From: JALTID01 sp027004335 [NCBI: bacterium] | Lineage (GTDB): Bacteria; JALSQH01 | Assembly: GCA_027004335.1 (NCBI GenBank) | Contig: JALTID010000209.1 | Coordinates: 1-7,121, forward strand | Reading direction: 5' to 3' | Length of the DNA: 7,121 bases | Shown: positions 1 through 7,121 of the stretch, piece by piece | How the letters are laid out: the number at the start of each line of letters is the position of its first letter | Position numbering within the stretch: the first letter of the stretch is position 1 | The notes under the pieces: generated by a model | What the model saw: the letters and a program-made list of their open reading frames with translations, nothing else | What the model was told of the DNA's origin: nothing | Databases searched by the model: none | Translations under genes and position numbers: made by a program

Positions 1-2
1 GA

Positions 3-272
<270 letters not shown>

Positions 273-278
273 AACTTC

Positions 279-306
279 TTGACAACCGTTATGACAAATG
301 TATAAT
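279..306 (+). promoter_or_regulatory. Sigma-70-type promoter of the TSUP-DUF364 operon
   Basis: A perfect -35 box TTGACA (279-284) and a perfect -10 box TATAAT (301-306) are separated by 16 bases, one base short of optimal. The expected transcription start is near 312-314. The element begins seven bases after the tgt stop codon. A 36-base stretch (276-311) matches 1919-1954, the promoter of the ModE-like gene, at 32 of 36 positions, so the two operons appear to share a duplicated control region. Confidence 0.88.
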
Positions 307-310
307 AACG
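287..310 (+). promoter_or_regulatory. ModE-like operator 1
   Basis: CGTTAT (287-292) and its exact reverse complement ATAACG (305-310) are separated by 12 bases. From memory, the operator of the E. coli modA promoter has the same half-sites and spacing. The element lies between the -35 box and the start point and covers the -10 box, a position that favours repression. The likely ligand is the ModE-type protein encoded at 1957-2310. Binding is inferred from the sequence and the neighbouring regulator gene. Confidence 0.75.
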
Positions 311-323
311 AATTAACTGTTGA

Positions 324-1121
324 ATGGGAGAAATGATAATACACTACTTTTTGACATTTCTAACAGGTATCTTAGCAGGTACTTTAGGAGGGCTTCTCGG
401 CATTGGTGGAGGAATTATTGTTATGCCGTACCTTAAATTTATCATCGGCCTCCCAATTATGTATGCAGCTGGGACAACAGTAATTACCGTTTTTTTCACC
501 ACATTTGGCGGAACAATTAAGCATCACCGACTTGGCCACATCCATTTTCGGGCCCTTATTCCCATAATAGCATCAGGGGCAATAATGTCAATTGTATTCT
601 CCCTAATATTTCCACATCTTCGAGTTGTTAGCCGCTGGATTAATCTTGGAATGGGGATACTATTTCTCATTGTATCGTTAAGAATGATTGCCGATGCAAT
701 ATGGCTTTCAAATATAATGAGATCCCCTCCACAGGACACTTCAGCAAAAAATAAATTATGGCAAAAAATCACAGTTGGTGCAATAGCAGGGGCATTGCCA
801 GGATTGCTTGGTATTGGTAGTGGTGCAATATTTGTCCCAGTATTTACATTCCTCTTTGGTATGCCGATAAAAGTCGCAATTGGTTCATCACTTGCATGCT
901 TTTCAATAAATGCATTTATCAGTTCAGCCATGAAAGCTTTCCAGGGATTTGTATACTGGGATATCGCTATCCCTATTGCCATTGGGGCGTTTTTCGGTGC
1001 AAATATAGGTGCAAAACTAAATAAAATTTTCCCATCTAAAGTATTGCGGTTTTTATTTGGATCTTTATTTTTATATGTTGCTATAAAATTTATATTGTTG
1101 TTCTGGGGGGTGAAAATATGA
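324..1121 (+). CDS. TSUP (TauE/SafE) family membrane transporter, candidate oxyanion carrier
   Basis: The 265-residue, strongly hydrophobic protein has the internal duplication of the TauE/SafE family and about eight membrane segments. The first-half motif is GGLLGIGGG (about residues 22-30) and the second-half counterpart is GLLGIGSG (about 159-166). Further family features are GTT-ITVFFTTFGG after the first repeat, HHRLGHI, and a C-terminal GAFFGANIGAKL. The only sizeable polar loop is near residues 130-145. Family members move sulfonates, sulfite and related anions. TSUP genes have also been reported under tungstate-responsive regulators (TunR) in sulfate-reducing bacteria, so with a ModE-like operator upstream, molybdate or tungstate is the favoured guess. 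The start is uncertain: ATG 324 lacks a Shine-Dalgarno and would leave a leader of about 11 bases, while ATG 333 has GGGAG only two bases away. The stop overlaps the next gene by 4 bases. Five of seven arginines use CGN codons, unlike the second operon. Confidence 0.9.
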   Translation: MGEMIIHYFLTFLTGILAGTLGGLLGIGGGIIVMPYLKFIIGLPIMYAAGTTVITVFFTTFGGTIKHHRLGHIHFRALIPIIASGAIMSIVFSLIFPHLRVVSRWINLGMGILFLIVSLRMIADAIWLSNIMRSPPQDTSAKNKLWQKITVGAIAGALPGLLGIGSGAIFVPVFTFLFGMPIKVAIGSSLACFSINAFISSAMKAFQGFVYWDIAIPIAIGAFFGANIGAKLNKIFPSKVLRFLFGSLFLYVAIKFILLFWGVKI

Positions 1122-1879
1122 CTAATACTCCAAAAATAATTGAACAGGCAAAAAATAGATTAATTGAAATGATCACCAACAAAAGTATTTTTGATGCCAG
1201 AGTCTCTGTTCTTGCTCGGGCACTAACTCCCGAAGAGGCCATTGGTACCCCGGGGCGACGGGATTTTCCAATAATAATTGGAAAAGAGAAAATGCTTGAA
1301 GCAAAAGTTTTAGGTTTTCGGGGGCAGGCATTTACTGACTCACGAAAAGAATTTATTGGTACTCTGAAAGAAGTTCTTGAAATGCCCTTAAATACAAACA
1401 GTAATCGTGCAATATTTGTAGCAGTTTTTAATGCTCTTATGCGATATTTTGGAAAAGCAAATGGTACAGTCCACTGTAAAAATGAAGAACCTGAAAGATG
1501 TGCAGTTGAAATTGCGGATTTTATACACAACAATTTTCATCCCAAAAAAGTTGGATTAATAGGTTTAAATCCCGCCATTGCTGAGGCTCTTTCGAAGAAG
1601 TTTGGCGGTGATAATCTTTTGATTACAGATCTTTACATTAAGAATATCGGGAGAAAAAAATTTGGTACAAAAATCTTTGATGGCAATATCATGAATGAAA
1701 AACTGATTCAAGCTTCTGATTTTGTACTAATTACTGGAACAACAATTGTTAATGATACCTTTGATGAAATTATGTCAGCGGTGAAAAAATACAACAAAGA
1801 ATATACTTTATACGGAGTAACCAGTGCAGGTATATGCTCGCTTTTTGATATGCCTAGAATCTGCCCTTATAGTAAATAA
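1118..1879 (+). CDS. DUF4213/DUF364 family protein, putative heavy-metal chelation
   Basis: The 253-residue cytoplasmic protein appears to have an enolase-N-like DUF4213 region (about 1-100) followed by the DUF364 Rossmann-like domain (about 112-250). Recognisable motifs are TVHC followed by NEEPERC (117-128), the strand-turn KVGLIGLNPAIAEAL (144-158), LITGTTIVND (204-213) and a cysteine-containing end, GICSLFDMPRICPY (238-251). The conserved Cys, His and acidic residues underlie the family label of putative metal chelation; the biochemical role is unknown. The gene overlaps the TSUP gene by ATGA and is preceded by a G-rich ribosome site at about 1105-1112, so translation is probably coupled. 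Membership in a ModE-like controlled operon suggests it handles molybdenum, tungsten or a related metal, as scaffold, sensor or detoxifier (inference). Seven of twelve arginines use CGN codons, as in its partner. No convincing terminator follows it. Confidence 0.85.
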   Translation: MTNTPKIIEQAKNRLIEMITNKSIFDARVSVLARALTPEEAIGTPGRRDFPIIIGKEKMLEAKVLGFRGQAFTDSRKEFIGTLKEVLEMPLNTNSNRAIFVAVFNALMRYFGKANGTVHCKNEEPERCAVEIADFIHNNFHPKKVGLIGLNPAIAEALSKKFGGDNLLITDLYIKNIGRKKFGTKIFDGNIMNEKLIQASDFVLITGTTIVNDTFDEIMSAVKKYNKEYTLYGVTSAGICSLFDMPRICPYSK

Positions 1880-1921
1880 CTCTTTAAAGAAAAAAAGAGT
1901 ATATTCCACAAATTTAAATTC

Positions 1922-1949
1922 TTGACAATCATTATGACAAAAATATAAT
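1922..1949 (+). promoter_or_regulatory. Sigma-70-type promoter of the ModE-like/TonB/ECF operon
   Basis: TTGACA (1922-1927) and TATAAT (1944-1949) are both perfect, with a 16-base spacer, the same geometry as the promoter at 279-306. The ATG of the regulator is at 1957, only eight bases after the -10 box. Transcription should therefore begin at or within a base or two of the start codon, giving a leaderless message. The 77-base gap from the previous stop holds this promoter and an AT-rich 7-bp inverted repeat (1879-1900) that lacks a T-run. Confidence 0.88.
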
Positions 1950-1953
1950 AACG
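1930..1953 (+). promoter_or_regulatory. ModE-like operator 2 (autoregulatory site)
   Basis: CATTAT (1930-1935) and ATAACG (1948-1953) form an inverted repeat with a 12-base centre and one mismatch (CATTAT against the perfect CGTTAT of operator 1). It covers the -10 box and ends three bases before the ATG at 1957. A bound dimer would block RNA polymerase, so the regulator probably represses itself and the whole operon. The imperfect left half predicts somewhat weaker binding than operator 1. Confidence 0.72.
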
Positions 1954-1956
1954 ACT

Positions 1957-2310
1957 ATGAAGATAAAATCAAAGGTGTGGATTGAAAACGAAAAAGGCGA
2001 AACAATAATAAGCTACGGTAAGTATATCTTATTAAAAGAAATTGAAAAAAAAGGCTCAATCTCAGCAGCTGCAAAAAAAATGGGAACCCCCTTTCGTAAG
2101 GCCTGGGTTATGGTTAAAACCATGAATGAAAGAAGCCTTAAACCTCTAGTTGTTACAAGATCTGGGGGAAAAGATGGAGGAGGAGCTGAATTGACAGAAG
2201 AAGGGAAAAAACTTGTCAGGTTATTTGAGACAATCAACAATAATGTGGAAAATTCTCTCAGGTCATTTGAAAACTTAATAAACATAAAAGAGGAGAAGAA
2301 AGATGGTTAA
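1957..2310 (+). CDS. ModE-type regulator, DNA-binding domain only
   Basis: The 117-residue protein matches the N-terminal winged-helix domain of the molybdate regulator ModE. It starts with a short beta strand region (KVWIENEKGE), then GKYILLKEIEKKGSISAAAKKMG (helix-turn-helix, about residues 21-43), FRKAWVMVKTMNE, a glycine-rich wing GGKDGGGAELT (70-80) and a terminal helix from about 80 to 105 suited to dimerisation. The two molbindin/TOBE domains that bind molybdate in full-length ModE (about 260 residues) are absent, and the chain ends normally, so this is a natural short form rather than a truncation. Such forms may depend on a separate Mop/molbindin protein or another signal. The start lacks a Shine-Dalgarno because the promoter abuts it, and no nearby ATG would keep the helix-turn-helix. 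Its last 8 bases overlap the receptor gene. It probably controls operators at 287-310 and 1930-1953. Confidence 0.88.
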   Translation: MKIKSKVWIENEKGETIISYGKYILLKEIEKKGSISAAAKKMGTPFRKAWVMVKTMNERSLKPLVVTRSGGKDGGGAELTEEGKKLVRLFETINNNVENSLRSFENLINIKEEKKDG

Positions 2311-4273
2311 GTTATTGCTCTACTTTTTTATCTCGGTAACAACATCAACTTCGTCTTCACCTGTAACACACACTGCAGCATATCCGAAACCTACTACAAC
2401 TACAGGGAAAACTGTTATGACAGAAAAGGTAAAATCATTTACTCAAATCCCGACCATCGGTGAAGTCGTAATCACAGGCAAAAGATCTGTTCCCGCGGTC
2501 AGGATCCTCATCCCCCGGAAAAGTATTGAAGAAAACGGCGTAGAAAGCAGCGATAAGATAACAAAGATCACACCTGTTTTAAATGTGGAAGATACTTCAA
2601 GGGGTGATAGGTATCTGTATTTAGCAGGCTTTAATTACAGACAGATTCAGATGTATTTAGATGGGGTCCCTGTTTACATTCCTTACAGCGGAGATATTGG
2701 TGCTGATCTCCTGAAACTGGTAAATATAAAGGAAATAGTTGTGGAACCTGTTCTTCCATCTTTATTTTATGGTCCCAATGCTATGGGAGGAGCAATAAAC
2801 ATTCTCTCCACCACCCCCACCGGTGGGATACATGGGAAGTTTTCAGCAGAAATTAATCAGGTGAGCAATAAAAATGGCAGGTTCAATATTTCAGCAGGAG
2901 AGAATAATTACTATGCAGGTGCAAGCGGGATGATATGGAATTCACCGGGCTTTCCTCTTTCAAAAAAATTTACCTCCTCTCTCAACGAAAATGGGGAGGT
3001 GAGGGAAAACAGCTACACAAAGGGATACACCTTCTTCGGATATACTGGATATAACAGGAATCAACTAAACTTTTTCACCCTAAGATACTACAAAACCTCA
3101 ATGGAAAAAGGGGTACCACCAGAAGTGGGTTCAACAAAACCCAGATACTGGAGATTCACAGATTGGGAAAAAGAATTTTTAAATTTTGTGGGGAGGAAAT
3201 CTCTGGGAGAAAATAGTTACATCAAACTTAACAGTGCATATACAGGGTATTATAATGTTCTTGATTCTTACGATGACAGCACCTATTCAACCCAGACAAA
3301 AAGATACGCTTTCCACTCCACCTATGATGATTACTCTCTTCTTTCATCCCTCACAGGAGGAATAACAAAGGGGATAATATCCACGGATCTACTTTTCACC
3401 TACAGAAAAGATATTCACAGGGAGCAACCAGACTACAACGAAGAATGGTCAGGATATGGTCAGGAGATATATTCAGCTGGATTAAGATCCACCGCATCGG
3501 CAAAAAAGATTATTTTCTCAGCCGAGGGAAGGTATGACAAACTCGCGGCTTTTAAATACCCCAACAGCGATGCACTTAATTACAGAGCCTCTTTAAGGTA
3601 CAATTTCAAAAATGGAAACGCAGGTATTGCAATTGGTTCCACTACAAGATTCCCCACCATGAAGGAAAAATACTCCTATCATCTTGGTAGAAGCATACCC
3701 AATCCCAATCTTAAACCTGAATCACAGGATGCTATCATACTTAATTTTTCAACTCCGCCTTTTTACGGTATAAAAATTAACGGCTTTGGTTATTATTCAA
3801 AACTTAAAAATCTTATAGAAAGTGTGAAAATTAATTCCTCAACAGATCAGAATCAGAACATAAGCAGGGCTTTTCTTACAGGATTTTATTTGGAGGGCCT
3901 CTACCAGAAAAGCGGGATCCTGCTTAAAGCTGCACTACAGGGAACTTGGACAAAGGACCTTGAACATGACACCACCCTTCCATACAGGCCAAGATGGAGA
4001 AGTATACTATCTGCTGGATATTCAGGAAAGAAATTTTCCCTACTAATTTCTCTTAATGGTCAGTATATAACCTTCTATGAGGGTAAAGATGTCACAGACC
4101 TTCACAAGTTAGGAAGCTGGACAACGATTGGCCTACACGGTGATTTCCACATTGACCGTAATATAAAAATTTATACAACGGTTGAAAACCTTTTTGATAA
4201 AAACTATGAAACAGATCACGGATTTCCTGCTGCAGGAAGAGAGATTTTCGCGGGGATTGTGAGTAGTTTTTAG
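2303..4273 (+). CDS. TonB-dependent outer-membrane receptor
   Basis: The 656-residue protein has the full plan of a TonB-dependent transporter. A short hydrophobic N-terminus (LLLYFFISV, residues 4-12) and a Ser/Thr-rich stretch form an atypical signal region, with cleavage plausible near residues 25-26. GEVVITGKR (53-61) resembles a TonB box. The plug spans about 65-172, with MYLDGVPVYIPY (117-128), LVNIKEIVVEP (139-149) and FYGPNAMGGAINI (155-167). The rest is a beta barrel rich in alternating aromatic strands, ending with VENLFDKNYE and a terminal phenylalanine typical of BAM substrates. Family members import siderophores, cobalamin, metals or sugars using TonB-ExbB-ExbD, which are not encoded here. 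The substrate cannot be read from sequence. Co-transcription with a ModE-type regulator and an ECF importer suggests a Mo/W chelate or cofactor. ATG 2303 overlaps the regulator stop and has AGGAG at 2291-2295, seven bases upstream. Only 2 of 28 arginines are CGN. Confidence 0.93.
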   Translation: MVKLLLYFFISVTTSTSSSPVTHTAAYPKPTTTTGKTVMTEKVKSFTQIPTIGEVVITGKRSVPAVRILIPRKSIEENGVESSDKITKITPVLNVEDTSRGDRYLYLAGFNYRQIQMYLDGVPVYIPYSGDIGADLLKLVNIKEIVVEPVLPSLFYGPNAMGGAINILSTTPTGGIHGKFSAEINQVSNKNGRFNISAGENNYYAGASGMIWNSPGFPLSKKFTSSLNENGEVRENSYTKGYTFFGYTGYNRNQLNFFTLRYYKTSMEKGVPPEVGSTKPRYWRFTDWEKEFLNFVGRKSLGENSYIKLNSAYTGYYNVLDSYDDSTYSTQTKRYAFHSTYDDYSLLSSLTGGITKGIISTDLLFTYRKDIHREQPDYNEEWSGYGQEIYSAGLRSTASAKKIIFSAEGRYDKLAAFKYPNSDALNYRASLRYNFKNGNAGIAIGSTTRFPTMKEKYSYHLGRSIPNPNLKPESQDAIILNFSTPPFYGIKINGFGYYSKLKNLIESVKINSSTDQNQNISRAFLTGFYLEGLYQKSGILLKAALQGTWTKDLEHDTTLPYRPRWRSILSAGYSGKKFSLLISLNGQYITFYEGKDVTDLHKLGSWTTIGLHGDFHIDRNIKIYTTVENLFDKNYETDHGFPAAGREIFAGIVSSF

Positions 4274-4275
4274 GT

Positions 4276-5508
4276 ATGAGAGAAGAAGTTGCAAAACTTG
4301 ATGGGGTTTCCCTGTTTCTTGTCCGAAGAAATGAGGAAATTCTGAAAGATGTGAGTTTTTCACTCTCGGAAGGGGAACTCATTGTAATCAGAGGACCAAC
4401 AGGAAGTGGAAAATCACTTTTATTAAAATCAATTGCGGGGAGCAACCTTCAAGGAATAAAAGTAAGGGGAAAAATTAAAACCATTCATGAAAAAATCAGG
4501 GTGCCGCAGGATCCATCTTCGCTGCTGCTGACCCCTTCCGTAAGAACCTTACTATCGTTTCATGATTTTGAAAAGGCTTCAAGGCTACTGGAATATTTCG
4601 GAAAAGAAGAACTGCTCCACAGGAAAACTTACCATCTATCATATGGAGAAAAGAAAATAATTACCCTTCTCCACGCATTAACTTCCTCATCAAAACTTCT
4701 CTTGCTTGATGAACCATTCTCAGGTCTTGATAGCAGGAGAAGAGAAACTCTAAAATGGATTATTGATGAGGAGAGGAAGAGAGGGAGAAGTTTCATAATT
4801 GTTGACCATACTGCAAGCCCTTTTGAAAATGGTAAAATTCTCTACATAAGTACTGCCGAAAAAAGGATAACACGGCAGAAAAGAAAACATAGAAGAGAAC
4901 TACCACCTTTAAGAAATTCAAAAAATGGGAGGGAATTACTTAAAATCAATAAAATAACTGTGAAGGTAGATGGGAAAGAAATTTTAAAAAACCTCTCTTT
5001 TACTCTCAATGAGGGGGAGTTAAAATTTATATCAGGGGAAAATGGAACGGGAAAAACCACTCTGCTCCATGCCATCTCAGGATGGGGGAAAAATGCAGAA
5101 GGTGAGATCAATTACAGAGGAAAAAAGTGGAAGAAAAAAGATCGGAAGAAAAAAACCTTTTTTCTCTCCCAGACACCGGAGAGCAGTTTTTTTTCCCTCA
5201 ATATGGATTATATGAGCAGACGTTCCGGAATCCCGGAGGAAAAAATTGAAAGAAGTAGTCTTGAAAAATTAAAGGGGATCCCCTCAATCTACTGGAGCTA
5301 TGGAGAGAAGGTAAAATTTAATCTACTCTTGGCAGATTCAAGCGAGGCGGAAATAATTATGATCGACGAGACTTTTTCATCTCTTGATTACAAATCCCTT
5401 CTTTTTCTCTACCAGAACCTCAATAGGTGGCTCAACGAAAATAGAGGTATAATAATAACAACTCCGGAAACCGGTACATCCTTTGAGGGAGTAAATCTTG
5501 ACAGGTAA
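4276..5508 (+). CDS. ECF-type ABC transporter ATPase with two fused nucleotide-binding domains
   Basis: Two ABC ATPase domains lie in one 410-residue chain, the arrangement used by some energy-coupling-factor importers in place of separate EcfA and EcfA'. Domain 1 (about 5-195) has Walker A GPTGSGKS (40-47), Q-loop Gln78, signature LSYGE (121-125), Walker B LLLLDE (141-146), D-loop SGLD and switch His178. Domain 2 (about 218-410) has Walker A GENGTGKT (254-261), Q-loop Gln299, signature WSYGE (340-344), Walker B IIMIDE (360-365) and D-loop SSLD, but the switch histidine position reads ITTPE, so no His is present. The linker (about 195-218) is very basic. The protein should power the membrane proteins encoded just downstream by ATP hydrolysis on the cytoplasmic face. 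The gene starts two bases after the receptor stop, with only a weak ribosome site, and overlaps the next gene by 11 bases, so coupling is likely. Confidence 0.92.
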   Translation: MREEVAKLDGVSLFLVRRNEEILKDVSFSLSEGELIVIRGPTGSGKSLLLKSIAGSNLQGIKVRGKIKTIHEKIRVPQDPSSLLLTPSVRTLLSFHDFEKASRLLEYFGKEELLHRKTYHLSYGEKKIITLLHALTSSSKLLLLDEPFSGLDSRRRETLKWIIDEERKRGRSFIIVDHTASPFENGKILYISTAEKRITRQKRKHRRELPPLRNSKNGRELLKINKITVKVDGKEILKNLSFTLNEGELKFISGENGTGKTTLLHAISGWGKNAEGEINYRGKKWKKKDRKKKTFFLSQTPESSFFSLNMDYMSRRSGIPEEKIERSSLEKLKGIPSIYWSYGEKVKFNLLLADSSEAEIIMIDETFSSLDYKSLLFLYQNLNRWLNENRGIIITTPETGTSFEGVNLDR

Positions 5509-6034
5509 AAGAGTAGCTTACAGTGCAGTGTTCGGGATACTTATCGGGTTGTGGGAAACCCTTGCGGGGAATTTCTTACATCAACTGAGGGTCCCTTTCA
5601 CAGGAGAGACCCTATCATTTTTTGACATTCTTATCTTCGCCTATATTTTTCAGAAAACAAGGGACAGAAATATCATACTCTACTCCGTAGCAGTTGCTAT
5701 AGCAATAAGGATCACTCTCATGGGTACATTTTCTCTTGGTCCCATCATTGGAGTAGCTGCCATATCTCTTCTTTTCTATACAGGGACAATTTTGAAAAAA
5801 ATCGCATATCTTGCAGGAGGAACACTGGCGGGACTCTGGTCCCCCTTTTATTTTGGAATAATAAAAGTAAAACTCCTGGGACCTGAACTTCTCCAATCAT
5901 ATAAATTTTTATTTAAAAAAGCCGGGATCACCTTCACTCCAGAAGAGTTAATAATCCTTCTAATAATCGTCGGTGGGGTATCAGGTCTACTGGCAGGGAT
6001 CGCAGGGCAAAAGCTGGGAAGAGATCTACCATGA
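5498..6034 (+). CDS. Small multi-pass membrane protein, candidate ECF substrate-binding S component
   Basis: The 178-residue protein has about five or six hydrophobic segments (roughly 7-26, 41-52, 57-76, 82-98, 103-122, 148-170), the size and topology of ECF S components, which bind the substrate within the membrane. The first segment contains AYSAVFG, small residues spaced as in the S-component face that contacts EcfT. It lies between the double ATPase and an EcfT-like gene, the classic order. I do not recognise a specific S family, so the ligand is unknown; WETLAGNFLHQL (19-30) and PFTGETLSF (33-41) look like candidate conserved segments. The start is a TTG at 5498 with GAGGGA at 5485-5490, seven bases upstream, overlapping the ATPase gene by 11 bases; an in-frame GTG at 5528 is a poorer alternative. 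It overlaps the next gene by ATGA. All six arginines are AGA/AGG. Confidence 0.75.
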   Translation: MTGKRVAYSAVFGILIGLWETLAGNFLHQLRVPFTGETLSFFDILIFAYIFQKTRDRNIILYSVAVAIAIRITLMGTFSLGPIIGVAAISLLFYTGTILKKIAYLAGGTLAGLWSPFYFGIIKVKLLGPELLQSYKFLFKKAGITFTPEELIILLIIVGGVSGLLAGIAGQKLGRDLP

Positions 6035-6555
6035 ACCTGATAATTGGAACATTTTTGATAATAATAAGCATCCTGAAGCTGAATTTAATAAAGGCGGGAG
6101 GAGTGGCTTTACTCTCATTGATCCTTCTCTTTCCTCAGACAAAGATAAAAAAATTTGTATCAATTTTTGTAATACTAACTCTTATCCCACCATTTCTCGC
6201 GCCTGAAAAATTCAATCTTCTCATGCTGAATTCCCTTAAGATTACCATCAGATTTTCAGGTTTCTTTTTAATCATACTCTGGATAAATAAAAAATTCTCG
6301 GAGATAGACATCATCTCCTTCCCTCTACCTACATCAATAACTGCTCCTGTAACTCTTGCACTGAATATCCTGCCCCAGATGAATGAATTCTTCTCAGTCT
6401 CAACAAAGCAGTTAAGAAAAAGAAGGGGCTGGATAAGGGACCTGCCAGAATATGTTAAATTTTTGTTAGCCTATGTTACAAATTTTGCAGAAGAACTTGG
6501 AAAAGAGGTAGAAATCACCCTATCTTTAATTGAAAATGATAAAAGAAATTACTGA
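6031..6555 (+). CDS. EcfT-like transmembrane (T) component of the ECF importer
   Basis: The 174-residue protein begins with about four membrane segments (roughly 2-18, 22-36, 41-57, 71-87) and another near 103-117. It continues into LNILPQMNEFF (111-121) and KQLRKRRGW (126-134). This corresponds to the EcfT consensus in which an L-x-x-IP-x-L segment leads to a coupling helix ending in an Ala-Arg-Gly-like motif; here the motif reads RRG (131-133). In the family this helix docks into the ATPase groove and transmits ATP-driven movement to the S component. The protein is shorter than most EcfT proteins (usually above 200 residues), but it sits in the expected place after the ATPase and S genes. 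ATG 6031 overlaps the S-component stop by 4 bases, and its own 3' end overlaps the NTPase gene by about 20 bases. All six arginines use AGA/AGG. Confidence 0.8.
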   Translation: MNLIIGTFLIIISILKLNLIKAGGVALLSLILLFPQTKIKKFVSIFVILTLIPPFLAPEKFNLLMLNSLKITIRFSGFFLIILWINKKFSEIDIISFPLPTSITAPVTLALNILPQMNEFFSVSTKQLRKRRGWIRDLPEYVKFLLAYVTNFAEELGKEVEITLSLIENDKRNY

Positions 6556-7009
6556 AGGAAAAATTACTTACATCATGGGACCGCTGAATTCCGGGAAGAC
6601 CACTTACCTGAAAAGAAAAATAGCTGAGAATCCAGACAACTATATAGGTTTTCTATCTCTTCCCATATACTTCTATCATGGATTAAAAAATTACTATCTT
6701 AAAGGCATAAATATCCCTATAGAAGGCCTTCTTACAGCTCCAGATCCTCTCTTATTACATCCACCCCTCTTTTACTGGCGAAAAAGATTTTTCTCACAGT
6801 TTATGTTTGATACTGTAACTGAATTTGTTATTGAAGATTCTGAAATTTCAACAAATAATAAAATATTTGTTATTGACGAGGTAGGCCCTCTGGAAAAAAC
6901 TGGAAAAGGATGGAACAAACTAATTGACTTTCTTGTCAAAAATAATGTAAAATTAATTATGGTGGTGAGGAGAAAAGAGAGCAGAAAAAAACTTGAAAAT
7001 AAATTTTAA
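6536..7009 (+). CDS. THEP1-like P-loop NTPase (NTPase_1 family)
   Basis: The 157-residue protein has the nucleotide-binding layout of the THEP1/NTPase_1 family: beta strand ITYIM, Walker A GPLNSGKT (15-22), and a Walker B-like strand IFVIDEVGPLE (110-120) with the family's DE-x-GP-x-E signature, followed by LIMVVRR. Characterised members hydrolyse nucleoside triphosphates slowly, and their cell role is unclear. The central segment (about 45-85, rich in Tyr, Leu and Pro) is less familiar to me. As the last gene of the operon it may process the imported ligand, remodel a nucleotide-linked cofactor, or assist the transporter; none of these is shown by sequence. The start is uncertain: ATG 6536 is chosen, a TTG at 6530 would add two residues, and ATG 6575 would delete the strand before Walker A. 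No Shine-Dalgarno is evident, so translation probably depends on coupling through the overlap with the T-component gene. Confidence 0.85.
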   Translation: MIKEITEGKITYIMGPLNSGKTTYLKRKIAENPDNYIGFLSLPIYFYHGLKNYYLKGINIPIEGLLTAPDPLLLHPPLFYWRKRFFSQFMFDTVTEFVIEDSEISTNNKIFVIDEVGPLEKTGKGWNKLIDFLVKNNVKLIMVVRRKESRKKLENKF

Positions 7010-7070
7010 ATGTGTTATATTAACTTTAGAATTTAATACGCTGTTTTACTTATACCCCTCCCCCCTCCCC

Positions 7071-7105
7071 CGGCGGGAAAGCGTCACGCTTTCCTGCCGT
7101 TTTTT
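7071..7105 (+). terminator. Strong intrinsic terminator of the ModE-like/TonB/ECF operon
   Basis: CGGCGGGAAAGCG (7071-7083) pairs with CGCTTTCCTGCCG (7087-7099) over 13 positions, including one G-U pair, around a three-base loop TCA. Six T follow (7100-7105). The T-run is only on the + strand side, so it serves transcription from the left. It lies 62 bases after the NTPase stop; the AT-rich stretch between them and the last 16 bases of the window show no gene. Confidence 0.93.
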
Positions 7106-7121
7106 AACAAGAGGCTAATTC

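What the first reader, a model, noticed from the sequence alone, without database searches (positions are those of the whole stretch)
1957..7009. Candidate two-membrane uptake system: ModE-type regulator + TonB receptor + fused-ATPase ECF importer + NTPase in one operon
Seen: six genes on one strand overlap or nearly touch between one promoter and one strong terminator. Known: TonB receptors and ECF importers handle scarce, often bulky ligands (vitamins, chelated metals), while molybdate and tungstate usually enter by ModABC, TupABC or WtpABC with a periplasmic binding protein, and none is encoded here. Inferred: a ModE-controlled receptor/ECF pair could import a Mo/W chelate (molybdophore) or a pterin cofactor. 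I know of no characterised system with this gene set.
Basis: inference. Interest (0 to 1): 0.82.

Follow-up and report, generated by a model that had tools for sequence, protein, structure and literature searches.

The report
Likely molybdenum-cofactor uptake operon
These genes look like a two-membrane import system, under molybdenum-type control, that may let bacteria take up ready-made molybdenum cofactor, a molecule that cells are generally thought to have to make for themselves.

Summary
The operon is real: six same-strand genes, a perfect sigma-70-type promoter and a strong terminator. The molybdenum link now has independent support. The promoter carries an E. coli-type ModE box (CGNTAT-N12-ATANCG, one mismatch); an exact copy precedes a second operon in the window (TauE-type permease plus DUF364), and another precedes the orthologous genes of a related genus. 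The S component has an ECF S fold and belongs to an unnamed family, usually fused as S-T-NTPase. In 34 of 77 related loci a Mo-linked gene (MobA, molybdoenzyme, ModE, DUF364) lies within 4 kb; one locus has a Moco riboswitch.

Which substrate? Twenty of 59 family genomes show no MoaA (or MoaC), MoaE or MoeA, yet 16 of these 20 keep molybdopterin-dinucleotide enzymes. Five of six genomes with a distant subfamily fuse the NTPase to MobA. This favours import of molybdopterin/Moco over an oxyanion or chelate. Against: the window's own genome encodes MoaA and MoeA, its S protein is divergent, most genomes are drafts, and nothing has been assayed.

Verdict: Mo/W-cofactor uptake about 0.85; Moco/molybdopterin as substrate about 0.5. 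If true, it would help explain 'orphan' molybdoproteins.

The parts
279..311 (+). promoter-operator 1: perfect -35/-10 hexamers with an embedded ModE box CGTTAT-N12-ATAACG (287-310)
   Evidence: consensus taken from PMC545781 (passages)
324..1121 (+). TauE/SafE-family permease, first gene of the second operon under the same operator
   Evidence: PF01925 E=3.7e-47
1118..1879 (+). DUF364 protein ('putative heavy-metal chelation')
   Evidence: PF04016 E=6.1e-10; DUF364 lies within 4 kb of the S gene in 12 of 77 related loci
1922..1954 (+). promoter-operator 2, ModE-box-like CATTAT-N12-ATAACG (1930-1953, one mismatch)
1957..2310 (+). ModE-type regulator, DNA-binding domain only (117 aa)
   Evidence: TIGR00637 E=1.7e-25, 89 bits, below the 98.5 cut-off
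2303..4273 (+). TonB-dependent receptor
   Evidence: PF07715 plug E=3.2e-10; weak BtuB-type match TIGR01779 E=1.9e-20, far below cut-off
4276..5508 (+). double ABC ATPase (two domains in one protein)
   Evidence: PF00005, two stretches, E=1.3e-38
5498..6034 (+). ECF S component (TTG start), substrate-binding unit
   Evidence: AlphaFold2 model pLDDT 92.4; best solved match 5edl, an ECF S component, Z 13.2, rmsd 3.0, 155 aligned
6031..6555 (+). T-like membrane protein (EcfT role inferred)
   Evidence: position, size and an LRKRRGW stretch; no usable sequence match
6530..7009 (+). THEP1-type P-loop NTPase
   Evidence: PF03266 31.8 bits, over cut-off; the same domain in the fused relative L078 matches THEP1 1ye8 at Z 19.1
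7071..7099 (+). intrinsic terminator
   Evidence: 13-pair stem with T-run

Best explanation
A ModE-type regulator, presumably a repressor, controls an uptake system for a Mo/W cofactor, most likely molybdopterin or Moco itself. The TonB receptor would carry the bulky pterin cofactor across the outer membrane. The S protein would bind it, and the T protein with the double ABC ATPase would move it across the inner membrane. The THEP1-type NTPase would act at the cytoplasmic side like MobB and pass the cofactor to MobA or straight to enzymes; conversion to the dinucleotide would trap it. In most relatives S, T and NTPase are one protein with no ABC ATPase encoded nearby; trapping by NTPase/MobA might drive uptake there. 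Shown here: operon, operator, S fold, THEP1 fold in a relative, gene-neighbour and fusion links, and presence in genomes without detected Moco synthesis. Inferred: transport direction, substrate, the T role, the NTPase role, and repression.
For: Regulation: in the own genome and G001 the operator core, up to 3 mismatches, occurs at three places: two in this window, and one directly upstream of the ModE-receptor orthologues in G001 (the reversed control pattern gave one match, in G001). Exact ModE boxes with N12 occur 7 times in 1,096,920 bases of 88 related loci, all just upstream of the S operon (L006 twice, L068, L075, L076, L081, L091); 12 other spacings gave 0-5 and reversed controls 0-3. 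Neighbours within 4 kb in 77 loci: MobA 16, molybdopterin oxidoreductase 12, DUF364 12, DmsC 8, TonB receptor 6, ModE 3; beyond 4 kb only one of all these. G111, a distant lineage, repeats receptor, fused S-T-NTPase and ModE with two boxes. The only riboswitch in 81 related loci scanned is RF01055 (Moco/W), upstream of a MobA-S-T-NTPase operon in L047. Cofactor rather than metal: 14 of 53 family genomes show no strong MoaA, no MoaE and no MoeA, yet 10 of the 14 have PF01568 enzymes; of four of these ten enzymes scanned, NapA in G157 and formate dehydrogenase in G152 are over cut-off. The six genomes with the distant subfamily show no MoaC, MoaE, MoeA or ModA, but each has an FdhF/YdeP enzyme over cut-off; five fuse the NTPase to MobA next to S-T, and three carry FdhD nearby.
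Against: G000 encodes MoaA and MoeA, and G001 also MoaE, so salvage is not needed there; 39 of 53 family genomes keep at least one of MoaA, MoaE, MoeA. Window S is only 21-30% identical to the aligned relatives other than G001 and sits on a very long branch. 43 of 77 loci show no Mo-linked gene by these profiles within 4 kb, and only 6 loci carry an exact ModE box. Four of the 14 no-synthesis genomes lack PF01568 too. Missing genes in MAGs may be assembly gaps; MoaA was not searched in the six distant genomes, MoaC not in the 53. No ligand, transport or expression data exist. The Moco riboswitch also lies before molybdate transporter genes (PMC2408646, abstract in listing), so it does not separate the two substrates.
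Confidence: 0.5

Rival explanations
1. Import of molybdenum or tungsten itself, as oxyanion or as a chelate with a molybdophore, by receptor plus ECF transporter, with DUF364 handling the chelator.
For: ModE box control. ModA is absent over cut-off in 48 of 53 family genomes, G000 and G001 included. DUF364 has been tied by genome context to molybdate, tungstate and vanadium transport (PMC2954201, passages).
Against: Family members in genomes without any detected Moco synthesis would have no use for bare Mo/W. ModA is also missing in 115 of 145 MoaC-positive genomes of a 296-genome class sample, where the S family is rare (7 of 296), so lack of ModA is weak evidence. TupA and WtpA were not searched.
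Confidence: 0.3
2. S-T-NTPase is a membrane platform for maturation or delivery of the molybdenum cofactor near MobA, not a transporter.
For: Most members are single S-T-NTPase proteins (64 of 77), with no ABC ATPase within 4 kb, as far as the contigs reach, in 74 of 77 loci; NTPase-MobA fusions. MobB was recently found to be needed for W-cofactor assembly in Methylorubrum (PMC13197769, passages).
Against: The S fold is that of ECF substrate-binding units, and TonB receptors lie within 4 kb in 6 of 77 loci, besides the window and the uncounted L067. The window and G001 keep a double ABC ATPase. It leaves the cofactor source in no-synthesis genomes unexplained.
Confidence: 0.1
3. Import of another heterocycle, such as queuine/preQ1 or a vitamin, with molybdenum neighbours by coincidence.
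For: TGT ends at 272 in the window; QueA-TGT lie upstream of the G001 operon (recognised by eye); QueA lies within 5 kb upstream of S in 4 of 77 loci. The receptor scores best, weakly, against BtuB models.
Against: MobA is within 4 kb in 16 of 77 loci against 3 for QueA and none for TGT. ModE boxes, MobA-NTPase fusions and the Moco riboswitch all point to molybdenum. The S protein matches no Pfam or NCBIfam family.
Confidence: 0.07

Closest known systems
Group I ECF importers with their own ATPases (5edl S component; recalled, from no call, to be YkoE of the YkoEDC thiamin-precursor system)
   Same: S fold (Z 13.2), a T-like protein and a double ABC ATPase in one operon, no binding protein
   Different: No sequence-family match; a TonB receptor, ModE control and a THEP1-type NTPase; relatives mostly lack a neighbouring ABC ATPase
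ModE regulon and ModABC molybdate uptake
   Same: E. coli-type ModE box CGNTAT-N12-ATANCG (consensus in PMC545781, passages) and a ModE-type HTH protein
   Different: No ModA/B/C in the operon; the regulator lacks a molybdate-binding domain, as do the single-domain ModE proteins of Desulfovibrio and D. psychrophila (PMC545781 passage)
MobA-MobB pair for bis-MGD synthesis
   Same: P-loop NTPase next to, or fused with, MobA in relatives
   Different: The NTPase is THEP1-type (Z 19.1 to 1ye8; MobB 4oyh only Z 7.6) and is usually fused to the S-T membrane part
Dietary Moco uptake in C. elegans (PMC9793310, passages)
   Same: Ready-made Moco crosses membranes from outside
   Different: Animal; the passages read call the mechanism unknown
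Type 11 secretion system outer-membrane proteins (PMC12282271, one passage)
   Different: Another protein family, Proteobacteria, no ECF importer or ModE control mentioned in that passage

Membership tests
ECF transporter | S component with the ECF S fold | tested here: met
   Model pLDDT 92.4; 5edl Z 13.2 over 155 residues, RibU Z 8.7, ThiT 8.0. Caution: pMMO subunits score Z 11 and Foldseek E for 5edl is only 0.028
ECF transporter | two ABC ATPase domains | tested here: met
   PF00005 two stretches in 4276-5508
ECF transporter | EcfT-type transmembrane coupling protein | tested here: inconclusive
   174-aa T-like protein, LRKRRGW stretch, no family or PDB sequence match; not modelled alone
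ECF transporter | no periplasmic binding protein | tested here: met
   none among the nine window ORFs scanned
known ECF vitamin S families (BioY, RibU, ThiT, QueT and others) | sequence match to a curated family | tested here: inconclusive
   no Pfam or NCBIfam match up to E 0.5; weak profiles may miss it
ModE | ModE DNA-binding domain | tested here: inconclusive
   TIGR00637 E=1.7e-25 but 89 bits, below the 98.5 cut-off
ModE | molybdate-binding (Mop/TOBE) domain | tested here: not met
   117 aa, HTH only
ModE regulon | CGNTAT-N12-ATANCG box at the promoter | tested here: met
   287-310 exact, 1930-1953 one mismatch; binding not tested
TonB-dependent receptor | plug domain | tested here: met
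   PF07715 40.9 bits, cut-off 23.9
TonB-dependent receptor | 22-strand outer-membrane barrel (feature recalled) | tested here: inconclusive
   no Pfam barrel domain reported; one alignment to TIGR01779 over residues 65-649
THEP1 NTPase | PF03266 domain and THEP1 fold | tested here: met
   31.8 bits over 23.9; fold tested in the fused relative L078 only
ModABC/WtpABC/TupABC | SBP-dependent Mo/W ABC importer | tested here: not met
   no SBP in the window; no ModA in G000, 80.2% complete
Moco importer (proposed) | transport of molybdopterin/Moco | not testable with these tools
   needs a binding or uptake assay

The most novel reading that the evidence does not exclude
This is a bacterial import and salvage route for the molybdenum cofactor. 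A TonB receptor and an ECF-type S-T unit bring in molybdopterin/Moco, and a THEP1-type NTPase tied to MobA traps it. In most members the NTPase stands in for the ABC ATPases. It would let bacteria run molybdoenzymes without making the cofactor.
Probability: 0.42. Interest if true: 0.95.

Novelty: new variant of a known kind. Interest (0 to 1): 0.84.

Why it matters
The stated prevailing view is that cells needing Moco must synthesise it de novo (PMC9793310 abstract). A 2018 survey found several hundred organisms with only part of the Mo trait, the majority of them with molybdoproteins but no complete Moco pathway and mostly no known Mo transporter, and left the cause open (PMC6147048 passages). 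A transporter family that occurs in such genomes makes that question testable, would change which microbes are called Mo-independent, and would add Moco to the shared cofactors of microbial communities.

Tried and rejected
ModA absence as proof of Mo import: rejected as weak, because 115 of 145 MoaC-positive class genomes also lack ModA (overlap counted by hand: 30 have both). Queuosine transport: considered because of TGT/QueA neighbours, not favoured. Vitamin riboswitches: none at gathering score in the window or in 81 of the 88 related loci. Sequence search of T and of the S alignment against the PDB gave nothing usable. The first genome scan with the single S protein found no relatives; the alignment found 143, of which 80 loci were kept. 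A Pfam scan of 55 of the 100 listed further neighbours showed no dominant extra family among the first 25 of 66 families: RmuC 3, TatC 2, MoCF_biosynth 2, QueA-type 2, NrfD 1, MoeA_N 1. Four of 81 loci (L009, L046, L067, L071) were dropped from the neighbour counts because my gene calling yielded no S gene there; they hold one MobA (L071) and one TonB receptor (L067) hit. The 53 genomes are G000, G001, G111 and those of 50 loci that I picked by hand for diversity out of the 79 other loci. Literature: 10 searches of the held library; their listings, several of them capped (one search showed 12 of 618, 20 of 30, 20 of 21), named no bacterial Moco importer and no such gene set in titles or abstract starts. 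One paper suggests molybdopterin uptake for another outer-membrane family (PMC12282271). Papers outside that library were not seen.
Full report
The operon. The contig is 7,121 bases of a 1.5-Mb draft genome, 80.2% complete. Families: ModE-type HTH, TonB receptor, double ABC ATPase, THEP1-type NTPase. Upstream lie a TGT fragment (3-272), a TauE/SafE permease and a DUF364 protein.

Shared operator. The promoter at 1922-1954 is repeated at 279-311 before the permease/DUF364 pair; this 33-position pattern has exactly two matches, none in 200 shuffles. The first copy holds a perfect inverted repeat CGTTAT-N12-ATAACG. The E. coli ModE consensus as printed in PMC545781 (passages), ATCGNTATATA-N6-TATATANCGAT, is CGNTAT-N12-ATANCG at its core, so the first copy fits exactly and the second has one mismatch. 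Over the own genome and G001, up to 3 mismatches, the core occurs at the two window sites and at one G001 place, directly before the ModE and receptor orthologues; the reversed control gave one match, in G001. In G001 the receptor is followed by the ATPase up to the contig end, and another contig starts with an ATPase end, then S, T and NTPase, so the same operon appears to be split by assembly. Seven bases separate the -10 hexamer from the ModE ATG, so that message may be leaderless; that is inference.

The S family. The model of window S is confident (pLDDT 92.4). Its best solved match is an ECF S component (5edl, Z 13.2, rmsd 3.0, 155 aligned; Foldseek E only 0.028), ahead of pMMO subunits (Z 11.0), TmRibU (8.7) and ThiT (8.0). 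In a fused relative, Maribellus sp. YY47 (L078), the N-terminal part again matches 5edl (Z 14.5) and the C-terminal part THEP1 (1ye8, Z 19.1). An alignment scan found 143 relatives among public genomes and kept 80 loci, mostly titled Bacteroidota or Acidobacteria, with Ignavibacteria, KSB1 and Armatimonadetes. In 64 of 77 loci the S gene runs on into the NTPase as one protein; two of the other 13 are cut by contig ends. Invariant S residues include E20, G24, F26, L27, H28, P33, F34, and the E, the H and PF-G recur in the distant subfamily (by eye).

Neighbours. My own profiles, seeded with proteins checked, gave within 4 kb of S in 77 of 81 loci: MobA 16, molybdopterin oxidoreductase 12, DUF364 12, DmsC 8, TonB receptor 6, NarJ-type 3, ModE 3, ABC ATPase 3. 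Beyond 4 kb: one molybdopterin oxidoreductase and three ABC ATPases, none of the others (near 479,078 bases, far 368,711). 34 of 77 loci have a Mo-linked gene if DUF364 counts, 23 if it does not; so more than half show none by these profiles. G111, a distant lineage, has receptor, S-T-NTPase and ModE in a row with two ModE boxes; it also has ModA. The TauE permease of the window has no profile match near any relative.

ModE boxes and riboswitch. In 1,096,920 bases of 88 loci the exact N12 box occurs seven times, always just upstream of the S operon: before the receptor in L006 (twice), before DUF364 in L068 and L081, before S in L075 and L076, before ModE in L091. In L075 the longest ORF reading starts 6 bases before the box; a later ATG is the likelier start. 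Other spacings from 6 to 18 gave 0-5, reversed controls 0-3. Only these 6 loci carry it. Rfam on 81 of the 88 related loci gave one riboswitch, RF01055 (57.9 bits, gathering 36) at L047:2226-2378, followed by a terminator-like stem (by eye), a small gene, MobA and S-T-NTPase on one strand.

Metal or cofactor. Over 53 family genomes (G000, G001, G111 and 50 picked loci), ModA is over cut-off in 5, a strong MoaA (E below 1e-60, my threshold) is found in 36, MoaE in 17 and MoeA in 38, PF00384 in 52 (this includes complex I and other homologues), PF01568 in 48. Fourteen lack MoaA, MoaE and MoeA (G150, G152, G153, G157, G159, G160, G167, G168, G175, G178, G179, G184, G191, G194); ten of these have PF01568. 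Of four of these ten enzymes scanned, NapA (G157) and formate dehydrogenase (G152) exceed their cut-offs, while those of G150 and G168 are PhsA-like below cut-off. In a sample of 296 class genomes, completeness of at least 90 asked for, the S profile hit 7: the centre G165 and six others. Those six show no MoaC (145 of 296 do), no MoaE, no MoeA and no ModA, but each has an FdhF/YdeP enzyme over cut-off. In five the S-T gene is followed by an NTPase-MobA fusion (my profiles; four of the five checked with NCBIfam); FdhD lies nearby in three. A quick tree of 57 rows needs at least 11 changes between 'has' and 'lacks' synthesis, so the pattern looks scattered, though 24 of 54 inner branches are poorly supported.

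Reading. Genomes with bis-MGD-type enzymes and this importer but no detected Moco synthesis need the pterin, not bare metal. S-T-NTPase and NTPase-MobA fusions tie the importer to the step after Moco. DUF364 was proposed to act on flavin- or pterin-like compounds near metal transporters (PMC2954201 passages). I therefore prefer Moco/molybdopterin import (about 0.5) over Mo/W chelate or oxyanion (about 0.3). The permease of the first operon could be the oxyanion route; that is speculation.

Limits. G000 encodes MoaA and MoeA. Window S and G001 S form a long branch (7.4 changes per column), so the substrate may differ from the family's. Nineteen of the 53 genomes have a strong MoaA but no MoaE at this threshold; a divergent MoaE may be missed. 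Draft genomes may hide genes. MoaA was not searched in the six distant genomes, nor MoaC in the 53 apart from G165. MoaC-negative genomes without S were not tested for PF01568, so whether S is enriched in them is unknown. No experiment was done.

Noticed in passing
window 7082-7121; G000:C211:1-40; L004 downstream of its NTPase: The end of the terminator region recurs at the start of another contig (95% over 40 bases), and a similar GGCGGGAAAG-type stretch seems to follow the G001 NTPase (read from an ORF translation): a repeated terminator element or a contig overlap.
   Followed up: no
window 1944-1957: The -10 hexamer ends 7 bases before the ModE ATG, so its message may be leaderless.
   Followed up: no
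window 3-272; L091:1550-3718; L028, L032, L042, L051: Queuosine genes (TGT, QueA) lie near the system in the window lineage, and QueA lies upstream in four Bacteroidota loci.
   Followed up: partly
G154, G156, G158, G161, G164, G165, G166, G170, G171, G172, G177, G183, G185, G188, G189, G192: Sixteen genomes with strong MoaA and with MoeA but no MoaE at E 1e-6: a divergent or unknown molybdopterin synthase, or a missed match.
   Followed up: no
L029 and L047: A small carboxymuconolactone-decarboxylase-like gene (family named by eye) lies beside the S gene in L029 and before MobA in L047.
   Followed up: no
alignment, T region: The relatives aligned, whose loci mostly lack a neighbouring ABC ATPase, lack the LRKRRGW-like stretch that the window and G001 T proteins keep, as if ATPase coupling had been lost.
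   Followed up: partly
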